From the NCBI GenBank assembly GCA_028285305.1, contig JANQPV010000075.1, forward strand, positions 1-64,000: 64,000 nucleotides of DNA, written 5' to 3'. Numbering within the stretch: the stretch's first letter is position 1; every line of letters starts with the position of its first letter. The position numbers were made by a program, and so were the translations under genes. Under the pieces are notes generated by a model. That model searched no databases and was not told the DNA's origin. It saw only the letters and a list, made by a program, of their open reading frames with translations. This document shows positions 1 through 64,000 of the stretch, piece after piece. Origin of the DNA: Alphaproteobacteria bacterium. GTDB taxonomy: Bacteria; Pseudomonadota; Alphaproteobacteria; SMXP01.

Positions 1-154
1 CCGTTTTGGTTTTGATGGAAACACAAAACGGCTCCAGATTCCTTGTTTTGCGCGTTTCCTGACGGTGAACCGGATTCCACTTCACCTGGAAACGCTCTAG
101 AGCGACTTTGATCGATTGATCCTCGATCAATCGACTCTCAAGCTCACACCTGGA
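1..154. repeat. Dispersed ~155-bp repeat, copy A (truncated by window edge)
   Basis: This stretch matches, in inverted orientation, the sequence at 33421-33579. Shared blocks are the CCGTTTTGGTTTTGA start, a CCAGATTCC block, a TGTTTTG-GCGTTTC block, and the stretch from TCGATTGATC through CTCAAGCTCACACCTGGAA. It contains a 10-bp hairpin (112-134, loop CTC). Positions 1-8 and 27-34 (CCGTTTTG/CAAAACGG) are also inverted repeats, so the element probably begins left of the window. It abuts the maeB stop codon and could lie in its 3' UTR. No coding frame inside it resembles a protein. Confidence 0.75.
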
Positions 155-160
155 ATTGAT

Positions 161-2464
161 CTAGCGTCGTTTCTTGAACACCGGCGTGTAATTGAGCGGT
201 TCCTGAGTCAGGTCGTAAGCCGCCATGGCCGCCATGGCGACAATATCCGTAACCGGAGCGCCGAGATTGCAAATCTGGATGGGCCGTTTGAGGCCCACCA
301 AAATGGGACCGATTACCGTACACCCGCCCAGCTCTTCGACAATGCTCGTCGAAATATTTGCGCTGTGAATGGCCGGCATGACCAAGACGTTGGCCGTATC
401 CGTCAAGCGGCTAAAGGGATACATATCAATCGCATCCCGGCGCAGCGCCACGGAAACCGACATCTCGCCCTCATACTCGAAATTCACCTTGCGTTGATTA
501 AGGAGCTCAATCGCCTCGCGTACTTTGGTTGAACGCTCGCCCAAAGGCTGGCCAAACGTCGAGTAAGAAACAAGGGCGACGCGCGGCGTGTAGCCCATAC
601 GCCGGGCAACGGTCGCCGCCTGGACGGTAATGTCGGCCAATTCTTCTGCATTCGGCATTTCGGTCACATTCGTGTCCGCGACAAAAATTGGGCGGCCCTT
701 GGCAAGAATGATTGTCACGCCAATAACGCGCTCTCCGGGCATGGGATCCAGAACGAGCTGCACATCGTTGAGTGCGGTCGAGTAGTGGCGCGTCACGCCG
801 GTGACCATCGCATCGGCGTCTTCATGGGCCAGCATACAAGCGCCGAACACGTTTCGATCATTGTTCACGAGACGCTGAACATCACGGTACAGATATCCTT
901 GCCGTTGAAGTCGCTTGTACAAAAACTCCGTGTAAACTGGGTTTTGATCCGACAGCATCGCATTATGGATTTCCAGCGGCGTGTCTTTCTCGAGTCCCAT
1001 CGACACCATTTTGTCTTTAATGCGCTGCTCGCGGCCGATCAGGACCGCCGATCCCATATTCGCGTTCTGGAACGAGATCGCGGCGCGGATGACAGCCTCC
1101 TCTTCGCCTTCGGCGAAGACCACGCGTTTGGGCTCAGAACGAACACGCGCGGTAATCCGCTGCATCATGCCCGCCGTCGGATCGAGCCGCGCTGCCAGCG
1201 TATGCTGATAGTCCAAAGCGTCAGAAATGGGCTTTCGCGCAACGCCGCTGTCACTCGCTGCTTTTGCAACGGCAGGAGGAACATGGCTGATGAGTCTGGG
1301 ATCGAACGGCACGGGGATGATATAATCCGGTCCGTACTGAGGACGGGCGCCGTGATAGGCTGCAGCCACTTCGTCGGGAACGTCCTCCCGTGCCAGTTCG
1401 GCGAGCGCATAGACCGCCGCGATTTTCATTTCTTCGTTGATGGTGGTCGCACGCACATCCAGGGCGCCGCGAAAGATGTAAGGAAAACCTAGAACATTGT
1501 TGACCTGGTTCGGGTAATCCGAGCGCCCCGTCGCCATGATTGCATCATTGCGCAGCTCCGCCACCTCTTCGGGTGTGATTTCCGGATCTGGATTTGCCAT
1601 GGCGAAAATGATGGGCTTGTCGGCCATGGACATGACCATCTCCGGGGTCATCGCTCCCTTTACGGAAAGACCGATGAACACATCGGATCCTTTGACCGCG
1701 TCGGCGAGCGTGCGGCAGGGCGTATCGATCGCATGGGCGGACTTCCATTGGTTCATGCCCTCTTCGCGGCCCTCATAGATGACACCTTTTGAATCACAAA
1801 GAATGGCATTCTCGTGGGGAAGGCCCATGGCCTTTATGAGCTCCAGAACGGCAATCCCGGCGGCGCCAGCACCATTGACTACGACTTTCATGTCCTCAAA
1901 TTTTCGCCCGGTCAGATCCATCGCATTGATCATGCCCGCCGCGCTGATGATCGCGGTCCCATGCTGATCATCATGGAACACGGGAATGTTCATTTCATCG
2001 CGCAAGCGCTGCTCGATCATAAAACTATCCGGTGCTTTGATGTCTTCCAGATTGATGCCACCAAAGGACGGCTCGAGCAGGCGCACGCAGGCGATGAATT
2101 CTTCGATGTCTTCCGTTGCGACCTCGATGTCGATCGAATCCACGTCAGCGAACCGCTTAAAGAGGACGGCTTTGCCTTCCATCACAGGTTTCGAGGCAAG
2201 CGCTCCCAAGTTTCCCAGGCCAAGAATTGCGGTCCCGTTGGAGATCACCGCGACCGTGTTACCCTTCGAGGTATAGTCGTAAGCGGTATCGGGATCTTCG
2301 GCGATGACACGGACGGGGACCGCCACACCGGGTGAATACGCCAGCGATAGGTCGCGCTGGGTCGCCATGGGTTTTGTTGGCACCATGGCCAGCTTGCCCG
2401 GCTGTCCCTCTTTGTGGAAGGCGAGAGCTTCTTCGTCGTTTGAAAGTTCTTTTTTCTGTGCCAT
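161..2464 (-). CDS. maeB: NADP-dependent malic enzyme (malic enzyme-phosphotransacetylase fusion)
   Basis: This enzyme oxidatively decarboxylates malate to pyruvate, producing NADPH, in the cytoplasm. The 767-residue protein has the long bacterial MaeB layout. The malic domain comes first, with the YSPGVAVP and HDDQHGTA motifs in roughly the first 170 residues. A Rossmann NAD(P) domain follows (VVNGAGAAGIA near residue 195), then a C-terminal phosphotransacetylase-like domain from about residue 430 (VVFAEGEEE, HEDADAMVTG, LVMPAIHSANI). In this family the C-terminal domain is generally regulatory, not a working phosphotransacetylase. It is divergent from mutS across 243 bp and its stop codon touches a dispersed repeat. 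Confidence 0.96.
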   Translation of the reverse strand: MAQKKELSNDEEALAFHKEGQPGKLAMVPTKPMATQRDLSLAYSPGVAVPVRVIAEDPDTAYDYTSKGNTVAVISNGTAILGLGNLGALASKPVMEGKAVLFKRFADVDSIDIEVATEDIEEFIACVRLLEPSFGGINLEDIKAPDSFMIEQRLRDEMNIPVFHDDQHGTAIISAAGMINAMDLTGRKFEDMKVVVNGAGAAGIAVLELIKAMGLPHENAILCDSKGVIYEGREEGMNQWKSAHAIDTPCRTLADAVKGSDVFIGLSVKGAMTPEMVMSMADKPIIFAMANPDPEITPEEVAELRNDAIMATGRSDYPNQVNNVLGFPYIFRGALDVRATTINEEMKIAAVYALAELAREDVPDEVAAAYHGARPQYGPDYIIPVPFDPRLISHVPPAVAKAASDSGVARKPISDALDYQHTLAARLDPTAGMMQRITARVRSEPKRVVFAEGEEEAVIRAAISFQNANMGSAVLIGREQRIKDKMVSMGLEKDTPLEIHNAMLSDQNPVYTEFLYKRLQRQGYLYRDVQRLVNNDRNVFGACMLAHEDADAMVTGVTRHYSTALNDVQLVLDPMPGERVIGVTIILAKGRPIFVADTNVTEMPNAEELADITVQAATVARRMGYTPRVALVSYSTFGQPLGERSTKVREAIELLNQRKVNFEYEGEMSVSVALRRDAIDMYPFSRLTDTANVLVMPAIHSANISTSIVEELGGCTVIGPILVGLKRPIQICNLGAPVTDIVAMAAMAAYDLTQEPLNYTPVFKKRR

Positions 2465-2707
2465 TTGGAAGTGTCTTCTTTACGGGTTCCCAGTTTCCAG
2501 TGGATTGGAAAATGCGCGCCTTGTGAACAAAATATTCAGCAGTAATGTGGTCGCACGCGTATCACAAGCATAGTTATCAAGAAATGCGATTGACGAAACC
2601 TTTTGTGATCTGTCTGGGTCAAATTTCCCGGACTGTGGGGTCGAATTTGGGCCCGAAATCGATGGACATCGAGCCCATAGAATGGCCGGACCGGTAGTGA
2701 AGCAGCG

Positions 2708-5371
2708 ATGACCGACAGAGCGACAGGCGCCGGCGACCGCCTCACGCCGATGATGCAGCAATTCTTCGACATCAAGCGGGAGCACCCGGGCTATCTCCTT
2801 TTCTTTCGCATGGGGGACTTTTACGAACTCTTTTTTGACGATGCGGTTGCGGCGGCAAATGCGCTCAACATAGCGCTCACCAAACGGGGCAGACACTTGG
2901 GAGAAGATATTCCCATGTGCGGCGTCCCAATCCATGCTGCCGAAACCTATCTGCAAAAGCTCATTCAACAAGAGTTCAAAGTGGCCATCTGTGAGCAGAT
3001 GGAAGACCCGGCCGAAGCGAAGAAACGGGGTCCGAAATCGGTCGTGAAACGGGAAGTTATTCGTTTGGTCACACCAGGAACAATCACAGAAGACGCGCTT
3101 CTCGACACCAAGGCAAACAACTATTTAGCTTGTCTGCACGCTAATCCGCACAGAAATGAACTGGCGCTGGCCTGGATCGATATGTCGACGGGGGAGTTCT
3201 GCGTTGAAAATCTTACGGCTGACACGGCCGAGGCCACGATTGCCCGGGTATCCCCCCGCGAGCTCTTGATCTCGGAGACCTTGTCGGGTGACGGACTGCC
3301 GCCCTACTTGGTTGACTCGGATCAATTGACAATCGTGCCCGACCAAAGCTTCCGCGTTTCGGGTGCCGAGAAAGGTCTGGCTGAGCGGTTCGGCGTTAAA
3401 ACGCTTAGCGCTTTTGGCGACTTCGAAAGAAGCGAGCACGCCGCGATGACCGCCCTCATTGAGTATATAGACTTAACGCAAATGGGCCGCATGCCGGCCA
3501 TTAATCCTCCCAGTCGCGTCACGTCCGGGGATCGCATGACGATTGATGCGGCGACACAATCGAACCTTGAACTTGTGACAAAACTCTCCGGCACGCCGGA
3601 GGGCAGCCTGAGTCATACCATGGATGTCACCCTGACGGGCGCCGGGTCACGCCTGCTGAAGCAATGGCTTGTGTCCCCGCTAACCCAAGTGCCTCAAATC
3701 AATGATCGTCTGGATGCGGTCGAATTCGCTCTCTTCCAAGAAGACTTTCGAGCCGAAGTGCGCGAGATCCTCGCGAAGTGTCCGGACATGTCTCGCCCAT
3801 TGTCCAGATTGTCGTTGGATCGCGGCGGTCCGCGTGATCTTGCGGCGCTGAGACAAGCACTGGAGTGCGCGGCGAGACTGCACGCGGTCGTTTCTCAATT
3901 CGCAGACGGATTAGTTTCAATTCCGGCGTTGACCGCGCATTTGACAAGCGACCTCAATTCATTTGCCGAGTTAACGGAGGTTTTGGGGAGCGCCCTCAGC
4001 GAAGAGCTTCCCTTTCATGCCCGAGATGGTGGATTTGTGGCGGCCGGATATTGTGCCGATCTCGATGAAACGCGAAAGCTAAAAGAAGATAGCCGACAGC
4101 TGATCGCTGCCATGCAAGCCGAACTGCAATCCGAAACTGGGCTCAAGTCGCTCAAAGTTCGCCACAACAACATGCTGGGTTACTATATCGAAGTTCCCTC
4201 AAGGCAGGCCGAGCCTTTGCTGCAGCCGCCTCTCTCGGACCGGTTCATCCATCGCCAGACCATGGCCAATGCCCTTCGCTTTACCACCCTCGAACTCAGC
4301 GAACTCGACCGAAAGATCTCGCAAGCTTCCGATCAAGCCCTCCAGCGCGAATTGGAGATATTCGATGAATTGAAAACAGCGATTCTGGAAAAACGCACGG
4401 CCATTTCCCAGGCGGCCGGCTCCCTGGCCCAGATGGATCTTCTTACAGCCCTTGCAGAGCTTGCCCATGACCGCAATTACGTCCGTCCCATCCTGACCAA
4501 GGACAAGCGCTTTGGCATTACGGCCGGAAGGCACCCCGTGGTGGAAGACGCTCAGGCAGGCGCGCAAGAATTCGTCGCGAACGATTGTGATCTAGGCGAT
4601 GAGGGTCAGCGACTGTGGCTGGTGACGGGTCCCAATATGGCGGGCAAGTCGACATTTTTACGCCAAAACGCGCTCATTGCGATCATGGCTCAAATGGGCT
4701 CGTTCGTTCCTGCGGAAAGGGCTGAAATCGGTACGATCGATCGCTTGTACAGCCGGGTGGGCGCTGCCGATGACCTAGCGCGTGGCCGTTCGACGTTCAT
4801 GGTTGAAATGGTCGAAACGGCCGCAATTCTTAATCAGGCCACTGAGAACTCGCTCGTCATCCTTGATGAAGTGGGGCGCGGCACGGCAACGTTCGATGGT
4901 CTCTCCATTGCTTGGGCCGCCCTTGAGCATCTTCATAATTCAACGAAGTGCCGCACGCTGTTCGCCACGCACTTCCATGAACTCACCCGCCTTGCACAAA
5001 ACCTGAAATACATGAAGAACGTGACCATTCGGGTGAAGGAGTGGAAAGGAGATCTCGTTTTTCTCCACGAAATTGCCGAAGGCGCGGCGGATCGGTCTTA
5101 CGGGATCCAAGTGGCGCGGCTTGCCGGATTGCCGCCCGGCGTGACCGCAAGAGCCGAACAGATCCTGAAGGCCCTCGAAAAAGACCAAGAGTCGAACAAG
5201 GCGGCGTCCGCTATAGAGGAATTGCCTCTATTTGCTGGTCTGAGCGAACCGCCACCTTCGAGCGATCCAAGTCCGGTCGATGACATGCTGGCGGAGATTG
5301 ACCCGGACCGCTTAACGCCGCGTCAGGCGCTGGACGCGCTTTACGCTTTAAAAGATGCCGAGACCCGTTAA
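2708..5371 (+). CDS. mutS: DNA mismatch repair protein MutS
   Basis: MutS recognises mismatches and small loops and starts methyl-independent or MutL-dependent repair. Length is 887 residues, typical for MutS1. The mismatch-reading Phe-X-Glu motif is F38-Y-E40 in the N-terminal domain. The ATPase core near residues 641-649 has a Walker A (GPNMAGKST), followed by the signature region STFMVEM and a Walker B ([12 protein letters not shown]). The family's usual GRGTSTYDG is GRGTATFDG here, a mild variation. A C-terminal tail ([14 protein letters not shown]) matches the dimerisation/tetramer helix of the family. It is followed after 41 bp by glnD and precedes it in the same orientation, as in many Hyphomicrobiales. 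Confidence 0.98.
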
Positions 5372-5412
5372 TATCTGCATCGCTAACTGCAGTTGAGAGA
5401 GAAGCAGCCCGC

Positions 5413-8178
5413 ATGTCAGACTTGCCACCTTTCATGGACGGAGAAGCCATTCGGGCCGATCTGACGACGATCGCGCTTTCGGAAGACCTTTCTGAAGCTG
5501 AGCGGCGCACATCTGTTCTCGATTACTTGCGCCGGCTGCGCGAACAGGGGTTGAAATCTGCGGAACAAGATCTGAATGAAGGGACCGATGGCCGGGAGGT
5601 CGCAAGGTTCATTTCACGCCTTCATGACCTCCTGATCCAGGTCCTGTACGATTACACGACTGTCCACATGTACCGCTCTCGAAATCCAACGCAGGCAGAG
5701 CGCTTTAGCATCGTCGCCGTGGGCGGTTACGGCCGGGGCGACTTGGCGCCCGGATCCGACATCGATCTTCTCTTTTTGTTGCCCTACAAGCAAACACCAT
5801 GGGGAGAGAGCGTCGTCGAATTCATGCTCTACATTCTCTGGGACCTGGGGTTGAAGGTCGGGCATTCGACGCGGACGATAGACCAATGTATCCGTCTCTC
5901 GATAGAAGACATCACGATACGGACGTCTTTGTTGGAGATGCGCTACTTGTGGGGCGATGAAACGCTCTTTCAAGAGCTCAAAGACGCCTATTGGTCAAAA
6001 GTCGTTGAAGGCACTGAGGGCGAATTCGTCCAGCTGAAATTGCAGGAAAGGGACCTCCGCCACGAGAGAGCAGGATCGTCCAGATATCTCGTGGAGCCCA
6101 ATCTCAAAGAAGGCAAGGGCGGCTTAAGGGATCTCAACACCCTCTTCTGGATTGCCAAGTACATCTACAATGTCGATGAGGATCACAAACTACTAGAGAT
6201 TGGCCTACTGACGGATGAAGAATACAACATGCTCGTCCATGCCTATTCGCACCTCTGGACCGTGCGCTGTCATCTGCACTTTCTTCGCGGGCGAGCCGAG
6301 GAGAAACTCACGTTCGACGTCCAACCGGAATTGGCAGAGCGGCTGAACTACGAGGATACCGAAGCACAGTCTGCCGTCGAACTCTTCATGAAGGACTATT
6401 TCTGGGTCGCCAAAAATGTCGGTGACTTAACGCGCATATTCTGCGCTTCGCTCGAAGATCGTTATTCCATTCGGTGGCCGAGATTACGGCGCCTTCTCGG
6501 CTTCACCGGGCGGCGTAATCTGGATCAAGAAGGGTTCTTCATAGAAAACGGCCGATTGAATATCGAGGGACCCGAAGTGTTCCAGGAGGATCCTATCAAT
6601 TTGATCCGGCTCTTCCACATTGCGGACCAAAAGTCGGCGGACATTCACCCCGAAGCCCTTCGTGTTGTAAAGCAGCACCTTCATCTGATTGACGATCCGT
6701 TTCGAGAGAACAAAGAGGCGAACGCGATCTTCCGCGACCTGCTGACCTCCGAACGGGATCCGGAATGGGAACTCCGCCGCATGAGCGAAGCCGGCGTGTT
6801 GGGCCGTTTTGTGCCGGAATTCGGCAAAGTAGAAGCGATGATGCAGTTCAATATGTATCATCATTACACGGTAGATGAGCACACAATTCGAGCAATGGGC
6901 ATCTTGTCCCAGATCGAACGGGGAGAATTCAAAGACGAGCACCCTCTCTCTCACGAGATCATTCATAAGATCCATGACCGGGACATTCTCTTTGTCGCGT
7001 TGTTTTTGCACGATATTGCTAAGGGACGCCCGGAAGATCACTCCGAAGCAGGTGCAGAAATTGCGCTGTCCTTTTGCCCGCGGTTGGCCATGACGAACAA
7101 GCAGACCGAAACCGTATCTTGGCTGGTCAAGCACCACTTGTTAATGAGCGAGTTTGCTCAGAGCAGAGATATTTCGGATCCGCAGACAATAGCGGCCTTT
7201 ACCAAAACAGTTCAGTCTACGGAGCGATTGCGCTTGCTTTTGGTGTTGACTGTCGCCGATATACGTGCCGTGGGTCCCGGTGTCTGGAATGGTTGGAAAG
7301 GCCAGCTTCTTCGCGATCTATACTATGAAGCCGAAAACGTTCTCCAGCATGGTCAAGCGCCCGGCAGCGCCTCACACCAGGCGCACAGGGTTGAAGAGGC
7401 AAAAGAGGCCCTGCGCGCTCGTTTCTCCGGTTGGTCAAAATCAGACATCGAAACGGCGCTGTCACGCCATGGCGACAGCTATTGGTTATCTTTTGATACA
7501 GACTCGCATTTTCGGCATGCTGACGCTCTGCGTTCCGGTGAGCAAGCGGGAGAAGATGTGGTTGTGACCCATGCCTCTGATCCCTTCCAATCCATCACCG
7601 AACTGATGGTCGTCACCGATGACCGATTGGGTTTGTTTTCAGGGCTTGCGGGCACCCTCTCCATGAACGGGGCCACCATCAAAGACGCCAAGATCTTCAC
7701 CACCAAAGACAACAAAGCCCTCGATGTGTTCTATATCCAAGACACCCAAGGCAAACCCTTTGATGATCAATCGCGCCTCGCGCGTTTGATCGACGGCGTA
7801 AAAGGTCTGGCGCGCCAAGAGCTTGATCCGGCAGACAAGATCCCGCGCCCCAAACTGGGCAGCCGCGAACAACCTTTCACAGTCGAGACTCAGGTCGTGT
7901 TCGACAACGACGTGTCGGACATTTACACGGTTCTCGAGGTCACGAGCAGAGACCGACCCGGACTCTTGTACGACCTGACCCAAGCGCTCCTAAAGCTTCA
8001 GATTTCACTCGTCTCGGCTCACATTGCCACATACGGTGAAGAAGCTGTCGACGTTTTCTATGTGAAGGACCGGGCGGGACGAAAGATCAACAAAGAGACC
8101 GATCAAGAGGCCGTGCGCAGCGACATCGTCAAAGCCGTCGATCAATATAGCTTGCAATCGGCAAACGCTGCTGCTTGA
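5413..8178 (+). CDS. glnD: Bifunctional [protein-PII] uridylyltransferase/uridylyl-removing enzyme
   Basis: GlnD senses glutamine and adds or removes UMP on PII proteins, controlling nitrogen assimilation. The 921-residue protein shows the expected order. A nucleotidyltransferase domain carries GGYGRGDLAPGSDIDLLF near residue 103. A GlnE/GlnD linker follows, then an HD hydrolase domain (HDIAKGRPEDHS near residue 533), and two C-terminal ACT domains, from about residue 725 (VTDDRLGLFSGLAGTL) and 838 (VTSRDRPGLLYDLTQAL). All key motifs look intact. It sits between mutS and murJ, a conserved alphaproteobacterial arrangement. Confidence 0.97.
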   Translation: MSDLPPFMDGEAIRADLTTIALSEDLSEAERRTSVLDYLRRLREQGLKSAEQDLNEGTDGREVARFISRLHDLLIQVLYDYTTVHMYRSRNPTQAERFSIVAVGGYGRGDLAPGSDIDLLFLLPYKQTPWGESVVEFMLYILWDLGLKVGHSTRTIDQCIRLSIEDITIRTSLLEMRYLWGDETLFQELKDAYWSKVVEGTEGEFVQLKLQERDLRHERAGSSRYLVEPNLKEGKGGLRDLNTLFWIAKYIYNVDEDHKLLEIGLLTDEEYNMLVHAYSHLWTVRCHLHFLRGRAEEKLTFDVQPELAERLNYEDTEAQSAVELFMKDYFWVAKNVGDLTRIFCASLEDRYSIRWPRLRRLLGFTGRRNLDQEGFFIENGRLNIEGPEVFQEDPINLIRLFHIADQKSADIHPEALRVVKQHLHLIDDPFRENKEANAIFRDLLTSERDPEWELRRMSEAGVLGRFVPEFGKVEAMMQFNMYHHYTVDEHTIRAMGILSQIERGEFKDEHPLSHEIIHKIHDRDILFVALFLHDIAKGRPEDHSEAGAEIALSFCPRLAMTNKQTETVSWLVKHHLLMSEFAQSRDISDPQTIAAFTKTVQSTERLRLLLVLTVADIRAVGPGVWNGWKGQLLRDLYYEAENVLQHGQAPGSASHQAHRVEEAKEALRARFSGWSKSDIETALSRHGDSYWLSFDTDSHFRHADALRSGEQAGEDVVVTHASDPFQSITELMVVTDDRLGLFSGLAGTLSMNGATIKDAKIFTTKDNKALDVFYIQDTQGKPFDDQSRLARLIDGVKGLARQELDPADKIPRPKLGSREQPFTVETQVVFDNDVSDIYTVLEVTSRDRPGLLYDLTQALLKLQISLVSAHIATYGEEAVDVFYVKDRAGRKINKETDQEAVRSDIVKAVDQYSLQSANAAA

Positions 8179-8266
8179 ACCGTGCCCCGCGGGCCTTCCA
8201 ATAAACACAATTGAAACACTTACTCTCTCAAGGTGCGAGCCGTCGTGTGAGACAAGGAGCTCTTGA

Positions 8267-9841
8267 ATGAACTTACTCCGCAGCACCGCGACGGTCGGCG
8301 GAATGACAGCCATCAGCCGCGTGTTGGGGTTTGTGCGAGACGTGTTGATTGCGGGCACGCTTGGAACGGGTCCCATAGCAGATGCGTTTTTCGTCGCCTT
8401 CCGCTTTCCAAATTTGTTTCGACGATTTTTTGCCGAAGGCGCCTTCAACGCCGCATTCGTTCCGCTGTTTTCCGAGGATCTAAAGACCAAAGGACCCGAT
8501 GCGGCGAAACAATTCGCCGGAGAAGCCCTCAGTCTCCTTACGTTTGCGCTCCTGGCGTTTACCGCGTTGGCGCAAATCGCAATGCCCTGGGTCATCCATG
8601 TCATTGCGCCGGGCTTCTCCGACGATCCCGAAAAGTTCGACTTAGCTGTGCTCTTTACACGGATTACAACGCCTTATCTTCTCTTTGTCTCGTTGCTGGC
8701 CGTTCTCTCGGGCATATTGAATTCCCTCGGCCGCTTTGCTGTCGCGGCGGCGGCTCCAACCCTACTCAATGTGGTATTGATTGGTGCGCTGCTGTTTGCG
8801 ACGCCCTACTTCGAGACACCGGGCCATGTCCTCGTCTGGGGAGTTGCGTTTGCGGGAGTCATTCAGTTCCTGGCCGTGGCATGGGGGGCCCGGCGCTCAG
8901 GCATGTTGCCTCGGCTGCACGCCCCGCGCCTGACGCCGCGCGTCAAGAAACTGATCGCGCTTGGCATTCCGGGCGTGATCGCTGGTGGGATCGTCCAGAT
9001 CAACTTGGTGGTTGGTCAAATCATCGCGAGCATCGAGGACGGTGCAGTTGCAGCCTTGAGCTATGCCGATCGAGTCTATCAATTGCCTCTTGGCCTGATT
9101 GGCGTGGCGATGGGTGTGGTTTTGTTGCCCGAACTCTCACGCCGGCTCTCTGATGAAGATTTTTCAGGTGCGCTCGAGTCCCAGAATCGAGCGCTGGAAA
9201 TTACGCTTTTGTTGACATTGCCGGCGGCGGTTGCGCTTTTTGTGATCCCTTTTCTCGTCACAAAGGTCCTGTTCGTCACGGCACCCACTGTGCTTTTGGG
9301 GGGCAGCCAATTTAATTTGAACGATGCGACAATCACCGGACAGGCCTTGGCGGCGTTTGCGGTGGGGCTGCCCGCCTTTGTTCTGATCCGTGTATTTCAG
9401 CCAGGTTTCTTTGCCCGCCAAGACACAAGGACGCCGATGATATTTTCTGCCATCAACACTGCCATCAATATCGCCCTTAGTATCTATCTCTTCCTAATTC
9501 TTAAGATCGGAATCATGGGCATTGCCATAGCAACGTCTGCGGCCGCTTGGGTAAATGTGGCCCTGTTGGCAGGCACGCTCGCCAGGAGGGGGCTGTACAA
9601 GATGGACGGGCGCATAAGATACCGCTTGCCGCGGATCGCGTTGGCAAGCGTTATTATGGGCGGCGTTCTATTCGCACTGCAGTCAGAGCTGCAGGGATGG
9701 GCCAATGGGACGGCACTTCAACAAGTGCAGGCTTTGGGAATTCTGGTTGGGACTGGCGTGCTCTTGTTCTTTGTCATGGCCCACCTCACCGGCGGCACGC
9801 GTCTCAACGAATTCGTCGGAGCCTTTCGGCGCAGCACATAA
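8267..9841 (+). CDS. murJ: Lipid II flippase MurJ (MviN)
   Basis: MurJ flips the peptidoglycan precursor lipid II across the inner membrane. The 524-residue protein is almost entirely hydrophobic segments, consistent with the 14-helix MOP-superfamily fold. The N-terminus is typical of the family (TVGGMTAISRVLGFVRDVLIA, then DAFFVAFRFPNLFRRFFAEGA). The charged cavity residues of the family (R in GFVRD, R in FRFPN) are present. An AAGGAG-like site (GACAAGGAGCTC) lies just before ATG 8267. It follows glnD after 88 bp. Confidence 0.96.
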   Translation: MNLLRSTATVGGMTAISRVLGFVRDVLIAGTLGTGPIADAFFVAFRFPNLFRRFFAEGAFNAAFVPLFSEDLKTKGPDAAKQFAGEALSLLTFALLAFTALAQIAMPWVIHVIAPGFSDDPEKFDLAVLFTRITTPYLLFVSLLAVLSGILNSLGRFAVAAAAPTLLNVVLIGALLFATPYFETPGHVLVWGVAFAGVIQFLAVAWGARRSGMLPRLHAPRLTPRVKKLIALGIPGVIAGGIVQINLVVGQIIASIEDGAVAALSYADRVYQLPLGLIGVAMGVVLLPELSRRLSDEDFSGALESQNRALEITLLLTLPAAVALFVIPFLVTKVLFVTAPTVLLGGSQFNLNDATITGQALAAFAVGLPAFVLIRVFQPGFFARQDTRTPMIFSAINTAINIALSIYLFLILKIGIMGIAIATSAAAWVNVALLAGTLARRGLYKMDGRIRYRLPRIALASVIMGGVLFALQSELQGWANGTALQQVQALGILVGTGVLLFFVMAHLTGGTRLNEFVGAFRRST

Positions 9842-9922
9842 GATTTTCATTAGTTTGGACCCTTGGCAGCCGGTTGCAAAGGGGCCACATAAACGCCATA
9901 ACCGCGCCCGGGATTTAGGAAA

Positions 9923-10948
9923 ATGTCGGAACAAACTATCACCTACCAGGGACCAGAACGGGTCTTCTCCGGTGTACAGCCCACGGGCAACCTCCATCTG
10001 GGAAACTATCTCGGGGCCATCAAGCGGTTCGTCGACCTTCAGCATGAGTACAACTGCTTATATTGCGTTGTTGACCTTCACGCGATCACTGTTTGGCAAG
10101 ACCCCCGTGAGCTGAGGTCCAGCACACGGGAAGTAGCAGCCGCTTTCATTGCAGCCGGCGTTGATCCGGAGCGGAGCATCATCTTCAATCAAAGCGCTGT
10201 TTCAGCCCATGCCGAACTGGCCTGGATATTCAATTGCGTGGCCCGCATGGGATGGCTCAACCGGATGACTCAGTTCAAGGACAAGGCCGGCAAGGACAAG
10301 GAGAATGCTTCCGTCGGATTGTTCGCCTACCCCAATCTAATGGCGGCGGATATTTTGGCATATAAGGCAACGCACGTACCCGTAGGAGACGACCAGAAGC
10401 AGCATCTGGAACTGAGCAGGGATATAGCCCAGAAGTTCAACAATGATTTTGACGCGCCCGGTTTTTTTCCCTTGCCCGAGCCGCTGATCGCCGGCCCGGC
10501 GACCCGGGTCATGAGCTTGCGTGACGGCTCTGCAAAGATGAGCAAATCCGAAAAATCCGACCACTCACGGATCAATTTGTCGGATGATGCAGACGCGATC
10601 GCAAAGAAGTTCAAGAAGGCCAAGTCCGACCCGGATCTTCTGCCTGCGAGCGTGGACGGCCTGAGAGAAAGGCCCGAAGCGGAAAACCTGCTGGGCATAT
10701 TCGCGGCTTTATCCGATCGTGCGATCGAAGACGTTGTCGAACAGTTTGCTGGGCAACAATTTTCGTCTCTCAAAAACGAATTGACCGATCTGGCTATCTC
10801 GGTTTTGGAACCGATCCGCGGTGAGATGGACAAGCTATTGGCCGACCAGGACGAATTGGACAAAGTGCTGGCATCAGGTGCAGGGCGTGCGGACGAAATT
10901 GCCCAGCCAATTCTAAGTGAGACGAAGCGGATTGTCGGGCTCATCTAA
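9923..10948 (+). CDS. trpS: Tryptophan--tRNA ligase
   Basis: This class Ic synthetase charges tRNA-Trp. The HIGH-type signature is [13 protein letters not shown] near residue 20, and the KMSKS signature is KMSKSEKSD near residue 205. Length (341 residues) and the DLHAITV and [15 protein letters not shown] segments fit bacterial TrpRS. It is downstream of murJ, as in other Hyphomicrobiales. Confidence 0.98.
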
Positions 10949-10985
10949 ATGACAAGAGTGAACGATCAGGTGCAATAGAGCGATC

Positions 10986-11999
10986 ATGCAAATCTCACAA
11001 TCAATTCGGCAAGCGAGTTCCGGCGCGAAACGGTCGTGGGGCAAGATTCAAGACCGGATAGCCGCCGCCGATCCGGAGACTTTACGTCGTTGGGCAATTC
11101 GTCTACTGACGATCGTCTCTATCGGTATTGTCTACTACTATACAATTGGCGTGATTTGGTCCCACAAGATCGACGACGATTTGTCGTTCGCGATCCCTGA
11201 AGGAGAGTTGCCGGCGGGTGGCAGCCGCACCGTCGCGATGACCACAGCGCTTATTGGTCGTGAAGTAGATGAAAACAGTTGGGTCGCGAACGATCCGTTT
11301 TTTATGCCTACATCTATGCTCGACAATATGAAACACTATCAAATGGGCATTGTCAGCGCGCTCGCGAGATTCTGTTTCGAGCTCACCGATCAGATCGGGC
11401 GCACGCGAGGATCGAGCCAAGCGGACAACGATCTCCAAACCGCTTCGGGTCTCCTGCAATATGATGGGACCATTTGGGTGTGGGATCCGTCGGTAAGTTG
11501 GATGCTCAGGGCGGCCGCCGAAGAACAATACCGGGCAGCGCGTAAGTCTCTCCTGGCCTACAATCAGCGCTTAGGAGACGGTACGGCCGTGTTTGAGAAG
11601 CGGGCCGACAATCTTCTCGCGACGTTGGACCGGATTGCCCTCGACATTGGCTCATCTTCTGCGGCCATCGATTCCAAGATTGCCAAGGACAGTGGAAATC
11701 TCATTGATGTGGAAGCAGATAACTTGTTCTACAATATCAAGGGTCAGATGTATGCGTACCATCTGATCCTCCGCGAGCTGCGGACGGATTACGAGCTTGT
11801 CGTCCAGGAAAAGAACTTGGGAACGGCCTATCAGCAGTTGCTCGACAGTTTCGCGAGCACGGCCAAGCAGCAACCGTTTGCGGTAATGAACGGAAAAACC
11901 GACGCTCAACTCATGCCGAGCCATTTGGCGGCCCAGGGCTTTTACTTGCTTCGCGCGCGCACGCAATTGCGCGAAATTACGAACATTCTGCTGAAATAA
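10986..11999 (+). CDS. DUF2333-like inner-membrane protein of unknown function
   Basis: This 337-residue protein has one clear membrane segment near residues 38-58 (LLTIVSIGIVYYYTIGVIW), with a positively charged N-terminus that suggests the bulk is periplasmic. The remainder is a soluble domain containing NDPFFMPTSMLDNMKHYQMGI and a conserved-looking FELTDQIGRTRGSSQAD segment. I recognise the arrangement as DUF2333, for which I know no established function. It is 37 bp downstream of trpS and may be co-transcribed with it and the following stress-protein gene. Confidence 0.7.
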   Translation: MQISQSIRQASSGAKRSWGKIQDRIAAADPETLRRWAIRLLTIVSIGIVYYYTIGVIWSHKIDDDLSFAIPEGELPAGGSRTVAMTTALIGREVDENSWVANDPFFMPTSMLDNMKHYQMGIVSALARFCFELTDQIGRTRGSSQADNDLQTASGLLQYDGTIWVWDPSVSWMLRAAAEEQYRAARKSLLAYNQRLGDGTAVFEKRADNLLATLDRIALDIGSSSAAIDSKIAKDSGNLIDVEADNLFYNIKGQMYAYHLILRELRTDYELVVQEKNLGTAYQQLLDSFASTAKQQPFAVMNGKTDAQLMPSHLAAQGFYLLRARTQLREITNILLK

Positions 12000-12063
12000 G
12001 CGTCGATATAGCGAGCCCGAAGAGCACCTTGCCCTTCGCCGTATGACCTGGCAAATTTAACTC

Positions 12064-12576
12064 ATGAGCGAACCTAAAGACTCCTCGGCGCAGGACAAGT
12101 CCTCCCGCAAGTTTCTCGTGGTTGTGGACGAGACTCCCGAATGCGAAGTAGCGATCTACTTCGCATCCCGTCGCGCGGCAAAAACAAAGGGCCGCGTGGC
12201 TCTGTTGTACGTCGTTCCGCCTGCCGACTTTCAACACTGGCAATCTGTTAAGGAAGTCATGGAAGACGAAGCGCGCGATGACGCCGACAGAATTCTCCAA
12301 AACCTGGCAGAAAATGTAAAAAACACCTCGGGCGCGATGCCGGAACTAATCATTCGCGAGGGCAACACCCGCGAAGAAATCCACGCGCAAATCGATGAAG
12401 ATCCCCGCATCAAGATTCTGGTCTTGGGGGCTGCATCGGGAGGATCAAGTCCTGGACCGCTCGTGAGTTCATTGGCCAAAGGCGGGTTTGTCGACGATGT
12501 GGGCCAGGGCAGGGCGGTCCCCGTAACGGTTGTTCCTGGAAATCTCTCAAAAGAAGAACTGGACGAACTTGCTTAA
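12064..12576 (+). CDS. Universal stress protein family protein
   Basis: The 170-residue protein starts with a basic tail and then the UspA-type first strand (KFLVVVDETPECEVAIYFASRRA), followed by VALLYVVPP and a central IKILVLGAA strand. The G-2X-G-9X-G(S/T) nucleotide-loop equivalent (GAASGGSSPGPLVSSLA) is present in altered form, so ATP or AMP binding is plausible but not certain. A short acidic C-terminal tail follows. Such proteins are cytoplasmic stress factors. The neighbours trpS and nfu give no functional clue. Confidence 0.85.
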   Translation: MSEPKDSSAQDKSSRKFLVVVDETPECEVAIYFASRRAAKTKGRVALLYVVPPADFQHWQSVKEVMEDEARDDADRILQNLAENVKNTSGAMPELIIREGNTREEIHAQIDEDPRIKILVLGAASGGSSPGPLVSSLAKGGFVDDVGQGRAVPVTVVPGNLSKEELDELA

Positions 12577-12664
12577 AGGGAAGTGGCCCAGCCGCATAAC
12601 GTTCTTGACCCCGAGGCCGAAAATACCCAAGTGTGTCGGAAAGTGACCGATTTCGAGGATTCCT

Positions 12665-13237
12665 ATGTTCATTCAAACAGAAGCAACACCTAATCCCGAG
12701 ACCCTGAAGTTTATCCCGGGCGAAGATGTTCTTGGCGATGGAAATGTGCGGGACTTTAGCGATGTTGAAAGTGCTGCGGCCTCGCCGCTTGCCGCTGCGC
12801 TGTTCGCGCTTGGTACTGTTAAGCGCGTCTTTTTCGGCTCTGACTTCATCACGGTCACCAAAACAGAAGGCGAATGGCAACATTTGAGACCGTCGATCCT
12901 CGGGCTCATCATGGATCACTATACGTCCGGGCGGCCGATGCTGGTCGGAGAGGCGGCGGAGGCTTCCACGCAATCATCCAAAGAATATGATGAAGAAGAA
13001 GCCGAAATAGTTGATCAGATCAAAGAGCTTCTTGACACGCGTGTTCGTCCCGCTGTCGCGCAAGATGGCGGTGATATTGTTTTCCACGAATATGATGATG
13101 GCGTCGTATTTCTAACGATGCGCGGGGCTTGCGCCGGATGCCCCAGTTCGGCAATGACGTTGAAAGCCGGGATCGAAAACTTGTTAAAACACTACGTGCC
13201 CGAAGTAACTCGCGTTGAACAAGTCGAAGCCTACTAA
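12665..13237 (+). CDS. NifU-like Fe-S cluster carrier (Nfu)
   Basis: This protein delivers [4Fe-4S] clusters to apoproteins. It has an N-terminal Nfu_N domain (MFIQTEATPNPETLKF) and a C-terminal NifU-like domain (VRPAVAQDGGDIVF) with the cluster-binding CxxC pair (GACAGCPSSAMTLK). At 190 residues it matches the mitochondrial/alphaproteobacterial Nfu type. Its stop is just before an AAGGAG site for the next reductase gene. It could help supply MiaB, a radical-SAM Fe-S enzyme encoded 2.4 kb downstream, but that link is only inference. Confidence 0.93.
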   Translation: MFIQTEATPNPETLKFIPGEDVLGDGNVRDFSDVESAAASPLAAALFALGTVKRVFFGSDFITVTKTEGEWQHLRPSILGLIMDHYTSGRPMLVGEAAEASTQSSKEYDEEEAEIVDQIKELLDTRVRPAVAQDGGDIVFHEYDDGVVFLTMRGACAGCPSSAMTLKAGIENLLKHYVPEVTRVEQVEAY

Positions 13238-13253
13238 GGAGATGAGCGGGATC

Positions 13254-13847
13254 GTGAACAAGCCGATAAATGACCAGAGTCTCGACACGTTGTTCCGCGA
13301 AGCGCGCAGCCAGAACGCATGGAAAGATGAACCGGTTGGCGAGACCCTTGTCCAAGCGATTTACGACTTGATGCGATGGGGGCCTACCAGCGCCAATTGT
13401 AGCCCGGCACGATTTGTTTTCTTGACGTCCAAAACAGCTAAGGAGCGCCTCAAGCCATTCTTGCTAGAGAATAACGTCGACAAAGTGATGCGCGCTCCCG
13501 TCTGCGCAATTATCGCCCATGATCTTGAGTTCTTTGAAAAGATACCGCAGCTCTTCCCGCATAATCCTGAGGCCAAGGATTGGTTTTCAGGGAACGAAGA
13601 ACTGGCGCGAACAACGGCATTTCGAAATGGTTCGCTCCAAGGCGCCTACTTTATGATCGCCGCGCGCGCATTGGGTCTTGATTGCGGCCCCATGTCTGGT
13701 TTTGACAATGAGGGCGTAGATCAAGAGTTCTTTCGGGGCGGGACGATCAAATCCAACTTCCTTTGTTCCATCGGCTACGGTGATCCAACTGGAGTCTTTG
13801 ATCGGTCTCCCCGTCTCTCGTTCGATGAAGCCTGTCAAGTCTTGTAG
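13254..13847 (+). CDS. Malonic semialdehyde reductase / nitroreductase-family protein (RutE/HadB-like)
   Basis: This is a flavin-dependent nitroreductase-fold protein of the RutE/YdfG-replacing type, expected to reduce malonic semialdehyde or similar small carbonyls with FMN and NAD(P)H. Visible hallmarks are MRWGPTSANCSPARFVF, ALGLDCGPMSGFD and SNFLCSIGYGD. GTG 13254 is preferred because the resulting N-terminus (MNKPINDQSLDTLFREAR) aligns with the family. An in-frame ATG at 13242 directly abuts the AAGGAG site and leaves no spacing. No other rut genes (pyrimidine degradation) are nearby, so the physiological role is open. Confidence 0.85.
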   Translation: MNKPINDQSLDTLFREARSQNAWKDEPVGETLVQAIYDLMRWGPTSANCSPARFVFLTSKTAKERLKPFLLENNVDKVMRAPVCAIIAHDLEFFEKIPQLFPHNPEAKDWFSGNEELARTTAFRNGSLQGAYFMIAARALGLDCGPMSGFDNEGVDQEFFRGGTIKSNFLCSIGYGDPTGVFDRSPRLSFDEACQVL

Positions 13848-13888
13848 CTTGAGACTCAGCCGTTCCGCTGGCATTAGTGTGAACACAG

Positions 13889-14587
13889 ATGAACGTATTG
13901 GCTTTCGACACGGCTATGGGCGCATGCTCAGTTGCCATCTTGAAATCGGGAAACCTTGTGGCGCATCACTTCGAGGAACAACCTCGAGGCCACGCGGAAA
14001 CCTTGGTTCCCGCGATCGAGTCTTGTTTCCGCTGTGCCAAACTGGAAATGAGTGTGATTGACCGTGTTGGCGTCACTGCCGGCCCGGGCACATTTACGGG
14101 CATTCGTGTCGGACTTGCGACGGCGCGCGCGCTCGTCCTCGGAACGCGCGCTCGGATCGGCAGTGTATGCACGCTCCAAGTATTGGCCAAAGGCTTGACA
14201 CAGAGTATCGGTTCTAAAGTGCGATCTCCGCGGTCCGTTCTGGTGCCCGTCTGCGATGCCCGGCGCGGAGAGGTTTATCTTCAGGTCTTTGATGGCCAAG
14301 CACAGCCCTTATCGGAACCAATGGTTTTGCCCGTAAAGAGCGCCGGCGAGCATGTTGAGGCGCTTGCTAAGGCCGACGACAGAGTATTGTACTTCGGATC
14401 TGGTGCTGACCTCATTTCCCCATACCTCGCAGGGCGTGAAGCGCTCAAATATGAAACAGGCCATCCCGTTCATCCTGACGCCAAAAACTTGGCAAGCCTA
14501 GTGCTCGAAATGCAAGATGCGGAACTGGGTATTCCCAGCCCGATCTACTTGCGGCCGCCGGATGCAAAGCTCCCAGGGTCCAAATGA
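13889..14587 (+). CDS. tsaB: tRNA threonylcarbamoyladenosine biosynthesis protein TsaB
   Basis: TsaB is the scaffold partner of TsaD in making t6A37 on ANN-decoding tRNAs. The 232-residue protein has the ASKHA-type start (NVLAFDTAMGACSVAIL) and the strongly conserved GPGTFTGIRVGLATARAL. Its TGA overlaps the ATG of rimI (ATGA), so the two are translationally coupled, a common bacterial pairing. Confidence 0.95.
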   Translation: MNVLAFDTAMGACSVAILKSGNLVAHHFEEQPRGHAETLVPAIESCFRCAKLEMSVIDRVGVTAGPGTFTGIRVGLATARALVLGTRARIGSVCTLQVLAKGLTQSIGSKVRSPRSVLVPVCDARRGEVYLQVFDGQAQPLSEPMVLPVKSAGEHVEALAKADDRVLYFGSGADLISPYLAGREALKYETGHPVHPDAKNLASLVLEMQDAELGIPSPIYLRPPDAKLPGSK

Positions 14588-15042
14588 CGGTTGTTTCCTG
14601 TCCGATTGAGATCGTCGGGGTCGGTCCTGAAGCCGCGCAACTGCTCTCTGAGCTTCATGCGAGATGCTTTGCCTCGGGCTGGTCCTCAATTTCGATGCAG
14701 CACCTCCTCCACCTGCCCACAACCGCTGCGTGGTTGGCAAGTAACGCGGCACCGTGCGGCTTTGTCGTATTCTCCCGAGTGCCGCCCGAGGCTGAAATCA
14801 TCACAATTGGAACGCTTCCCGCTAGGCGAAACACACAGATCGCGCAGCGCCTACTTTCCCATGCGTTCACTCAGCTCAGAGATGAAAGAATTGAGCTCAT
14901 TCATTTAGAAGTGAGAGAGGGAAATACTGCAGCCGTTGGGCTTTACCTGAAATTGGGGTTTCGCGAAGTTGGTCGGCGTCCTAACTATTATTCGGTGGGG
15001 ACAGAACGTGAAGACGCACGTTTGTTCCGGCTCCAGCTGTGA
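14584..15042 (+). CDS. rimI: GNAT acetyltransferase, likely ribosomal protein S18 alanine acetyltransferase RimI
   Basis: This is a 152-residue GNAT-fold protein. The acetyl-CoA loop is present but degenerate (ARRNTQIAQRLLSHAF, where family members usually show RGxGxG/A). The later motif is clear (IHLEVREGNTAAVGLYLKLGFREVGRRPNYY). RimI acetylates the N-terminal alanine of S18. Assignment rests on the C-terminal motif and the 4-nt overlap with tsaB. The weak CoA loop lowers confidence in substrate. Confidence 0.82.
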   Translation: MTVVSCPIEIVGVGPEAAQLLSELHARCFASGWSSISMQHLLHLPTTAAWLASNAAPCGFVVFSRVPPEAEIITIGTLPARRNTQIAQRLLSHAFTQLRDERIELIHLEVREGNTAAVGLYLKLGFREVGRRPNYYSVGTEREDARLFRLQL

Positions 15043-15116
15043 TCGCGGTATCTATAGCCAAGATTATGAAACTTGCTATATAAAGCTTTACAACGAACTC
15101 CAACCTTGAGCAGCGA

Positions 15117-15545
15117 ATGACAGACCGATTGGAAAAACTTTGTGAGCAAAAGGGCATGCGCATGACGGAACAGCGTCGCGTTATAGCACGGGTGCTGTCC
15201 CAATCAGACGATCATCCCGATGTTGAAGACTTGTATCGCCGGGCAACGAGAGTTGACCCCAAAATAAGTATCGCAACTGTGTATCGCACGGTCCGCTTGT
15301 TCGAAGAGGCCGGTATATTGGAACGCCACGATTTCCGCGATGGACGCGCGCGCTACGAAGAGATCTCGAAAGATCACCATGATCATTTGATCGACGTTCA
15401 GACGGGGAAAGTGTACGAATTTCACAATGAAATGATTGAAAAGCTGCAAACGGAAATCGCCGAGGAGCTAGGGTTCAAGCTGGTCGATCATCGTCTCGAG
15501 TTATACGGCGTTCCACTGAACAAAACGGCCGACCAAGATGATTAG
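15117..15545 (+). CDS. fur: Fur-family metal-responsive regulator (Fur/Mur type)
   Basis: The 142-residue protein has a winged helix (MRMTEQRRVIARVLSQSDDHPDVEDLYRRA, then KISIATVYRTVRLFEEAGIL) and a metal-binding hinge (DFRDGRARYE, KDHHDHLID). The enterobacterial CxxC structural-zinc cysteines after HHDHLI are absent (HHDHLIDVQTGKV here). This is typical of alphaproteobacterial Fur/Mur proteins that often respond to manganese. It lies between rimI and miaB as in many Hyphomicrobiales. A second Fur-family gene, irr, is at 35831, so iron control in this organism is probably split between them. Confidence 0.92.
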   Translation: MTDRLEKLCEQKGMRMTEQRRVIARVLSQSDDHPDVEDLYRRATRVDPKISIATVYRTVRLFEEAGILERHDFRDGRARYEEISKDHHDHLIDVQTGKVYEFHNEMIEKLQTEIAEELGFKLVDHRLELYGVPLNKTADQDD

Positions 15546-15604
15546 TCTACGGTCGCGTTGAGGCTTATGCCTGAGTTTCAGTTTACAGACGAAAAATTGC
15601 TCTA

Positions 15605-16993
15605 ATGTCCAAAAAGCTGTACATCAAGTCGTTTGGGTGTCAGATGAACGTCTACGACTCGGATCGCATGATTGATGTCATGGCGCCCCATGGCTATGCC
15701 CAGACCGATGAACCAGAAGAGGCGGACCTAATTGTTCTGAACACCTGCCACATTCGCGAGAAGGCAGCGGAAAAAGTGTATTCTGAACTGGGGCGCCTTA
15801 AGCCCATAAAGACTGCCCGAGAGCGCTCTGGCGAGCGGACTTTGATTGCCGTGGCGGGATGCGTGGCTCAAGCTGAAGGGGACGAGATCAAGCGCCGCCA
15901 ACCTATGGTCGATCTGGTTTTCGGGCCTCAGACCTATCACAAATTGCCGGGCTTTGTGGCTCAAGCCTTGGCCGATGAAGAGTTTCATTCGTCCACGGAA
16001 TTTCCGGTGGAGGAAAAGTTTGAGCAGTTGCCGGCCCCTTCGCACGGCGTTGGGCCGTCAACCTTTCTGACGATCCAAGAGGGCTGTGACAAATTCTGCA
16101 CGTTCTGCGTTGTCCCTTACACCCGCGGCGCTGAGTTTTCTCGTCCGGCCAATGCCGTTCTGGACGAGGCGGCATCCTTCGCGTCCCGGGGCGTGAGGGA
16201 AATCACTCTGCTCGGCCAAAACGTGAATGCCTACCGCGGCGAGGCCGCTCTGGGTCAAGGGGGACAATGGTCCCTCGCCCAACTTGTCGTCGCCTTGGCT
16301 GAAATCGAAGGGCTTGAACGCATCCGGTATACCACAAGCCATCCCCGCGATATGACGGACGACTTGATTGAAACACACGCCTCATTAACGAAACTGATGC
16401 CCTACCTCCACTTGCCTGTTCAGTCCGGCTCTGACCGCATTCTTAAGGCCATGAATCGAGGTCATTCCGCGCAAGACTATGTAAAAGTGATAGAGCGGGT
16501 TCGAGCAGCCAGGCCTGACATTGCGTTGTCGTCCGATTTTATCGTTGGATTCCCTGGCGAAACAGACAAAGACTTTGAACAGACTTTGGCACTGGTTAGG
16601 GAAATTGGATACGCGCAATCGTTTTCTTTCAAGTACAGTCGGCGGCCGGGAACACCGGGGGCAGATATGCCCGCGCAAGTGCCGGAGGCCGTGAAGTCTG
16701 AGCGCTTAGCAGCGCTCCAAGCTTTGCTGTCCGAGCAGCAGATTGCTTTCAACACCTCTTCGATCGGGCAAAAAATGGCGGTTCTGCTTGAAAAACCGGG
16801 GCGCCATGAAGGCCAGATTGTGGGCAGATCTCCCTATCTCCAGTCGGTCCAAGTTGATACGAATGAGCAAGATATTGGCCGTATAGTGGATGTTCGCATT
16901 ACCGAAGCTTTAAACCATTCGCTGAGGGGCAAGATAGCGCAAGAAACGGATATGGGGATACAAGGCAGTCGGATCCAGCCATGTGTGTCCTGA
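15605..16993 (+). CDS. miaB: tRNA-2-methylthio-N6-dimethylallyladenosine synthase MiaB
   Basis: MiaB methylthiolates i6A37 in tRNA and needs two [4Fe-4S] clusters. The N-terminal UPF0004 cysteines lie in SFGCQMN and NTCHIREKA, and a third in AGCVAQAEG. The radical-SAM CxxxCxxC is [10 protein letters not shown] near residues 158-167. A C-terminal TRAM domain ends the 462-residue protein ([21 protein letters not shown]). The downstream phoH-ybeY-corC-lnt cluster is the classic bacterial neighbourhood of miaB. Confidence 0.98.
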
Positions 16994-17019
16994 GACAACA
17001 AACGAATTTTGGGGATTGA

Positions 17020-18018
17020 GTGAGCACAGCGTCCAAAAAAACATCTGAAGAATCTCTATCGGTAACGATCGATAACCCTCAGCACCTGACAGAACTGTGT
17101 GGGTATAACGACAAACACTTAGCGATTGTCGAGCAAGAAACGGACGTTCTAATTAATCCGCATGGAAATCGGTTGTTTATCAATGGCTCACCTTCAAGCT
17201 GTCTTGTCGCCCAGGCGGTCTTCAACGAACTCATGCAGCGGCTGGAAAGAGGATTGTCCGTTGAAGAAGATGATGTCTTGGCCGCAATTCGTCTGGCAAC
17301 AAATGGCGGCGGTGCGGAGCTGATTACCACCTCATCTGACAGATATTTGGTGAATACGCGCAACAAGACGATTTCGCCGCGATCACCGCAACAGGCCAAA
17401 TACATAGATGCGCTGAAAAAGCACGATATGGTATTCGGAATTGGTCCTGCCGGGACGGGCAAGACCTATCTGGCGGCCGCCTTCGGCATCTCCCTTCTGC
17501 TCAAAAAGCAAGTGGAGCGGCTCATCCTGTCGCGTCCCGCCGTCGAGGCGGGCGAACGTTTGGGATTCTTGCCTGGCGACATGAAAGAGAAAGTCGATCC
17601 CTATCTGAGGCCGCTCTATGATGCGCTGCACGACTTCATCCCCAAAGATCAAGTTACGCGCAAGCTGGACGCGGGCGAAATCGAAGTTGCACCTTTAGCG
17701 TTCATGAGGGGGAGGACACTCTCCAAGGCGTTTGTGATCCTTGATGAAGCTCAAAATACAACGCCCATGCAGATGAAGATGTTTCTGACCCGGTTGGGTG
17801 AACACTCCAAGATGGTCGTCACAGGCGATCCCACCCAGATCGACTTGCCCCAAACCGCAGGCGAACGCCGGCCCCGCTCGGGATTGGTCGAGGCGGTCGG
17901 GTTGCTAGAAGGGGTTAAAGGCGTCGCATTCACCAGATTCACTGACAAGGATGTTGTTCGTCATCCTTTGGTATCACGGATTGTGAAGGCCTATGAACGG
18001 CAAGACGGCGCCTCTTAG
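17020..18018 (+). CDS. ybeZ: PhoH-family ATPase (YbeZ)
   Basis: This is a 332-residue PhoH-like nucleotide-binding protein with Walker A GPAGTGKTYLAA near residue 143 and Walker B AFVILDEAQNTTP. YbeZ is believed to cooperate with the endoribonuclease YbeY in ribosome quality control. The gene starts with GTG 17020, 27 nt after the miaB stop codon region, and its 3' end overlaps the start of ybeY by 26 nt, indicating translational coupling. Confidence 0.95.
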   Translation: MSTASKKTSEESLSVTIDNPQHLTELCGYNDKHLAIVEQETDVLINPHGNRLFINGSPSSCLVAQAVFNELMQRLERGLSVEEDDVLAAIRLATNGGGAELITTSSDRYLVNTRNKTISPRSPQQAKYIDALKKHDMVFGIGPAGTGKTYLAAAFGISLLLKKQVERLILSRPAVEAGERLGFLPGDMKEKVDPYLRPLYDALHDFIPKDQVTRKLDAGEIEVAPLAFMRGRTLSKAFVILDEAQNTTPMQMKMFLTRLGEHSKMVVTGDPTQIDLPQTAGERRPRSGLVEAVGLLEGVKGVAFTRFTDKDVVRHPLVSRIVKAYERQDGAS

Positions 18019-18544
18019 CGGCGTGGCGGTTCCAGAAAAAGACGGTGTTTCTCTTGAGGTGGATGTCGCGATCCGCGCACCCGTCTGGCGCGAGCATATC
18101 CTAGACATCGAGCTGTTTACGAAAAGGCTGGTTAAGACTACAGTTGCCAATGTGATGTGCGACGACCAGTTGAATCACGCGATGGGCACGACCAGCGGAG
18201 AATGTTCGGTGGTATTCGCCGACGATGCGTTCGTCTGCGACCTTAACCGCGACTACAGAGGACGCAACAAAGCCACCAACGTGCTTTCGTTCCCGGGTGT
18301 TCCCGTCCCGCTAGGGCCCCATCGCGCCTGGGGCGATGTTGTTATTTCCATAGAGACGGTTTGCAAAGAAGCCGAAGAACAAGGCAAATCCGTTGCGGAT
18401 CATACAGCGCATTTGCTGGTTCATGGTGTTCTTCATCTTATGGGAATGGATCATGTGGATGAGTCGGAAGCGCACGCAATGGAGAACATGGAAGTCAAAA
18501 TTCTAGATCAGCTGTCCATCAAAAATCCTTATGAAGCCGATTGA
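17993..18544 (+). CDS. ybeY: Endoribonuclease YbeY (rRNA maturation factor)
   Basis: YbeY is a zinc-dependent endoribonuclease involved in 16S rRNA 3'-end maturation. The signature H-x3-H-x5-H is intact in HLLVHGVLHLMGMDHVDESEA. The segment NRDYRGRNKATNVLSFP is also diagnostic. The 183-residue length is slightly longer than usual because of an N-terminal extension. A start inside phoH at 17993 is used here, but a later start is possible. Confidence 0.95.
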   Translation: MNGKTAPLSGVAVPEKDGVSLEVDVAIRAPVWREHILDIELFTKRLVKTTVANVMCDDQLNHAMGTTSGECSVVFADDAFVCDLNRDYRGRNKATNVLSFPGVPVPLGPHRAWGDVVISIETVCKEAEEQGKSVADHTAHLLVHGVLHLMGMDHVDESEAHAMENMEVKILDQLSIKNPYEAD

Positions 18545-18636
18545 CCATGTCCCCCGTTAAGCCGCTTTTGCTTCGTCCTCGTTTGTGTCCCGCTGTTCTC
18601 TACCGCGGCCCATCGTTTTGCATGTGGGATTAGGAC

Positions 18637-19653
18637 ATGGCGACGGTAGATCACACACAAAATGGCTCCGACGCAGGCCGCAAGTCCGATGGCGGATTGG
18701 CTCGGCTTTGGACACGCTTCCGAGCGCGCTTCGCGGGAAGGCCAACGGACACGCCCTTACGCGAAAGCCTGGATGAAGCCATCGACGAGGCTATAGAAGA
18801 GCGTACATCTGCCGATGATCAGCTCCGTGACGAAGAGCGGGTCATGATTCAAAATATCGTCAAATTTGGCGGCATCCGTGTGGAGGATGTAATGGTCCCG
18901 CGCGCCGATATCGTCGGTGTAGAGATTGATACAACCATTCAGGAGTTGGCGAAGATTTTCGAACAGGCTGCTCATTCCCGCCTGCCTGTCTACCGTGAGA
19001 GCCTCGACGACCCAGTGGGAATGGTTCACATCAAAGATCTCATCGGCTGTATGATTCGCGAGGAAAGCGCGGCGTCAGGTGCGCCCACCACAATCTCTTC
19101 CATCAAGCGTGAAATCCTGTTCGTACCTCCCTCAATGCCCATCGTCGATTTGCTTTTGCGCATGCAGGCGACGCGAATTCACATGGCGTTGGTCATTGAT
19201 GAGTATGGCGGTACCGACGGACTGGTGACGATTGAGGATCTGGTCGAAGAGATTGTCGGAGAAATTGAAGATGAGCATGATGAGGAAGAGGCAACGCTAA
19301 TTAACCGAACGTCTCCCAGCCGGATCGACGCTGATGCGCGCGCCAAGATCACGGACCTTGAGGAGCTCTTGAAGTGCTCCTTAAGTCTGCCCGAGCGCGA
19401 GGAGGACATCGATACGTTGGGTGGGCTCGTATTTTCCTTAGTCGGCCGAGTGCCACAGAGAGGCGAACTGATTGCCCACCCCGCTGGTCTAGACTTTGAG
19501 GTCGTTGACGCGGACCCAAGACGCATAAAGCGGCTCCGCATAGACGTTAAGGACGACTTACAAAAAGATCTTGGGGACCAAAGGTTAACCCAAGAGTCAC
19601 GCGGCGTCCGGACAAACGGGGCGCGCAGGAACGGGTCTCAAGATATTGGCTGA
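18637..19653 (+). CDS. CBS-domain protein of the CorC/HlyC family
   Basis: This 338-residue cytoplasmic protein has paired CBS domains (VEDVMVPRADIVGVEI; HSRLPVYRESLDDPVGMVHIKDL; MALVIDEYGGTDGLVTIEDLVEEIVGEI) and a C-terminal CorC_HlyC domain (LGGLVFSLVGRVPQRGELI). It lacks the N-terminal DUF21 membrane domain, like E. coli CorC, and probably binds nucleotide. It lies between ybeY and lnt, the usual location. The gene name CorC is by family resemblance; a role in Mg/Co efflux is not shown. Confidence 0.92.
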   Translation: MATVDHTQNGSDAGRKSDGGLARLWTRFRARFAGRPTDTPLRESLDEAIDEAIEERTSADDQLRDEERVMIQNIVKFGGIRVEDVMVPRADIVGVEIDTTIQELAKIFEQAAHSRLPVYRESLDDPVGMVHIKDLIGCMIREESAASGAPTTISSIKREILFVPPSMPIVDLLLRMQATRIHMALVIDEYGGTDGLVTIEDLVEEIVGEIEDEHDEEEATLINRTSPSRIDADARAKITDLEELLKCSLSLPEREEDIDTLGGLVFSLVGRVPQRGELIAHPAGLDFEVVDADPRRIKRLRIDVKDDLQKDLGDQRLTQESRGVRTNGARRNGSQDIG

Positions 19654-19817
19654 CTCGAGCCGAGAGCGCATTGCCCTGAGTGCATGTCCTCAACGCAATT
19701 GGGGATGGGATCCGATTAACCGTCCCGATGCGAGCAATTCTAAGAATCCAGAGCCCGAGTTTGAGTCCATCAAAGTCGGATCACCTCCAGCGGTTGAATG
19801 AAACGGGCGCAGACGGA

Positions 19818-21461
19818 ATGATCGACGGTGCAGGCGCAATTCGGTCGACGCTGCGCGGGCAAGCTCGTCGACTTTATCACTGGACCAACCATTTAGCAGG
19901 ATGGCGCCGCTTGACGGCAACATTTATCCTCGGGTTGATTGCGGCCTTCTCGCTGCCGCCTTACCATTTCTGGCCAGCCGGAATAATTGCATTTAGCACG
20001 CTGATCCTAATTCTGGATGGAGTCTACCGGACCCACCGACACGACAAAGCAAGATCGATGGCCGCATTTCAAGTCGGCTTTTGTTTTGGATTCGGTTTCT
20101 TCCTCGTCGGCCTCTACTGGATCGGTTTTGCGTTTCTTGTGGATGCAGACACGGTTTGGATGCTGCCGTTTGCGGCTGCCTTAATGCCTGCCTTGCTGTC
20201 CCTATTTTCCGGGGCGGCCATGGCGTTGGCCGCAAATTATTGGTCGCTTAGTCCCCATCGTGTGCTGACGTTTTCATTAGCTTGGGTGGTCTTTGAATGG
20301 TTGCGTGGCAACATCTTATCGGGCTTTCCCTGGAATTTGGTAGGCTACAGCGTCTCCGATTCGCTGGTTCTGATTCAGTCTACATCAATTTTCGGCATTT
20401 ACGGCCTCTCGCTGTGTGTCGTTTTGGCGTTTGCGGTGCCCGCGACCCTTTTTCCAGTCTCCCGGCGGAAGGTCCAGTCTCCCGCTTGGCTTATAAGTGT
20501 GTCCGCGATCGTGGCGGTCTTGTCTGCATTCGGCGTTTGGCGCACGTCAGCTCATGCGCCCCAGACCCATGCCGATATCTCGATACGGATCGTCCAACCC
20601 AGCTTTCCTCAAGCCGAGAAATGGCGCCCCGAAAACCGGGAAACCCTCTTTCAGACCTACATGTCGCTCACACAGCAAGTGGGTTATGACGCCACCACCC
20701 ACGTGGTTTGGCCTGAGTCGGCTTTGCCATTCGTTTTGTCACGAGCGCCGTTCCATCTAGAAGCCATCGGTGAAATGCTCGGAGAAAGCCGATCACTGAT
20801 CACAGGAGCCGTACGGTTTGACCGCGAACCCGGCACAAATGACGTCAGGTTCTTCAATTCGGTGCATGTGGTGCGCGGGGGAAGCGTCGAGGCGGATGCC
20901 GCAAATGAATTAATTGTTCAAACGTACGACAAACACAAGCTGGTGCCATTCGGCGAATTCGTGCCGCTGGCAGGAGTGTTTCGGGCACTTGGATTGAAGC
21001 CGCTCGTGGACAGGTTTGATGGCTACCAACGCGGTCCGGGCAAGCGGACACTCCCCGTTCAGGGAGCGCCGGGATTCGGACCATTGATCTGTTATGAGAT
21101 TATTTTTCCCGGTGCGGTAACAGCTCCTGACGAGCGACCGGGATGGCTGGTCAACGTGACAAACGATGCTTGGTACGGCGACACGGCGGGACCCAAGCAG
21201 CATCTGCTCAAGGCCAGACTCAGAGCCGTTGAGAACGGACTCCCGGTGGTGCGGGCCGCAAACACCGGCATTTCCGCAATCATTGATCCCGTTGGTCGCG
21301 TCACCGCAACATTAGATTATGCGGAAGTCGGTTTCCTCGATGGAAGCCTGCCAGTTTCAATGGATCCAACCATCTATAGCGCCGTTGGCGACATTCTTTT
21401 TTGGTTTGTGATTTTTTGCAGCGGTGCTTTCGTGATAATATCGCGAGCACGCGAGAGGTGA
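19818..21461 (+). CDS. lnt: Apolipoprotein N-acyltransferase
   Basis: Lnt adds the third acyl chain to bacterial lipoproteins in the inner membrane. About six to seven membrane segments precede a nitrilase domain. The catalytic triad is visible: Glu in VVWPESALPF, Lys in YDKHKLVPFGEF and Cys in PLICYEIIFPG. The frame is open from GTG 19680 (593 residues). ATG 19818 gives 547 residues with about 30 residues before the first membrane segment, closer to the family. No start has a strong ribosome-binding site, so this choice is tentative. Its likely substrates include the PLA2-like lipoprotein at 39418. Confidence 0.93.
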   Translation: MIDGAGAIRSTLRGQARRLYHWTNHLAGWRRLTATFILGLIAAFSLPPYHFWPAGIIAFSTLILILDGVYRTHRHDKARSMAAFQVGFCFGFGFFLVGLYWIGFAFLVDADTVWMLPFAAALMPALLSLFSGAAMALAANYWSLSPHRVLTFSLAWVVFEWLRGNILSGFPWNLVGYSVSDSLVLIQSTSIFGIYGLSLCVVLAFAVPATLFPVSRRKVQSPAWLISVSAIVAVLSAFGVWRTSAHAPQTHADISIRIVQPSFPQAEKWRPENRETLFQTYMSLTQQVGYDATTHVVWPESALPFVLSRAPFHLEAIGEMLGESRSLITGAVRFDREPGTNDVRFFNSVHVVRGGSVEADAANELIVQTYDKHKLVPFGEFVPLAGVFRALGLKPLVDRFDGYQRGPGKRTLPVQGAPGFGPLICYEIIFPGAVTAPDERPGWLVNVTNDAWYGDTAGPKQHLLKARLRAVENGLPVVRAANTGISAIIDPVGRVTATLDYAEVGFLDGSLPVSMDPTIYSAVGDILFWFVIFCSGAFVIISRARER

Positions 21462-21666
21462 TTGCACGTCAGCGTAGAAAGTTGTTAGAAATCTGGTACT
21501 AAATCCAATATTTGTATTTGCCGAACGACTGAATTATGTCAGTTTCCCGACCAGTGATCGAGAAAAGTTGATTCGAAGCGTAAATCCTCTAATGCATGTA
21601 GTGCGTAAGTAGAGGCGCTGGGGTCGGTACAATCGTTCCGGTCACTGGGGAAACAAAAACGAACGG

Positions 21667-22092
21667 GTGAAATTAGTGGCACAGAAGTCTCCCAATCCAA
21701 TTGATATCTATGTCGGAAGCCGTGTGCGGTTGCGCCGCATGATGGTTGAAATGAGCCAGGAAAAATTGGCCGACCAACTAGGTCTCACTTTCCAACAAGT
21801 TCAAAAATACGAAAAAGGCACCAACCGTATCGGTGCAAGCCGCCTCTACGAGATTTCGCAAATCTTGGAAGTACCGGTTCAGTATTTCTTCGAAGGCATT
21901 TCAGAACAGGTTGATGTCGAAGAGCCGGACGAATTTGAAGAAGGTGGCAGCGCAGCGTATTTCATGGAGTTTGTTTGCAGCTCTGAAGGCATCCAACTTA
22001 ATCGGGCATATCATCAGATCGAGAGTCAGCGCACACGCCGTTTGGTTCTGGATCTCATCAAAGGCATCGCCGACGAGGCGGCCGTCACCTAA
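21667..22092 (+). CDS. XRE-family helix-turn-helix regulator
   Basis: The 141-residue protein has an N-terminal HTH_XRE domain (VGSRVRLRRMMVEMSQEKLADQLGLTFQQVQKYEKG) followed by an acidic linker (VDVEEPDEFEEGG) and a helical C-terminus. GTG 21667 and GTG 21676 are both possible starts. It lies immediately upstream of metK, an arrangement I recognise from other alphaproteobacteria, but I know no established target. The 205-bp gap before it (21462-21666) contains a possible promoter (TTGATT 21568 and TAATGC 21590, spacing 16). Confidence 0.88.
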   Translation: MKLVAQKSPNPIDIYVGSRVRLRRMMVEMSQEKLADQLGLTFQQVQKYEKGTNRIGASRLYEISQILEVPVQYFFEGISEQVDVEEPDEFEEGGSAAYFMEFVCSSEGIQLNRAYHQIESQRTRRLVLDLIKGIADEAAVT

Positions 22093-22234
22093 TCACCTCT
22101 AAGCACCAATGAAGATTGTCGGCGTGAAGACCACTTGAGCCCTCACGCGCATTCGCTTTTGTCGATTCGTTGACGGGCAGCGGTCTGGCGTGCAAGAAGA
22201 CACGCTCTTTCAATTTGAGTTTGGAGCCGTTGCA

Positions 22235-23404
22235 GTGAGAACAGGCAATTTTCTTTTCACCAGTGAAAGTGTGTCCGAAGGGCATCCCGATAAAGTCTGC
22301 GATCGCATCTCTGATGCGGTCCTGGACACGTATCTGCAAGAGCAATCGGATGCGCGCGTCGCTGTTGAAACCCTGACAACGACCAATCGGGTTGTCTTAG
22401 CGGGAGAAGTAAGAGGGCCCGAGACCATCACGTTCGACCGGCTAGAGAGTGTGGTCCGCGATGCGGTCAAAGAAATCGGCTATGAACAGGATGGGTTTCA
22501 CTGGCAAAAGAACGAAGTAGATATCTACATCCATGGTCAGTCTTCGGATATTGCCCAGGGTGTCGATTCCTCCGGCAATAAGGATGAAGGCGCCGGCGAT
22601 CAGGGAATCATGTTTGGCTACGCTTGCCGTGAAACGGATGCGCTGATGCCCGCGCCGATTTACTATTCCCATCGCTTGCTTCAACGACTGGCCGAAGTTC
22701 GCCATTCCGGAAAAGAAGCTGGGCTGGGACCGGACTCGAAGAGTCAGGTGACGCTTCAATACGAAAATGGGGTGCCTGTCCGCGCTACCTCGGTCGTCGT
22801 TTCCACTCAACACATGGAAGGCTTAACACAAGACGATGTTCGAGAGATCGTGCGGCCCTATGTCCTTGAAGTGCTGCCAGAGGGCTGGATGTGTGATGAC
22901 AAAGACTTCTACGTCAATCCCACGGGCACTTTCATAATTGGTGGGCCGGATGGCGATGCCGGTCTGACCGGACGCAAAATCATCGTGGACACCTATGGTG
23001 GAGCGGCGCCCCACGGTGGCGGCGCGTTTTCTGGCAAGGACCCGACCAAAGTCGATCGCTCTGCCGCATACGCCGCGCGTTATCTCGCCAAAAATGTGGT
23101 TGCAGCCGGGCTGGCGGATCGCTGCACGATCCAGCTTGCTTACGCCATCGGTGTCTCCAAGCCACTCTCACTTTATGTCGATCTCCATGAAACCGGTAAA
23201 GTGGACGAAGCCAAACTTGGGAGCATCCTCTATGATGCAATGGATCTGAGCCCGCGCGGTATCCGCGAGCATCTTCAGCTGAACAGGCCCATTTACAAGC
23301 GCACGTCCGCCTATGGCCATTTTGGCAGAACACCGGATGCCGATGGTGGATTTTCCTGGGAAAAGGAAGATTTGGCCGAAGCGCTGAAATCACATTCAGG
23401 CTAA
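22235..23404 (+). CDS. metK: S-adenosylmethionine synthase
   Basis: MetK makes S-adenosylmethionine from methionine and ATP. The frame is open from 22190, but GTG 22235 is chosen because it has GGAG at 22223 with 8-nt spacing and gives the family N-terminus ([19 protein letters not shown]). Other hallmarks are [27 protein letters not shown] and a C-terminal HFGR. The product supplies SAM to TrmB just downstream and MiaB upstream. I looked for a SAM riboswitch in the leader and found no convincing one. Confidence 0.97.
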
Positions 23405-23437
23405 AGTTAACCCACGGTCAAACCTCATTGTGGCGCT

Positions 23438-24124
23438 GTGGAGACCTCCCCGAGCAATAGGCCCAAAAGAAGACTGTACGGACGACATCGTGTCCATCGT
23501 CTCTCTAAGCATCAAGAGAGATTGTACAAAGAACTTCTGCCAAAAATCAGTGTGCCGTTGGGAACGCCCCTTCCCAAAGAGCTTTTTGGACGAACAGGCG
23601 ACGTGGTGGTGGAGATCGGATTTGGTGATGGCGAGAACCTCGCTTGGATGGCAAAACAGCACAGGGACAAGAACTTCATCGGCTGCGAGCCCTACGTGAA
23701 CGGCGTCGCCAAACTGGCGGTTGAGATTCACGATAATCAGTTGTCGAATGTTCGAATTTTCCAGGGTGATGCTAGAGATATGCTCGACGCGTTAGCGCCC
23801 GATACGGTGTCTGAAATGTTTGTCCTCTTCCCGGACCCGTGGCCCAAAAGGCGCCATCGAAAACGAAGATTGATCTCCAGTGACACGGCAGACACCTTTG
23901 CCTCTGTCCTTGAAAAAGGAGGAAAGCTGACGATTGCCACTGATGTAGATGAGTATGCGGCTTGGGTTGTGCGCCACATTGGGTGTCACCCGCGATTTGC
24001 TTGGACCGCTGCGTCGGCCGCGGACTGGCGGAGCAGCTCGGCTTCTAGGCCTGAAACCAAGTATGAGTTAAAGGCGAAAGCGGCCGGTCGGCGCTGTTCG
24101 TACCTGACATATGTGAGAACGTGA
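23438..24124 (+). CDS. trmB: tRNA (guanine-N7-)-methyltransferase
   Basis: TrmB methylates G46 in the variable loop of tRNAs. The 228-residue Rossmann methyltransferase has the SAM-binding EIGFGDGENLAWMA motif and the family motif FVLFPDPWPKRRHRKRRL. The start is GTG 23438, 33 nt after metK, giving a likely metK-trmB operon. Confidence 0.95.
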   Translation: METSPSNRPKRRLYGRHRVHRLSKHQERLYKELLPKISVPLGTPLPKELFGRTGDVVVEIGFGDGENLAWMAKQHRDKNFIGCEPYVNGVAKLAVEIHDNQLSNVRIFQGDARDMLDALAPDTVSEMFVLFPDPWPKRRHRKRRLISSDTADTFASVLEKGGKLTIATDVDEYAAWVVRHIGCHPRFAWTAASAADWRSSSASRPETKYELKAKAAGRRCSYLTYVRT

Positions 24125-24162
24125 GCCCTGGGAAAATCTACAATCCGATCTTAAGGGAAGTT

Positions 24163-24191
24163 TTGACGCCTCAAAATACACCTGCTATAAG
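24163..24191 (+). promoter_or_regulatory. Promoter of the rimP-nusA-infB operon
   Basis: TTGACG (24163-24168) and TATAAG (24186-24191) are separated by exactly 17 bases, with a TGC just before the -10 hexamer. This is the best housekeeping-type promoter I saw in the window. Transcription would start near 24198, about 20 nt before a terminator-like hairpin. Confidence 0.8.
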
Positions 24192-24216
24192 GTATTCAAA
24201 GAGTATGACGTGAGGG

Positions 24217-24241
24217 AAGTGGGCTGAGGCCCACTTTTTTG
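24217..24241 (+). terminator. Intrinsic terminator/attenuator in the rimP leader
   Basis: An eight-base-pair stem (AAGTGGGC, loop TGAG, GCCCACTT) runs straight into a T6 tract. It lies between the promoter at 24163-24191 and the rimP start. It could attenuate the operon, with NusA, encoded in it, as a possible feedback factor. It is too far from trmB to be only its terminator, though it could serve both. Confidence 0.8.
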
Positions 24242-24314
24242 TTGGCTGGCCAATAGACTTTGGCCGTTGCGCAGCCGAACCGCTCGAAAAGAGGGGGGCG
24301 GACTTGGAACAAAG

Positions 24315-24893
24315 ATGGAAACGAGCGATTTAGCGGACCGGATGATCCCGCCGGCGGATAGGACACTGAGTGCGGTGATTGACTCCATCTCCCCTATATC
24401 GGAGGCGATGGGGTTCAGGATCCTGCAGGTGAAATGGGCTGGCGGGAGAGCCAAGACCCTTCAAATCACGGCCGAAAATGAGCTGGGCTCTATGTCGATC
24501 GATGAGTGCGCCGAGTTAAGCCGGGCGCTTTCGGCTGTTTTGGACGTAGAAGACCCGATTTCCTCTCCCTATATATTGGAAGTTACCTCACCGGGGATCG
24601 ATCGGCCATTGCTGTCGATTAAGGATTTCCAAGCGCATCTCGCTCAGCGAGCGAAAATTAAGTTGCGCGAACCGTTAGAGGGCAGGAAGTCCATTCGCGG
24701 CACCATTTCATCTGTATCCGATCGTTCTGTGTGCCTGTCGGGTTTTGATGGTTCACGAGATAGCCAGATCGAAGTACCGATTACACTGATGAGCGAAGCG
24801 AAACTGCTGATTTCGGACGATCTCATTAATGAGTCCTTGAAAAAGGGAAAACAGAGAAAACGACGCAACCTGGCCAGTCAGGCTGAGAATTGA
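24315..24893 (+). CDS. rimP: Ribosome maturation factor RimP
   Basis: RimP assists 30S subunit assembly. The core shows SIDECAELSRALSAVLDVEDPI and YILEVTSPGIDRPL, both family signatures. The frame is open from 24267, but ATG 24315 (METSDLADRM) is closer to the usual length and has a GGA-rich upstream sequence. Its stop overlaps the region just before nusA, so these genes form one operon. Confidence 0.92.
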   Translation: METSDLADRMIPPADRTLSAVIDSISPISEAMGFRILQVKWAGGRAKTLQITAENELGSMSIDECAELSRALSAVLDVEDPISSPYILEVTSPGIDRPLLSIKDFQAHLAQRAKIKLREPLEGRKSIRGTISSVSDRSVCLSGFDGSRDSQIEVPITLMSEAKLLISDDLINESLKKGKQRKRRNLASQAEN

Positions 24894-24901
24894 GGATTGA
24901 A

Positions 24902-26566
24902 ATGTCAGAAGCAACTGTCAGCGCCAATCGATTGGAACTGCTTCAAATCGCGGAAGCGGTGGCCCGCGAAAAGTCAATTGATAAACAGATTGTCATTGAT
25001 GCGATGGCTGAGGCCATTCAGCGCGCGGCCCGTTCCAGGTATGGCGCAGAGAACGATATTCGAGCCGAAATCGATCCCAAAACTGGCGAGACCAAGCTCT
25101 TTAGACTGATGCACGTGGTTGAAACGGTCGAGAATGAATCAACCGAAATGGACTTGCAAGAAGCCAAATCAAAAAATGGGTCCGCAGAGCTTGGCGACTA
25201 TCTCTCTGAACCTTTGCCGCCTGTGGATTTTGGCCGAATCGCTGCCATGACGGCAAAGCAAGTCATCGTCCAAAAGGTTCGGGACGCGGAGCGCGAACGC
25301 CAGTACGAAGAGTACAAGGATCGTGCAAATGACATCGTGAATGGGATCGTGAAGAGAACCGAATACGGAAATGTTGTTGTGGATCTAGGCCGGGCGGAAG
25401 CGATTGTACGCCGCGACGAACTGCTTCCGCGAGAGGCGTTTCGCAACGGGGATCGAATTCGGGCTCTGATTTATGATGTCCGCCGGGAACAGCGTGGCCC
25501 TCAAATATTCTTATCTCGCACACGCCCGGAGTTTATGGCCAAACTCTTCATGCAAGAGGTTCCTGAGATCTACGACGGCATAATCGAGATCAGGTCGGTC
25601 GCACGCGATCCCGGCAGCCGCGCAAAGATCGCTGTTATCTCGAACGACAGTTCAATCGACCCTGTGGGTGCCTGCGTCGGTATGCGGGGAAGCCGCGTGC
25701 AGGCCGTAGTGAATGAGCTGCAAGGAGAAAAGATCGACATTATACAGTGGTCGGAAGATGCGGCCACGTTCATCGTTAACGCATTGGCGCCGGCCGAGGT
25801 CGTCAAGGTCGTTTTGGACGAAGACGCCCGCCGGATCGAAGTGGTTGTTCCCGACGATCAACTGTCTCTGGCGATTGGTCGTCGCGGTCAGAATGTCAGG
25901 CTTGCTTCGCAGCTCACGGAATGGGAAATCGATATCCTGACAGAGGCGGAAGAGTCGGAGCGTCGTCAAGAAGAATTCAGACTACGTACGGATATGTTCA
26001 TACAAGCCCTCGACGTGGATGAAGTCATCGCACAATTGCTGTCCACGGAGGGGTTTACCAATATTGAGGAAGTGGCCTATGTCGAGCTTCAAGAGCTGTC
26101 CGAGATAGAGGGATTCGACGAAGAAACTGCCGAAGAGTTGCAGAATCGAGCAAACGATTTCTTGGAGCAAAAAGAGGCGCAACACGAAGAAAAGCGTGTT
26201 GGATTGGGCGTCGCGGACGACCTGAAGGAAATCGAAGGCTTAACCACCGAAATGCTGGTGGCCCTCGGCGAAAACGAAGTGCTGACTTTTGAGGATTTTG
26301 CTGGCTGTGCAACAGACGATTTGATTGGCTATGACGAAGGTGACGGTGAAGAACGTCAGCATGTTGAAGGAATTCTGGAGAAATTTGAACTGGACCCTGA
26401 TGAGGCCAATGCCATGATTATGGAGGCTCGCTTGAAGGTTGGTTGGATCTCTCAAGAGGAGTTGGACGCCCTCACTGAAGCCGAAATTGAGTCAGAAGCC
26501 GAATTGCCTGAAGAAGAGGCGGTTCAAACAAAAGAACAACCCCGAATTCTGCCGCAGAGTGCTTAA
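24902..26566 (+). CDS. nusA: Transcription termination/antitermination protein NusA
   Basis: NusA binds RNA polymerase and modulates pausing and termination. The N-terminal domain is followed by an S1 domain (GIVKRTEYGNVVVDLGRAEAIV), two KH domains (IDPVGACVGMRGSRVQAVVNEL; LAIGRRGQNVRLASQL) and C-terminal helix-hairpin-helix acidic repeats (residues ~350-540). ATG 24902 has AGGA upstream. It lies 9 nt after rimP. The 263-bp interval after nusA lacks the small YlxR gene usually found before infB. Confidence 0.97.
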   Translation: MSEATVSANRLELLQIAEAVAREKSIDKQIVIDAMAEAIQRAARSRYGAENDIRAEIDPKTGETKLFRLMHVVETVENESTEMDLQEAKSKNGSAELGDYLSEPLPPVDFGRIAAMTAKQVIVQKVRDAERERQYEEYKDRANDIVNGIVKRTEYGNVVVDLGRAEAIVRRDELLPREAFRNGDRIRALIYDVRREQRGPQIFLSRTRPEFMAKLFMQEVPEIYDGIIEIRSVARDPGSRAKIAVISNDSSIDPVGACVGMRGSRVQAVVNELQGEKIDIIQWSEDAATFIVNALAPAEVVKVVLDEDARRIEVVVPDDQLSLAIGRRGQNVRLASQLTEWEIDILTEAEESERRQEEFRLRTDMFIQALDVDEVIAQLLSTEGFTNIEEVAYVELQELSEIEGFDEETAEELQNRANDFLEQKEAQHEEKRVGLGVADDLKEIEGLTTEMLVALGENEVLTFEDFAGCATDDLIGYDEGDGEERQHVEGILEKFELDPDEANAMIMEARLKVGWISQEELDALTEAEIESEAELPEEEAVQTKEQPRILPQSA

Positions 26567-26829
26567 AGACACCATCCGGCGAAAATCAGGGATCTTGAAC
26601 AGCATAGAAGGAAGAGGAAGCGGCCCGACAGGCGGAAAACTAAGCCAATTTGTGATGAGGGGTCATGGACCCATATGCGCTTTAGCTGGAAGTCGAGAGG
26701 CGGGCGCCGAACGGACAGAACAATAGGAATAAAACAATAAGTGTTGATCGTGGTTTAAGCAAAGCTTGGACTGTGCCATTATGGCTTGAGACACAGAACG
26801 GAGCGCAAGCTCGTTAGGAAAAGGTTTGC

Positions 26830-29358
26830 ATGAGCGAAACCCAAAATTCGGAAAAAGAAGCAGGCAAAGGGGGGCGGAAGCCGCTGACGCTTAAGAGAAA
26901 AGTGGACGCTGGAACAGTGCGCCAAAGTTTCTCTCATGGTCGGACGAAAACGGTCGTTGTTGAAAAAAAACGCAGAAAAACGATCACCCAAAAAGGAACC
27001 GCCAAAAAACCCGTCGAAGCAAAGGCGACCGAGCCTGACACGGAAGAAGCTCCCGCAGCGGCTCCGCAACCGGTTCCTCAAGACGACAATCAAGACGCGT
27101 CTGCCCGCAATCTGACGAAAGAGGAAATTGCGGCACGCTCCAAGGCATTGGAGGAGGCCAAAGTCGCGGACGCGGAGGCCAAGCGCAGGGAAGCCGAAGA
27201 GGCGGAGCAGCGCGCCAAGGAGGAGGCCGAAGCCGAGGCGCGGCGAAAGATAGAAGAAGAGGAGCAGCGGCTCAAAGCAGAAGAAGCAGAGGCCAAAGCT
27301 CGTCAAGACACCAAAAAGCGCAAGCCGGCGGAGGAAAAAGAAAGCGCTGAAAAATCGGCCCACGAGGCCAAGCCGACGAAGAAGTCGGATACCGGTAAGA
27401 AAGCGCATCGCGAAGAGGAAACATCCAAGCCTATTTCCTCACGTAAGGGCGAACGAAAACGCCGTGAAGGTAAGCTGACGATCAATAATGCTTCGGTGTA
27501 CGAGGACGAAGAGCGCAGTCGCTCGCTGGCGTCCGTGCGTCGCGCCCGAGAAAAGGAAAAGAAAGCGGCACAGGCGCGCATTGGTGAGCAACAAAAAGTG
27601 CTTCGTGAAGTAACGGTTCCCGAAACCATCACTGTCGGTGACTTGGCCAATCGCATGGCGGAAAGTGTCAAAGATGTCGTGCGTAAGCTCATGGAAAACG
27701 GCCAAATGCTTACCAAAAACGATGTGCTGGACGCCGATACCGCCGAACTGATCGTTGGCGAGTTCGGCCATGTGATCAAGCGTGTGTCAGAAGCGGATGT
27801 TGAAATCGGCTTGGCGGGAGCGGACGACGCCGATGCTGAGCTGCAGCCGCGCGCGCCCGTAATCACCATTATGGGCCATGTCGACCACGGCAAAACGTCC
27901 CTGTTGGACGCGCTCCGCGAAACTAATGTGGTCAGTGGTGAAGCGGGCGGAATAACCCAGCACATCGGCGCCTATCAGGTGACGGTGGATGGCGGCAAAA
28001 AGATTACATTTCTCGATACGCCCGGCCATGCGGCCTTCACGGCTATGCGCGCCAGAGGAGCCAGCGTGACGGATATCGTCGTCCTCGTGGTCGCCGCTGA
28101 TGACGGCATCATGCCCCAGTCCATTGAGGCGATTAATCACGCCAAAGCTGCCGAAGCGCCGATGATCGTGGCGATCAACAAAATCGATAAACCGGAAGCC
28201 AATCCCGATCGGGTGCGCCAGGAGCTTTTGCAGCATGAAGTGATCTCCGAGGCATTAGGCGGCGAAGTTTTGGATGTAGAAGTGTCCGCGCTTCAAGGGA
28301 CCAATCTCGATAAACTTCTTGAGGCCATACAATTACAGGCCGAACTGCTCGACTTGAAGGCCAACCCGGATCGATCAGGAGACGGAACCATTATCGAGTC
28401 CAAGCTGGACAAGGGCCGCGGCCCGGTCGCGACGGCATTGATTCAGCGAGGCTCGCTTGCCGTGGGTGACATTATGGTAGCCGGCGAACAGTGGGGCAAA
28501 GTCCGAGCCTTGGTCAACGATAGGGGTGAGAGCGTCGACAAAGCTGGACCGTCTGTACCAGTCGAAGTGTTAGGTCTTGACGGTACACCGCAGCCTGGCG
28601 ACGACTTTGCGATTGTCGAAAGTGAAGCCCGCGCGCGCGAAGTGACCGAGTTTAGGTCGCGGAAAGCGAAAGAAGCCAAAGCAGTTAAGACTCAGCGCGG
28701 TTCGCTTGAACAGATGATGTCGCAGCTCAAAGAGACCGAACTCAGCGAACTGCCTATCGTGATCAAAGCCGACGTCCAGGGGTCGGCCGAAGCCATTACG
28801 ACCGCGCTTGAAAAGATGTCGACCGATGAAGTCGCTGCGCGCGTATTGCTTTCAGGCGTAGGTGGAATAACGGAATCCGATGTCATATTGGCGTCGGCCT
28901 CAAGCGCGCCCGTTATCGGCTTTAATGTTCGTGCAAACAAACAAGCCCGGGAGCATGCCGCGAGAGAGGGCATTGAAATCCGTTATTATTCGGTGATCTA
29001 TGATGTCATTGATGACATCAAGGCCGCTATGTCTGGCCTGCTTTCGCCAACGCTGCGGGAAGAGTTCCTGGGCAATGCGGAAATATTGGAAGTGTTCAAT
29101 ATTTCGAAGGTTGGCCGGGTTGCTGGCTGTCGAGTAACGGAGGGCAAAGTAAAGCGCGGCGCGAAAGTCCGGCTCATTCGAGACAGTGTTGTGATCCACG
29201 AAGGGTCATTGGGCACGCTTAAGCGGTTCAAAGACGAAGTTAAGGAAGTCGACTCAGGACAGGAATGCGGCATGGGATTCGAGAATTACCAGGACATTCA
29301 GCCAGGTGATGTCATCGAATGCTTTGATGTTGAAGAGGTTGCGAGGACCCTCGAGTAA
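26830..29358 (+). CDS. infB: Translation initiation factor IF-2
   Basis: IF-2 is the GTPase that places initiator tRNA on the 30S subunit. The 842-residue protein has a long charged, Ala/Glu/Lys-rich coiled N-terminal region (residues ~1-250), then the IF2_N segment ([26 protein letters not shown]). The GTPase motifs are intact: [23 protein letters not shown] and NKIDKP. The C-terminal domains end in [19 protein letters not shown]. An AGGAAAAGG site precedes ATG 26830. Confidence 0.98.
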
Positions 29359-29449
29359 GAAGGCCGCGACACATTGGACGTTGTCTGAACCCTTAGGTCT
29401 TGGCCAACGTGCGCCCCAATTGAGATCTGTCGACGAAGTAAAGTACACT

Positions 29450-29881
29450 GTGGCTAACCGTTCCAAAGGTCTGCACAAGAACGAAAGATCGCAGCGCCAA
29501 TTGCGCGTGGGCGAGATGCTAAGACGTGCGTTGGTTGACGTTTTCGTTCAAGCCGAAACAAAAGGCCTAGATATCGACACACGATCGATAACGGTAACCG
29601 AAGTCCGGGTGAGCCCGGACACCAAGAGAGCGACGGTTTTCTGCCGGGAGTTTGCGGGTGAGCGTCAACATGAAGCGATCAAGCTTCTGAACGACGCGCG
29701 CAAGCAAATTCGCGCGGCCCTCGCCAAACGCATCAGCTTAAAAACCACGCCGGACATCGAATTCGAGCTGGATACGTCGTTCGATCAGGCGGAACGCGTG
29801 GACGATCTTCTCTCACGGGATCGGGTCAAGAAGGACTTGGACGAGCCGTCGCAAGACCAAAGAACGGACTCCGCGTCGTGA
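29450..29881 (+). CDS. rbfA: Ribosome-binding factor A
   Basis: RbfA is needed for late 16S rRNA processing. The family core is clear (SQRQLRVGEMLRRALVDVF, TEVRVSPDTKRATVFC, PDIEFELDTSFDQAERVDDLL). The frame is open upstream to 29306, overlapping infB, but GTG 29450 gives a 143-residue protein starting just before RSKG as in homologues. Its TGA overlaps the GTG start of truB (GTGA). Confidence 0.93.
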   Translation: MANRSKGLHKNERSQRQLRVGEMLRRALVDVFVQAETKGLDIDTRSITVTEVRVSPDTKRATVFCREFAGERQHEAIKLLNDARKQIRAALAKRISLKTTPDIEFELDTSFDQAERVDDLLSRDRVKKDLDEPSQDQRTDSAS

Positions 29882-30825
29882 GTGCCCGCTCATTTCAGAA
29901 CGCAGTCCATGGCTGGTTAAACCTCAACAAGCCGAAAGGGATGACTTCGACTGCCGCTCTTTCAAGGGTGCGTGGTTTGTTCCAGGCGAAAAAGGCCGGG
30001 CACGCCGGCACACTGGACCCTCTAGCATCGGGTGTTCTTCCCATTGCCTTTGGTGAGGCAACCAAGACCGTTGCGAAGATGGTGGATCGCACCAAGGCTT
30101 ATTCGTTCACGGTCAAGTGGGGAGAGCGCACGGCCACGGACGACAGCGAAGGAGAAATTGTTGAATCATCCTGTCGGCGCCCGAAACAGGAAGAAATCGA
30201 AGCCGAATTAGAAGGCTTTATCGGTAGGATTAAACAAGTTCCACCCGCCTATTCAGCGATCAAGATAGATGGCAAGCGCTCCTACGACTTAGCCCGTGCG
30301 GGAAACGCTGTGGATCTGGCGGCCCGGGAGGTGTCCGTCCTTGATTTGCAGCTAACCGGGATGACCGGGACCCAGTCTTCAGATTTTGAGGTTGAGTGCG
30401 GAAAAGGCGTCTACGTGAGGGCGTTGGCGCGCGATATCGCGGAAAAGTTGGGGACTTTCGGCCATGTCACGGCGCTCTCAAGAACGCGCGTCGGGCCTTT
30501 CGAGCTGGCCGCCTCAATAGCACTGGAAAATCTCGAAGAAATACGCCATAAGGGCGAACTTAATGCGTACCTGAAACCGGTTTCGACTTCGCTGGACGAC
30601 ATCCCGGCGCTTGCCGTGAACGGTTCACAGGTATTTCGCCTGCGTATGGGGCAAGCGATCTCGCTCACGCGTTATCAAGCGAACCAGGTATCGAACTGCG
30701 GCGCAGCATATGCGTCGATGGGATCGCAGGTTGTCGCAACGGGCGAAATAAAGAAAGGCCAGTTTCACCCGAAACGGGTGTTCAACCTACCGATGAAAGG
30801 AATCACCGATGTCGATTACGCTTGA
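29878..30825 (+). CDS. truB: tRNA pseudouridine(55) synthase
   Basis: TruB makes pseudouridine 55 in the T-loop of tRNAs. The catalytic Asp lies in [24 protein letters not shown], and [10 protein letters not shown]-type ([22 protein letters not shown]) and [17 protein letters not shown] motifs are present. It starts with GTG overlapping rbfA by 4 nt and its end overlaps rpsO by 17 nt. The Y-RNA array at 43.4-44.5 kb contains T-loops of the type this enzyme recognises (inference). Confidence 0.97.
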
Positions 30826-31078
30826 GCGAAAGCAAGAAGTCATTGGCGAGTATGCGACCAAAGAAAAGGACACCGGTTCTCCCGAGGTCCAAATTGCGAT
30901 CCTCACGGAACGGATTGCCAATCTAACCGAGCACTTCAAGACTCACAAACGGGACCACCACTCACGGCGAGGCCTGTTGAAGCTCGTATCGCGGCGGAGG
31001 CGGCTGCTTGACTATCTCAAGAACAAAGACAGTGATCGGTACACCGATATAATCAAGAGACTGGGCATTCGCAGATAG
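30809..31078 (+). CDS. rpsO: 30S ribosomal protein S15
   Basis: The 89-residue protein is S15, with the signature [36 protein letters not shown]. It starts inside the end of truB (AAAGGA upstream at ~30797), so the two are coupled. It is followed after 174 nt by pnp, the standard order. Confidence 0.98.
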
Positions 31079-31130
31079 ATCCGGTGGCCCAATTCAGCCT
31101 ACATCTCTGCAATACACTTTCCCGACACAT

Positions 31131-31172
31131 GCCGGCCTGGAATAGACCGGCCGCGAGCGCCTTTGTCGGCGC
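31131..31172 (+). promoter_or_regulatory. Tandem hairpins in the rpsO-pnp intergenic region
   Basis: Two adjacent hairpins are visible: GCCGG..CT-loop-AG..CCGGC (31131-31151, one mismatch) and GCGCC-loop-GGCGC (31157-31172). In other bacteria the rpsO-pnp interval holds a terminator and an RNase III site through which PNPase controls its own mRNA. Neither hairpin has a long T tract, so a processing or stability role is more likely than termination, but this is inference. Confidence 0.5.
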
Positions 31173-31252
31173 CAATCCTTTTCGGTGGGGATCACACAGG
31201 GCTGCGATGACCGCAAGCCCACAGCAAAATTGCTATGAGCAGGAAACGAAAG

Positions 31253-33397
31253 ATGTTTGAAATAAATAGAAAGTCAACAAATTGGGGCGGACGAGAGCTC
31301 ACCTTGGAAACGGGACGCGTGGCGCGTCAGGCGGACGGAGCTGTGCTGGCCACATATGGAGAGAGCGTTGTGCTTGCCACAGTGGTTGGACGTAAGGACG
31401 CGGATCCAAACGCTGATTTTTTCCCGCTCACTGTTCATTATCAAGAGAAGTACTATGCCGCCGGAAAAATACCTGGCGGCTTTTTCAAGCGCGAAGGCCG
31501 TCCGACGGAGAAAGAGACCCTCACGTCCAGATTGATCGACCGTCCCATCAGGCCGCTCTTTGCGCCCGGCTTTAGAAACGAAGTTCAAGTAGTTGCAACG
31601 GTTCTCAGTCACGATTTGGAGAACGACCCCGACATCGTTGCGATGATCGCCACCTCTGCTGCGCTGACGCTCTCGGGGATTCCCTTCTTGGGGCCGATTG
31701 GGGCCGCGCGTGTCGCGTATGTAGACGGAGAGTACGTCCTCAATCCAGCGGTAGAAAGCCTGGAAGGCTCAGATTTGGACCTTGTCGTCGCCGGAACGTC
31801 CGATGCAGTACTGATGGTCGAATCCCAAGCCAAAGAACTCTCTGAGGACGTCATGTTGGGCGCGGTTATGTTCGGCCACCGTGAAATGCAAGCGGTTATT
31901 GACTTGATTATCGGCCTAGCGGAAGAGAGCGCAAAAGAACCGTGGGATTACACACCCTCTGATTATTCTGTACACGAAGAAAAGATTAAGTCGCTCGCGG
32001 AAGCCGGCCTGCGCGAGGCCTATGCGGAGCCCGTAAAGCAGCTTCGCCAGGAGAAAGTCGGGGACGTCAAACAGCAGACTCTCGCGTCCGTCGAAGATCA
32101 GGAGTCGGAAGAAGAGGGGGGGCTCACAAAGGCAATCGCCCAGAACCTGTTCAAGGATTTGGAGAGCCAGATCGTTCGCGGCAGCATCTTGGAGAGCAAG
32201 AAGAGGATCGATGGAAGAGATCTCGAAACCGTTCGCCCGATCGTGTCGGAGGTGGGCGTCATACCGCGCACCCATGGCTCCGCGCTGTTTACCCGAGGGG
32301 AAACCCAGGCCATCGTCGTCACGACATTGGGAACGGGGGAAGATGAGCAGATTATCGACGCTCTCGAAGGTTCGTATCGCGAGAATTTTATGCTCCACTA
32401 TAACTTCCCGCCATATTCGGTCGGGGAAACTGGCCGAATGGGGGGCGCGGGACGCCGCGAAATCGGTCACGGAAAATTGGCGTGGCGGGCGCTGAAAGCA
32501 GTTCTCCCTGCACAAGAAGAGTTTCCGTACACGGTTCGCATTGTCTCCGAGATTACCGAATCAAATGGGTCCTCGTCCATGGCCACCGTATGTGGCTCAT
32601 CTCTGTCAATGATGGATGCTGGCATCCCTATCGCTCGGCCTGTCGCTGGGATTGCCATGGGGCTGATCAAAGAGGGCGAGCAGTTTGCCGTCCTTTCCGA
32701 CATCTTAGGCGACGAAGACCATCTGGGCGACATGGATTTCAAGGTCGCGGGGACTGAGGCCGGCGTGACGTCTCTGCAGATGGACATCAAGATTACGGGC
32801 ATTACGGAAGAGATTATGCGCGTTGCTCTTGATCAGGCCAAAGACGGTCGCATGCACATTTTGGGTGAAATGGCGAAAGCCCTGTCGCAATCGAGGGAGT
32901 CCCTTGGCGAACACGCACCGCGGATCGAAACCCTGAAGATCCCTGTCGACAAAATCAGGGAAGTCATCGGGGCGGGCGGTAAGGTCATTCGCGAGATCGT
33001 CGAGACCACGGGTGCCAAGATTGACATCGGCGAGGACGGAACGATTAAGATTGCCTCAAGCGATGTAAACCAGATCAATCAGGCAATCGATTGGATCAAG
33101 ACCATCGCATCCGAACCGGAAGTCGGCACGATCTATACCGGCAAAGTCGTAAAAGTCGTTGACTTTGGAGCCTTTGTGAATTTCTTCGGAGCAAGAGATG
33201 GTTTGGTGCACATATCCGAATTGGCTCCGCAGCGTGTGAAAAAGGTCACCGATATCGTCAACGAAGGCGAAGAGGTAAAGGTCAAACTCCTGGCAATCGA
33301 TGACCGCGGCAAAGCGCGCTTGTCTATGAAGTCAGTCGACCAAGAAACCGGCGAAGACATATCGGGCGACGCCAAAAAAGAAGAGGCTGCCGGCTAA
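31253..33397 (+). CDS. pnp: Polyribonucleotide nucleotidyltransferase (PNPase)
   Basis: PNPase is a phosphorolytic 3'-5' exoribonuclease. The two RNase PH domains ([50 protein letters not shown]) are followed by KH ([25 protein letters not shown]) and S1 ([33 protein letters not shown]) domains. ATG 31253 has AGGA with 8-nt spacing; an in-frame ATG at 31235 is the alternative. In Deinococcus, PNPase works with Ro60 and a Y RNA in an RNA-degrading complex, so a link to the rsr/Y-RNA locus in this window is conceivable. Confidence 0.98.
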
Positions 33398-33420
33398 CCT
33401 TTACGGAATCCAAGACGCGT

Positions 33421-33579
33421 TCCAGAGTGTTTCCAGGTGTGAGCTTGAGAGTTGATTGATCGAGGATCAATCGACCAAGCGAACGCAATCGTTCGTCGAG
33501 AATGCGCTTCACCACCGTCCAGAAACGCACAAAACACGGAATCTGGAAGTGGTCTGTGTTTCCGTCAAAACCAAAACGG
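33421..33579. repeat. Dispersed ~155-bp repeat, copy B (inverted relative to copy A)
   Basis: The reverse complement of this stretch matches 1-154, including the TCGATTGATC-CTC-GATCAATC hairpin (33452-33474) and the GTTTTGGTTTTGA-GGAAACACA block. A 32-base middle section is diverged between copies. It occupies the pnp-fabB gap (33398-33776, 379 bp); in the remainder of that gap (33580-33776) I see nothing recognisable. Both copies lie just downstream of a gene end. Confidence 0.75.
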
Positions 33580-33776
33580 CTCCAGGAATGGGATGCTTGC
33601 TTCGGACGGCTCTCGGTTGGGACCGAACATGCAATTCGGTCTTCATGCCAAGCGTCTCAAGCGATCCAATGAATGCAACTGGGCCTGCACGACCGCGACT
33701 GGACGATTCTCTAATGATCAGACGACGGCGACACAGAACCGTGGAACTGATAGTCAATTCCGATCAGTCGGACCCT

Positions 33777-34985
33777 CTATACCTTGCTGAACACCAAGCA
33801 GCAATTCGTGCCGCCAAAGCCGAAACTATTGCTAAGAACGGTTTCAAGCTCCACATCGGTCTTCTCACGGACGATGGGATAGTCGGCGACTTCAGGGTCG
33901 ATCTCGTCAATGTTGATGGATTCGCAGACAAAATCATTGTTGAGCATCAAGATCGAATAGATCGCTTCGTGAACCCCCGTCGCTCCCTGGCTGTGGCCGG
34001 TCATTGATTTGGTAGAACTCATTGGCGGCATCTTTGCGCCGAACACGTCGCGGATGCCATGCAATTCGACCGAGTCACCGGCGGGGGTGGAGGTACCATG
34101 GGTGTTGATGTAGTCGACAGACTTTTTCGCCTGCTCGACCGCTTGGCGCATGCACCGTGTTCCGCCTTCGCCGGAAGGAGCAACCATGTCGGCGCCGTCC
34201 GACGTGGCGCCATAACCAGTCAGTTCAGCGTAGATCTTTGCACCCCGGGCCTTGGCATGCTCCATTTCCTCCAGAACCACACAACCTCCGCCGGCGGAAA
34301 TCACAAATCCATCCCGGTTGGCGTCATACGCGCGCGAAGCTTTTTCCGGCGTGTCGTTATATTTTGACGACAAGGCGCCCATGGCATCGAACAGAACCGA
34401 AAGGGTCCAGTCCAGTTCTTCACCGCCGCCCGCAAACATGATGTCTTGTTTGCCATACATGATCTGTTCTGCTGCGTTTCCGATGCAATGCGCACTGGTC
34501 GAACAGGCGGAACTGATCGTGTAATTGATGCCCTTTATCTTGAACGCCGTGGCGAGATTTGCGGACGTGCTGCTGGACATATTTCTTGGCACCATATAGG
34601 GGCCAACTCTTTTGGGTCCTTTCTCACGCGTGATATCGCACGCCTGCAAGATGTTGCGGGTCGACGGGCCGCCGGAACCGACAATGATGCCGGTGCGTTC
34701 ATTGGAGATTTCTGCCTCCGTTAGTCCCGCATCTTCGATAGCCTGGACCATGGAGATGTAGGTAAACGCCGCTGCATCGCCCATAAAGCGGCGCAATCGC
34801 CGATCCACCAAACTCTCAATATCAATGTCGATTGCTCCGCACACATGCGAACGAAAGCCCATCTCTGCGTATTCCTCATTATGGCTGACGCCAGATCGAC
34901 CTTCTTTCAACGACGAGAGCACTTCCTGAACAGTGTTTCCGATACTGGAAACAATGCCCATTCCTGTGACCGCAACGCGTCTCAT
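33777..34985 (-). CDS. fabB: 3-oxoacyl-ACP synthase I (FabB)
   Basis: FabB is the condensing enzyme that elongates unsaturated fatty acids made by the FabA branch. The catalytic Cys is in [14 protein letters not shown], with histidines in [11 protein letters not shown] and [14 protein letters not shown]. The 402-residue length and the NSFGFGGTN end are typical. It overlaps the end of fabA by 4 nt (ATGA type), so it forms a fabA-fabB operon. Confidence 0.97.
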
Positions 34986-35515
34986 AGAGTGGCCTCCTGA
35001 TTCAATTGTTCATCCGTAAACAAACCAACGCGCAGATCTTTTGCTGTATAAATGACGTTCCCATCGACTAGCATCTTACCATCGCCGATACCCATCACAA
35101 GGCGTCGTAAGATAACCCTCTTAACGTCTATGTGATAGGTGACGAGTTTTGCCTCCGGCATAACCATGCCCGAAAAGCGGACCTCTCCCGCTCCTAGCGC
35201 CCGGCCCCTGCCGTTTCCGCCGCTCCATCCCAGGTGAAAACCCACCAGCTGCCACATCGCATCCAGACCCAAACAGCCTGGCATAACTGGGTCCCCTTCG
35301 AAATGGCAACTAAAGAACCAAAGGTCTTTCTTGACGTCGAGTTCGGCAATGATCTCCCCTTTATCGTATGCCCCTCCCGTATCAGTGATCTTTGTAATCC
35401 GATCGAACATCAGCATGGGCGGAAGTGGCAATCGGGGATTCCCCGGACCAAACAAATCGCCATGGCCGCAGGAGATGAGGTCTTCGTAGGAATAGCTGGG
35501 GCTCTGTTCGAACAT
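34982..35515 (-). CDS. fabA: 3-hydroxyacyl-ACP dehydratase/isomerase FabA
   Basis: FabA dehydrates 3-hydroxydecanoyl-ACP and isomerises the product to the cis-3 enoyl form, starting anaerobic-type unsaturated fatty acid synthesis. The active-site His lies in [20 protein letters not shown]. The frame is open to 35566 but ATG 35515 ([17 protein letters not shown]) aligns with the family and has AGGA upstream. It is divergent from irr, a conserved arrangement in Hyphomicrobiales. Confidence 0.96.
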
Positions 35516-35677
35516 GTGATTTGGGGTCCTGTCATTCATATAGGCGTGGAGAGGCGATCTGGCCAATGGGCAAATCGAGAGGGTTCAGTGTTACACCAAC
35601 CGGGCGAGCCGTCAAAATCGGGAAACTACGCTTATCCATTTTGGTCGGAAAACACTCAACTGGCGAAGTTTTTGCAG

Positions 35678-35706
35678 TTTAAAATCATTCGAAAGAAACA
35701 TATAAT
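35678..35706 (+). promoter_or_regulatory. Likely irr promoter with overlapping Irr (ICE-type) box
   Basis: TTTAAAA-TCA-TTCGAAA (35678-35694) differs by one base in each half from the Irr box consensus TTTAGAA-N3-TTCTAAA. A perfect TATAAT follows at 35701-35706; TTTAAA at 35678 would be a -35 with 17-base spacing. The placement suggests Irr represses its own gene, and perhaps the divergent fabAB. Confidence 0.6.
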
Positions 35707-35830
35707 AGAGTGATGAAGGCCGAACTCCATATGTGAATGAGTGTCGAGTGAGATGTCGGCAACGCATTCCGGCTCAATTGAGCAGAGATCTCCAATTGGG
35801 TCGGAGGGGGTATTCAAGGAAGTAAAGATC

Positions 35831-36244
35831 ATGACGAGCGAACGCGCCGAAATTCGGTTGAAACGGGTTGGACTTCGTCTAACCAAGCAACGCATCGCCC
35901 TCGCGGAATTGCTGTTTGGGCCGGGCGATCGACATGTCACGGCCGAGTCATTTTACGACGAAGCCCTGGCTGGAGGGTTGGCAGTCTCCTTGGCCACAAT
36001 CTACAACACGCTGCATCAGTTCACTCAGGCCGGTTTGCTCAAACAGGTCGTGGTCGATTCCTCCAAGACCTACTTCGACACCAACACCGATGACCATCAT
36101 CATTTCTTTCTCGAGGATGTTGGCGAATTGTTAGACATACCCAGCGACCAGGTAGAGGTTTCCAAATTGCCTCTCGCCCCATCAGGCACCAGCATCGACA
36201 GAGTTGATGTTATCGTGAGGGTGAGATCCGACCAGGATGCCTGA
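35831..36244 (+). CDS. irr: Iron response regulator Irr (Fur family)
   Basis: Irr represses haem and iron-storage genes under low iron and is destabilised by haem. The 137-residue protein has a winged helix (LRLTKQRIALAELLF, LAVSLATIYNTLHQFTQAGLL) and the histidine cluster DDHHHFFLEDVG, the second haem site of Irr. The N-terminal GCPWHD-type haem motif of the Bradyrhizobium protein is absent, as in rhizobial Irr. ATG 35831 has AAGGAAG upstream; an in-frame GTG at 35741 is less likely. Confidence 0.93.
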   Translation: MTSERAEIRLKRVGLRLTKQRIALAELLFGPGDRHVTAESFYDEALAGGLAVSLATIYNTLHQFTQAGLLKQVVVDSSKTYFDTNTDDHHHFFLEDVGELLDIPSDQVEVSKLPLAPSGTSIDRVDVIVRVRSDQDA

Positions 36245-36306
36245 GGTCCGCACGGCGCACCGCTGCATCCATTGACCGCACGGCTCTGAGTTCGTATGCA
36301 TCACAC

Positions 36307-36867
36307 ATGCGAAACAGACTGATACAGATTATTCGCGAAAAGTCATTCTCTGATGATCGCGAGATTACCCTTGCGTCCGGCAAAAAGAGCTTCATCTACT
36401 TCAATCTAAAGCCCACGATGTTAAATGCTGAAGGCGGGCACCTATTGTCAGAGCTCTTAGCTGAGAGGGTCCTCGATCTGTCGCCGGATTATGTGGCGGG
36501 GATGGAAATGGGGGGTGTCCCACTGGTCGCTTTGGCCAGCAGTGGAACCTACCGCCGGCAGCCTGACAGGGCGGTGGATGCCATCTTCATCCGCAAAGCG
36601 GCAAAAGAGCATGGCACTGGACAACGAATCGAGGGGTTGTCGGCATCCCAGTCCATCTCCGGCAAACGTGTCTTAATGCTCGAAGATACGACCACAACGG
36701 GTGGCTCCATTATCGAGGCGATCAAGGTCGTGCGCGACGCAGGCGCCCGATGCGACGTCGTGGTGAGCGTCATCGATCGTCAAGAAGGGGCAGAGGCGGC
36801 GCTGGCAGAAATCGGCGTGACGTTAACCTCACTCCTGCGCGCGAGCGACTTCACCTCAAAAAAGTAG
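36307..36867 (+). CDS. pyrE: Orotate phosphoribosyltransferase
   Basis: PyrE joins orotate to PRPP in pyrimidine synthesis. The 186-residue protein has the PRPP-binding loop RVLMLEDTTTTGGSIIEAI, the flexible loop FIRKAAKEHGTGQRIEG and the family start (IIREKSFSDDREITLASGKKS). It is 62 bp downstream of irr, perhaps by chance. Confidence 0.96.
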   Translation: MRNRLIQIIREKSFSDDREITLASGKKSFIYFNLKPTMLNAEGGHLLSELLAERVLDLSPDYVAGMEMGGVPLVALASSGTYRRQPDRAVDAIFIRKAAKEHGTGQRIEGLSASQSISGKRVLMLEDTTTTGGSIIEAIKVVRDAGARCDVVVSVIDRQEGAEAALAEIGVTLTSLLRASDFTSKK

Positions 36868-36886
36868 TCGCCGTTTAGTGTGCCGG

Positions 36887-37411
36887 TTAGTCTGGATAGT
36901 GGCCCCAAACAAGGGAACGATGCAGCCAGCCTTGATAGGAGCGATCATTGGACGTGTCTTTTACGACGGCCAGGCACCATTGCTGCTTACACTCCTTGAG
37001 CGATACGATGACACCGATTTGCGCCGCCGCCACAATCGAGGCATCTAATTTCGGCTCTTCCCGAAGAGCGACGGGCAGCTTATCCCGCCCATTGCCTACG
37101 ACCAGCAGAGTGCGGTCATCGGTTAGTCCTTGGTGATAGATCCAACCCTGTTGACCGTCCACATCCTCAATGAGCCGCCATTCATCGGTTTCTTGCTTCA
37201 CTTCCACCGGATAAGAAGGCGCCAGATAGACCCACTTGATCGAATGATCCATGCCGGGTCCGTTGCGCACATTCACCCGATCCCATTTGATTGACTCAAA
37301 ACGAGGCACATTTGCATCCTCGTTGGCATGCGCCACAGCAGACCAGGCCGCCCACAAGACGGCCAAAGTGCAAACGAACACATTCTTTGAAGTACTCTTA
37401 AATCCACCCAT
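36887..37411 (-). CDS. Exported SH3-domain protein
   Basis: A signal peptide (VFVCTLAVLWAAWSAVAHA, cleavage after AHA) is followed by two SH3-type modules: the first around WDRVNVRNGPGMDHSIKWVY, the second around KLPVALREEPKLDASIVAAAQIGVIVSLKEC. Such bacterial SH3 domains often bind peptidoglycan. A cysteine pair (KECKQQWC) may form a disulfide. ATG 37411 has GGAAG at suitable spacing; ATG 37423 is the alternative. Specific function unknown. Confidence 0.85.
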   Translation of the reverse strand: MGGFKSTSKNVFVCTLAVLWAAWSAVAHANEDANVPRFESIKWDRVNVRNGPGMDHSIKWVYLAPSYPVEVKQETDEWRLIEDVDGQQGWIYHQGLTDDRTLLVVGNGRDKLPVALREEPKLDASIVAAAQIGVIVSLKECKQQWCLAVVKDTSNDRSYQGWLHRSLVWGHYPD

Positions 37412-37523
37412 TTGAGCTTCCATACTTGTTGCGTATTAGTTTAGGCGCAAACAATACTTAGCCCACAAAGTATCGGCAGTATAGGCGAAAGAATAAACTG
37501 TCATGGCTACCATAGTGGGAAAC

Positions 37524-37558
37524 GCTGGGTCTGGGGCGCCTTGAGGGGCGCACCCAGC
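37524..37558 (+). promoter_or_regulatory. Strong hairpin in the leader of the 2-hydroxyacid dehydrogenase gene
   Basis: GCTGGGT pairs with ACCCAGC (outer 7 bp) and GCGCC with GGCGC (inner 5 bp), with a five-base bulge on the 5' side. There is no T tract, and it lies 128 bp before the start at 37686 in a 262-bp divergent gap. It may be a structured leader or a small RNA; I do not recognise a known riboswitch. Confidence 0.45.
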
Positions 37559-37685
37559 CCGCAATCTAAGCGATTCTTTGCCCAACAAATATCTCTCCGC
37601 AGTTGGCGTCTCCGGCTAAGGTCTGATAAGGAAACAGCAAAACCAACCAGGCCCAAGCCACCAAGTTCCAGGGAGTAACCAACGG

Positions 37686-38675
37686 ATGCCGAGCGGATCA
37701 AAACCGTATGTGATCGTGACCCGCAAACTACCGGACCCAATCGAAACGCGCATGCGCGAATTGTTCGAGACGGACTTGAACGTAGACGATCGGGAAATGT
37801 CTCAAGACGAACTCATCGCCGCCGTAAAAAAAGCCGACGTCTTGGTGCCGACGGTAACAGATCGCATTTCGTCAAAAGTGTTGAGCCAGGCGGGAGAGAA
37901 TCTGCGATTGATCGCGAACTTCGGGACGGGCGTGGACAACATCGACGTTGAAACGGCGATGCAACGGGGCATCACGGTCACGAACACGCCTGGGGTTCTG
38001 ACCGAAGACACCGCCGACATGACCATGGCGCTGATCCTCGCCGTTCCGCGGCGCTTGGCCGAAGGGACACGAGAGATGCGCGCGGGCCATTTTCAAGGCT
38101 GGTCGCCGACTTGGATGCTGGGTCACCGCATTTACGGCAAGCGGTTGGGCATTATCGGTATGGGGCGGATTGGTCAGGCCATTGCCCGCCGGGCCAAAGC
38201 CTTCGGTCTGCAGATCCATTACCACAACCGCCAAAAGGTCCACCCTCAGACGGAAGCCGAACTCGAAGCCACCTATTGGGAAAGTCTCGATCAGATGCTG
38301 GCCCGCATGGACATTGTTTCGGTGAATTGTCCGCACACGCCGGGGACGTTTCATCTGTTGTCCGCCCGCCGGCTCAAGCTGCTCCAGCCTCACGCCTATA
38401 TCGTCAACACGGCACGGGGAGAGGTGATCGACGAGAACGCTCTCACGCGTATGTTGGAGGCGGGGGAAATCGCGGGCGCGGGTCTCGACGTGTTCGAACA
38501 CGAACCGGCGGTCAACCCGAAACTTTTGGCCAACGAGCGGGTCACGCTCCTGCCGCATATGGGCTCGGCCACCATCGAAGGTCGGATCGACATGGGCGAG
38601 AAAGTGATCATCAACATCAAGACGTTTGCGGACGGTCACAAACCGCCGGACCGGGTTCTCCCCGCGATGCTTTGA
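37686..38675 (+). CDS. D-2-hydroxyacid dehydrogenase (glyoxylate/hydroxypyruvate reductase type)
   Basis: The 329-residue protein has the D-isomer-specific dehydrogenase fold: NAD(P)-binding GIIGMGRIGQAIARRA, catalytic Arg in VNTARGEVIDENAL, Glu in DVFEHEP and His in LLPHMGSAT. The Arg-free phosphate position (YHNRQK, with Arg after the second strand) suggests NADPH preference. The closest functional group is D-glycerate/glyoxylate reductases. Exact substrate not determined. Confidence 0.9.
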   Translation: MPSGSKPYVIVTRKLPDPIETRMRELFETDLNVDDREMSQDELIAAVKKADVLVPTVTDRISSKVLSQAGENLRLIANFGTGVDNIDVETAMQRGITVTNTPGVLTEDTADMTMALILAVPRRLAEGTREMRAGHFQGWSPTWMLGHRIYGKRLGIIGMGRIGQAIARRAKAFGLQIHYHNRQKVHPQTEAELEATYWESLDQMLARMDIVSVNCPHTPGTFHLLSARRLKLLQPHAYIVNTARGEVIDENALTRMLEAGEIAGAGLDVFEHEPAVNPKLLANERVTLLPHMGSATIEGRIDMGEKVIINIKTFADGHKPPDRVLPAML

Positions 38676-38682
38676 TATGCCT

Positions 38683-38740
38683 CTCATCCCGTGCGCGTCG
38701 CAATGCGATTGCATTGCAATGCAGACACGAGATCTCCATT
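38683..38740. repeat. Interspersed CGTCATCCCG-type palindromic repeat
   Basis: The unit begins CTCATCCCGTGCGCG, has a GCAATGC-containing palindromic core and ends with ACGAGATCTCCATT. Related units are at 40780-40836 and 49772-49830. All lie between genes and are predicted to fold into hairpins. Confidence 0.6.
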
Positions 38741-38836
38741 TACATGATCTGAAATAGGTCGCAGAGAGCCCGGCTGGTATTGCGTCTTTTCATGCCGCAA
38801 CGCTTATAGGGTGAGCGGATCCAATGAAGCATAGAA

Positions 38837-39421
38837 ATGAGTACCGATAGCTCCAAATCCGACCGCATGCTCCTCGTCCTCGATATCGACGAGACGCTGG
38901 TGCATGCGCGCCTCGACCCCCTTCATTACCCCCCGGACTTTTACGTCTATGACTACCGTGTCTACCGGAGGCCCCATTTAGAACGCTTCATTGAGGCCTG
39001 TCTGGAGATGTTCGATGTGGGCGTCTGGTCGTCCGCCACGGACGCCTATGTGGAGCACATGGTCCAGGAAATCTTTCCGAACCCAGCCGCCCTCAAATTC
39101 GCCTGGGGCAGATCCCGCTGTCAGTTGCGCAGCATCATCGCCGATGAATACGACGAGATCGCTCACCGAGCCGGGCACTTGAATTATCTGAAGCCGCTGA
39201 AGAAACTCACGCGCCACGGCTGGTCAATGAATCGTATGCTGATCGTTGATGATTCACCGGAGAAGTGCGTTCTCAATTACGGCAACGCCATCTATCCCCG
39301 ACCCTTCGAAGGTAATGAATATGACGATGAGCTGCCTCGTCTCGGGAAGTACTTGGAGACTTTGAAAGACGCCGAAGACGTCCGAAAGATAGAGAAACGC
39401 ACGTGGCGCCAGAAGATTTAA
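38837..39421 (+). CDS. FCP1/NIF-like HAD phosphatase
   Basis: The 194-residue protein has the HAD phosphatase motif LVLDIDETLVH (DxDxT, near residue 15) and the distal IVDDSPEK, with the FCP1-type segments YRRPHLERFIEACLEMFDVGVWSSA and PRPFEGNEYDDELPRL. Eukaryotic relatives dephosphorylate RNA polymerase II C-terminal domain. Bacteria lack that substrate, so the bacterial role is unknown. Its end overlaps by 4 nt the end of the convergent lipoprotein gene. Confidence 0.85.
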   Translation: MSTDSSKSDRMLLVLDIDETLVHARLDPLHYPPDFYVYDYRVYRRPHLERFIEACLEMFDVGVWSSATDAYVEHMVQEIFPNPAALKFAWGRSRCQLRSIIADEYDEIAHRAGHLNYLKPLKKLTRHGWSMNRMLIVDDSPEKCVLNYGNAIYPRPFEGNEYDDELPRLGKYLETLKDAEDVRKIEKRTWRQKI

Positions 39422-40224
39422 TCCCGCACCCGCACCTCTCTGCTGTCTACGATCACCATGTCGTTGGTAATCGCGAACCCCGTCGGCGTATCGGCCCGGA
39501 CGGACACATAGACCACATCGGTCAAATCGTCCGCATCCCAGAGGGGCGAATAGTTCGTGCCAACACAAAACTCCTTCTTTTTCCCCGGCCGCACGTTCCG
39601 CTCGTAGGTATCGGGCTCTCTGTCCACCATCTTGCCGTCGGCGGTGTGGAGCTCGACATCATATTCCTGCATGGTCTTCGTTAGATTCTTCACATCAACG
39701 CACACATTCAGCTCATCCGCCGTGATCGCATCGTCAATACGCTTAATCCGCACATCAACGATCTCCCCTCCTGGCGGCCCTTCATACGCAGCGGCGCCGA
39801 ACGTGGTGTTGATCGCGGTGTAATAGATCCCCGCATGAAACCGGCAGAGTGAAGGCCCGATCACAGGCACGCTATAGAACGGCGTCGCCTTGCCGGTGTC
39901 GCAAATGGCGACCATCTCGTCCCGCATCCGGTCGTCGCACCACGCTTGTGTTTCCTCTTTCAGTCGGTAACAGGCATCGTGACGCTTGCACACCGGCCGG
40001 AACGGTCCGTCGCCAAGGGGCCCCACCAAGTTGACGAGCCCACTCGGCAAGCTGTCTTGCAGGAAAGCCGGACCGCAGCGGTCGTCTTCTTCCATATGGG
40101 CGGCCTCCCGCTCGGTATAGCCCGCCTCGACATCTGAGGGCCGGTCCTCCCCGCCCAGAATGGGGGTGCAAGAGGAAAGGGCGAGCGAGGCGCCAACGAC
40201 GAAAAAGAGGGGGTGCTGGGTCAT
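39418..40224 (-). CDS. Lipoprotein with a phospholipase-A2-like signature
   Basis: ATG 40224 gives a lipoprotein signal (VVGASLALSSC, lipobox LSSC at about residue 18). The mature N-terminal half has PVCKRHDACYRLKEETQAWCDD, which resembles the C-x3-HD-x-CY catalytic motif of secreted phospholipase A2, with further cysteines (RCGPAF, AICDTG, LCRFHAG) that could form disulfides. The C-terminal half (residues ~160-268) looks like a beta-rich domain. The open frame extends upstream to 40365 but lacks family support. PLA2 function is inferred from the motif only. Confidence 0.75.
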   Translation of the reverse strand: MTQHPLFFVVGASLALSSCTPILGGEDRPSDVEAGYTEREAAHMEEDDRCGPAFLQDSLPSGLVNLVGPLGDGPFRPVCKRHDACYRLKEETQAWCDDRMRDEMVAICDTGKATPFYSVPVIGPSLCRFHAGIYYTAINTTFGAAAYEGPPGGEIVDVRIKRIDDAITADELNVCVDVKNLTKTMQEYDVELHTADGKMVDREPDTYERNVRPGKKKEFCVGTNYSPLWDADDLTDVVYVSVRADTPTGFAITNDMVIVDSREVRVRD

Positions 40225-40357
40225 TTCACATCTTTCTTTTGCACGGAAACCCGAGCAAATGACGTTTCCGTCAAAAAGGCGCCTTATTTTAGCCCCGACT
40301 TCTGGTAAGAGAAAGGCCACGCGGGATTTACACAACACGCTACAGAGGGGGTCGACC

Positions 40358-40771
40358 ATGACCAAGCGGAGTTTGTCACTTATTGCAAAAGGCGGCGCGG
40401 CCGCACTGGCTCTGTCATTTTTGGCTCTGAGTGCGCCTGTCCAGGCTCAGGAAGGCAGCAACTACGAAATCATACGCTCGTCGGCGGACCGCATCTGGCG
40501 GCTGAACAAAGACACCGGCGAAGTCTCCGTCTGCACGATGGAAGGCGACAGGCTGATTTGCACGACGTCGGAAGACGCCGCCGTCCCGCCCGCCAAGACC
40601 TATGAAGAGTTAGAGGCCGAACGCGAAGCCCTGGAGAAAGAGCAAGCCGAAGCCCGCGCCGACGAGCGCGAGCGCCAGCTCTCCATGCTGGACCGGATCC
40701 TTGAAATGGTCCGTGAACTTGCCGGCATGGCCGCCGACAACGAAGCCGCCAGAGACGCCGAGAGCCTTTGA
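40358..40771 (+). CDS. Small exported protein with C-terminal coiled coil
   Basis: A clear signal peptide (AAALALSFLALSAPVQAQ) is followed by a short domain (YEIIRSSADRIWRLNKDTGEVSVCTMEGDRLICTTSED) with two cysteines and by a charged helical stretch (EELEAEREALEKEQAEARAD) likely to form a coiled coil. ATG 40358 has AGAGGGGG upstream. The 137-residue protein is not one I recognise. It is divergent from the PLA2-like lipoprotein. Confidence 0.75.
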   Translation: MTKRSLSLIAKGGAAALALSFLALSAPVQAQEGSNYEIIRSSADRIWRLNKDTGEVSVCTMEGDRLICTTSEDAAVPPAKTYEELEAEREALEKEQAEARADERERQLSMLDRILEMVRELAGMAADNEAARDAESL

Positions 40772-40779
40772 CACCCACC

Positions 40780-40836
40780 GTCATCCCGTGTGCGCTGCGG
40801 CATGCAATGACGCGGCGCTACCCCGGGATCTCTCTC
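40780..40836. repeat. Interspersed CGTCATCCCG-type palindromic repeat
   Basis: Same family as 38683-38740: CGTCATCCCGTGTGCGCTGCGG start, internal GCATGCAATG and GGGATCTCTC end. It lies between the small exported protein and rtcA. Confidence 0.55.
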
Positions 40837-40852
40837 CTGAAGCTCAACTGTA

Positions 40853-40920
40853 GGGCGGGATGAAATCCCGCCGCGCGAAACTTCCGCACGCTCACCAATG
40901 GCGGGATTTCATCCCGCCCC
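40853..40920. repeat. Inverted pair of REP palindromes
   Basis: GGGCGGGATGAAATCCCGCC (40853-40872) and its reverse complement (40901-40920) face each other around a 28-base spacer. The same palindrome recurs at 47829, 48168 and 48735. This pair is just past the rtcA stop codon and could stabilise the 3' end of its mRNA. Confidence 0.8.
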
Positions 40921-40970
40921 ACCTCCACAACCCAGTCATTGAGAAGGCGCAGCTGAAACGATTCGGGGCA

Positions 40971-41987
40971 TCACCCCCCAACCTGCACCCGGTAAAGGTC
41001 GCGGCCCAACTGCTCTGTGTTGATCTCCACATCCAGAAACATCTGGATCACTTCCACATTGGTGGTGAAGTGCAGCGTCGGCTCTTGGGTGGTGAAACGC
41101 CCGCCCGCGCCCATGGCCATGGGCAAGAGCAATTGATCCGCCAGGTGAGGACCCACGGCGGCGCCCGACTTGAGGAACGTCTTCACCTCTTTGGCCAGAT
41201 CTTCCGCCACCGCCTCGGCGCTCTTGCGCGGTTGACCGTAACCGGCAAAGACTTCGCATCCGTTCTCGAACTTCATTCGCACCAGGACCGCATTGCCGGG
41301 CCCGGCCGCATCCGGCGTCCGGAGCTCGACGTCGCCCTCAGACAAGGCGAGCTTTTGTTTCATCACTTTCAGCTCCCGCTTGGCGATGTCGCCCGGCAAG
41401 TTTGCCACCATCGCCTCAATGGAGAGATCGACAAGATCGCCGCGCTCCACATGATCGAGTGCCATAAAGTCATCCGACGGCTGAACGGCCGCCGACCAGG
41501 TCCCGCCGCCCGCCGGATAAAACCCATGGCGCTCCAACTCAGGCTCCACCTGGACGCCCATCTGCGCTAGCAGAGGCAAAAAGCCCTCGGCGAGTGTGTG
41601 GTAACAGGGTGCGGTGGGGTTATGGGTGCCGCCGGTCAGATGCACCGTCGATGGCGCGTCGCCGCTGATCAGCGCCGGCAGGATTGTTTGGAAAACCAGG
41701 TTGCTGCTCCCGGCGGTTCCTACGGAAAAGGCAAAGTTCCCGCTCACCAAATCGCCGGGCGTAAAGGTAAGGGCGCTGGCGCCGATGTCCGCTCCCTCCG
41801 CATGACCGCCGCACACGGCGACCGCCGCCTGGACGCACGTCAAGTGTTGCCGCATCAGCCCGGGCTTCTTGCGGTTGGCTCTGATCTTCTCGATACGGAA
41901 CGGCTGACCCGTCACGGCGGAGAGCGACAAGGCCGTGCGCAGCACTTGTCCGCCGCCTTCGCCCATAGAGCCGTCAATGGTGATCAT
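40971..41987 (-). CDS. rtcA: RNA 3'-terminal phosphate cyclase
   Basis: RtcA converts RNA 3'-phosphates to 2',3'-cyclic phosphates using ATP and can adenylylate 5' ends. The 338-residue protein has the family start (GSMGEGGGQVLRTALSLS), the RANRKKPGLMRQHLTCVQA motif and the catalytic His segment (HLADQLLLPMA). It is downstream of rtcB in the rsr-array-rtcBA operon. Together they can rebuild broken RNA ends. Confidence 0.96.
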   Translation of the reverse strand: MITIDGSMGEGGGQVLRTALSLSAVTGQPFRIEKIRANRKKPGLMRQHLTCVQAAVAVCGGHAEGADIGASALTFTPGDLVSGNFAFSVGTAGSSNLVFQTILPALISGDAPSTVHLTGGTHNPTAPCYHTLAEGFLPLLAQMGVQVEPELERHGFYPAGGGTWSAAVQPSDDFMALDHVERGDLVDLSIEAMVANLPGDIAKRELKVMKQKLALSEGDVELRTPDAAGPGNAVLVRMKFENGCEVFAGYGQPRKSAEAVAEDLAKEVKTFLKSGAAVGPHLADQLLLPMAMGAGGRFTTQEPTLHFTTNVEVIQMFLDVEINTEQLGRDLYRVQVGG

Positions 41988-42010
41988 CTCTTTTGACCCC
42001 TCATCCTATC

Positions 42011-42089
42011 CTTCTCCCCCAGGGGGAGAAGGGACGAACCACACACGCGCCGCGGCACGAGCCATTCCCTCTCCCTTTTGGGGAGAGGG
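42011..42089. repeat. CTTCTCCCCC-type hairpin pair between rtcB and rtcA
   Basis: Two palindromes, CTTCTCCC/GGGGAGAAG (42011-42031) and CCCTCTCCC/GGGAGAGGG (42067-42089), are a commonly seen intergenic repeat type. They could affect rtcA expression relative to rtcB. No known function is established for this copy. Confidence 0.7.
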
Positions 42090-42117
42090 CTAGGGTGAGG
42101 GGAAATCAACACGCTCC

Positions 42118-43350
42118 TCACCCCTTCACGCACACGATCTGGCGCAGGGTGTGCACCACTTCGACCAGATCTTTTTGTGCCTCCATGACCGCGTCGATGT
42201 CTTTGTAGGCCGCCGGCGTTTCATCGATCACGCCTTCGTCCTTCCGGCACTCCACGTGTTTGGTCGCCTCGATATGCTCTTCCAGCGACACGCGCTTCTT
42301 GGCTTCCGTCCGCGACATCACCCGGCCGGCCCCGTGGGAGCAGGAGTGAAAGCTCTCGGCATTCCCCAGTCCACGGACGATATAGGACCGCGCGCCCATG
42401 GATCCCGGGATAATCCCCATCGACCCTTTGGCCGCCCGCACAGCGCCTTTCCGCGTGACAAAGATGTTTTCGCCGAAATGGTTTTCTTTGGTCACATAGT
42501 TGTGGTGACAGTTGACCGCCTCTACGTCCGCATCGAACGGCTTGGAGATCACCTCCCGCGCCGCCGCGATGAGGTTGCGCATCATCACTTGCCGGTTTGT
42601 CATGGCAAAGGCCTGGGCCCAACCGACCGCTTCCACATAGTCGTCGAAATGGTCGGTCCCTTCCGGAAAGTAAGCCAGGTTGATGTCCGGCAAGTTGATG
42701 AACCACTTCTCCATGTCTTTTTTGGCAAGCTCGATAAAGTGCCGGCCGATGGCGTTGCCCACACCCCGGGACCCGGAGTGCAGCATGAACCAGACCCGGT
42801 CCTCTTCATCGAGACAAACCTCGACAAAGTGGTTGCCCGTACCGAGCGTGCCCAAGTGCACGACGTTATGGCTTTTTGCCAGTTTCGGGTATTTATCCGT
42901 AATTGTCTTAAAGCCTTCGGCGAGGCCCGCCCAGGCGGTTTCAGTCGCTTTGGGGACTTCGTCCCAAGCGCCTTTGTCTTTTCGGCCTTTCTTATCAACC
43001 GAGATGGACCGTCCGTGGGGGATCGCTTTTTCGATGGCCGACCGCAAAAACCCGAGCGAGTCCGGCAAGTCGTTTGCCGTCAGGCTGGTTTGTGCGGCCA
43101 TCATCCCGCAGCCGATGTCGACGCCGACGGCGGCCGGAATGATCGCTTTCTTCGTGGGGATGACACTGCCGACCGTCGAGCCGATGCCTTTGTGAACGTC
43201 CGGCATCACCGCCACATGGGAGTGAATGAACGGCATTTGAGCGATCGAGCGCAATTGATCCGCCGCGCCCTCATCCACGGGCACGCCTTTGGTCCACATT
43301 TTGATCGGCGCTGCGCCGTCGTCTTTAATGACTTCAATGCTATCGCTCAT
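42118..43350 (-). CDS. rtcB: RNA-splicing ligase RtcB
   Basis: RtcB joins RNA 3'-phosphate or cyclic phosphate ends to 5'-hydroxyls using GTP and a divalent metal. Core motifs are complete: MPDVHKGIGSTVGSVIPT, GVDIGCGMMA, GTLGTGNHFVEV, HSGSRGVGNAIG and the guanylylated histidine motif CSHGAGRVMSRTEAKK. ATG 43350 follows a GGAG site (43362 is an alternative). It is preceded by the Y-RNA array, whose structured transcripts could be substrates or regulators. Confidence 0.96.
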   Translation of the reverse strand: MSDSIEVIKDDGAAPIKMWTKGVPVDEGAADQLRSIAQMPFIHSHVAVMPDVHKGIGSTVGSVIPTKKAIIPAAVGVDIGCGMMAAQTSLTANDLPDSLGFLRSAIEKAIPHGRSISVDKKGRKDKGAWDEVPKATETAWAGLAEGFKTITDKYPKLAKSHNVVHLGTLGTGNHFVEVCLDEEDRVWFMLHSGSRGVGNAIGRHFIELAKKDMEKWFINLPDINLAYFPEGTDHFDDYVEAVGWAQAFAMTNRQVMMRNLIAAAREVISKPFDADVEAVNCHHNYVTKENHFGENIFVTRKGAVRAAKGSMGIIPGSMGARSYIVRGLGNAESFHSCSHGAGRVMSRTEAKKRVSLEEHIEATKHVECRKDEGVIDETPAAYKDIDAVMEAQKDLVEVVHTLRQIVCVKG

Positions 43351-43411
43351 TTTCTTCTCCATCGAAATTCAGCCAGACCCCGGCCGGTCCGGGGCCTGGC
43401 TCCAGATATGT

Positions 43412-43475
43412 GCCGCGACGAGACTTGAGTGAAACAGTACAGTTTTGGCTATGTAGTTCCACCCACATTCGCGGC
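43412..43475 (-). ncRNA. Y-RNA-like module 6 (simple hairpin)
   Basis: On the minus strand GCCGCGA at the 5' end pairs with TCGCGGC at the 3' end (7 bp). The 5' side carries GAATGT-N5-GAACTACAT, as in the five other modules, and the 3' side CTCGTCGC. The apical part includes AAAC-loop-GTTT. It is the last module before rtcB, with no tRNA-like domain, similar to YrlB-type Y RNAs. Recognised by internal comparison, not by a covariance search. Confidence 0.75.
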
Positions 43476-43524
43476 GCCTGGTGAGGGGCAAACGATCGTG
43501 ACGATTTAGACGCCATCGGCGTCC

Positions 43525-43597
43525 GGCGACAAGACGACTATGCCCAGCAGGAGTCGAACCTGACAGGGCGCGCAATGTAGTCCGGTCTGCATTCCTT
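43525..43597 (-). ncRNA. Y-RNA-like module 5 (T-arm only)
   Basis: The minus strand carries GAATGC-N5-GGACTACAT and, at the 3' side, CTTGTCGCC. The distal part is a T-arm mimic, CAGG-TTCGACT-CCTG (43548-43562), stacked on a GCCC/GGGC helix (43566-43569 with 43542-43545). There is no D-arm or acceptor stem. The base stem is weak (GG/CC plus mismatches), so this could be a decayed copy. Confidence 0.7.
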
Positions 43598-43627
43598 ACT
43601 CGATCTGCCTACCTCTCAAATTGAGTT

Positions 43628-43763
43628 GGGCGACAAGGTTATCTAACGAAACATCCTGCTCTACCTCTGAGCTACGGGTCCCGAATGTAAATGTTGGACC
43701 CGGCGGGACTCGAACCCGCGACCTGGCGAGTGACAATCGATGTAGTTCCGTCCGCATTCGCCC
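43628..43763 (-). ncRNA. Y-RNA-like module 4 with permuted tRNA-like domain (YrlA type)
   Basis: On the minus strand GGGCGA pairs with TCGCCC at the base. After GAATGC-N5-GAACTACAT come a T-arm (GCGGG-TTCGAGT-CCCGC, 43703-43719), acceptor strand CGGGTCC (43696-43702), a 14-nt cap, acceptor strand GGACCCG (43675-43681; seven Watson-Crick pairs) and a D-arm (GCTC-AGAGGTA-GAGC). Thus the parts of a tRNA occur in permuted order. The anticodon-stem position is poorly paired here, unlike module 3. The 3' side has CTTGTCGCC. Confidence 0.85.
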
Positions 43764-43788
43764 TAAAGTCTAATAGTCTCCTTTATTT

Positions 43789-43890
43789 CCCCGCCAAGCG
43801 AGCTCTGCGAGCGCCGAGCGGGGATCCATATTGACCTCCGAAGCCTTTTCACTCTTCCATATGGATCCCCGATCAAGTCGGGGATCGAGG
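43789..43890. repeat. CCCCGC...GCGGGGATCC hairpin repeat inside the Y-RNA array (copy 1)
   Basis: This unit contains CCCCGC (43789) pairing with GCGGGG (near 43818), followed by a GGATCCATAT...ATATGGATCC inverted pair and CCCCGAT...ATCGGGG-type stem (43865-43886). It sits between modules 3 and 4. A close relative lies at 44260-44347 between modules 1 and 2. Confidence 0.65.
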
Positions 43891-43917
43891 AATATTTTTC
43901 AGCTCACAAACTGAGTA

Positions 43918-44115
43918 GAGGCGACAATGAGGCCTGCTCCGTCGAAGACGGATGAAACGCTTGAGAAGCGTTTCACAGGCCGAATGATTGCGAAACATCT
44001 GCCACTTGCTCTACCGACTGAGCTACGGGCCCATAGAAAAGGTGCTGGACCCGGCAGGACTCGAACCTGCGACCCAGTGGTTAGGGATCGATGTAGTTCC
44101 ACAGGCATTCGCCTC
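43918..44115 (-). ncRNA. Y-RNA-like module 3 with complete permuted tRNA-like domain (YrlA type)
   Basis: On the minus strand the base stem is GAGGCGA/TCGCCTC. Next to GAATGC-N5-GAACTACAT lies a 79-nt domain (44002-44080) with every tRNA helix in permuted order: anticodon-stem strand CCACT, GGGTC variable loop, T-arm (GCAGG-TTCGAGT-CCTGC), acceptor CGGGTCC, a cap of about 14 nt, acceptor GGGCCCG (one G-U pair), D-arm (GCTC-AGTCGGTA-GAGC), then AGTGG, pairing with CCACT. The rest forms a further branched domain with a 9-bp GAAACGCTT/AAGCGTTTC stem and a TCCGT-CTTCG-ACGGA stem enclosed by GGCCTG/CAGGCC. Confidence 0.9.
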
Positions 44116-44151
44116 GAAATCAGTTTGTTCCTTCTTTCATTTCAACAAGAC

Positions 44152-44236
44152 GGGGACAAGATTGGTAAGACACGTCTTTCCCTTTCGGGTTCTGAGTCGA
44201 ACAGATATAGCCAATGTAGTCCTACCGGCATTCCCC
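44152..44236 (-). ncRNA. Y-RNA-like module 2 (T-arm only)
   Basis: The minus strand starts with a GGGGA/TCCCC base stem and GAATGC-N5-GGACTACAT, with ATTGG/CCAAT closing the inner helix and CTTGTCCCC at the 3' side. The apical part contains TCTG-TTCGACT-CAGA (44191-44205), a stem with a T-loop-like seven-base loop, and a CCC-GAAA-GGG hairpin. No D-arm or acceptor stem is seen. Confidence 0.8.
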
Positions 44237-44259
44237 TAAATCTAGTAACTCCGTCTTTT

Positions 44260-44347
44260 CCCCGCCAAGCAAGCTCTGCGAGCGCTGCGCGGGGATCCAG
44301 TTACGAACTCTTTAGTCACCCGTGTGGATCCCCGGTCAAGCCGGGGA
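44260..44347. repeat. CCCCGC...GCGGGGATCC hairpin repeat inside the Y-RNA array (copy 2)
   Basis: Closely similar to 43789-43890 (CCCCGCCAAGC-AGCTCTGCGAGCGC core and GGATCC), with a GATCCCCGG...CCGGGGA stem at its right end (44326-44347). It separates modules 1 and 2. Confidence 0.65.
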
Positions 44348-44379
44348 CATGTGCGATATATACAGTCCTCAAACAAAAG

Positions 44380-44450
44380 GCCGGGGCGACAAGCGATTGT
44401 GAAACAAGTCAGGTTTCAATCGATGTAGTTCCACAGGCATTCGCCCCGGC
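44380..44450 (-). ncRNA. Y-RNA-like module 1 (simple hairpin, closest to rsr)
   Basis: On the minus strand GCCGGGGCGA pairs perfectly with TCGCCCCGGC (10 bp). The 5' side has GAATGC-N5-GAACTACAT and the 3' side CTTGTCGCC. An apical stem CGATT-GAAAC / GTTTC-AC-AATCG completes a Y-RNA-like fold. CCTTTTGTTT follows the base stem. It lies 20 nt after the rsr stop codon, so it is probably processed from the rsr transcript. Confidence 0.88.
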
Positions 44451-44470
44451 TCTCTATACTCCTTTCTATC

Positions 44471-46024
44471 TTACACTTGGATCCGCTCGATTTCGCGAAC
44501 CCAATAATCAGCATGCGCTTCGCCTTTGGCAAACGCCGCCAGCGTATCGAACACCGCGTCGGTAAACCCGCCGACATTCAAGATGTCGAGGCGGCTTTGC
44601 GCCTGGGCCGTACCGTATGGCGCAATGTCGATGCATGCCAACTTGGCGTGGGGGACGCGCTGTTTCAGCGCTTCCCATTCAGCCATCATGCCGGTCCCAA
44701 GACCTCTGCGGCCGTCCGCCCACGACTGGTTATCGGAAACAAAGACAACCAAATCGGGCTTTGCCCGGGCCTTGTTCAACCGCTCCAAAGCCTTAGAGCA
44801 GTTGGTTCCGCCGCCGCCAAATGCCGCGAGCTTGCGGGCGTTGGTCATGACGGAATCGCGCGCCGACAGGCGAGCCTCATGCACGTGCGTGTCGAACGGC
44901 AACACCAGGGTTGACCGGTTCTTGCGCAACAGAGCCGCCGAAACGAGCGCTGCCACATCCACATACCGGACCGCGGACGTCTGTCCCCGGCGGTATCCGG
45001 TCACCGGCGCGCGCATAGACCCAGAAACGTCCGTGCACACAACCACTCGGCCGTCGATGGCCGGGACGTTCTCAAGGGCGATTTCCATCGCATCTTCAAG
45101 AGCGTCCTGAACCCGCTTAGGCACATCGCCGCCAGCCATGCCGTGCGCCATCATCAACTGGTACGGCATCACCCGCGCCTGAGAGATAGCTTTACGATCG
45201 GCCAGTTTGCGGGCGATCGCCTTGTCCATCCCGCGGACGGAGAAGACGTCGTGCCGGGCAAACGTGCGCAGGTTCATACGAACCATTTGCCATCCACCCC
45301 GTTCCGCGATGGTCGCCCAATGGTCACGCCGAAGCGGCAATTGGGTCAGCATTTGAAACGGAACGTCCGGGATCGGACCGTCACCGGCTTCTTTGAACCG
45401 GATGTAATCTTGAACCGCTTGCGGCAGCAAGTTCACATCGCACGGTTTTCCGATCAGCCAAGCGAACAGCGCGTTCCGGCGCGGATCGTCCGCTTTCGGG
45501 TGGACCATCTTGATGATGTCCGCCAGCGACGGGGATTGCCCGACGGAGGCGTTAATCAACGTCCGGTCCGACGCCCCAAGCAGCCAATTCTGAATCATCC
45601 GCTTCGGGCAAGATCCCAAGGACTTCCGGCCTGTGGCGCCCGACCGCATGATTTGGACAAAAGTCCGCAGCATACGTCCGTTGTCCACAATTTCGCCGAA
45701 CGTGCCAGCGAACAACACGGTATCAAGGCCCGACAGAACGGCCAGCAAGAATGCTGGGGTGTCTTTCATGTAGCCGTAACGCCGCGCGAAGACAGCGGTT
45801 TGCGCAATAAACAACGGCGTCACCGCCGCTGTGGCTTGCAATAGGTCCTCCAGATGCGCAAGGCCATCTGCATAGAACGTATCGCTAAACGTCCCGGTTA
45901 TGGCCAACTGTGCCAGCCGATGGCGTGGGTCGTGGTCATAGGCGGGGCCGCCGGCAAGGTTGACCGTATCGGCAACTGGCGCTGAGCGGCCCCGCAACGG
46001 GACAAACACGGATTTGTTTGCCAT
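44471..46024 (-). CDS. rsr: Ro60-related TROVE/vWA protein (Rsr)
   Basis: Rsr is the bacterial Ro60 orthologue, a ring-shaped RNA-binding protein that holds Y RNAs and misfolded RNAs. The 517-residue protein has a TROVE HEAT-like region (RLAQLAITGTFSDTFYADG, FARRYGYMKDTPAFLLAVL, RLWQ-region equivalents up to ~residue 330) and a C-terminal vWA domain with a MIDAS motif (VCTDVSGSM) and GGGGTNCSKAL. ATG 46024 has GAGGAAG upstream. The gene is first in an rsr-array-rtcBA operon. Confidence 0.95.
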   Translation of the reverse strand: MANKSVFVPLRGRSAPVADTVNLAGGPAYDHDPRHRLAQLAITGTFSDTFYADGLAHLEDLLQATAAVTPLFIAQTAVFARRYGYMKDTPAFLLAVLSGLDTVLFAGTFGEIVDNGRMLRTFVQIMRSGATGRKSLGSCPKRMIQNWLLGASDRTLINASVGQSPSLADIIKMVHPKADDPRRNALFAWLIGKPCDVNLLPQAVQDYIRFKEAGDGPIPDVPFQMLTQLPLRRDHWATIAERGGWQMVRMNLRTFARHDVFSVRGMDKAIARKLADRKAISQARVMPYQLMMAHGMAGGDVPKRVQDALEDAMEIALENVPAIDGRVVVCTDVSGSMRAPVTGYRRGQTSAVRYVDVAALVSAALLRKNRSTLVLPFDTHVHEARLSARDSVMTNARKLAAFGGGGTNCSKALERLNKARAKPDLVVFVSDNQSWADGRRGLGTGMMAEWEALKQRVPHAKLACIDIAPYGTAQAQSRLDILNVGGFTDAVFDTLAAFAKGEAHADYWVREIERIQV

Positions 46025-46192
46025 TTCTCTCTTCCTCTTTGTTAACAAGGCTAAGATGGCGCGATCGGGACAGCATAAAAACAAAAATCGCGAATAGATC
46101 TAAGTATTTGATATTGAATAGAAAAATGGGATGCGCGAGTTTTTAGTGGAGAGAAATTGTATAGATATAAATATAAATATATAAATCTCGAT
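46025..46192. promoter_or_regulatory. Divergent rsr/rtcR control region
   Basis: This 168-bp interval should hold the promoters of both rsr and rtcR. An AT-only tract (TATAGATATAAATATAAATA-type, 46159-46187) precedes rtcR. An imperfect palindrome (TATT-TG-ATAT-TG-AATA, 46105-46120) could be an operator. I searched the rsr-reading strand for GG-N10-GC and found no sigma-54 promoter. Confidence 0.55.
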
Positions 46193-47782
46193 ATGACCAA
46201 AGGAATCGTCGTTATAGGTTTGCTCGGAACGACATTGGATGCGGGCAAATCGCCGGCCCGTTGGAACCGGTGGCGGCCCACCATTTCGCTCTTTCAGCAG
46301 GAAGACATGCTCATCGGCCGGCTGGAGCTTCTCTACGACCGGCGCCACACTAATCTGGCTAAGCATTTGGTCGATGACATCGCGTTGGTCTCGCCGGAAA
46401 CCGAAGTCAGTCTGGTGCAACACAACATCGCCGATCCTTGGGACTTTGAGGAAGTCTACGGCGCGCTGCAAGATTTCGCGTTGGGCTACGAATTCGATCC
46501 GGCGGCGGAAGACTACCTCATCCACATCACCACCGGCAGCCACGTGGCACAGATCTGCCTCTATCTCTTGACCGAGTCGCGCTACCTGCCGGGCCGACTC
46601 CTGCAAACCAGTCCCCCCACCAAGAAAGATCCGGGGCCTGGATCCACCAGCATCATCGACTTGGATCTTTCCAAGTACGACAATTTGGCCCAGCGCTTTG
46701 AAACGGAGCGCGACAACGCTACGTCTTATCTCAAAGGCGGTGTGGAGACCCGCAACAAAGCCTTCAACGCTATGATCGAACGGATCGAACAGGTGGCGAT
46801 CCGATCCGATGCGCCCGTCTTGCTTTTGGGGCCTACGGGCGCGGGCAAATCCCATTTGGCCCAGAGGATCTATGACCTCAAAAAGGCGCGGCACATCGTC
46901 GAGGGCAAATTCGTCAGCATCAATTGCGCCACCATCAAAGGCGAGCAGGCCATGTCCGTCCTCTTCGGTCACAGGCGCGGCTTTGCGGGCGCCGCCACGG
47001 AGCGCCGAGGCCTCTTGCGCGAAGCGGACAAGGGCGTGTTGTTCCTGGACGAGATTGACGAGCTCGGCATGGACGAACAAGCGGTGATGCTGGATGCCAT
47101 CGAGCACGGACGATTTTATGTCCAAGGGTCCGACCGGGAAGCCCAAAGCAACTTCCAACTGATCGCGGGCGCCAATACGGACCTCAGCGCGGCCGTCCGC
47201 GAAGGCCGCTTTCGCGCCGATCTCTTCGCCCGCCTCAATCTCTGGATGTTTCAGTTGCCGGGTCTTGCAGAGCGCCGCGAAGACATCGAGCCCAATCTGG
47301 AGGCGGAGCTGAATAAACTCATGAACCGGGGAGAGAGCAAAATCGCCTTTGCCGCCGATGCCCGCAGGAAATATGTGAAGTTCGCCATAGATCCGTCGAG
47401 CCCATGGTCCGGCAATTTCAGAGACCTTTCGGCCTCCGCGACCCGTATGGCCACCCTGTCGCCCCGCGGGCGCATCACGGCGGGCATCGTCGATGAAGAA
47501 ATCGCTCGGCTCAAATCCCAATGGTCCGCTGGCGAACAAAATGATGATTTCCGCCTCGTGGTAGAGGTATTGGGGGAGGCGCATGCAAGCGACCTCGACC
47601 GCTTCGATCTTGTTCAGTTGGCCGAAGTCATCCGCACCTGCCGGTCGGTCGCCTCCCTCGCCGCTGCCGGCAAGGAGCTTTTTGCCAAGTCCCGCCGGCG
47701 CCGCAAAAGCGTCAACGACTCAGACAGGGTGAAGAAGTACCTCGCCAAATTCGGCCTCTCCTGGGGGGATATTGCAGAGTAG
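46193..47782 (+). CDS. rtcR: RtcR, CARF-domain regulator of RNA repair
   Basis: RtcR normally senses RNA ends through an N-terminal CARF domain and activates rtcBA with sigma-54. The 529-residue protein has that N-terminal region (GLLGTTLDAG, HITTGSHVAQICLYLLTESRYLPGRLLQ), a AAA+ domain with Walker A (LLGPTGAGKSH, near residue 210), Walker B (GVLFLDEIDEL), arginine finger (FRADLFARLNLW) and a C-terminal HTH (SVASLAAAGKELF). The L1 loop is GFAGA (residues ~263-267) instead of GAFTGA, one residue short and without the contact threonine. Confidence 0.95.
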   Translation: MTKGIVVIGLLGTTLDAGKSPARWNRWRPTISLFQQEDMLIGRLELLYDRRHTNLAKHLVDDIALVSPETEVSLVQHNIADPWDFEEVYGALQDFALGYEFDPAAEDYLIHITTGSHVAQICLYLLTESRYLPGRLLQTSPPTKKDPGPGSTSIIDLDLSKYDNLAQRFETERDNATSYLKGGVETRNKAFNAMIERIEQVAIRSDAPVLLLGPTGAGKSHLAQRIYDLKKARHIVEGKFVSINCATIKGEQAMSVLFGHRRGFAGAATERRGLLREADKGVLFLDEIDELGMDEQAVMLDAIEHGRFYVQGSDREAQSNFQLIAGANTDLSAAVREGRFRADLFARLNLWMFQLPGLAERREDIEPNLEAELNKLMNRGESKIAFAADARRKYVKFAIDPSSPWSGNFRDLSASATRMATLSPRGRITAGIVDEEIARLKSQWSAGEQNDDFRLVVEVLGEAHASDLDRFDLVQLAEVIRTCRSVASLAAAGKELFAKSRRRRKSVNDSDRVKKYLAKFGLSWGDIAE

Positions 47783-47828
47783 GGGTGAAGGGTTTCCGTT
47801 TTCGCGCTATATTCGAGCCCGATCCTAT

Positions 47829-47850
47829 GGCGGGATTATATCCCGCCCTA
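47829..47850. repeat. REP palindrome (variant)
   Basis: GGCGGGATTATATCCCGCCCTA is a variant of the REP unit found at 40853, 48168 and 48735, with TTATA in the centre. It lies between rtcR and the DUF2277 gene. Confidence 0.75.
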
Positions 47851-47876
47851 CAAACGTATCAAAGACCGGAGCACCC

Positions 47877-48143
47877 ATGTGCCGAAACATCCGTACCCTT
47901 TTTAATTTTGAGCCGCCGGCTACCGATCAAGAGATCCATGACGCGGCGCTCCAATTCGTCCGCAAGATCAGCGGCTCCACCAAGCCCTCCAAAAAGAATG
48001 AGGCCGCCTTCGATCGCGCGGTGGAGCGGGTCGAGGCAACGGTCCACGAACTTCTCGGCGAACTCACAACGGCAAGCCCGCCCCGCAACCGGGAAGAGGT
48101 CGCCGCCAAGGCCAAGGCGCGCGCCGCGGCCCGGTTTTCGTGA
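47877..48143 (+). CDS. DUF2277-family small protein
   Basis: The 88-residue protein starts MCRNIRTLFNFEPPATDQEI and has a helical core (FVRKISGSTKPSKKNEAAFDRAVERV), matching DUF2277 as I recall it. Function is unknown. ATG 47877 lies 26 bp after a REP unit; the upstream open frame is not considered coding. Confidence 0.82.
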   Translation: MCRNIRTLFNFEPPATDQEIHDAALQFVRKISGSTKPSKKNEAAFDRAVERVEATVHELLGELTTASPPRNREEVAAKAKARAAARFS

Positions 48144-48167
48144 GATCCCTGGTCGGGTTAGTCCGTA

Positions 48168-48187
48168 GGGCGGGATGAAATCCCGCC
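48168..48187. repeat. REP palindrome, left of the RAYT pseudogene
   Basis: GGGCGGGATGAAATCCCGCC, directly next to the 3' end of the RAYT reading frame. Its partner at 48735-48754 is in the opposite orientation, so the pair brackets the transposase as in classical REPtrons. Confidence 0.85.
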
Positions 48188-48188
48188 G

Positions 48189-48698
48189 CTATCGCTCGCC
48201 GACCTCCAAGTCGTCTGGGAGAGAAAGCTCTCCGTCCCACATGTGCCGATACCGGCTCCAAGTCGAATAGGGCCAATCATCCGGAGACGTCACATAATTA
48301 TGCTTGACCGGATTGAAGTGAATTTAGGTCACGTGAGCTTCCAAATCGGCTGCGTCTCGAATATCATGTTCCCAGTACCGGGATTGCCAAATGCCCCGCT
48401 CTCCCTTACGGCCGTTCGATTTCAATGCTTCAGGAAGGCGTGACGTAAAGCCATGCTTTAGCCTGCGCAACCGAGTTGGGTAGTTGTCATCGCCTTGCGG
48501 CAGTTCCAAGACGATGTGAATGTGATCCGGCAAGACAACAGCCGCGATAGTCTCAAAGGGCCATCGAGCCACCACATCCCGCCAGCTTGCGCGTAACTCA
48601 CCAACATGGCGAACCAACAGATCGCTCGATCGGTCCGCTAAGGTTAGCGTGAAGAAGTACGTGCCTCCCGGAATGAAAAGACGTCGATAGTTGGGCAT
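48189..48698 (-). pseudogene. REP-associated tyrosine transposase (RAYT), nonsense-mutated
   Basis: The N-terminal part (MPNYRRLFIPGGTYFFTLTL) and the HUH motif (VVLPDHIHIV, histidines 59 and 61) are those of TnpA-REP/RAYT proteins. The frame stops at codon 125 (TAA, 48324-48326) and resumes immediately with IHFNPVKHNYVTSPDDWPYS, 44 residues to a natural stop. By comparison with the DYIYINPVKHG motif of E. coli RAYT, the stop replaces the catalytic tyrosine. The protein should be inactive. Start ATG 48698 is chosen; an upstream ATG at 48731 is in the flanking sequence. Confidence 0.85.
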
Positions 48699-48734
48699 GA
48701 AGCGAGTATGATCGGAGCAAACCGATCGCACAAT

Positions 48735-48754
48735 GGCGGGATTTCACCCCGCCC
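48735..48754. repeat. REP palindrome, right of the RAYT pseudogene
   Basis: GGCGGGATTTCACCCCGCCC, inverted relative to 48168-48187, with one central change (T to C). Located 36 bp upstream of the RAYT start. Confidence 0.85.
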
Positions 48755-48796
48755 TACGAACAATCTCGAATTCAAAGCACTGCCAGGGAGGAATCC

Positions 48797-49765
48797 ATGA
48801 CGGATCAAGCCATCCGCTTTCGCGACAGAGAGATCACGCTGAATGGGATTGAAGGCTGCAACATTGACATCCGGTCGGCCTCGCCCCTCAACTACCACCA
48901 AGTCCTGAACGATCCCTCCGCCATGCCCAATCTCACCATCGACGGCAAGCTGTTTCTGGGATCGAACAGTCCCAGCCCGCTCATCATCGTCGCCCCGGGC
49001 AGTGTGGGCGTCTCGGACAGTCATCTCATGCATGCGGAAACCTTCCTCCGTGAGGGGATCTCTGCCTTCGTCCTCGACAGTTTCGGCGCCCGCAACGTGG
49101 TCAAAACGGTAGCCGACCAAACCCAGTTTTCCTTCGCCGCCTCGGCCTATGACGTTCTCATAGCTTACCGGCGCCTGGCGGCGCTTCCGGAGATTGACGA
49201 AACGCGCATCGGCGCCCAAGGCCACAGCCGCGGCGGCTCTGCGGTCATGACCGCAGCCACAAGACGCTTCGCCGACGTCGTTGTAGGCGAGGGCAGGGGG
49301 CTGTGCGCCATCCTCGCTGCTTATCCCTGGTGCGGCCACCAGTTTTTGGATCCGCGCGTGGGCGATACCGCCGTACACGTCTTAATGGGGGACGCGGACG
49401 AGTGGTGCTCCCCCATGCAGGTGCAAGGCCATTGCCAGGCGATCCGACTGTCGGGCGGCAAAGCCACAATGCATCTCGTCGGCGGCGCCCATCACAGCTT
49501 CGACCGCCCCACGCCTCTGGAGAGCATTCCCGAGGCCAAGATTTCTCCAGCCGCGCCGACAGCCTATATCGCCGACACCGGCGCCTTCATCCACCCGCTA
49601 AAGTCCGAGCCCGATCCATCCCTGACCGACCGCGACTTGATGGTCTACGGATTAAAGGCCGGCTTCGGCAAGACCGGCGCGAGACTGGGCAGCCAGACGC
49701 CGGACGAGCCCAAGCTCTTCCGGGAGGAGATGCTGGCGTTTTGGAAGGCGGCGCTGGGGGTTTGA
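48797..49765 (+). CDS. Alpha/beta hydrolase, dienelactone-hydrolase-like
   Basis: The 322-residue protein has an alpha/beta hydrolase core with nucleophile elbow GAQGHSRGGSAVMTA, an oxyanion-hole region (LIIVAPGSVGVSDSH), an acid in LMGDADEWCSP and a histidine in VGGAHHSF. This resembles the dienelactone hydrolase family, though the nucleophile here is serine. It is followed by a Baeyer-Villiger monooxygenase gene, so it may hydrolyse the ester or lactone product. Confidence 0.85.
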   Translation: MTDQAIRFRDREITLNGIEGCNIDIRSASPLNYHQVLNDPSAMPNLTIDGKLFLGSNSPSPLIIVAPGSVGVSDSHLMHAETFLREGISAFVLDSFGARNVVKTVADQTQFSFAASAYDVLIAYRRLAALPEIDETRIGAQGHSRGGSAVMTAATRRFADVVVGEGRGLCAILAAYPWCGHQFLDPRVGDTAVHVLMGDADEWCSPMQVQGHCQAIRLSGGKATMHLVGGAHHSFDRPTPLESIPEAKISPAAPTAYIADTGAFIHPLKSEPDPSLTDRDLMVYGLKAGFGKTGARLGSQTPDEPKLFREEMLAFWKAALGV

Positions 49766-49771
49766 ACTTTC

Positions 49772-49830
49772 CGCTCGTCCCGCGCGCGCTGCGTTGCTAA
49801 GCGACGCTGCGCAGACACGGGACCTCCATC
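49772..49830. repeat. Interspersed CGTCATCCCG-type palindromic repeat
   Basis: CTCGTCCCGCGCGCGCTGCG start, GCGACGCTGCGCAGACACGGGACCTCC end. Same family as 38683-38740 and 40780-40836. It lies between the hydrolase and the monooxygenase gene. Confidence 0.55.
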
Positions 49831-49991
49831 AAAGGATTCTGGCTTGAACTCAATGGATCCCGCATCTGCGGCGCACCACGTTCGTACTGCACCGCGTGCG
49901 GGACGAGTGAAAACGCTCGCCTTGCCCCGCCCTCATCCCCCACGTATAAATCGGAAAAGCGAGAGGAAACGCGAACAAGAGGGGGACGCCT

Positions 49992-51854
49992 GTGTCTCAA
50001 CCTGCCATCTCCACGGACCCGAAGTCGGGTCTGAAGATCTTCAATACGCGCGCCGCCAAAGCCAATGACAACATTGCGGGCAAAGGCTATTCGGTCATTT
50101 CCGATGAGAAACTGACCTCGCTTCCCGAACCGCCGCCGGGCGCTGTCTTCAACGCCGAGGAGCAGGCCAAGTACCGGGAATTCAAAGAAGAGCGCGCCGG
50201 CTCTGCCGACTACATGTCCATGGAAGGCGAGTTCGCCCGTTATCTAGACGACGTTTATTCCGAGCCGCCCATCGCGCGCGAGGTCCTGACCGACGAGTGC
50301 GAAATCCTGGTCGTGGGCGCGGGATTTGCCGGGCTTCTCCTCTGCCACAAACTGAAGGAAGCCGGTTTTGAAGACGTGCGCTTCTGTGAGAAGGGCGGCG
50401 ATGTGGGCGGCACCTGGTACTGGAACCGCTATCCCGGCATTGCCTGCGATGTGGAAGCCTACTCGTACCTGCCGCTCCTCGAAGAGATGGGCTACATCCC
50501 CTCCATGCGCTTTGCCTCGGGTTTTGAGATCATGGAATATTGCCAGCAGATGGCGGAGAAATTCGGCTTCTACGATAAGTGCCTGTTCCACACCACGGTG
50601 GAACAAACTGAGTGGGACGAAGAGACGGGCCGCTGGACCGTCCGTACAGATCGTGGTGACGCCATGAAGGCCAGATATGTGATTCTCGCCAACGGCATTC
50701 TCACCACCCCCAAACTTGCCCGGATCGACGGCATGGAGAGCTTCAAAGGCGAGTCCTTTCACACCTCCAGATGGCGGTATGACATCGACCTCAAGGGCAA
50801 AACTGTAGGCATTATCGGTACCGGCGCCACGGCCATTCAGTGTATTCCGGAGATCGCCAAAATCGTCGGTGAGCTGTACGTTTTCCAGCGCACCCCATCC
50901 TCCGTAGACGTTCGGGACCAGCGCGAAACCACGGACGAAGAACGCGAGACCTGGGCCAAGGAACCCGGCTGGGCGGTCGCGCGCCGCGCCCGCTTTGCCA
51001 AGATCTCAGAGGGCCGCACGGCCATGAAAGCCAACGAAGATTACCTGGCTGGCAAAGTGCCGGACTATAAGGTCCGCAAACAGCATGACGGCGAGATCAC
51101 CATGGAGGAATATGTCCAGAAAACGCTCAACACGAACTTTCGCATCATGGAACAGATCCGCGCCCGGGTGGACGAAATCGTTGAGGACCCGGAAACGGCG
51201 GCGGCCTTAAAGCCCTATTACCCTTACGGCTGCAAACGCCCCACCTTCCATGATGAATATCTGCCTACGTTCAATTTGCCCTACGTGCATTTGGTGGACA
51301 CCGCGCCCAGAGGCGTGAAGGAAATTAACGAGCGCGGCGTTGTTCATGACGGCAAGGAGTATCCCCTTGACGTGCTCATCTACGCCACCGGTTTTGAATG
51401 GATGGCGGCCGCCTCCTTCAACATGATCAAGGGCCGCGGCGGCCGCACCCTAAGCGAGAAATGGCAGTCGGAAGGCACAAAGACGTTCTTGGGCGTACAC
51501 AGCCAGGGCTTCCCCAATCTTTTCATCGTAACGGGCCCTCAGGGCGGCGGCGGCAGCTTTAACTTCACGGACGCCATTGTTCAGCATGTGGATTACATCA
51601 CATGGATGGTCTCAGCCATGCGCGACCGCGGCGATGTCGTCGTCGATGTGAAAAAGGAACCGGAAGAGGACTATGCAGACCATTGCGCAAAGTCCGATTC
51701 CGTCACCCGGCCTTTGCGTGACTGCATCACCTATTACAACGGCCACGGCGAAGCGCCCCCTGGCAGCTTGGCCTACTATGGCGGCGGTCAATGGCACAAA
51801 CGCCGCATTGCCGCGCAGGGATCGTTGGAGCCGTACGTGTTTGAGAAGGGGTAG
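49992..51854 (+). CDS. Type I Baeyer-Villiger monooxygenase (flavin-containing)
   Basis: These FAD/NADPH enzymes insert oxygen next to a ketone to give an ester or lactone. The 620-residue protein has the FAD motif [19 protein letters not shown] near residue 105, the type I BVMO fingerprint [14 protein letters not shown] (FxGxxxHxxxW) and the NADPH motif [13 protein letters not shown]. The GTG start at 49992 has GAGGGGG upstream. Substrate is unknown; a cyclic or long-chain ketone is likely given the family. Confidence 0.92.
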
Positions 51855-51861
51855 GGGGCCG

Positions 51862-51961
51862 TCATCACGAGGAGCGCACCGCGCGACGACGTGATCCAGG
51901 GAAGACCGTTCTTGCTGAGAGTTCTAGATTGCCGCGGCCGCTAGCGCGGCCTCGCAATGAC
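51862..51961. repeat. Intergenic palindromic repeats
   Basis: A GTCATCACGAGGAGCG...CGACGTGATCCAGG unit (51862-51901) and a TTGCCGCGGCC...GCGCGGCCTCGCAATGAC unit (51929-51961) follow the monooxygenase. These are of the type widely scattered in alphaproteobacterial genomes. The rest of the gap to 52064 contains nothing I recognise. Confidence 0.5.
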
Positions 51962-52064
51962 CTGTCCGGATCTGGCCCTCACCCCGCCAAGACCCACGCC
52001 GGGGCGCCGGCCGCGAGTGCATCTCCTTATTAAACAAACGCGGGATCGACCGACTTACATAGGA

Positions 52065-54674
52065 TTAGGGTGTGTGCTTTCTCTTGAGCCAGAGCTTGTG
52101 CAACTCATCGACAATGAAGAGCGTAGACGCAATGCACAGAAGCTGCGCCCACAACGTGATCGACACGGGTTGGATTTGCAGCACATCGCTAATGCCTGGA
52201 ATATACATCGATCCGATATGGATCGTCTGTGCCGCAACGATCCCGAAAAGCAACAGAGGATTGCTAAAGAATGGAATTCTGAGAAGCGAGTGCTCTTCCG
52301 ACCGACTGTTGAGCGCATGGACGTTCTCGAACAAGACCATCAGAAGCAGTGTCACATTGCGGGCTTCCTCCTCACTGAGCCCCATCTGCAGCGCATAGTA
52401 GAAGACGATGAACGCCAGCGTTCCCATATAGAGGGCGCTGATCACCACCCGCTCGACCATCAACCGGTCGAAGATAGGTTGTTTTGGGTCACGAGGCGGC
52501 TTCTTGAGCTCGTCACCTTCGGCGGGCTCGAAGGCAAGCGCCACATCTTGAATACCGTTGGTGACCAAATTGAGCCACAAAAGTTGAAGCGGGAACAAGG
52601 GCAGCGGAAGACCTAGGAAAATCGACCACATGAAAAGAGTGATCTCGGCCGCCCCCGTCGAGATAAGGAGAAAGATCACCTTACGGATATTATTGTAAAC
52701 GATCCGGCCTTCCCGCACGCCGCTGACGATGGAGGCAAAGTTGTCATCGGTGAGAATAAGATCGGAACTTTCTCGTGCCACATCGGTGCCGCGCTTGCCC
52801 ATGGCCACGCCCACATGGGCGTGATGGAGTGCGGGCGCGTCGTTAACCCCGTCACCGGTCACCGCCACATAGTGTCCATTTTGAATGAGCCGGTCGACGA
52901 TCAGCTTCTTTTGAGCAGGCGCGACCCGGGCGAAGACGTGGTGGCCTGTGACCACCTCGTCGAGCTTTTCTTCGCTCTGCGCTTCGGCGGCGGCAATATC
53001 GTCGCCCGTGACGGCCGCGTCGCCGGGACCTGCAAGCCCCAATTGGCGCGCGATAAAAAGAGCCGTCCGTGGATGGTCACCTGTGACCATCGCCGCCTGG
53101 ATCTTCGCTTCCCTGCATTGTTCAAGCGCCTGAACGGCTTCCGGGCGGACGGGGTCCATGATCCCTACGAGCCCCAAGAATTCCAAGTCACGCACATCTT
53201 CGGCTTCATAGCCCGTGCCGGCTTCCCGCACAGCGCCGGCAACGGCCAAAACGCGGTACCCTTGTGAGGCCAATTCTTCCGCCTGCAACGTCACCGCGGC
53301 CGCGTCAAGACGTATGCCGCCAAAGGCCGCCGAGCACATCGGCAGAATCGTTTCAAAGGCGCCTTTCGCGTGAACAAGAAGCCCAGCCGAGGATTGATTA
53401 AAGGATGCCGAGTACTTGTTTTCGGACTCGTACGGAATATTGGCAACGACCGGGTGATCGCTCGCCAGCCCGTCAAAGGTCATGCCAGTCTTGTGGGCAA
53501 GGACAAGAAACGCCACGTCGACCATATCGCCTTGAAAGCCATTGCCGTCTTTCGAGGGTAGGGCTTCGTTGGCCAGAGCACCGCCCCGCGCCAGTGCGAG
53601 CACGTTATCCTTTTCATCGTCGGTGGTGAGGCCGAGAACCTCTCCTGCCAAGGATGTTCCTTCACCGTCGACCGCCAAACTCTTTCCGTCTGGCAAGACA
53701 AGGCGCTTGACGGTCAGTTCGTTGACTGTGAGCGTGCCTGTTTTATCTGAGGCGATATAGGTGCAGGACCCAAGAGATTCAACGGCGGCGAGTTTTCTGA
53801 TGATGACGTTGGAATTTGCCATCCGCCGCATGCCGATGGCGAGCGCAACTGTGATGGCTGCCGGCAGTCCTTCTGGGATCGCGGAAACCATCAACGCCAC
53901 GCCCAGCAAGAAGACCGTCGCCAGGTCGTCCCCCCGAGAGATACTCACGACAAAGATGATGGCAATCACAAGGATCATCACATAGGATACCAAGAGCGTA
54001 AAGCGCTCCATCCGGGAGATGAGCGGTGGCTTGACCATGTCGACCGCGGCTACGTCTTTCGCGATGCTGCCGATTTCTGTCCGCGTGCCCGTAGCGACGA
54101 CGCGGCCCGTCGCGCGCCCGCGCTTTATGATCGTGCCGGCAAAACACGTCGTGCTCCGCTCGGGCGTGCTTGATGGATCCGCCGCTGCGTCCTTGCTGAC
54201 GCCCACGGACTCTCCCGTGAGCATGGACTCGTCCACTTCCAGGTCGCGCACGGAGAGCAGAATCACATCCGCAGGAACCCGGTCGCCGGACTCGAGAAAG
54301 ATAATATCGTCGGGCACCAAAAGGGCGGCATCGATTTGTACCAGCTGCCCGTCCCGCCGAACCCGGGATAAGGACGGTACCAGGTTCTTCAGCGCGTCGG
54401 CGGCACGTTCGGCCGCGTACTCCTGGAAGGTTCCGATGGAGGCGTTGAGAACCAATACGCCCAGAATGAAGTAAGAATTGATGTTCTGACCGAGAACAAA
54501 CGAGAGCGCCGCCGCGATCAGGAGCACGTAGATAAAGGGGCTGCCGAACTGCCGGATAAAGATCATCAAAACCCCGGGAGGTTTTGGCGCCGGCAGTTCA
54601 TTGCGGCCAGTTTTTTTGAGACGCTTTTTCGCCTGGACTGACGTCAGCCCATGGTCAAGCGCTTCCACACTCAT
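52065..54674 (-). CDS. P2-type cation-transporting ATPase
   Basis: The 869-residue protein has the P-type ATPase cation N-terminal domain, the TGES actuator loop (ESMLTGESVGVSKD), phosphorylation motif CTYIASDKTGTLT, the hinge VTGDGVNDAPALHHA and about ten membrane helices. TM4 has SAIPEGLPAAITVALA, as in calcium pumps, and TM5 keeps a Glu (STGAAEITLF). TM6 reads LNLVTNGIQDVALAFEP instead of the SERCA-type NLVTDGLPA, so a calcium-binding Asp is Asn. The ion is therefore uncertain. Confidence 0.9.
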   Translation of the reverse strand: MSVEALDHGLTSVQAKKRLKKTGRNELPAPKPPGVLMIFIRQFGSPFIYVLLIAAALSFVLGQNINSYFILGVLVLNASIGTFQEYAAERAADALKNLVPSLSRVRRDGQLVQIDAALLVPDDIIFLESGDRVPADVILLSVRDLEVDESMLTGESVGVSKDAAADPSSTPERSTTCFAGTIIKRGRATGRVVATGTRTEIGSIAKDVAAVDMVKPPLISRMERFTLLVSYVMILVIAIIFVVSISRGDDLATVFLLGVALMVSAIPEGLPAAITVALAIGMRRMANSNVIIRKLAAVESLGSCTYIASDKTGTLTVNELTVKRLVLPDGKSLAVDGEGTSLAGEVLGLTTDDEKDNVLALARGGALANEALPSKDGNGFQGDMVDVAFLVLAHKTGMTFDGLASDHPVVANIPYESENKYSASFNQSSAGLLVHAKGAFETILPMCSAAFGGIRLDAAAVTLQAEELASQGYRVLAVAGAVREAGTGYEAEDVRDLEFLGLVGIMDPVRPEAVQALEQCREAKIQAAMVTGDHPRTALFIARQLGLAGPGDAAVTGDDIAAAEAQSEEKLDEVVTGHHVFARVAPAQKKLIVDRLIQNGHYVAVTGDGVNDAPALHHAHVGVAMGKRGTDVARESSDLILTDDNFASIVSGVREGRIVYNNIRKVIFLLISTGAAEITLFMWSIFLGLPLPLFPLQLLWLNLVTNGIQDVALAFEPAEGDELKKPPRDPKQPIFDRLMVERVVISALYMGTLAFIVFYYALQMGLSEEEARNVTLLLMVLFENVHALNSRSEEHSLLRIPFFSNPLLLFGIVAAQTIHIGSMYIPGISDVLQIQPVSITLWAQLLCIASTLFIVDELHKLWLKRKHTP

Positions 54675-54775
54675 CTATTAGCCCCGCCCAAGTGAGCCCC
54701 TCGCACCTGCAACCTAAACGGCGGTTATTTACTTTTCGTGACAAGTTGGCTTTGCGGGCGCTTCAAGATCGCGTT

Positions 54776-55171
54776 TTACACAACGTGCTGAACAAACAGC
54801 CAAATCGCCCAAAGGGACGCAGCGACGGTCACAAGGGCGCTTCCTCCTGCGCCCAACCCGCGCAGAGGGTTTTGTGCCGTATCCGGCTTCATGCCCACCC
54901 CGTGGGCGACCCTGGCGACAACGAGGATGCTGCCCAGGATATGAAGTCCCAAGGGCGAAGCCCCGTTCATTTCGATTAAACCCAAAAGGATCAGCGCCAG
55001 CGGCACCGCCTCCACGAAATTGGCATGGCGCCGCATGCCAAGCTCTAGCTGCGTATCTCCGCCATGCCCCACGGATATATTCAGCTTGCCTCGCCGTATG
55101 CCAGGAAACGCGGCGATCACAACGGCCATGAGACCAAATATCCCCGCATAGAGCATCGTTATGGTTGGCAT
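54776..55171 (-). CDS. MAPEG-family membrane protein
   Basis: The 131-residue protein has four hydrophobic segments and MAPEG motifs (RRHANFVEAVPLALILLGLIE, ARVAHGVGM). MAPEG proteins in bacteria are glutathione-linked membrane enzymes of often unknown substrate. ATG 55171 has GGGAGGAACATA upstream. It is the last gene of a likely glyoxalase-arsR-AHSA1-MAPEG operon. Confidence 0.87.
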   Translation of the reverse strand: MPTITMLYAGIFGLMAVVIAAFPGIRRGKLNISVGHGGDTQLELGMRRHANFVEAVPLALILLGLIEMNGASPLGLHILGSILVVARVAHGVGMKPDTAQNPLRGLGAGGSALVTVAASLWAIWLFVQHVV

Positions 55172-55203
55172 TATGTTCCTCCCACTGATTATCCGATTAA
55201 CAG

Positions 55204-55596
55204 TCAGTCCAAAGCTGACAGGAGACTCTCCAGTTGGCCCAGGAAGTGAGGCCATCCCCACTCAACCCCTTCATCCGGCGCAAAGTCTGTGTGAACGACC
55301 GAAACGCGGGTGCCCCCTCTCTCCGCCACGAAGTCGATCTCTACACGGCTTACGGGCCCATCCACTGAATTGAGTCGGCGCATATAGACAAGTCGGTTGG
55401 GCCGGTCGATTTCGACGAACTCGCCGGAAATGACCGCCATTGTTCCGTAAGCGACCCGATAGAGGCCGCCGGGACGCAACTCGAACTCAGCCTCGCTCCC
55501 TTGCCATTGAACGAACAGGTCGGGGTCGGTGAAATAGTCAAACAGCCGCTCCGGCGCCGCATCGATCCAGATGTCGAATTCGTAGCGGGTGGTCAT
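55204..55596 (-). CDS. SRPBCC/AHSA1-domain protein
   Basis: This protein of about 130 residues has an AHSA1-type fold (RYEFDIWIDAAPERLFDYFTDPDLFVQWQG; RPGGLYRVAYGTM; VSVVHTDFAPDEG). Such small hydrophobic-cavity proteins often pair with ArsR regulators, and the pair here overlaps by ATGA. ATG 55596 is the coupling start. Confidence 0.85.
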   Translation of the reverse strand: MTTRYEFDIWIDAAPERLFDYFTDPDLFVQWQGSEAEFELRPGGLYRVAYGTMAVISGEFVEIDRPNRLVYMRRLNSVDGPVSRVEIDFVAERGGTRVSVVHTDFAPDEGVEWGWPHFLGQLESLLSALD

Positions 55597-55895
55597 CGCT
55601 CGTTCTCGCCTTCCGCGAGACGCTTGAGGTCCGCAAGCCCCGTTTCCCAAAACGTGTCCAACTGTTTCTGGAGAAGCATCAGGCCTTGCGCATTCGCGCG
55701 ATAATAGTTGCGGGTTGCTTCGCGCCTCAGCGTCAACAAACCAACCCCCACAAGGACCTGGATGTGCTGGGAGACGCCGGGCCGTGTCATTTCGAACCGC
55801 TCGGCAATTTCACCGGCTGTATATTCCCGTTCTGAGGCCAATTGAAGGATTTGACGCCGTGTCGGATCGGCTATGGCGCGGAGTTGAGCATCCAT
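55593..55895 (-). CDS. ArsR-family transcriptional regulator
   Basis: The 100-residue protein has a winged helix with AIADPTRRQILQLASEREYTAGEIAERFEMTRPGVSQHIQVL and no visible metal-binding cysteines, so it is likely a non-metal ArsR. It overlaps the glyoxalase gene by one base (TAATG) and the AHSA1 gene by four. A palindrome upstream of the operon is a candidate binding site. Confidence 0.9.
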   Translation of the reverse strand: MDAQLRAIADPTRRQILQLASEREYTAGEIAERFEMTRPGVSQHIQVLVGVGLLTLRREATRNYYRANAQGLMLLQKQLDTFWETGLADLKRLAEGENER

Positions 55896-56269
55896 TAGGT
55901 AAGCCAATCCGGTCCGTACTCACACACATCAATGCGATTTCCGTCTGGATCATGAAGTGTCATGAAACGCAGGTGCGGCATGGATTGAATGTCAGAACAA
56001 GGAACGCCCCGCTCAATCAAGAGGGACCGCGTTTCATCTAAGTTCTCGGACCGGAAATTCGGGAACACGCCAAGCTCCGGTCGTTCCGCATCGGGCGACT
56101 CGAACAGACAGAGATGGGCGGTCCCACCTGCGGCAAGAACAGTCATGCCGCGAACGTCTTTGCGGGACTTGAGTCCCAGGGATTGCTCATACCAACGCGC
56201 GGCCGCCACGACGTCGCTGACGGGCACGATGACGGCGTGAAACTCTTTGAATATGCCTGCTTGGCTCAT
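55895..56269 (-). CDS. Glyoxalase/VOC-family protein
   Basis: The 124-residue protein matches the VOC fold (EFHAVIVPVSDVVAAARWYEQSLGLKSRKD; TLHDPDGNRIDVCEYG). Metal-binding residues (His/Glu) are present in the usual places (FHAV, LCLFES, DVCE). The ligand or substrate is unknown. First gene of the operon. Confidence 0.87.
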   Translation of the reverse strand: MSQAGIFKEFHAVIVPVSDVVAAARWYEQSLGLKSRKDVRGMTVLAAGGTAHLCLFESPDAERPELGVFPNFRSENLDETRSLLIERGVPCSDIQSMPHLRFMTLHDPDGNRIDVCEYGPDWLT

Positions 56270-56278
56270 TATCAAAGT

Positions 56279-56298
56279 GTAAGAATATTCTTACGTAA
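56279..56298 (-). promoter_or_regulatory. Palindromic operator, probable ArsR site
   Basis: GTAAGAATATTCTTAC (56279-56294) is a perfect 16-base palindrome, directly followed by an overlapping TTACGTAA. It lies 10 bp upstream of the glyoxalase-arsR-AHSA1-MAPEG operon. Inverted TAAGAA-type sites are common for ArsR proteins. Confidence 0.65.
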
Positions 56299-56351
56299 GA
56301 GTCAAGTTTCAAAAGCGATATCTGAATCGCTCATACAATAGAGATGCGGAG

Positions 56352-56933
56352 TCAGGCTTGCCATCTAATGGCCATATCGGAAATCGACGCAAACGAGGTC
56401 GCTATTAGAAAGATGAACAGCACAATCATGGTGAGCCAGTGAAGCCAAATCCGGTCGGTATAGATGAGCCCGACGAGCACGGCTGCGGTAACGACATGAG
56501 AAATGGTGGTCCAGAAATAAAAACCATCCGGACCAACGATGACAAGATCGGCCAGTGCCGCGAAGATGGAGAACCCCGCAAACGCCAAGAAAAAGGGTTT
56601 CCGTTTCGCCAAGTAGTAAGCCCTCAGATCAAATTCGCCGGCTAACGGGACATCTGGCGTAACGGCAAAAGCGGCGAGCACCATAAAGAGGGAGGGGATG
56701 ATCAGAAAATACAGCTCGATCACATAGTCGATCGACACAACCGCATAGGAAAACATTCCGGTCCAATATTGAACGGTCCACAGAAGAATGGATGCTGACC
56801 AGCCGAAGTAGAGCCAATCAAAGTTCACATTCGCCGGCGTTCGCGCCATCCGGCCCCAGCCACCGACAATTTCCGTCATGCCGAAGGCGACGACGACAGA
56901 GGCCACCAGCATGGCAAATTCGAAGGTCGTCAT
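56352..56933 (-). CDS. Membrane protein of unknown function (about six helices)
   Basis: The 193-residue protein has five to six hydrophobic segments, among them FAMLVASVVVAFGMTEIVGG, ELYFLIIPSLFMVLAAFAV and HWLTMIVLFIFLIATSF. I do not recognise the family. It is divergent from the NTF2-like gene. Confidence 0.75.
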   Translation of the reverse strand: MTTFEFAMLVASVVVAFGMTEIVGGWGRMARTPANVNFDWLYFGWSASILLWTVQYWTGMFSYAVVSIDYVIELYFLIIPSLFMVLAAFAVTPDVPLAGEFDLRAYYLAKRKPFFLAFAGFSIFAALADLVIVGPDGFYFWTTISHVVTAAVLVGLIYTDRIWLHWLTMIVLFIFLIATSFASISDMAIRWQA

Positions 56934-57071
56934 AGGATCTGCCCCAAGACCGAGAGTGAGTCCGCGTGATCAAACAATCGGCTTTCAGTTGATCCCTGTC
57001 AAACCATGTGGGGCTCGCTCGCCCTAGTTTGGATGCGTTGAGCGAACAGCGCTTCAAACCAACGATTGATT

Positions 57072-57452
57072 ATGGACCAGCATCCGAACATCTCCGTTCT
57101 CCAGCGATTCAATCCCGCAGACCTGAGCGGGTTGGAGGACATCTTTGCCGAAGACGTGGTGTGGCGCTTCTTCAATCCGCTATTGCCGGAGATTGAGGGC
57201 GACTATCACGGTCATGACGGATTGCGGACATTCTTCGACAAGATCGCAGACGTCACCGGCGGAACCTTCAAGATCACCCCAGTTTCGACAACCGCCATCG
57301 GAGATGAGCTGGTCGTGTCACATACGATCAATACGTTGATGCTGCCCGGCCGCGATGTCGTAACCGACGTTGTTGAGGTCTGGCGCATTGTAGACGGACG
57401 AATTACGGAAGTTTGGGACATTCCCTCCGTGCATGCCCAACAAACCGAGTGA
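57072..57452 (+). CDS. NTF2-like/SnoaL-type protein
   Basis: The 126-residue protein shows the NTF2-like pattern (DIFAEDVVWRFFNPLLPEIEGDYHGHDGLRTFFDKIAD; VVTDVVEVWRIVDGRITEVWD). Such domains bind small hydrophobic ligands or act as isomerases. The ATG at 57072 follows an in-frame TTG. No conserved operon. Confidence 0.83.
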   Translation: MDQHPNISVLQRFNPADLSGLEDIFAEDVVWRFFNPLLPEIEGDYHGHDGLRTFFDKIADVTGGTFKITPVSTTAIGDELVVSHTINTLMLPGRDVVTDVVEVWRIVDGRITEVWDIPSVHAQQTE

Positions 57453-57460
57453 CCCGCGCG

Positions 57461-58252
57461 TCAATCTTGCTTTTCGTTCGCCAGAATCCGGAACGCCAAT
57501 TGAGGGAAGAAACGCTTAATCGGCAGGATGAGCATCTCCCGTCCTTCGCCGACGGCGATTTCTTTGTCGCCCTTCTTCATGCGCCGAACGATCACATCCG
57601 CGCATTTATCCGCGTCCATTCCACCTTCAACCGCTTTGGCAACGGAAGCCGCTGACTTCTCATCGGAGAAGGCGCTCGCCGCGAGATTCGTCTTGATATA
57701 GCCAGGCACAATCGTCGTGACCTTGATCCCCTGGTCGCCAAGTTCCGCCCGCAGCGAATCGAAAAAACCCATCACCGCATGTTTCGATGTGGAATACGCG
57801 CTGCGGTTTCGGACACCCACTTTGCCCGTCACGCTGGAGACGACTGCCACATGTCCTCCGCCTTGCTTGAGCATGACCGGCAACACAGCCTTGGTCAGGG
57901 CAATGGGCCCCATGACATTGGTGTCCAGAACTTTTTGGTAAACGGAGATATCTGTTTCCAGCATCGGCGAGCGCTGGCCAACACCCGCATTATTGATCAG
58001 CACATCAATAGAGTTGAAGGCGCCGCGCGCTGTTTCGACGTGACCGGCCATCGCGTTCAATTCAGTGACGTCCATTACTAGGGCAAAGACGTCGCTTTCC
58101 GCGGACCCGTTTTCCACGCACGCGGCCTTGACTCGCTCAAGCTCCTCGGCGCGCCGAGCGGACAGAATGAGTTGATCGCCTTGCCGGGCGTAGCGTTTCG
58201 CAAGGGCTTCTCCAATACCGGACGACGCTCCGGTGATCCAAACAACTGCCAA
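57461..58252 (-). CDS. Short-chain dehydrogenase/reductase
   Basis: The 263-residue SDR has the cofactor motif WITGASSGIGEALAKRYA (TGxxxGxG), NNAGVG and the catalytic YSTSKHA with an upstream Ser (VVSSVTGKV). NADP(H) is probable from the Arg-containing second strand (ILSARRAEEL). Convergent with the NTF2-like gene. Confidence 0.92.
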   Translation of the reverse strand: MAVVWITGASSGIGEALAKRYARQGDQLILSARRAEELERVKAACVENGSAESDVFALVMDVTELNAMAGHVETARGAFNSIDVLINNAGVGQRSPMLETDISVYQKVLDTNVMGPIALTKAVLPVMLKQGGGHVAVVSSVTGKVGVRNRSAYSTSKHAVMGFFDSLRAELGDQGIKVTTIVPGYIKTNLAASAFSDEKSAASVAKAVEGGMDADKCADVIVRRMKKGDKEIAVGEGREMLILPIKRFFPQLAFRILANEKQD

Positions 58253-58416
58253 TGATATCTCCTCTGATTTTGAATGCAGTGGTCATAGCGAGGATCGCGC
58301 GCGGAGACAAATGCCGGGGAGGTCTGATATGCGTCTCGATCTTTGGAGTTTCACAAAGACCTGTGTAATCTCCCGGCGAAACCCAACTGGTGACAGCACC
58401 AAGACGGAGGCGAGCG

Positions 58417-59403
58417 ATGAATGAGATGGCGCCGGTGAACCTTCAGGACACTACGGGAGCGCTCAACTATTTGGCCCCCCATGTGAAATCTTCCCTCTAC
58501 CGGAACGGACAGGTGCTTCTGAACAGGGATGCCCAGGGAAGCGACAGCAATGCCAAAGGTATCGATCTGGATGAGCGGTCGCTCTCGATTTTGAACGCCC
58601 GCGCCCTAGTTGGCGGTGAAGGCAAAACCCTCAAGGCCAACGGGTTCGAACTGATCCACCGCCCTGTGAACAACATTGATTTCTTCGATCAGGAACAGGT
58701 GGTCCGGATCTATTACCACGACTGTTGCGAAGCTGTAGAGGCAGCAACGGGAGGCCGGGCCTTTGCCTTCGATCACAATGTCCGCTCTGCCAGCGGAAAG
58801 AAAGACAAACGCAGAATAGACGGCGGCCAGGAGGTGCAGGGCCCGGCCCACGTGGTGCACGGCGATTATACGCTGACGAGCGGTGCCCAGCGGCTGCGGG
58901 ATTTATCCGGCCCGCCCAGTCTCAACGACACCTACGCATTCACTCTGGCCGAGGGAGAGGCTCTCATCGGCAAAGACTTGGTAGACCAAGCTCTCTCCGA
59001 GGACGGACGCTTTGCCATCATCAATGTGTGGCGCAATATTGTGGACGAACCCGTCGTCACGCATCCCATGGCCTTTTGCGATGGCCGGAGCGTCGATCCG
59101 GAAGACTTGGTCGTCTTTGAAATTCACTATGCGGACCGCATTGGCGAGAACTATTTCGCCAAACACGCGCCGGGTCATCGTTGGTACACCTATCCCGGCG
59201 TCGCCAAAGACGAGGCGATCCTCATCAAACAATGGGACTCCGCGGGGACGCTCGCCGCATCAGGCGGTGCAGAATCGGACGCCAGTGACCCGGACGCCCC
59301 ATGCAGCTTCAGCTTTCACAGCGCATTTGCCGACCCCAACACGCCCGAAGACGCCCCTGACCGCTGGAGCATGGAGGTGCGCTGCATGGTGGTATACGAG
59401 TAA
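58417..59403 (+). CDS. CmcJ/AsaB-family putative oxidoreductase
   Basis: The 328-residue protein has segments of the CmcJ/AsaB family: VHGDYTLTSGAQRLRDL (histidine and Asp), NVWRNIVDEPVVTHPMAFCD, VKDEAILIKQWDS-type QWDSAGTLAASG and CSFSFHSAFADPNTP. In fungi and streptomycetes this family hydroxylates or methylates small metabolites, but the reaction in this bacterium is unknown. ATG 58417 has GGAGG upstream. Confidence 0.8.
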   Translation: MNEMAPVNLQDTTGALNYLAPHVKSSLYRNGQVLLNRDAQGSDSNAKGIDLDERSLSILNARALVGGEGKTLKANGFELIHRPVNNIDFFDQEQVVRIYYHDCCEAVEAATGGRAFAFDHNVRSASGKKDKRRIDGGQEVQGPAHVVHGDYTLTSGAQRLRDLSGPPSLNDTYAFTLAEGEALIGKDLVDQALSEDGRFAIINVWRNIVDEPVVTHPMAFCDGRSVDPEDLVVFEIHYADRIGENYFAKHAPGHRWYTYPGVAKDEAILIKQWDSAGTLAASGGAESDASDPDAPCSFSFHSAFADPNTPEDAPDRWSMEVRCMVVYE

Positions 59404-59423
59404 GCGACCAGAGAATAGTGCAC

Positions 59424-60014
59424 TTATCCGTCCTCTGATTGACGCCGGTTCTCAAGCAGAATTCCTAATTCGTCAGCTGTCGTTCGAAGGGGTGTGCCGC
59501 TCTGATCCACACGGGCCTGAATGAGCGCGCCCTGCAAAGCCGAAACACAAAGGACAGCTAGGCGCTGCGCGTCAGGTTCTGCAAAGCCGTCCGCTACGAG
59601 TTTGTTTTGCACGATGTCGAGACGCGCAGCATAGGCTTCTCGACCTGCGTGCGTGATCGGACGGTTTTCGGGGGCCATCTCCAAGAGCACCGTCGTGATC
59701 GGACAACCATCGCGGAAGCGCGAGGCGCGCATCCACTCCGCGAGAAGCTTGGCATGAGATCGTAAGAGGTCGGCGGTGGACGCCGCTTTGTCGGCCAGTT
59801 CCTGAACGGTTGTGACGACGCGGGCGCCCGCCTCCTCAATGGCCGCGGTCCCGATCGAGGTCTTGCCCTCTGGGAAGTAATAATAGAGCGATCCTTTCGG
59901 CGCGCCGCTCGCTTCTACAATCTCATTGAGGCCTGTTTTCGAGTAGCCTTGCCGGCGGAAAAGGGTGACAGCTGCGTCGATAATCGGCTTTCGGTGTTTA
60001 GGGACCGCCGGCAT
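59424..60014 (-). CDS. TetR-family regulator (LmrA/YxaF-like)
   Basis: The N-terminal HTH (PIIDAAVTLFRRQGYSKTGLNEIVEASGAPKGSLYYYFPEGK) closely resembles the LmrA/YxaF group. The C-terminal helical domain should bind a hydrophobic ligand. It is divergent from the crotonase gene, with a TTGACCGGTCTA palindrome between them. Confidence 0.9.
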   Translation of the reverse strand: MPAVPKHRKPIIDAAVTLFRRQGYSKTGLNEIVEASGAPKGSLYYYFPEGKTSIGTAAIEEAGARVVTTVQELADKAASTADLLRSHAKLLAEWMRASRFRDGCPITTVLLEMAPENRPITHAGREAYAARLDIVQNKLVADGFAEPDAQRLAVLCVSALQGALIQARVDQSGTPLRTTADELGILLENRRQSEDG

Positions 60015-60044
60015 ACAAACTCCATTTTTCGCCTCGGTTTTATA

Positions 60045-60056
60045 TTGACCGGTCTA
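60045..60056. promoter_or_regulatory. Probable TetR operator
   Basis: TTGACCGGTCTA contains the palindromic core GACCGGTC and resembles the TAGACCRGTC-type sites of Bacillus LmrA/YxaF. It lies in the 90-bp gap between the divergent TetR and crotonase genes and overlaps possible promoter elements (TATATTGACC). Confidence 0.65.
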
Positions 60057-60104
60057 CATGAGCTTGTCAATGGAGAGGTTCTGTTGATTGAAAAGGAGAT
60101 AAGC

Positions 60105-60851
60105 ATGACGGACCGCGTTAAGTATTCGTATAAAGACGGTATCGCAACAATTGTTGTGGACGATGGCAAAGTCAACGTAATGTCGACCGCAATGCTCAGC
60201 GATATCAACGAGGCGTTCAATCAGGCCGAGAGAGACAAAGCCATCGTCGTGCTGAGATCAGGGCGGCCCGGCTTGTTCTCAGCAGGTTTCGATTTGAAAG
60301 TCTTTGCAGAGAATGACGCCGACAAAAGCCTTGAGATGGTCAAGTCGGGCGCGGAGCTGGCTTTGCGCCTTTTGGCGTTTCCCCATCCGACGATCGGAGT
60401 GATGCAGGGGCATGCCTTTCCCATGGGGACATTTCTCCTCCTGGCCTGCGACATACGGATAGCGTCACAGGGTCCCCACAAAATGGGACTGAACGAAGTA
60501 GCCATTGGCATTGCCCCGCCAAGCTTTGCCGTCGAACTTGCCCGCAGCCGTATGCACCCGGCTTGGCTCAGCCGAACGGTAACAACCGGCGAAATGTTCG
60601 AGCCGGAAGAGGCGCTTAAGGCGGGCCTCCTTGACCACGTCGTTGCGGAAAACGAGGTCGAAGAGACGCTCTCAAGCGTTGTCTCTGCAATTACTGTGAT
60701 CCACCGGCCGTCTCACGCCATCGCAAAGATCAGACTGCGTCAGCCCGCTATGACCGCTATGCGCGATGCAATCGACCGTGAGCTGACAAGCGAGGCGTTC
60801 GCACTGAAGAGTGACTCGACATCGATGGTTGTGCTACCCGGCAGGGCTTAA
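60105..60851 (+). CDS. Enoyl-CoA hydratase/isomerase family protein
   Basis: The 248-residue crotonase-fold protein has the oxyanion motif region GLFSAGFDLKVF and QGHAFPMGTFLLLACDIRIAS. The acidic catalytic residue of hydratases (EGGxE) is not visible in its usual form (NEVAIGIAPPS), so an isomerase or other acyl-CoA activity is possible. ATG 60105 has AAGGAGAT upstream. Its stop overlaps the serpin stop by 4 nt on the opposite strand. Confidence 0.88.
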   Translation: MTDRVKYSYKDGIATIVVDDGKVNVMSTAMLSDINEAFNQAERDKAIVVLRSGRPGLFSAGFDLKVFAENDADKSLEMVKSGAELALRLLAFPHPTIGVMQGHAFPMGTFLLLACDIRIASQGPHKMGLNEVAIGIAPPSFAVELARSRMHPAWLSRTVTTGEMFEPEEALKAGLLDHVVAENEVEETLSSVVSAITVIHRPSHAIAKIRLRQPAMTAMRDAIDRELTSEAFALKSDSTSMVVLPGRA

Positions 60852-62182
60852 TAACATTCTGTTAGTTGCGAGTCAGATCCCGTCGAATGGGTTGCTGCAG
60901 TGGGGTTAACCATGCGCCCCATGAACAAAATCATTCCAGTTTCCGCATGCCGAATAATGTACAGAAACGGGTGGTCTGCATAGAACTTGATCTTCTTTGG
61001 CCGTACGCGCGGCCCGCTGGAAACTCTTATCATTGAAATTCCTGTCGCGGCGGCGGCTTCCAACCCCTGTTCGTCAATCTCGATAAATGTCTGATGGATC
61101 ACATCCTGCAATCTGGTCGTTATGTAGTGTTCCGGTTGCTTTCGAGGCACAATCATACCTTCGAACTCGGCATTGCATTCGAAGGCTCGAACCACACCCA
61201 TGGACCGAAGCGTGCCCCTGAGTTTGATTCGCTGATCCATGCGCCATTTTGGCATTTTGAGATCAACGATGTATCTGTCTGAGGTGCTCAGCTCTGAAAA
61301 AGCAGATTCGATCATTTGGGGTGTCAAGGTCCGTTCCGCCTTTTCCAAACCATTTTTTCGACGCGGCAGAAGGAGGATCAACGATAGACCGCTGCCCTGA
61401 ATGCCAACGCTTGTTACCCGGAAGTCCTTGGTTTTCGCATATGTTCCATGTTCTTCTCTGCGCATCGTTGGCACGACAAGGTCGTTGCCGACAACTGAAT
61501 TAAACTTTTCTGCATTGGTGCGCCTTTTGTCGAACGGCCACCACCACCGCGCATTCAAGTAAACCGTATTAATCAACGTCGCACGCGTTTCGTCGGTGAT
61601 TTCCTCTTCCGACAGAAGATCCTTGATTTTGCCGGCGGTGTTGTCCTCAACCCAACTGTTCATTACTTCAAGGGCGCCGGAAGGGTCATTGCGATAGTCC
61701 ACTCGTTGAATGACATCGGTATAGTGATTGTTCATCAGCGACAGATAGGCGGGCTCGACCACAGTGATCTTTTCGAACCAGATCGAATTGTTCGTAGACA
61801 GTACATTACCTTCGTCCTCAAAAGAAAATCGGCCAAGCACCGAGCCCATCGCCGGATGAAGGACGCTGTCGTTTTCAGCAAAGTGCAAAACCCGGGCAAT
61901 CTGAGAGCGCGTTTCTCCCCGCGCACCGGCATAGGCCAAAGCGAACGCACCGCTGATGCTGGCCGGTGAAAAGAACAGATTGCCGGAAGCTTCCCCCTCC
62001 ACTTGCTCCCTCAACAACTGGTGATAAAGATCAATCGCAAACGCCGTATTGCCGGCTGCAATGTACTGTTCGGCCAGTTGAGCTTGGGATCTCGGAGATG
62101 ACTCGGACGCGAAAACCGCCGGAGCGGCATTGAGACTCAGAGCACAGGCAAGGAGCCGGCCGAGAAGATGTTGCGTAGCCAT
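60848..62182 (-). CDS. Secreted serpin-family protein
   Basis: The 444-residue protein has a signal peptide (LLACALSLNAAPAVFAS) and serpin hallmarks: NLFFSPASISGAFALAYAGARGET, NTVYLNARWWWPF and the C-terminal HPFLYIIRHAETGMILFMGRMVNP. The reactive-centre hinge reads EQGLEAAAATG, small residues typical of inhibitory serpins. P1 would be near Val or Arg in the MIRVSS segment, so the target protease is not clear. Serpins are uncommon in alphaproteobacteria. Confidence 0.93.
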   Translation of the reverse strand: MATQHLLGRLLACALSLNAAPAVFASESSPRSQAQLAEQYIAAGNTAFAIDLYHQLLREQVEGEASGNLFFSPASISGAFALAYAGARGETRSQIARVLHFAENDSVLHPAMGSVLGRFSFEDEGNVLSTNNSIWFEKITVVEPAYLSLMNNHYTDVIQRVDYRNDPSGALEVMNSWVEDNTAGKIKDLLSEEEITDETRATLINTVYLNARWWWPFDKRRTNAEKFNSVVGNDLVVPTMRREEHGTYAKTKDFRVTSVGIQGSGLSLILLLPRRKNGLEKAERTLTPQMIESAFSELSTSDRYIVDLKMPKWRMDQRIKLRGTLRSMGVVRAFECNAEFEGMIVPRKQPEHYITTRLQDVIHQTFIEIDEQGLEAAAATGISMIRVSSGPRVRPKKIKFYADHPFLYIIRHAETGMILFMGRMVNPTAATHSTGSDSQLTECY

Positions 62183-62266
62183 GAACGATCCATTGTTTCA
62201 ATCACCAATACATGGGAACGCTTGCCAACCCCTTAAACGAACGATTGTAGGACACCTGGCGCCTGC

Positions 62267-62737
62267 TCAACCGTCTCCGCCCAAGATCTGTTCCACCTCC
62301 GTCCTGAAGTTCTCCGGGTAGGTGGCTGAAAAATTCTCCCAAAACCAGGCACCACCTTTGGTTCCCAAAATTCTTCGCACCAACGCAACCCCTTGCGTAT
62401 TCCAGGCTTCGGGCGCAAAACGGGTGACCTGAGTTTGGGTGTAAAGATCAATCATCGAGTCAGTTACGTTGAGCATCATCATCCTGTAACGCAGTTTCTC
62501 CATGTCCGATAATCCGTCCGGGTTTGAATTTCCCTGGTAAAACAATTCCGAAATCTCCGCTGACGAAAAAATCGTCGTACGGACTTCATGCATGCTGGTG
62601 TTGCTTCGGTTGACGGCTTCGGCCCGGGCGGCCAGCGTGCTTTGCCTTATCTGAATAGCGAGATAGGCCAGGGTGACGATAATACCGAGGGCTCCGATCG
62701 CATCCGAAATCGCTCCGATGGCTGTCCAATTCATCAT
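62267..62737 (-). CDS. One-helix membrane protein of unknown function
   Basis: This 156-residue protein starts with a membrane helix (IGALGIIVTLAYLAIQIRQ), then a soluble helical domain (KLRYRMMMLNVTDSMIDLY; FWENFSATYPENFRTEVEQIL). ATG 62737 has AGGAGG with 5-nt spacing. It resembles, in layout, the divergent protein at 62900. I do not recognise the family. Confidence 0.75.
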   Translation of the reverse strand: MMNWTAIGAISDAIGALGIIVTLAYLAIQIRQSTLAARAEAVNRSNTSMHEVRTTIFSSAEISELFYQGNSNPDGLSDMEKLRYRMMMLNVTDSMIDLYTQTQVTRFAPEAWNTQGVALVRRILGTKGGAWFWENFSATYPENFRTEVEQILGGDG

Positions 62738-62899
62738 GCGTCCTCCTCGCAAAGGGCTGAGTTTAGGCACACCATCGAGGCGTGCAAGAGCTTGAAACGC
62801 CGCCCATGGTGAGCGCGCCGGTCCGTTAGAGACAGGCGAATAGCAAATTGCTAGAATCTCAGGGTTTTTGAACCGACGCGAATTGGGGAAGGGTGGGGC

Positions 62900-63403
62900 A
62901 TGTCACTTGAATCGATTTATTTCATCGCGGGAATCATCACAGGCCTGGGCGTCATCATTTCGCTGATCTTTGTCGGCGTGCAATTGCGGGAACAAGTCCG
63001 CGAAAGCCGGTTGGCGGCGAATTTTCTCGCCAGCACCGAGGTGCGTAAGGAGCTGATACGCCGCGCTGATGATGAGTGGTACTTGGAACTCCGGGAGAAA
63101 GCTTCAACCGGCCTTTCGGTCCTGACTCCGGTGGAGACGTCCCGCTTCGTCCTTCATTCCGGCGCGACAATGCGCCTGTTTGAAGCGCTCTATTATCAAA
63201 ACCGCGACGGCCGCTTGGACGATTGGTTGTGGAGTTCCGTCCAACTGCCGTTTCGTCAGACCATCTCGCACCCGGCGTTCGATGACTATTGGCGCACCCT
63301 CGGTCAAAACTACACTCAGGACTTCAGAGACCACGTTGCCGAGATTCGCGGCGCGGCGCCAAAGTCTTTGTACGACGAAATAAATGGAAGAGAGGCGCAA
63401 TAG
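62900..63403 (+). CDS. One-helix membrane protein, paralogue-like to the preceding gene
   Basis: The 167-residue protein has one N-terminal helix (YFIAGIITGLGVIISLIFVGVQLREQ) and a soluble domain (FVLHSGATMRLFEALYYQN; AFDDYWRTLGQNYTQDFRDHV). The pattern helix-(V/I)QLR-RxAA-...-E-F(R)-V matches the protein at 62267-62737. A GGGAAGGGTGGGGC site lies before ATG 62900. Function unknown. Confidence 0.75.
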   Translation: MSLESIYFIAGIITGLGVIISLIFVGVQLREQVRESRLAANFLASTEVRKELIRRADDEWYLELREKASTGLSVLTPVETSRFVLHSGATMRLFEALYYQNRDGRLDDWLWSSVQLPFRQTISHPAFDDYWRTLGQNYTQDFRDHVAEIRGAAPKSLYDEINGREAQ

Positions 63404-63425
63404 GCGTGCGGCCTTCGTTGGCGGC

Positions 63426-64000
63426 TCAAACCGAAGTAATCGACGGATTCCTTCCGCACAGCGGACATTCCGGATCCTTGCGGAATTTCACGGTCCGGGT
63501 GGAGGCGGCAAGAGCATCGTAAAGAACCAGTTTTCCTGTCAAGCTCTCCCCCATATCCAGCAATTCCTTCACCACTTCGAGCGCCTGAAGAGATCCCATC
63601 ACGCCTGTGACCACGCCCAATATTCCCGCTTCGGAGCAAGTCGGGATAGAGCCGGGCGGGGGAGGTTCCGGAAACAAGCAGCGATAGCAAGGAAAAGACT
63701 GGTCCTCCGTGTCCCTCCTAAAGCCTTTGAAGGTGGTAAGCTGGCCCTCAAATTGTCCCACCGATGCGGACACGAGCGTCGTCTTGGAGAAGTAACAGGC
63801 ATCGTTCACCAGCGCCCGCGTTTCGAAGCTATCGGACCCGTCGGCCACCACATCATGACCGGCGACGATGTCCATGGCGTTCTCGGCGGTTAGCCGTACC
63901 GGATGGCGTGTGACCGTGATGTCCGGATTGAGCGCCTTGATGGCTTCTTCGGCGCTGTCGACTTTGGGGCGGTCCAGGTCATCCGTCCGGTGAATGATCT
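63426..64000 (-). CDS. ThiF/MoeB/HesA-family adenylyltransferase, 5' end outside the window
   Basis: The visible C-terminal 190 residues show RHPVRLTAENAMDIVAGHDVVADGSDSFETRALVNDA, a family segment, SFPCYRCLFPEPPP with one zinc CxxC, and the second CxxC in DPECPLCGR. The frame continues upstream past 64000 (DDLDRPKVDSAEEAIKALNPD), so the adenylylation core (GxGxxG) is outside. MoeB and ThiF activate sulfur carriers for molybdopterin and thiamine; this fragment cannot separate them. Confidence 0.9.
   Translation of the reverse strand, partial: IIHRTDDLDRPKVDSAEEAIKALNPDITVTRHPVRLTAENAMDIVAGHDVVADGSDSFETRALVNDACYFSKTTLVSASVGQFEGQLTTFKGFRRDTEDQSFPCYRCLFPEPPPPGSIPTCSEAGILGVVTGVMGSLQALEVVKELLDMGESLTGKLVLYDALAASTRTVKFRKDPECPLCGRNPSITSV

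What the first reader, a model, noticed from the sequence alone, without database searches (positions are those of the whole stretch)
43412..44450. An array of six Y-RNA-like modules between rsr and rtcB
Six minus-strand modules in 1.04 kb all contain GAATGY-N5-GRACTACAT and a matching 3' CTTGTCGC-type strand, and most have a complementary base stem. Bacterial Ro60 loci are known to carry one or two Y RNAs (YrlA/YrlB in Salmonella, next to rsr and rtcBA). Six tandem ones of three structural classes within one operon is unusual. The organisation suggests a polycistronic precursor made of Ro60 mRNA, several Y RNAs and the rtcBA mRNA.
Basis: partly seen in the sequence, partly recalled or inferred. 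Interest (0 to 1): 0.95.

Follow-up and report, generated by a model that had tools for sequence, protein, structure and literature searches.

The report
Six-member Y RNA array beside Ro60
Between its Ro60 gene and its RNA-ligase gene this alphaproteobacterium encodes a row of six small "Y RNAs", two of them carrying an inside-out copy of a transfer RNA; such rows prove to be normal in its relatives, about half of which also slip spare transfer-RNA genes into the row.

Summary
GAATGY-N5-GRACTACAT occurs exactly six times in the window, all on the minus strand between rsr and rtcB (0 expected). Five modules have a paired base stem; module 5 does not and may be decayed. Rfam's YrlA model matches five of the six over its full length, all below the curated cut-off (64, 53.7, 33.6, 26.8, 24.4 against 69 bits). 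"Unusual" needs correcting. Arrays are the rule here: 1-8 modules, median 4. The same three structural classes occur at an enteric locus with three modules. Unexpectedly, 25 of the 46 loci (not the window) also hold complete tRNA genes among the Y RNAs, only Asn, Gln, Lys and Pro. The Asn, Lys and Gln copies were checked and are extra to the housekeeping genes. Transcription, processing and Rsr binding are inferred, not shown.

The parts
44380..44450 (-). Y RNA module 1, short hairpin class (s)
   Evidence: RF02553 33.6 bits; fold z -5.0, 9-bp base stem
44152..44236 (-). Y RNA module 2, T-arm-only class (T)
   Evidence: RF02553 24.4 bits; folds with base stem and second helix, z -0.59
43918..44115 (-). 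Y RNA module 3, tRNA-like class (A), with an inserted two-hairpin element
   Evidence: RF02553 53.7 bits; fold z -5.5; tRNA domain closest to the genome's own tRNA-Lys(UUU)
43926..43985 (-). two-hairpin insert in the 3' arm of module 3
   Evidence: fold; single copy in the genome
43628..43764 (-). Y RNA module 4, tRNA-like class (A)
   Evidence: RF02553 64 bits, E 5e-14; 74% identical to module 3 over 96 nt
43520..43600 (-). Y RNA module 5, T-arm-only class, base stem missing, possibly decayed
   Evidence: exact 5' and 3' motifs; no base stem, z +0.9; no RF02553 match
43412..43475 (-). Y RNA module 6, short hairpin class (s)
   Evidence: RF02553 26.8 bits; fold z -3.8
44471..46024 (-). rsr (bacterial Ro60), start taken at the conserved ATG; the open frame reaches 46084
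   Evidence: Pfam Ro60 vWA 3e-10; NF041674 Rsr 2e-21, below its 900-bit cut-off
42118..43362 (-). rtcB RNA ligase
   Evidence: Pfam RtcB 1e-131
40971..41987 (-). rtcA RNA 3'-phosphate cyclase
   Evidence: NF003246 415 bits, over its cut-off
46157..47782 (+). rtcR, divergent activator
   Evidence: NF038308 732 bits, cut-off 650
44255..44352 (.). dispersed palindromic repeat, copy 1 (not part of the Y RNAs)
   Evidence: 5 further matches in the genome, one of them the second copy here
43786..43884 (.). dispersed palindromic repeat, copy 2

Best explanation
The region is a tandem array of bacterial Y RNA genes in an rtcR / rsr-Y RNAs-rtcB-rtcA RNA repair operon. Shown here: the gene order; six copies of the Y core; covariation-supported base stem and second helix; and, in two copies, a circularly permuted tRNA body (T arm, acceptor stem, D arm, no anticodon arm). 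Inferred from work on Salmonella and Deinococcus: when tRNAs are cut, RtcR is activated and the operon is transcribed as one RNA; the Y RNAs are cut out; each binds Rsr (Ro60) through its base stem; the apical domain (plain loop, T arm, or tRNA mimic) decides which partner, such as the exonuclease PNPase or a tRNA-modifying enzyme, is brought to Rsr or kept from it. Having several apical types on one stem would let one Rsr protein form several different particles.
For: Motif count 6 against 0 expected. Full-length RF02553 YrlA matches to five modules, best E 5e-14. Base stem pairing 100/98/98/98/97% at the five inner positions against 100/58/67/92/47% when 3' strands are shuffled among modules, and 100/66/75/95/59% shuffled within a locus; pair types CG 87 / GC 32 and CG 53 / GC 38 / TA 20. 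Second helix total 8.0 against at most 7.56 in within-locus shuffles. Acceptor stem 0.914 against a largest shuffle of 0.626 over 58 tRNA-like modules. rtcR lies divergently upstream of rsr in all 46 loci. PMC7790460 and PMC9879122 describe the rsr-yrlBA-rtcBA operon, its RtcR control and its tRNA-fragment signal; PMC8394870 describes YrlA binding Rsr through its basal stem and PNPase through its tRNA-like domain, and its modification by DusA and TruB.
Against: No RNA-seq or binding data. All matches lie below Rfam's 69-bit cut-off. Module 5 lacks the base stem. Modules 2 and 4 do not fold better than shuffles (z -0.6 and -1.0), so their structure rests on comparison. No sigma-54 promoter is seen in the window or in most relatives.
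Confidence: 0.88

Rival explanations
1. The tRNA-like modules are permuted or split tRNA genes whose halves would be joined by the neighbouring ligase RtcB.
For: T arm, acceptor and D arm are in permuted order, and module 3 is closest to the genome's own tRNA-Lys(UUU).
Against: No anticodon arm; ARAGORN finds no tRNA in the window and a whole-genome tRNA model search does not list the window modules. The body sits on the Y base stem shared with modules that have no tRNA domain.
Confidence: 0.04
2. Only some modules work; the array is a passive product of duplication, with module 5 and the insert in module 3 as signs of decay.
For: m3 and m4 are 74% identical over 96 nt, m1 and m3 share 97% of 30 nt of the 5' strand, and two palindromic repeats lie among the modules. 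Module 5 has no base stem.
Against: Base stems vary strongly but stay paired, even when strands are compared within a locus, so copies are generally under selection; more than one copy is kept in 44 of 46 loci, and one of the two exceptions is a truncated contig.
Confidence: 0.25
3. The tRNA-like modules act mainly as decoys for an anticodon nuclease or for RtcR, rather than as tethers on Rsr.
For: The operon answers to broken tRNAs (PMC7790460), whose authors suggest that YrlA could be a competitive inhibitor; module 3 copies the tRNA-Lys body.
Against: YrlA is not itself cleaved by the Salmonella nuclease (PMC7790460); the mimic lacks the anticodon arm; the resemblance to tRNA-Lys was tested only in the window's genome and is weak for module 4 (40 against 38).
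Confidence: 0.12

Closest known systems
YrlA / YrlB Y RNAs of the Salmonella rsr-yrlBA-rtcBA operon (Rfam RF02553; PMC7790460, PMC9879122)
   Same: Place between rsr and rtcBA, divergent rtcR, base stem with conserved internal loop, permuted tRNA-like domain
   Different: Two named RNAs there, six modules here; T-arm-only class; insert in module 3; scores below the Rfam cut-off; no visible sigma-54 promoter
Deinococcus radiodurans Y RNA / Rsr / PNPase particle (described in PMC7790460 and PMC8394870)
   Same: Y RNA as tether of an Rsr protein
   Different: The tether function was not tested here
Anabaena trn operon and rtcB under TrcR (PMC10272220)
   Same: Stress-controlled extra tRNA genes under the same control as rtcB: the closest known parallel to the tRNA genes in the relatives' arrays
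   Different: Separate loci, no RtcR, and no Rsr or Y RNA described there; and the window itself has no tRNA gene

Membership tests
bacterial Y RNA (YrlA type) | encoded next to a Ro60 (rsr) gene | tested here: met
bacterial Y RNA (YrlA type) | 5' and 3' ends form a base stem, then a conserved internal loop and a second helix | tested here: met
   folds of m1, m2, m3, m6 and covariation over 46 loci; not met by m5
bacterial Y RNA (YrlA type) | at least one member with a tRNA-like domain | tested here: met
   m3 and m4
bacterial Y RNA (YrlA type) | match to RF02553 at the curated cut-off of 69 bits | tested here: inconclusive
   full-length matches at 64 and 53.7 bits, E 5e-14 and 5e-11, below the cut-off; none of 60 genomes of the class reaches it either
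bacterial Y RNA (YrlA type) | bound by Rsr; D and pseudouridine modified; tethers PNPase | not testable with these tools
   needs RNA and protein experiments
RtcR-controlled RNA repair operon | divergent rtcR beside rtcB and rtcA | tested here: met
RtcR-controlled RNA repair operon | sigma-54 (-24/-12) promoter upstream of rsr | tested here: inconclusive
   consensus scan at background level in the window, clear (11 of 12) only in L053, L054 and L061; one crude scan
canonical or permuted tRNA gene | complete tRNA with anticodon arm | tested here: not met
   no anticodon arm in m3 or m4

The most novel reading that the evidence does not exclude
In many Alphaproteobacteria the RNA repair operon is a kit for tRNA damage: one RtcR-controlled transcript carries Ro60, a set of Y RNAs with different heads, an RNA ligase and a reserve of specific, sequence-divergent tRNAs (Asn, Gln, Lys, Pro) that replace tRNAs cut by anticodon nucleases, while the tRNA-mimicking Y RNAs handle the broken ones. 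The window is the Y RNA-rich, tRNA-free form.
Probability: 0.4. Interest if true: 0.85.

Novelty: new variant of a known kind. Interest (0 to 1): 0.58.

Why it matters
Bacterial Y RNAs have been studied mainly in Deinococcus and Salmonella. A clade where one Rsr is served by up to eight Y RNAs of three head types gives a natural series to test what the head does. The reserve tRNA genes found in relatives' arrays point to the damaged molecules themselves (Asn, Gln, Lys, Pro), making the open question of what this operon repairs directly testable.

Tried and rejected
My module finder with loose pairing rules gave 46 background calls in 885 kb against 188 in the arrays, so counts in the report use the motif and structure tests use an anchor chosen without pairing. 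Four ARAGORN tRNA calls (L048 Arg, L091 Ala, L102 ???, L105 Leu) overlap Y modules and were discarded; two irregular ones in L053 (Ser, ???) were not counted. That operon tRNA-Gln has a mutated loop was dropped: the housekeeping Gln of these genomes has the same G37. The Pro pattern search was too noisy to list every housekeeping Pro gene. RF02553 alone is a poor counter of Y RNAs: weak matches ring in 10-13 of 14 control genomes. TROVE in the phylum gave only three genomes and no countable Y motifs. The key Y RNA papers (Chen 2014, Sim 2018 and 2020, Wang 2018) are not held, so what they say about copy number is unverified; from memory, the 2014 paper already implies several Y RNAs per species. 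The antisense open frames across the array (43927-44565 +) are read as chance.

Full report
What is there. On the minus strand the order is rsr (start near 46024, end 44471), six RNA modules, rtcB (43362-42118), rtcA (41987-40971); rtcR (46157-47782) points the other way. The gap from rsr to rtcB is 1.1 kb and holds no convincing protein gene.

What the modules are. Rfam's YrlA model, with no help from this study, matches modules 4, 3, 1, 6 and 2 over its whole length (64, 53.7, 33.6, 26.8, 24.4 bits). All are under the curated 69 bits, but so is every match in 60 genomes of the class. Modules 1 and 6 are short hairpins (class s), 2 and 5 have a T-arm-like hairpin (class T), and 3 and 4 have a T arm, acceptor stem and D arm in permuted order (class A). 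Module 3 has an extra two-hairpin insert, unique in the genome. Module 5 keeps the motifs but has no base stem.

Is the structure real? The set is 46 loci: 26 (one of them, L060, truncated), 19, and the window. I kept the modules with exactly one TTGTC-type anchor after the motif, without looking at pairing. The five inner base pairs are formed in 97-100% of 125 modules. Shuffling 3' strands among modules lowers this to 47-92% at the four variable positions; shuffling only within a locus, which largely controls for relatedness, gives 59-95%. Pairs change type (CG/GC/TA), so the changes are compensatory. The second helix and the acceptor stem behave likewise. Some loci are closely related (for example L038 and L041), so the counts are not independent events.

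How unusual is six? Motif counts per complete locus run from 1 to 8, median 4; six or more in seven loci. Rsr itself is patchy: 6 of 385 genomes of the class and 22 of 346 in one family. Plasmids of Rhizobium, Shinella, Methylosinus and Novosphingobium carry the locus with 2-4 modules by the printed motif. An enteric-type locus on two wastewater contigs labelled as phage has three modules, one of each class. So arrays and the three classes are old and shared.

What the tRNA domains copy. Against 44 tRNAs of the same genome, the body of module 3 is closest to tRNA-Lys(UUU), 47.5 of 55, next Met 42.5; module 4 is only marginally closest to Lys (40 against 38). The Rhodobacteraceae copies have other acceptor stems, so this is not a general rule.

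An unexpected neighbour. In 25 of 46 loci the array also contains complete tRNA genes, in sense and with CCA: Asn-GUU 14, Gln-UUG 9, Lys-UUU 8, Pro-UGG/CGG 8. In the genomes checked they are additional: each has a separate housekeeping Asn and Gln gene, and nearly all a housekeeping Lys gene (not matched by the pattern in G387), with different stems. Most operon Lys copies have anticodon stem ACCGC/GCGGT or close to it instead of ACTGA/TCAGT, and seven of eight have a C-A mismatch at pair 2-71. All eight operon Pro copies have A37 where the window genome's housekeeping Pro has G37. The window has none of these tRNAs. I found no report of this in the held papers, which is a weak negative.

How it likely works. 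In Salmonella, tRNA halves ending in cyclic phosphate activate RtcR and switch on rsr-yrlBA-rtcBA (PMC7790460, PMC9879122). YrlA binds Rsr by its stem and PNPase by its tRNA-like part, and is modified by DusA and TruB (PMC8394870). The simplest reading is the same system with more Y RNAs: one stem for Rsr, several heads for several partners. Gene order, sequence and structure are shown here; transcription, processing, binding and partners are inferred. No sigma-54 promoter stands out in the window.

Verdict. A real array of Y RNA genes, five intact and one doubtful, in a known operon type. Multi-copy arrays are ordinary in this clade; the mixed Y RNA and tRNA arrays of its relatives are the more surprising result.

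Noticed in passing
L042, L044-L050, L052-L055, L059, L092, L093, L095-L102, L104, L107 (rsr to rtcB gap): Complete extra tRNA genes (Asn-GUU, Gln-UUG, Lys-UUU, Pro-UGG/CGG only) interspersed among the Y RNAs, distinct in sequence from the housekeeping copies that were checked.
   Followed up: partly
operon tRNA-Pro of L047, L048, L049, L053, L054, L059, L096, L104: All eight have A37 next to the anticodon; the window genome's housekeeping tRNA-Pro genes have G37.
   Followed up: no
operon tRNA-Lys of L042, L044, L050, L055, L093, L095, L097: A C2-A71 mismatch in the acceptor stem is kept in all seven related copies.
   Followed up: no
L053, 276-430 after the rsr end: Two irregular tRNA-like sequences with damaged anticodon arms, one with a Gln-like acceptor, next to a Pro tRNA.
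   Followed up: no
L211 and L213 (OR851267.1, OR845705.1): Short contigs deposited as Salmonella and Escherichia phage look like enteric chromosome (rsr, Y RNAs, rtcB) and carry a third, T-arm-only Y module beyond yrlB and yrlA.
   Followed up: partly
window 44255-44352 and 43786-43884: A dispersed palindromic repeat lies twice inside the array and matches four other places in the genome.
   Followed up: yes
downstream gene in Rhodobacteraceae loci, such as L042 7751-8797: Those loci carry a divergent RtcB-like protein (25-30% identity) and no recognisable rtcA, unlike the window.
   Followed up: no
window 46024-46157: No sigma-54 promoter is recognisable between rtcR and rsr, although RtcR is expected to need one; L053, L054 and L061 have a clear TGGCACG...TTG site.
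   Followed up: partly

What the first reader, a model, noticed from the sequence alone, without database searches (positions are those of the whole stretch)
44002..44080. Complete circularly permuted tRNA-like domain inside module 3
All tRNA helices are present but in permuted order: anticodon 3' strand, variable loop, T-arm, acceptor 3' strand, capped loop, acceptor 5' strand, D-arm, anticodon 5' strand. The acceptor (7 bp), D-, T- and anticodon-stem pairings are intact. The T-arm and variable loop are of normal tRNA type, with TTCGAGT in the T-loop and GG in the D-loop. It is the YrlA-style mimic, here in near-canonical condition, and may be modified by TruB or bound by tRNA factors.
Basis: partly seen in the sequence, partly recalled or inferred. 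Interest (0 to 1): 0.85.

Follow-up and report, generated by a model that had tools for sequence, protein, structure and literature searches.

The report
Y RNA carrying permuted tRNA-Lys mimic
The sequence encodes a bacterial Y RNA whose arm is a tRNA lookalike with its halves swapped, a kind already known as YrlA; what stands out is that it closely resembles the cell's own lysine tRNA and sits in a row of six Y RNAs inside an RNA-repair operon.

Summary
On the minus strand, 44080→44002 encodes a full tRNA fold in circularly permuted order: anticodon 3' strand, variable loop, T-arm, 7-bp acceptor closed by a 14-nt cap, D-arm, anticodon 5' strand. It is not chance: 2 strict hits in the window, 0 in 150 Markov windows, and strong covariation over 31 domains from related ro60 loci.

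It belongs to a known family. Rfam YrlA (RF02553) matches it (53.7 bits, E 5e-11, below the curated cut-off of 69), and the circular permutation of bacterial Y RNA relative to tRNA is published. It lies third in a row of six Y RNA units between ro60/rsr and rtcB-rtcA, next to rtcR.

Three points go further. Both halves match the host's tRNA-Lys(UUU) far better than any other tRNA (score 48 against 34). Caps in many related units begin with a remnant of an encoded 3' CCA, pointing to origin from tandem tRNA genes. Related operons also carry divergent extra tRNA genes (Lys, Asn, Gln, Pro). Very short caps and extended hairpins in relatives argue against maturation by RNase P, RNase Z or RtcB. 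Function as an Rsr-tethered tRNA mimic is inferred, not shown.

The parts
44002..44080 (-). Circularly permuted tRNA domain of Y RNA unit 3 (M3): anticodon 3' strand, variable loop, T-arm, acceptor hairpin with 14-nt cap, D-arm, anticodon 5' strand
   Evidence: sequence; descriptor 0 in 150 Markov windows; covariation in 31 relatives
43918..44115 (-). Whole Y RNA unit 3: closing stem GAGGCGA/TCGCCTC, Ro-binding helix GGAAC/GTTTC, permuted tRNA domain, and a 51-nt two-hairpin insert in the 3' strand of the stem
   Evidence: Rfam YrlA 53.7 bits, E 4.8e-11; folds
43931..43981 (-). Insert GGCCTG...CAGGCC enclosing two hairpins, in the stem loop of unit 3; absent from the other five units
   Evidence: sequence and RNAfold
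43628..43763 (-). Y RNA unit 4 with a second complete permuted tRNA domain (43729-43652; acceptor GGACCCG/CGGGTCC)
   Evidence: Rfam YrlA 64.0 bits, E 5.2e-14; descriptor
44380..44450 (-). Y RNA unit 1, minimal: Ro-binding stem with a short hairpin, no tRNA domain
   Evidence: Rfam YrlA 33.6 bits, E 3e-5; fold
44151..44237 (-). Y RNA unit 2: stem plus a T-arm-like hairpin CTGTTCGACTCAG
   Evidence: Rfam YrlA 24.4 bits, E 0.014; sequence
43523..43597 (-). Y RNA unit 5, degenerate: GGACTACAT motif and a T-arm CAGGTTCGACTCCTG only
   Evidence: repeat family; sequence; no Rfam match
43412..43475 (-). Y RNA unit 6, minimal
   Evidence: Rfam YrlA 26.8 bits, E 0.0029
44471..46084 (-). Ro60/Rsr-like protein (TROVE and vWA domains); ATG start probably near 46024
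   Evidence: Pfam vWA_Ro60 3.4e-10, TROVE 1.1e-4 just below cut-off; NCBIfam Rsr 1.9e-21; PDB 2NVO Rsr 3e-18
42118..43362 (-). RtcB RNA ligase
   Evidence: Pfam RtcB 1.2e-131
40971..41987 (-). RtcA RNA 3'-phosphate cyclase
   Evidence: Pfam RTC 5.4e-76; NCBIfam equivalog
46157..47782 (+). RtcR, sigma54-dependent activator of the RNA repair operon
   Evidence: NCBIfam RNA_repair_RtcR 732 bits, above cut-off

Best explanation
The feature is the effector arm of a YrlA-family bacterial Y RNA, the third of six Y RNA units in an rsr-(Y RNAs)-rtcB-rtcA operon next to rtcR. The long stem made by the 5' and 3' ends should bind the ring-shaped Ro60/Rsr protein encoded upstream. The far end folds as a complete tRNA body whose acceptor ends are joined by a cap and whose anticodon loop is replaced by the Y stem. 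It therefore offers the tRNA elbow and acceptor stem, but no anticodon and no free 3' end, to tRNA-binding enzymes, and so tethers Rsr to such an enzyme or competes for tRNA-recognising enzymes when tRNAs are broken. Unit 3 is specifically a mimic of the host's tRNA-Lys(UUU). Such domains most likely arose from the junction of two tandem tRNA genes (3' half of the first, 5' half of the second). Shown here: the fold by sequence and covariation, family membership by covariance model, operon context, likeness to tRNA-Lys, and CCA remnants in related caps. Inferred: Rsr binding, modification, tethering or decoy function, and expression.
For: YrlA covariance model matches units 1-4 and 6. Neighbouring genes are Ro60/Rsr, RtcB, RtcA and RtcR. 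Sequence-only detection in ro60 loci gives 6.18 of 7 acceptor pairs against 3.74+-0.20 with shuffled partners, n=45. All 7 acceptor pairs show two-sided changes. In a sample of 385 genomes of the class, all six with a match to this Ro60 at E<=1e-20 have a YrlA match beside it. Two further YrlA loci checked (L066, L067) lie beside a Rsr/TROVE-like frame of another subtype, recognised by eye. Both halves of M3 independently fit tRNA-Lys(UUU) best, total 48 against 34 for the next isotype, while all other permuted units reach at most 39; against the host's own tRNAs M3 is 57 of 66 identical to Lys, next best 52. Caps: 9 of 39 start with N-CCA and 8 more with N-N-CA. Published: YrlA superposes on tRNA by circular permutation (PMC11472068); YrlA is a substrate of DusA and TruB and its stem binds Rsr (PMC8394870); the operon responds to tRNA halves and the YrlA tRNA-like domain was proposed as a competitive inhibitor of the anticodon nuclease (PMC7790460).
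Against: The YrlA scores of all units are below Rfam's curated cut-off (53.7 against 69 for this unit). RNAfold does not favour the anticodon stem (0.006) or the D stem (0.33) of M3. No ortholog of M3 itself was found, since the four other genomes of its family lack a Ro60 match, so its pairings are tested only through paralogs and other units. No sigma54 site stands out upstream of ro60 in this window (7 of 11 positions, chance level). No PrrC-like family was found in this genome, so there is no direct link between the Lys likeness and a known Lys anticodon nuclease. There is no expression or binding data.
Confidence: 0.8

Rival explanations
1. A true permuted tRNA gene: ends joined at the anticodon by RtcB, the cap cut out by RNase P and RNase Z, CCA added, giving a functional tRNA as in algae and Thermofilum.
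For: Same order of parts as permuted tRNA genes (PMC3978253); RtcB next door; related caps begin with N-CCA.
Against: No anticodon: the strands run straight into the conserved Ro-binding stem. Caps in relatives shrink to 0-3 nt or become extended hairpins (GCCGGGACAACCGG, AGCCCCTTGGGGGA), so processing is not conserved; the discriminator base is not conserved (A15, T12, G11, C1).
Confidence: 0.03
2. A two-piece RNA like permuted tmRNA: RNase P opens the cap, leaving a mature acceptor end that could be charged (G3-U70 and A73 are present in M3, as in tRNA-Ala and tmRNA).
For: Permuted tmRNA works as two pieces (PMC3978253); G3-U70 with A73 in M3; weak tmRNA model hits; CCA remnants.
Against: M4 has A3-U70 and L062 T3-A70; the cap of M3 reads A-GCA, not A-CCA; tight or hairpin-closed caps in many relatives.
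Confidence: 0.06
3. Isoacceptor-specific decoy or sponge: M3 soaks up a tRNA-Lys-directed nuclease or modifying enzyme, while other units and extra tRNAs in related operons serve other tRNAs. (A narrower form of the best explanation, not exclusive of it.)
For: Strong Lys match of both halves; two units in relatives (L049, L059) match Asn with both halves; extra Lys, Asn, Gln, Pro tRNA genes in related operons; a decoy role was proposed for YrlA (PMC7790460).
Against: M3 lacks the anticodon loop that anticodon nucleases cut; most units show no clear isotype; no PrrC-like protein found in this genome.
Confidence: 0.25
4. A tRNA pseudogene junction or chance arrangement with no function.
For: Tandem tRNA junctions give the same order of motifs (L048, L050, L060 Asn-Gln junctions).
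Against: In those junctions the acceptor strands pair at only 3-4 of 7, against a mean of 6.18 of 7 in Y units; covariation; YrlA model match over the whole unit.
Confidence: 0.02

Closest known systems
YrlA (Rfam RF02553), Y RNA-like of Salmonella Typhimurium; structure PDB 6CU1
   Same: Y stem plus T-arm, capped acceptor hairpin and D-arm in permuted tRNA order; rsr-Y RNA-rtcBA operon; conserved GGCGAATGC and GGAACUAC motifs
   Different: Six units in a row here against yrlB and yrlA in Salmonella; two units lack any tRNA part; unit 3 has a 51-nt insert in the stem and close likeness to tRNA-Lys; scores fall below the Rfam cut-off
Deinococcus radiodurans Rsr-Y RNA-PNPase particle (RYPER)
   Same: Ro60-type protein (PDB 2NVO matched) expected to be held to a partner by a Y RNA
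   Different: The partner was not tested here; in this locus the genes sit with rtcB-rtcA and rtcR
Circularly permuted tRNA genes (red and green algae, Thermofilum pendens)
   Same: 3' half precedes 5' half; intervening sequence joins the acceptor ends; tandem-duplication origin proposed
   Different: No anticodon, embedded in a Y RNA, caps evolve as closed loops, no sign of maturation
Permuted (two-piece) tmRNA of Alphaproteobacteria
   Same: T-arm and acceptor 3' strand precede acceptor 5' strand; G3-U70 and A73 in M3
   Different: Keeps a D-arm and an anticodon stem; no tag reading frame known; cap not conserved as a processing substrate

Membership tests
YrlA (RF02553) | Match to the family covariance model | tested here: inconclusive
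   53.7 bits, E 4.8e-11 over the full model, below the gathering score 69; a relative (G342) reaches 73.6, above it
YrlA (RF02553) | T-arm, capped acceptor hairpin and D-arm in permuted order | tested here: met
YrlA (RF02553) | Long stem with conserved GGCGAAUGC and GGAACUAC motifs closing on a UUGUCGCC strand | tested here: met
YrlA (RF02553) | Encoded beside an Rsr/Ro60 protein | tested here: met
YrlA (RF02553) | Binds Rsr; modified by TruB and DusA | not testable with these tools
   published for YrlA (PMC8394870)
Permuted tRNA gene | Junction that restores an anticodon loop on ligation | tested here: not met
   strands continue into the Y stem; no anticodon
Permuted tRNA gene | Acceptor ends freed by RNase P and RNase Z | tested here: inconclusive
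Permuted tmRNA | Covariance model match above cut-off | tested here: not met
   RF04321 22.6 bits against 47, on unit 4 only; RF01851 20 bits against 70 on unit 3

The most novel reading that the evidence does not exclude
RNA repair operons of Alphaproteobacteria act as tRNA damage-response arrays: besides RtcB and RtcA they carry rows of Y RNAs whose permuted tRNA domains are captured from particular tRNAs (here Lys) and, in relatives, divergent spare copies of tRNAs that nucleases may attack (Lys, Asn, Gln, Pro), so that decoys and replacements are induced together when tRNAs are cut.
Probability: 0.2. Interest if true: 0.75.

Novelty: new member of a known kind. Interest (0 to 1): 0.4.

Why it matters
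The permuted tRNA arm itself is known. This locus adds a clean case in which the mimic can be traced to a named tRNA of the host and in which relatives show how such arms may arise, from tandem tRNA genes with the CCA still visible in the cap. It makes the open question of what Y RNA tRNA arms are for testable: compare binding of M3 and of tRNA-Lys to host enzymes and tRNA nucleases. The extra divergent tRNA genes inside related RNA repair operons suggest that repair is coupled to replacement of cut tRNAs.

Tried and rejected
Rfam at gathering thresholds and ARAGORN on the window found nothing, because the YrlA scores are below cut-off and the tRNA order is permuted. G3-U70 plus A73 in M3 looked like an alanine identity signal, but unit 4 and relatives change that pair, so I do not build on it. 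A sigma54 promoter upstream of ro60 was sought and not found in the window, though strong matches exist in L054, L062, L093 and L094. A PrrC-like nuclease in this genome was sought by PF13166 and not found. Isotype assignment of other permuted units is mostly ambiguous. The main Y RNA papers (Chen 2014, Wang 2018, Sim and Wolin 2018, Burroughs and Aravind 2016) are not held, so how far multi-Y-RNA arrays or operon tRNAs are already described could not be settled.

Full report
What is in the sequence. On the minus strand, 44080 to 44002 reads anticodon 3' strand, variable loop, T-arm, acceptor 3' strand, 14-nt cap, acceptor 5' strand, D-arm, anticodon 5' strand. All 21 cloverleaf pairs are possible, with one G-U in the acceptor, and the residues for the tRNA elbow contacts are present. 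A strict descriptor finds this and one further unit (43729-43652) in the window, and nothing in 150 Markov windows. Put back in normal order with a donor anticodon loop and CCA, both are called tRNA by ARAGORN.

Context. The minus strand carries ro60/rsr (44471-46084), then six Y RNA units (44450 to 43412), then rtcB (42118-43362) and rtcA (40971-41987); rtcR lies divergently at 46157-47782. Each unit begins with a motif like GGCGAATGC...GGAACTACAT, with small variations. Units 1 and 6 are minimal stems, 2 and 5 keep only a T-arm-like hairpin, and 3 and 4 carry full permuted tRNA domains. Rfam YrlA matches units 1-4 and 6 (64.0 to 24.4 bits), all below the cut-off of 69. Unit 3 also has a 51-nt two-hairpin insert (43981-43931) in its stem.

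Conservation. A scan of named genomes with the Ro60 protein gave 26 loci, all from Alphaproteobacteria, mainly Rhodobacteraceae and relatives. Nearly all carry several Y motifs and T-loops downstream of ro60. Permuted domains were picked by sequence only (T-loop followed by TAGCTCA), without asking for acceptor pairing. Their acceptor strands pair at 6.18 of 7 positions, against 3.74+-0.20 when partners are shuffled. On an alignment of 31 distinct domains every acceptor pair has two-sided changes, the covariation score is 0.436 against 0.147 shuffled and about 0.1 slid, the T stem is 100% paired, the D stem is invariant, and the anticodon stem is 68% paired. So the capped acceptor helix is under selection as a helix; the anticodon stem is weaker. 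The selection of units uses the D-arm motif, so the invariance of the D stem is partly by construction.

Distribution. In 385 sampled genomes of the class, six have a match to this Ro60 at E<=1e-20, and all six have a YrlA match beside it. Two more loci with YrlA matches, in G285 and G049, lie next to a reading frame that looks like a Rsr/TROVE protein of another subtype; this was read from the translations, not scored. Many of the weaker YrlA hits are probably ordinary tRNA look-alikes and were not followed.

What it is and how it may work. This is a YrlA-type Y RNA. Published work shows that bacterial Y RNA superposes on tRNA by circular permutation (PMC11472068), that the YrlA stem binds Rsr, that the tRNA-like domain is modified by DusA and TruB and is reported to bind PNPase (PMC8394870), and that the rsr-yrlBA-rtcBA operon is switched on by tRNA halves through RtcR, with a decoy role proposed for the YrlA tRNA domain (PMC7790460). 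By analogy M3 should be an Rsr-tethered tRNA mimic. Binding, modification and function are inferred.

Not a maturing tRNA. In relatives the caps range from 0 to 21 nt. Many are 0-3 nt, others have become extended hairpins (GCCGGGACAACCGG, AGCCCCTTGGGGGA), and the discriminator position is A, T, G or C. The anticodon loop is replaced by the Y stem. This speaks against RNase P, RNase Z or RtcB processing into a usable tRNA. The thermodynamic model gives the anticodon stem of M3 only 0.006 and the D stem 0.33, but the penalty for forcing the anticodon stem is 2.1 kcal/mol and tertiary contacts are not modelled.

Origin. In 9 of 39 units the cap begins N-CCA, and in 8 more N-N-CA, including all five of the GGRCCCG/CGGGTCC group to which M3 and M4 belong. 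That is where an encoded tRNA 3' end would lie if the domain came from the junction of two tandem tRNA genes. The present tandem tRNA-Asn/tRNA-Gln junctions in L048 and L060 have the same layout, with spacer GCCAATAT. Tandem duplication with loss of the outer halves has been proposed for permuted tRNA, rRNA and tmRNA genes (PMC3978253). The units are not independent of each other, so the counts overstate the number of events; I count at least seven separate groups with the CA in place among about thirteen with caps of 4 nt or more, a grouping made by eye.

Which tRNA. M3 is closest to tRNA-Lys(UUU) with both halves: 57 of 66 identities to the host gene, next best 52. Against a panel of 95 tRNAs from three genomes the score is 48 against 34 for the next isotype, whereas no other permuted unit exceeds 39. 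Two units in L049 and L059 lean to tRNA-Asn with both halves. This suggests recent capture of, or conversion by, particular tRNA genes. It is suggestive, not proof.

Beyond the finding. In 13 of the related loci ARAGORN finds tRNA genes in normal order on the same strand between ro60 and rtcB: Lys(UUU), Asn(GUU), Gln(UUG), Pro(UGG or CGG), plus odd ones in L054. In two genomes examined these copies are 69-82% identical to the housekeeping gene of the same isoacceptor; the operon tRNA-Lys has a conserved C2-A71 mismatch. Phage tRNAs that resist host tRNA nucleases (PMC10264068, PMC11555353; abstracts seen) and the stress-induced tRNA operon co-regulated with rtcB in Anabaena (PMC10272220) are the nearest precedents. 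The papers found here do not mention tRNA genes inside rsr-rtcB operons, but key papers are not held.

Verdict. Interest lies in the six-unit array, the tRNA-Lys likeness, the CCA remnants and the extra tRNAs in relatives.

Noticed in passing
L043, L045-L051, L053-L056, L060, between ro60 and rtcB (e.g. L048:7978-8335): Normal-order tRNA genes Lys(UUU), Asn(GUU), Gln(UUG), Pro(UGG/CGG) sit inside the RNA repair operon; in two genomes checked they are divergent (69-82% identical) second copies of the housekeeping isoacceptor.
   Followed up: partly
L045, L043, L051, L056 operon tRNA-Lys: All four operon tRNA-Lys genes carry a C2-A71 mismatch in the acceptor stem and share an anticodon stem different from the housekeeping gene.
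   Followed up: no
window 43981-43931 (-): A 51-nt insert with two stable hairpins in the 3' strand of the stem of Y RNA unit 3, seen in no other unit of the window.
   Followed up: partly
window 43778-43884 and 44249-44347: Two copies of a palindromic repeat element (GGGGATCCA...TGGATCCCC) lie between the Y RNA units, 78-88% alike.
   Followed up: no
plasmids of Rhizobium, Shinella, Methylosinus (hits H1-H30; L093, L094): ro60-Y RNA-rtcB clusters with rtcR are carried on large plasmids; L093 and L094 also hold several Y motifs with tRNA-like parts.
   Followed up: partly
L095, Myxococcus phage Mx1: A phage encodes a Ro60-like protein (46% identical) near several tRNA genes and a peptidyl-tRNA hydrolase.
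   Followed up: no
L066 and L067 (G285, G049): A second, more divergent type of Rsr-like reading frame lies next to YrlA-like RNAs in other Alphaproteobacteria; in L067 an RtcB-like frame is also near.
   Followed up: partly
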